A stretch of 5,404 nucleotides of DNA, taken from contig JAGHAJ010000077.1 in the NCBI GenBank assembly GCA_021161545.1, positions 1 through 5,404 on the forward strand. The letters are read 5' to 3'. Positions 1-5,404 of this stretch are shown piece by piece (position 1 is the first letter of the stretch; every line of letters begins with the position of its first letter). A model generated the notes under the pieces. The model saw nothing but the letters and a program-made list of their open reading frames with translations, did not search any database and was not told the origin of the DNA. A program made the translations under genes and the position numbers. Origin of the DNA: Synergistota bacterium (GTDB lineage Bacteria; Synergistota; JAGHAJ01).

Positions 1-1132
1 CAAGGAACCGTCTTACGCGTTCCAGGTATTTTTCATCCATGTAAGGGTCAGTAGGTAAGTTGACTACGTGTTGACTTATCTTCTCTGCAATCGGATTCTC
101 TCCCCATCGGTATCCCCAAAGCTCAAATTGGTCCACAACTGGATGTATAGGAGAAACAAACCAATCCCCAAGAGGTATATGTTCCTGGAAAGCCCGGTAG
201 AAAAATTCCCTCCTGTCCTTAACCAGCAAGGGGTACTTCAAAAATGTATGTCTAACATTCCTGGGACGCATCGGTGGTTCCAATCCTAACGAACGAAGCA
301 TGATGTCGTATCCATCTGCCACAGCTATTCTATGCCCAATAATACCATTCAATTCCCTGATAGCTTTTATTCCTTCCCTCGCTTGAACTTCAGAAAAAGT
401 CTTAAGGAACCCCCTCGGCATAGAAGGTGCACGTATTTCATATCCCTGCGATGAACCAAGGATAAGGTTTTTCTTACTAAGCCATCTATATGATTTCAGT
501 ACAAACCAGTAAAGTGCAGGACGTGAAGTCCATTTTCTCACTCGCATAAGCAGATATAAAAGAGCTTGTTCTCCCACAGAAGGATGCACCCACTCCTCTT
601 CAAACCTCCTTAGCCTTCCAGAAAGGGTGTTATCTTTGGTATACACTATCCCACCAAGTCCAGTAGAAAACGGCTTATTCCACTGAGTAGAAAAGAAAGA
701 GGCATCTCCCAACGTACCATTCTTTCTCCCATTATAATTACCCCCAAGTCCATGAGCACAGTCTTCTACCACATGCAAGCCGTGATTCTTAGCTATATCC
801 AGAATTCCATCCATCTCAGGTGATAAACCATATGTATTCTGCGCAATTATCACCTTCGTCCTTGTAGTAATTTTCCCTTCTATCTTACCAATATCTATAT
901 TATAGGTGAGAGGTTCTATATCCACATACACGGGTTTCGCTCCAAGGTATATTATTGGATTTACCACAACCACACATGTATAAGCAGGCACTATCACCTC
1001 GTCTCCTTCACCGATACCAAGAGCCTTAAGTATAGCGTAAAGGGCAACCCTACCTTTCCAGAAAAGGTGTATATTTTCTGGAGACACTCCCAGATATTCT
1101 GCAAAAAGCCTCCTAAACTCTTCCCTATACAC
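1..1132 (-). CDS. DegT/DnrJ/EryC1/StrS family PLP-dependent sugar aminotransferase (3' end cut by window)
   Basis: Fold-type I, PLP-dependent aminotransferase of the kind that aminates keto-sugars (usually nucleotide-linked) for surface glycans. 377 codons are visible; the family is usually about 370-450 residues, and the reading ends in a typical C-terminal helix (YLERVRRFL), so little is missing. Visible landmarks: GRVALYAIL (27-35) at the cofactor phosphate site, GDEVIVPAYTC (43-53), the PLP-pyridine aspartate D124 in VVEDCAHGLGG, and the Schiff-base lysine K153 in QWNKPFSTGLGG. An aromatic and basic segment at about 180-238 is longer than the usual linker there. The start is GTG at 1130-1132, abutting the TAG stop of the prenyltransferase gene in the same frame. 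It is chosen because a near-perfect Shine-Dalgarno lies 8 bases upstream and no better in-frame start precedes the conserved region. The family is certain; the substrate is unknown. Confidence 0.93.
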   Translation of the reverse strand, partial: MYREEFRRLFAEYLGVSPENIHLFWKGRVALYAILKALGIGEGDEVIVPAYTCVVVVNPIIYLGAKPVYVDIEPLTYNIDIGKIEGKITTRTKVIIAQNTYGLSPEMDGILDIAKNHGLHVVEDCAHGLGGNYNGRKNGTLGDASFFSTQWNKPFSTGLGGIVYTKDNTLSGRLRRFEEEWVHPSVGEQALLYLLMRVRKWTSRPALYWFVLKSYRWLSKKNLILGSSQGYEIRAPSMPRGFLKTFSEVQAREGIKAIRELNGIIGHRIAVADGYDIMLRSLGLEPPMRPRNVRHTFLKYPLLVKDRREFFYRAFQEHIPLGDWFVSPIHPVVDQFELWGYRWGENPIAEKISQHVVNLPTDPYMDEKYLERVRRFL

Positions 1133-2053
1133 CTACGGTATCCTCCTCAAAAATCCAAGGTATTGATTCCCGGTAAACAAGAAGTATACAAACAAAAGCA
1201 AAACGAACGTGGAATAAACCAGGAACCATTTCTTCTCAAATATTCTCTCAGGGTCTTTGACTATGCTGTTCTCCTCATATAACAAATGAAAGAACCACAC
1301 CACAAAGACAACCACGAATGGTAAAAGGAGTATAAGGTCTGCACTGTACTTCATACTTATCGCACCAAACATGAAAGAACATGCTGCTAATGAAGCTACA
1401 ATAGCTATCATAAGCTTTTCCTCACTATAATGTGCAAAACTCTTTCTATATGCAACCAGTTCATTTCTGTCCCTGACAAATCTTATTTCGGCAAACCTCT
1501 TGGATGCCATAAGAAAAATACCCAAAAACCAGAACCCCAGCACTACAGAGGCGGGGACAAGGTGTTCAGCTGAAGCAACACTATACCACCCAACAAGCAA
1601 CCTTATAGGGTTATTAGCTGCTTCGGAGATAAAGTCAAGATAAGGCTTATCTTTCAGCCTGAAGGGTTTTACATTATAAAGAATCCCACTGATTAACAGT
1701 AATAAGACAGAGATTTCCAGCATGTAGTTGTTCGTGAGAGTTGACAACACCAATCCAGACAGATAAAGCAAAACAGAAATAACCAACACAAACCTCTTCG
1801 AAATCCTGCCAGATGGAATGGCCCTATGTCTTTTCTCTGGATGGTGGGCATCTGCCTCTGCATCAAGTATTTCATTGATGCCATAATTTCCAGAAGCAAC
1901 AAGGCATATAGAGATAAAACCTACAATGATCCCATATAGATTTGACAAGATATTCTGGTGAAGCACCTTCAGAGCAAACAGCGCACCAACCAACATAAAT
2001 GTATTCCTGTACCATCTTTTAGGCCTATAAACATCTATCAGCATTTTTATCAT
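1133..2053 (-). CDS. UbiA-superfamily prenyltransferase, similar to decaprenyl-phosphate phosphoribosyltransferase
   Basis: Integral membrane enzyme of 306 residues with about eight or nine hydrophobic helices, the normal size for the superfamily. Features typical of decaprenyl-phosphate phosphoribosyltransferase (DPPR synthase, the actinobacterial arabinan-pathway enzyme) are visible. RPKRWYRN (10-17) matches the family's RPxxWxKN opening. The first Asp-rich motif is N60-E61-x2-D64-x3-D68 followed by HPEKRHRAIPSG (71-82). The second acidic region is around D140 with a downstream arginine (R151), and SKRFAEI (184-190) lies in the second half. These enzymes transfer 5-phosphoribose from PRPP to a polyprenyl phosphate at the cytoplasmic membrane face. 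The usual NDxxD reads NExxD here, a conservative change. The ATG overlaps the HAD gene's stop by four bases (ATGA). Ubiquinone- or menaquinone-type prenyltransfer is the alternative, less likely given the DPPR-like motifs and glycan context. The superfamily is near certain; the DPPR-like activity is a good inference. Confidence 0.9.
   Translation of the reverse strand: MIKMLIDVYRPKRWYRNTFMLVGALFALKVLHQNILSNLYGIIVGFISICLVASGNYGINEILDAEADAHHPEKRHRAIPSGRISKRFVLVISVLLYLSGLVLSTLTNNYMLEISVLLLLISGILYNVKPFRLKDKPYLDFISEAANNPIRLLVGWYSVASAEHLVPASVVLGFWFLGIFLMASKRFAEIRFVRDRNELVAYRKSFAHYSEEKLMIAIVASLAACSFMFGAISMKYSADLILLLPFVVVFVVWFFHLLYEENSIVKDPERIFEKKWFLVYSTFVLLLFVYFLFTGNQYLGFLRRIP
1141..1148 (-). promoter_or_regulatory. 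Ribosome binding site fixing the GTG start of the aminotransferase
   Basis: GAGGAGGA on the minus strand, 8 bases before the GTG at 1130-1132. It is nearly a full complement to the 16S rRNA 3' end and lies inside the last codons of the prenyltransferase gene. It decides the start because no ATG is available near the beginning of the conserved region. Confidence 0.85.
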
Positions 2054-2637
2054 AGTTTGGTTATTTCCCCTCCTTTTACCATAAAAGTTTCGTCTGCAAT
2101 CTCCATCAGAGGTAGGTCATCGTATGAGTCCGTGTAAAGGTGAATACATCCGTACTCCTCTATCGTTATCACTTTCCGCAAAAACTTGAGTTTATTCACA
2201 TTCCAGCAGGTTTCAAAGTTCTCACCAACTCCATTACAGCTATTAGATACTACCACGTCAAACGGGAAAACTCCACTCAAAACACCCTTTATAAGTCCTT
2301 CTTCAGAAGCAGAGACAACCACGATTCTATCATACAGCTGTTTGCCAAGAAACTCCAAAAGCCTATCGTTCAGTTTAGTCCGGAAATAGTTCACGTAACT
2401 TCGGAGTTTTACTTCATCCATACGACAAAACTTCGACAGCAGTATCCTCTTAAAAGTATTCCTCGCATAAATCTGCTTCTCTCTCCGATTGGGGGATAAA
2501 ACACGCACAATAAAAACTCTACTCCCCGCAATCAGAAACCTCGCATCAAGATAATACCTCTCCTTTCTAAAAATATACCCAAGTGTATCGCACATCACAA
2601 TTGTATTGTCAAAGTCAACAAGGGCAAGTTTCTTCAC
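2050..2637 (-). CDS. HAD-superfamily phosphatase (subfamily IB-like), candidate lipid-phosphoribose phosphatase
   Basis: A 195-residue haloacid-dehalogenase-fold hydrolase with all four motifs: motif I VDFDNT (nucleophile D8, acid/base D10, T12), motif II S109 in VVVSAS, motif III K149 in NVNKLKFL, and motif IV D170 and D174 in TDSYDDLPLM. The helical insert between motifs I and II (about 20-95) fits the C1 cap of the phosphoserine-phosphatase-like IB group. Such enzymes remove phosphate through an aspartyl-phosphate intermediate with Mg2+. The start is GTG at 2635-2637, overlapping the upstream stop as GTGA; an AGGAAGGTGG stretch 10 bases upstream could pair with 16S rRNA, and motif I begins right after it. 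The gene is coupled at both ends and sits directly before a DPPR-synthase-like gene. This suggests it removes the 5-phosphate from polyprenyl-phosphate-phosphoribose, a step done by a PAP2-type protein in mycobacteria. The fold is sure; the substrate is inferred only from context. Confidence 0.92.
   Translation of the reverse strand: MKKLALVDFDNTIVMCDTLGYIFRKERYYLDARFLIAGSRVFIVRVLSPNRREKQIYARNTFKRILLSKFCRMDEVKLRSYVNYFRTKLNDRLLEFLGKQLYDRIVVVSASEEGLIKGVLSGVFPFDVVVSNSCNGVGENFETCWNVNKLKFLRKVITIEEYGCIHLYTDSYDDLPLMEIADETFMVKGGEITKL
2067..2077 (-). promoter_or_regulatory. Ribosome binding site of the prenyltransferase gene
   Basis: AAAAGGAGGGG on the minus strand, inside the end of the HAD gene. 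The spacing of about 13 bases to the ATG at 2051-2053 is longer than ideal, so re-initiation through the ATGA overlap may contribute. Confidence 0.6.
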
Positions 2638-5111
2638 TTTACAAAAACCACCTTCCTAAACACACTTGCACCCTTCCGTTCAAACCACGATACACCTTCC
2701 TGAACCAGTGTAATCTCAAGCACATATTTCCCCCTTCTTCCGGGAGCTCTGACCATTAATGGCACTTTAATAACCTCCCCACTTTTAACCACACATGGAA
2801 GAACAGCTCTATTACCGTCAAATACCACAGTCTTCCCAGTTCTTACATCCAACCAGTGATAGGATAGATGAATGTTATAAAGTGTCGGGATACTAACTGC
2901 TGTCCGATAGTTCAATCTTTGCCATCTGTTGTCAGCATATGTAATCCAATCGTACCTGCTTACGTTCTTAAATGTCACAGACACTCTTATAGTTCTCCCA
3001 CCCAAAAACGCCCTAGGAAGATCTACAGCGATAAACTTTACTCTGTATCCATCATCTGGTAAAGGTTGACAATTCCAATATTTTACACGGTGTACAATGT
3101 TTACAATACATCTTCCTATTAAACCTCCACCTATATCACACACCTCAACTACATATCTACCCACTGGTAAATTGGGTACCTTGAATTTACCTACTATGCA
3201 CTTGTGTGGTTCCATAAAAGCAAGCTTCTGTGCCTCTATAGCCACTTTTTCTCTATAAACTTCCCTGTTAGTTCTGTCTTTCCACACTAAGGACACCATT
3301 TTCCTATCCAGGAACACAACAGGTTTCTCATCGAGTAACTTCAGAACAACCACACTCCACCTGTTCGACGGCAAACTATGAGGAATATACACAGAAAACC
3401 TATGACTTGAGAGTTTCGTACCATATGGTATAAAGTTCCTATCTCTATCTGTTATCTCATAAACTATACTTTTTTCATCCTCATACACTTTTCTAAGGCT
3501 GTCTCCACCTACTTTCACCAATCTCCCAATATCACTCTTAGAATACCACATTTTATATACCACTACATACTTCACATTTATGGACTTTAGCACAGACAAC
3601 TTCTTTTCAAAATTGCTTACTCCGAGTATCTGCTGAATAGGTGGAAGATTTGTATTGAAAGCACTAACTATTCTCTTCCAGTGATAAGTAGAGTAATACA
3701 TGTAAAATGGCATCTCACTTATACTATAAGGCACTTCAAAAATAGCAAAATTCCCTTTTTGCTTTGACAGCCAGGAAATCACAGGTAAATCTTTCTTGTC
3801 GTAAGGTAAACGAACCATACTCAATGGGAAAGACGCATACTCAACCAGTATCAGCAAAGGGATGCTCCATAACAACCATTTTTTTCTCAACTTTTTCTCT
3901 AAGAAAGAAATAGAGTAAGCGACAAGTATAGCTACACCCAAGGCAACAAAAACTACAAATCTGGACGGCTCACGAAGTCCACAAAATCCGGGTACAAACT
4001 TATACAATAACAGGTAAACATTTGGAATAACAAGTGAATGCAGCTTTATATAGGGCCCGAAGGACAATAAAATAGCTAAGACAGTAAACAACGTATAAAA
4101 GAAAATATTGTGATACATAGCTACTTTCATCTTAATGCGTCCTAAAAGATAGAGTATCAAACCAATCGGTAAGAAACCTATAAAAGCAGGCCTGTCTCCC
4201 AAAAAGTGAAGCCCTTTTATCACTTTATACCAACTAAAGGTAGAGTAATAACTCTTAACAGTTGCTGAATACCATTCAACTTCCCAAATACTTCTGGTCA
4301 TCCCATAAAGACCACGAAGAATTATATAAGGATAGTAAAAGGGAAAGATAAAACTCATCGAAATCCCTATAAATAAAATAACTGATAGAATGTGCTTTCC
4401 AGCGACTAAGATACGGTAATAAAAACCGTAAAAAACAATAAACAGGCCGATAAAAACTGAAAAATACATCATATAGTATCCGCTGGAAAGCGCAGTAAAA
4501 ACAAAAAAGATAGATGCGTATATCATATATCTATACTTATATCTTTCATAGAATTTGTGAAGACACAAAAGAGTAAGCGGCATCCACATGGTCATCATAT
4601 TTTGAATCTGATGAATACACCACATTTTATAAGGTATGAATGAAAATATAATTCCTCCCACAATACCTGCAAGATAACTCTTTGTAAGGTGTTTTACCAA
4701 CACAAACATTGTAATGCCAGATAATGCAAATGGTAGTATCGTAAGTATTCCATACATCACTATGGCACTTCTGGTAATCAAATACAAAGGCAATCCCATA
4801 AGCGCAGTAAAAATCTGGTGTTCTGAAAATGCAAGAGTAAGTTTATAAGAATAAAAAACATTCGCATCAAATAACTGCTCCACATTTAATCCATTTTGTA
4901 GGATACTATGTATATCCCACATAAGTGTCCATATGCTTATCAAGTCATCGTGAAACTGAGCCACGACATACCCATAAAACATATCTCTAACAACAGGATA
5001 TGTCATTATAATAGATATGCAAACAAAGAAAATAATCATAGCTACATATTGGAGCTTTCCACGAATATTAGCCTTACTGCCAGTTTTAAACATACTATCT
5101 CCTTTATCCAT
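2634..5111 (-). CDS. Large GT-C-like polytopic membrane glycosyltransferase with C-terminal beta-sandwich domains
   Basis: An 825-residue protein. Residues 21-428 hold about 11-12 hydrophobic helices. The first outer loop (41-96) carries an acidic pair D55-D56 in QFHDDLISIW and, further on, FSEHQ (95-99); this layout is characteristic of GT-C enzymes, whose first loop acidic residue is catalytic. GLREPSRF (378-385) and LPVISWLSKQ (442-451) are recognisable from a widespread family of uncharacterised bacterial membrane proteins in glycan clusters. After the helices come a mixed alpha/beta part (about 437-560), a beta-rich part (about 565-672) and a terminal Ig-like domain (about 679-825) with LSYHWLD, VRAPGRRGKY and LVQEGVSWF. 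GT-C enzymes use polyprenyl-phosphate sugars as donors and act outside the membrane, which fits the two lipid-sugar genes downstream. ATG at 5109-5111 overlaps the upstream stop by 8 bases; ATG at 5091-5093 (Met7) also has a strong ribosome site. The glycosyltransferase role is inferred from architecture; donor and acceptor are unknown. Confidence 0.85.
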   Translation of the reverse strand: MDKGDSMFKTGSKANIRGKLQYVAMIIFFVCISIIMTYPVVRDMFYGYVVAQFHDDLISIWTLMWDIHSILQNGLNVEQLFDANVFYSYKLTLAFSEHQIFTALMGLPLYLITRSAIVMYGILTILPFALSGITMFVLVKHLTKSYLAGIVGGIIFSFIPYKMWCIHQIQNMMTMWMPLTLLCLHKFYERYKYRYMIYASIFFVFTALSSGYYMMYFSVFIGLFIVFYGFYYRILVAGKHILSVILFIGISMSFIFPFYYPYIILRGLYGMTRSIWEVEWYSATVKSYYSTFSWYKVIKGLHFLGDRPAFIGFLPIGLILYLLGRIKMKVAMYHNIFFYTLFTVLAILLSFGPYIKLHSLVIPNVYLLLYKFVPGFCGLREPSRFVVFVALGVAILVAYSISFLEKKLRKKWLLWSIPLLILVEYASFPLSMVRLPYDKKDLPVISWLSKQKGNFAIFEVPYSISEMPFYMYYSTYHWKRIVSAFNTNLPPIQQILGVSNFEKKLSVLKSINVKYVVVYKMWYSKSDIGRLVKVGGDSLRKVYEDEKSIVYEITDRDRNFIPYGTKLSSHRFSVYIPHSLPSNRWSVVVLKLLDEKPVVFLDRKMVSLVWKDRTNREVYREKVAIEAQKLAFMEPHKCIVGKFKVPNLPVGRYVVEVCDIGGGLIGRCIVNIVHRVKYWNCQPLPDDGYRVKFIAVDLPRAFLGGRTIRVSVTFKNVSRYDWITYADNRWQRLNYRTAVSIPTLYNIHLSYHWLDVRTGKTVVFDGNRAVLPCVVKSGEVIKVPLMVRAPGRRGKYVLEITLVQEGVSWFERKGASVFRKVVFVK
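2648..2657 (-). promoter_or_regulatory. Ribosome binding site of the HAD phosphatase gene (GTG start)
   Basis: AGGAAGGTGG on the minus strand, 10 bases before the GTG at 2635-2637. It overlaps the last codons of the membrane-protein gene and supports a GTG start within the GTGA overlap. Confidence 0.55.
5099..5105 (-). promoter_or_regulatory. Second ribosome binding site for the membrane protein (ATG at 5091-5093)
   Basis: AAAGGAG on the minus strand, 5 bases before the Met7 codon. It would give an 819-residue protein starting 10 bases after the glycosyltransferase stop. The sequence does not settle which of the two starts is used; both leave the first membrane helix intact. Confidence 0.55.
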
Positions 5112-5404
5112 CTATTATCTCACCTATGACTTCTTTGGCTTCTTTATCCCACTTTTCCTTCGAAAAATCCTCAGCTCTCTGTCTACCAGCCTCAACAAGT
5201 GTGCTTCTGAGCTCGCTATCACTAACAACTTCCTTTATAACCTCAGCAATCTCATAGAAATCCTTTTTGTCAAGCAGGATTCCACCATATCCAACCGTAT
5301 ATGGAACCCCTGTAACCCCATAGGCGAGAACAGGAACACCAAACATCATAGCTTCTATCAAAGGAACACCAAATCCCTCATGCTCACTCATAGAAAGATA
5401 GGCA
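5104..5404 (-). CDS. Glycosyltransferase, GT-B fold, GT4-like, C-terminal fragment (5' end outside window)
   Basis: Only the last 99 residues are in view; the frame stays open to the window edge, so the ATG at 5389-5391 is an internal methionine and not the start. The visible part is the nucleotide-sugar-binding end of a GT-B enzyme: AYLSMSEHEGFGVPLIEAM contains the EGFGVPLIE signature (E-x7-E) of GT4 retaining transferases, followed by the usual FGVPVLAYGVTGVPYTVGYGG stretch that holds the GGILL turn. The C-terminus is the normal helical tail (VIKEVVSDSELRSTLVEAG, then KWDKEAKEVIGEIIDG). Such enzymes transfer sugars from UDP-, GDP- or ADP-sugars at the cytoplasmic side of the membrane, here presumably during assembly of the acceptor or repeat unit. 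The TAA stop lies inside the start region of the membrane-protein gene. The family is sure; donor and acceptor cannot be read from this end. Confidence 0.93.
   Translation of the reverse strand, partial: AYLSMSEHEGFGVPLIEAMMFGVPVLAYGVTGVPYTVGYGGILLDKKDFYEIAEVIKEVVSDSELRSTLVEAGRQRAEDFSKEKWDKEAKEVIGEIIDG
5119..5125 (-). promoter_or_regulatory. Upstream ribosome binding site for the membrane protein (ATG at 5109-5111)
   Basis: AGGTGAG on the minus strand, 7 bases before the first ATG and inside the last codons of the glycosyltransferase gene. It supports the longer form of the protein, which begins MDKGDSMFK. Confidence 0.55.

Follow-up and report, generated by a model that had tools for sequence, protein, structure and literature searches.

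Polyprenyl-phosphate pentoses donate sugar units to surface glycans, and in mycobacteria a drug target pathway begins with them. In Mycobacterium tuberculosis, the UbiA-fold transferase Rv3806c (structures 8j8j and 8j8k) is accompanied by the PAP2-type protein Rv3807c, which is unrelated to HAD phosphatases (PMC11127046), and by DprE1/DprE2. In the polysaccharide locus of Citrobacter youngae O1, ORF15, a fusion of HAD and UbiA domains, makes farnesyl-phosphate-ribose from PRPP, and the 5-phosphate stays on most of the product when the HAD nucleophile is changed (Kelly, PNAS 2024, PMC11127046). Together with a predicted flippase and a GT-C enzyme, ORF15 forms a three-component system that is widely found in bacteria (PMC11127046). 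Thus, a HAD protein serving as the phosphatase is already established and is not new, and the novelty that the original prediction saw in a HAD enzyme replacing the PAP2-type phosphatase had been published biochemically for ORF15. The new element suggested by our sequence comparisons is a widespread, uncharacterised sister subfamily of the transferase with a re-shaped sugar pocket.

The stretch of DNA analyzed here (the window) spans an entire contig of 5404 bases (G000:C80) from a genome that is 82% complete (1.58 Mb in 288 contigs). It carries five genes, all on the minus strand: first the end of a GT4 glycosyltransferase gene, then the genes for an 825-aa membrane protein, a HAD phosphatase, a UbiA-superfamily protein and, last, a DegT aminotransferase (Table 1). 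The HAD and UbiA reading frames lie where they were originally placed and share a four-base overlap (ATGA). The gene for the 825-aa protein, upstream of the HAD gene, overlaps it by four bases as well (GTGA), the DegT start is the base directly after the UbiA stop, and GGAGG-like sites occur upstream of the UbiA and DegT starts. From its sequence, the set appears to be translationally coupled as one unit, in the context of surface-polysaccharide genes. Overall, we think it probable that the UbiA and HAD pair makes a lipid-linked pentose within this operon.

Table 1. Genes of the window and conserved motifs of the UbiA protein, with positions in the window.
Feature	Position	Strand	Evidence
DegT/DnrJ/EryC1 PLP sugar aminotransferase; same operon, open at contig end	2..1132	-	PF01041 8.4e-60
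UbiA-superfamily membrane protein, 306 aa, ATG start, group A; proposed PRPP:polyprenyl-phosphate transferase	1133..2053	-	PF01040, NCBIfam, PDB, fold, tree
HAD-IB type phosphatase, 195 aa, GTG start; proposed remover of the 5'-phosphate from the UbiA product	2050..2637	-	PF12710, TIGR01490, HAD profile, motifs
825-aa membrane protein; weak candidate for a GT-C glycosyltransferase using a lipid-linked sugar	2634..5111	-	hydropathy only
GT4 glycosyltransferase, C-terminal part; same operon, cut by contig end	5104..5403	-	PF00534 9.9e-14
RPKRWYRN: Arg10 = Rv3806c Arg22 (beta-phosphate); Arg16 at Rv3806c Lys28 (5'-phosphate)	2003..2026	-	alignment
NEILDAEADAHHPEKRHR: Mg and pyrophosphate loop; Asn60, Asp64, Lys74, Arg77 = Rv3806c N73, D77, K87, R90; Glu61 replaces D74	1823..1876	-	alignment
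YNVKPFRLKD: group-A loop with 3-residue insertion; Tyr126, Lys134 = Rv3806c Y138, K143; Gly123 just before it = Q135 position	1649..1678	-	alignment
EAANNPIR: Asn pair invariant in group A; Asn at Rv3806c Y157 position	1601..1624	-	alignment
KRFAE: second conserved cytoplasmic motif, common with DPPRS; replaces the second Asp-rich motif of prenyltransferases	1487..1501	-	alignment

The UbiA protein matches PF01040 over the cut-off and far beyond chance (2.7e-26). Among NCBIfam models, two decaprenyl-phosphate phosphoribosyltransferase models rank first (99.5 and 89.1 bits), followed by PRK08238, a model of HAD-UbiA fusions, and one more phosphoribosyltransferase model; these outscore every other prenyltransferase model, with all top scores far under the cut-offs (99.5 versus 234 bits for the best). 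All 41 members of the A2 set match decaprenyl-phosphate phosphoribosyltransferase models. The best sequence match in the PDB is Rv3806c (8j8j, 1.3e-14; about 19-20% identity), and a 41-member profile finds it at 3.6e-25, with the next UbiA homologue at 2e-11. An AlphaFold2 model computed from an alignment of the same 41 sequences is confident (pLDDT 95), and its top match among solved structures is PRPP-bound Rv3806c (8j8j_A; Z 27.6, rmsd 2.7, 283 residues); the next UbiA homologue by fold has Z 23.0, and Z values above 20 to UbiA structures confirm the fold. In profiles and tree, the protein is not grouped with quinone, heme or chlorophyll enzymes. The original prediction of a DPPR-synthase-like enzyme therefore stands as regards its nearest relatives by profile, PDB sequence match and fold, but the protein lies outside the DPPRS clade and its ribose-contact positions are altered. 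Judged from sequence and model, it is nearest to the decaprenyl- and polyprenyl-phosphate phosphoribosyltransferases, in a separate subfamily.

This subfamily (group A) was delimited in a tree of 53 sequences, in which 35 group-A sequences, including the UbiA protein, are parted from 18 canonical sequences (group B, including Rv3806c and a DPPRS-annotated enzyme from a Lactococcus plasmid) by one branch with 100/100 support, present in 200/200 bootstrap trees. Escherichia coli UbiA, MenA and CyoE were rejected as outgroups, as their branches (8.6-10) were saturated and misleading, and the tree was rebuilt without them; because it is unrooted, we infer the sister status of group A rather than read it from the branching. 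A scan of 84,980 species genomes found 497 group-A relatives, and the best 80 of these 497 span Pseudomonadota, Bacillota, Bacteroidota, Planctomycetota, Spirochaetota, Gemmatimonadota, Thermodesulfobacteriota and others. No relatives were found in the viral contigs searched, and a phage search gave one partial match. The nearest relatives of the UbiA protein are two Thiotrichaceae proteins (52 and 49% identity), whose genes adjoin GtrA (L039) or GtrA and a HAD gene (L038). No description or biochemistry of group A was found in the openly accessible literature searched. Ubi-297 (PMC9235831) was rejected as a precedent, being a prenyltransferase for an aromatic substrate that groups apart from decaprenyl-phosphate phosphoribosyltransferase.

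With residue roles taken from the Rv3806c structure paper (PMC10994848), the UbiA protein keeps the Mg ligands N73 and D77, the pyrophosphate residues R22, K87, R90, Y138 and K143, and also Y70 (Rv3806c numbering), whereas Q135 is changed to Gly, Y157 to Asn, D74 to Glu and K28 to Arg. Two of the three motifs originally reported for it, NEILDAEADAHHPEKRHR and KRFAE, are present; the first reads RPKRWYRN, with Arg at the functional Lys28, and is hence only RPxxWxKN-like. Equivalents of R22, Y70, N73, D77, K87, R90, Y138 and K143 occur in 84/84 intact group-A sequences (an alignment of 85 rows, one of them mis-aligned). Gly at Q135, Asn at Y157 and Glu at D74 likewise characterize 84/84 intact members and 0/17 canonical sequences, the Glu being conserved partly by construction since the scan patterns included the NE motif. 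The canonical pattern, in 17 sequences and Rv3806c, is ND at 73-74, Q/N/T at 135 and F/Y at 157. Aligned hits from pattern-free searches of the window's own phylum and of plasmids also fall into two types, with no intermediates. Since the ribose-contact positions differ across group A, we name ribose as the probable sugar, not as the certain one. A family that has kept its catalytic end and rebuilt its sugar end could offer a route to new lipid-linked sugars, or lessons on the tolerance of the PRPP pocket.

The alternative that survives best is that group A performs the same chemistry, followed by the HAD step, but either draws on a donor that is not PRPP or loads an acceptor that is not polyprenyl phosphate; its product would then not be polyprenyl-phosphate-ribose. 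The changes at Q135 and Y157, next to retained Mg and pyrophosphate sites, would fit such a shift, as would the polar residues that are invariant specifically in group A (N56, E61, N127, R132, E144, N147 and N148). Further, group-A and canonical enzymes coexist in three genomes (G047, G050 and G072) and on one Polynucleobacter contig (L107), which suggests that the two subfamilies probably do different jobs. On the other hand, the positions that contact the 5'-phosphate are mostly kept (Lys28 in 81/85 rows, Tyr70 in 84/85; the Arg at Lys28 belongs to the UbiA protein and its two nearest relatives), and we know of no other sugar 1-pyrophosphate donor that is common in bacteria. We regard this alternative as rather unlikely. 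In its broader form, group A would be a distinct family of UbiA-fold phosphosugar transferases, spread over many phyla, that makes a non-ribose polyprenyl-phosphate sugar (or uses another acceptor) by transfer and then HAD action and has recruited at least two HAD subfamilies; this is possible but doubtful.

The partner of the UbiA protein matches PF12710 over the cut-off and far beyond chance (5.7e-10) and TIGR01490 below the cut-off (7e-8). Its HAD motifs look intact (DFDNT, SAS, NKLK and TDSYDD), and a profile made from the HADs that accompany canonical, group-B enzymes finds it at 2.1e-8. A HAD gene within three genes and in the same operon stretch was detected at 51/80 group-A loci (64%) versus 10/369 control genes from the same loci (2.7%, p ~4e-36), and a GtrA or SMR/EamA-like flippase at 17/80 versus 8/369 (2.2%, p ~1e-8), counts that are descriptive because both profiles were built from these same neighbours and the sequences are related by descent. 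Large polytopic proteins adjoin 27/80 group-A genes versus 68/369 controls (p ~0.004), and several are GT87 or PMT_2 GT-C proteins. Thus, the HAD-UbiA pairing is conserved; we saw neither a place for the UbiA protein among quinone, heme or chlorophyll clades nor a HAD protein grouping with phosphoserine phosphatases in an unconserved pair. The other 29/80 group-A loci have no HAD in the same operon stretch. Two HAD types occur, at 41 and 10 loci, and the window's protein is of the rarer, HAD-IB type, which accompanies both group A and canonical enzymes.

Several known loci resemble the window in part. As far as can be judged from the paper's description rather than from sequence, C. youngae ORF15 shares the UbiA-fold transferase and HAD phosphatase in a polysaccharide locus and the same Asn, Asp and KR..E positions, but unites both domains in a single protein with the canonical ND; in the window, two separate, overlapping genes encode them, the UbiA protein is of the NE, group-A type and differs at ribose contacts, and there is no flippase gene; the GT-C enzyme is encoded by a separate gene there and is only a candidate here. 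Rv3806c shares the fold and the Mg and pyrophosphate residues with the UbiA protein, but a HAD protein takes the place of Rv3807c in the window. Lactococcus plasmid pLLF27D (L118) has unfused genes for UbiA and a HAD of the same type, but its enzyme is a canonical ND one of group B, with GtrA adjacent. Group-A UbiA genes lie beside HAD and GtrA on plasmid pRspNXC14b of Rhizobium sp. NXC14 (L032), whose HAD belongs to the other type (type I), and in Rhodobacter sp. CZR27, where the HAD heads a multidomain protein of 885 aa (L031:5242-7899). This multidomain protein also has an incomplete UbiA-like segment and a long membrane portion and is probably a fusion of pathway parts.

Most likely, then, the UbiA and HAD proteins work in succession: a phosphorylated sugar, probably ribose, is joined to a membrane lipid, and its phosphate is then removed. 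With donor, acceptor and order of steps as we infer them, the UbiA protein would load polyprenyl phosphate with a 5-phosphopentosyl group, for which PRPP is the simplest donor, with Asn60 and Asp64 holding one Mg ion and the basic cluster of Arg10, Lys74, Arg77 and Lys134 serving the leaving pyrophosphate. The translationally coupled HAD protein would remove the 5'-phosphate to give polyprenyl-phosphate-pentose; the use of this lipid-pentose outside the membrane would then fall to a flippase encoded at another locus and to a GT-C enzyme, which may be the 825-aa protein. The broad function of the pair is well supported: the closest curated families and solved structure are phosphoribosyltransferases whose Mg and pyrophosphate residues are kept, group A neighbours HAD, flippase and GT-C genes, and the ORF15 enzyme assays provide a precedent by analogy. 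The lipid-pentose reading is weakened by the changes at Q135, Y157, D74 and Lys28, the loci that lack a HAD, the coexistence with canonical enzymes and the lack of a linked flippase.

The remaining pathway parts are less clear-cut. The 825-aa protein has about 10 predicted membrane helices in its first 430 residues and a largely soluble C-terminal half (hydropathy), a layout that makes it a weak candidate for a GT-C glycosyltransferase. Searches of Pfam (up to E 10), NCBIfam, the PDB, plasmids and the phylum assigned it to no family, and the only relatives detected are a fragment of 25% identity in its own genome (C3) and a short stretch in one genome of the same phylum; a single-sequence structure prediction (pLDDT 36) was not used. 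No flippase gene lies on the contig, which is cut at both ends, and GtrA had no match in the 82% complete genome, where the sole SMR/EamA-like gene lies by a GT2-type system. That genome contains a second apparent lipid-phosphate-sugar system on contig C138 (L140), with genes for a GT2 and an EamA/SMR-like protein, a truncated GT-C-like gene and another that resembles DegT.

We consider it very unlikely that the UbiA protein is an ordinary prenyltransferase for quinones, heme, chlorophyll or archaeal ether lipids, with the HAD protein as an unrelated phosphatase. Weak matches to those families exist, and the genome, which is 82% complete, yielded no second PF01040 protein. However, profiles, PDB match and fold all put phosphoribosyltransferases first, polysaccharide genes adjoin it here and HADs and flippases do so elsewhere, and the second Asp-rich motif is absent, its place being taken by KRFAE. 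Shared with DPPRS at this position, K191, R192 and E195 (KR..E) argue against a prenyl-diphosphate donor.

That the product is epimerised to arabinose through a DprE1/DprE2 branch, as in mycobacteria, hardly merits belief: on plasmids of Ruegeria, Flammeovirgaceae and Rhizobium, FAD oxidase and SDR genes do accompany canonical relatives, but the 80 group-A loci contained one DprE1, located after a canonical HAD-UbiA fusion that is encoded separately on that contig (L107), and no convincing DprE2, and the window's genome (82% complete) gave DprE1 matches at E 0.008 only, none convincing. The DprE1/DprE2 homologues for which a survey had been proposed are thus not associated with group A, and as group A has no DprE1 of its own, a ribose-to-arabinose step is not indicated. 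Nor was DprE1 found near canonical loci of the window's own phylum, so that its lack is no peculiarity of group A there.

The survey also revealed variations in gene content around these enzymes. On the Polynucleobacter contig (L107), the group-A UbiA gene (3526-4482) lies 7 kb from the canonical HAD-UbiA fusion and the DprE1 that follows it (11704-14428). In the window's phylum, a HAD-GtrA fusion, joining phosphatase and flippase domains, is encoded beside a canonical UbiA enzyme (L029:6317-7348). A gene for a methyltransferase of about 295 aa (PF13489) stands between HAD and UbiA in Bacteroidota L081 (3651-4538) and similarly in L043, L059 and L089. The group-A neighbours in Planctomycetota and Thermodesulfobacteriota include an asparagine-synthase-like glutamine amidotransferase protein (PF00733; L066:10944-12749, L053:6265-8133 and L050:10933-12750). 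At about 13 Lachnospiraceae loci (e.g., L069 and L091), group-A UbiA and HAD genes directly follow a prpC-prkC-rsgA-rpe-like order, a housekeeping rather than a polysaccharide neighbourhood. We take prpC-prkC-rsgA-rpe to be a common gene order, and the ribulose-phosphate epimerase next to group A, which belongs to it, was rejected as a functional clue.
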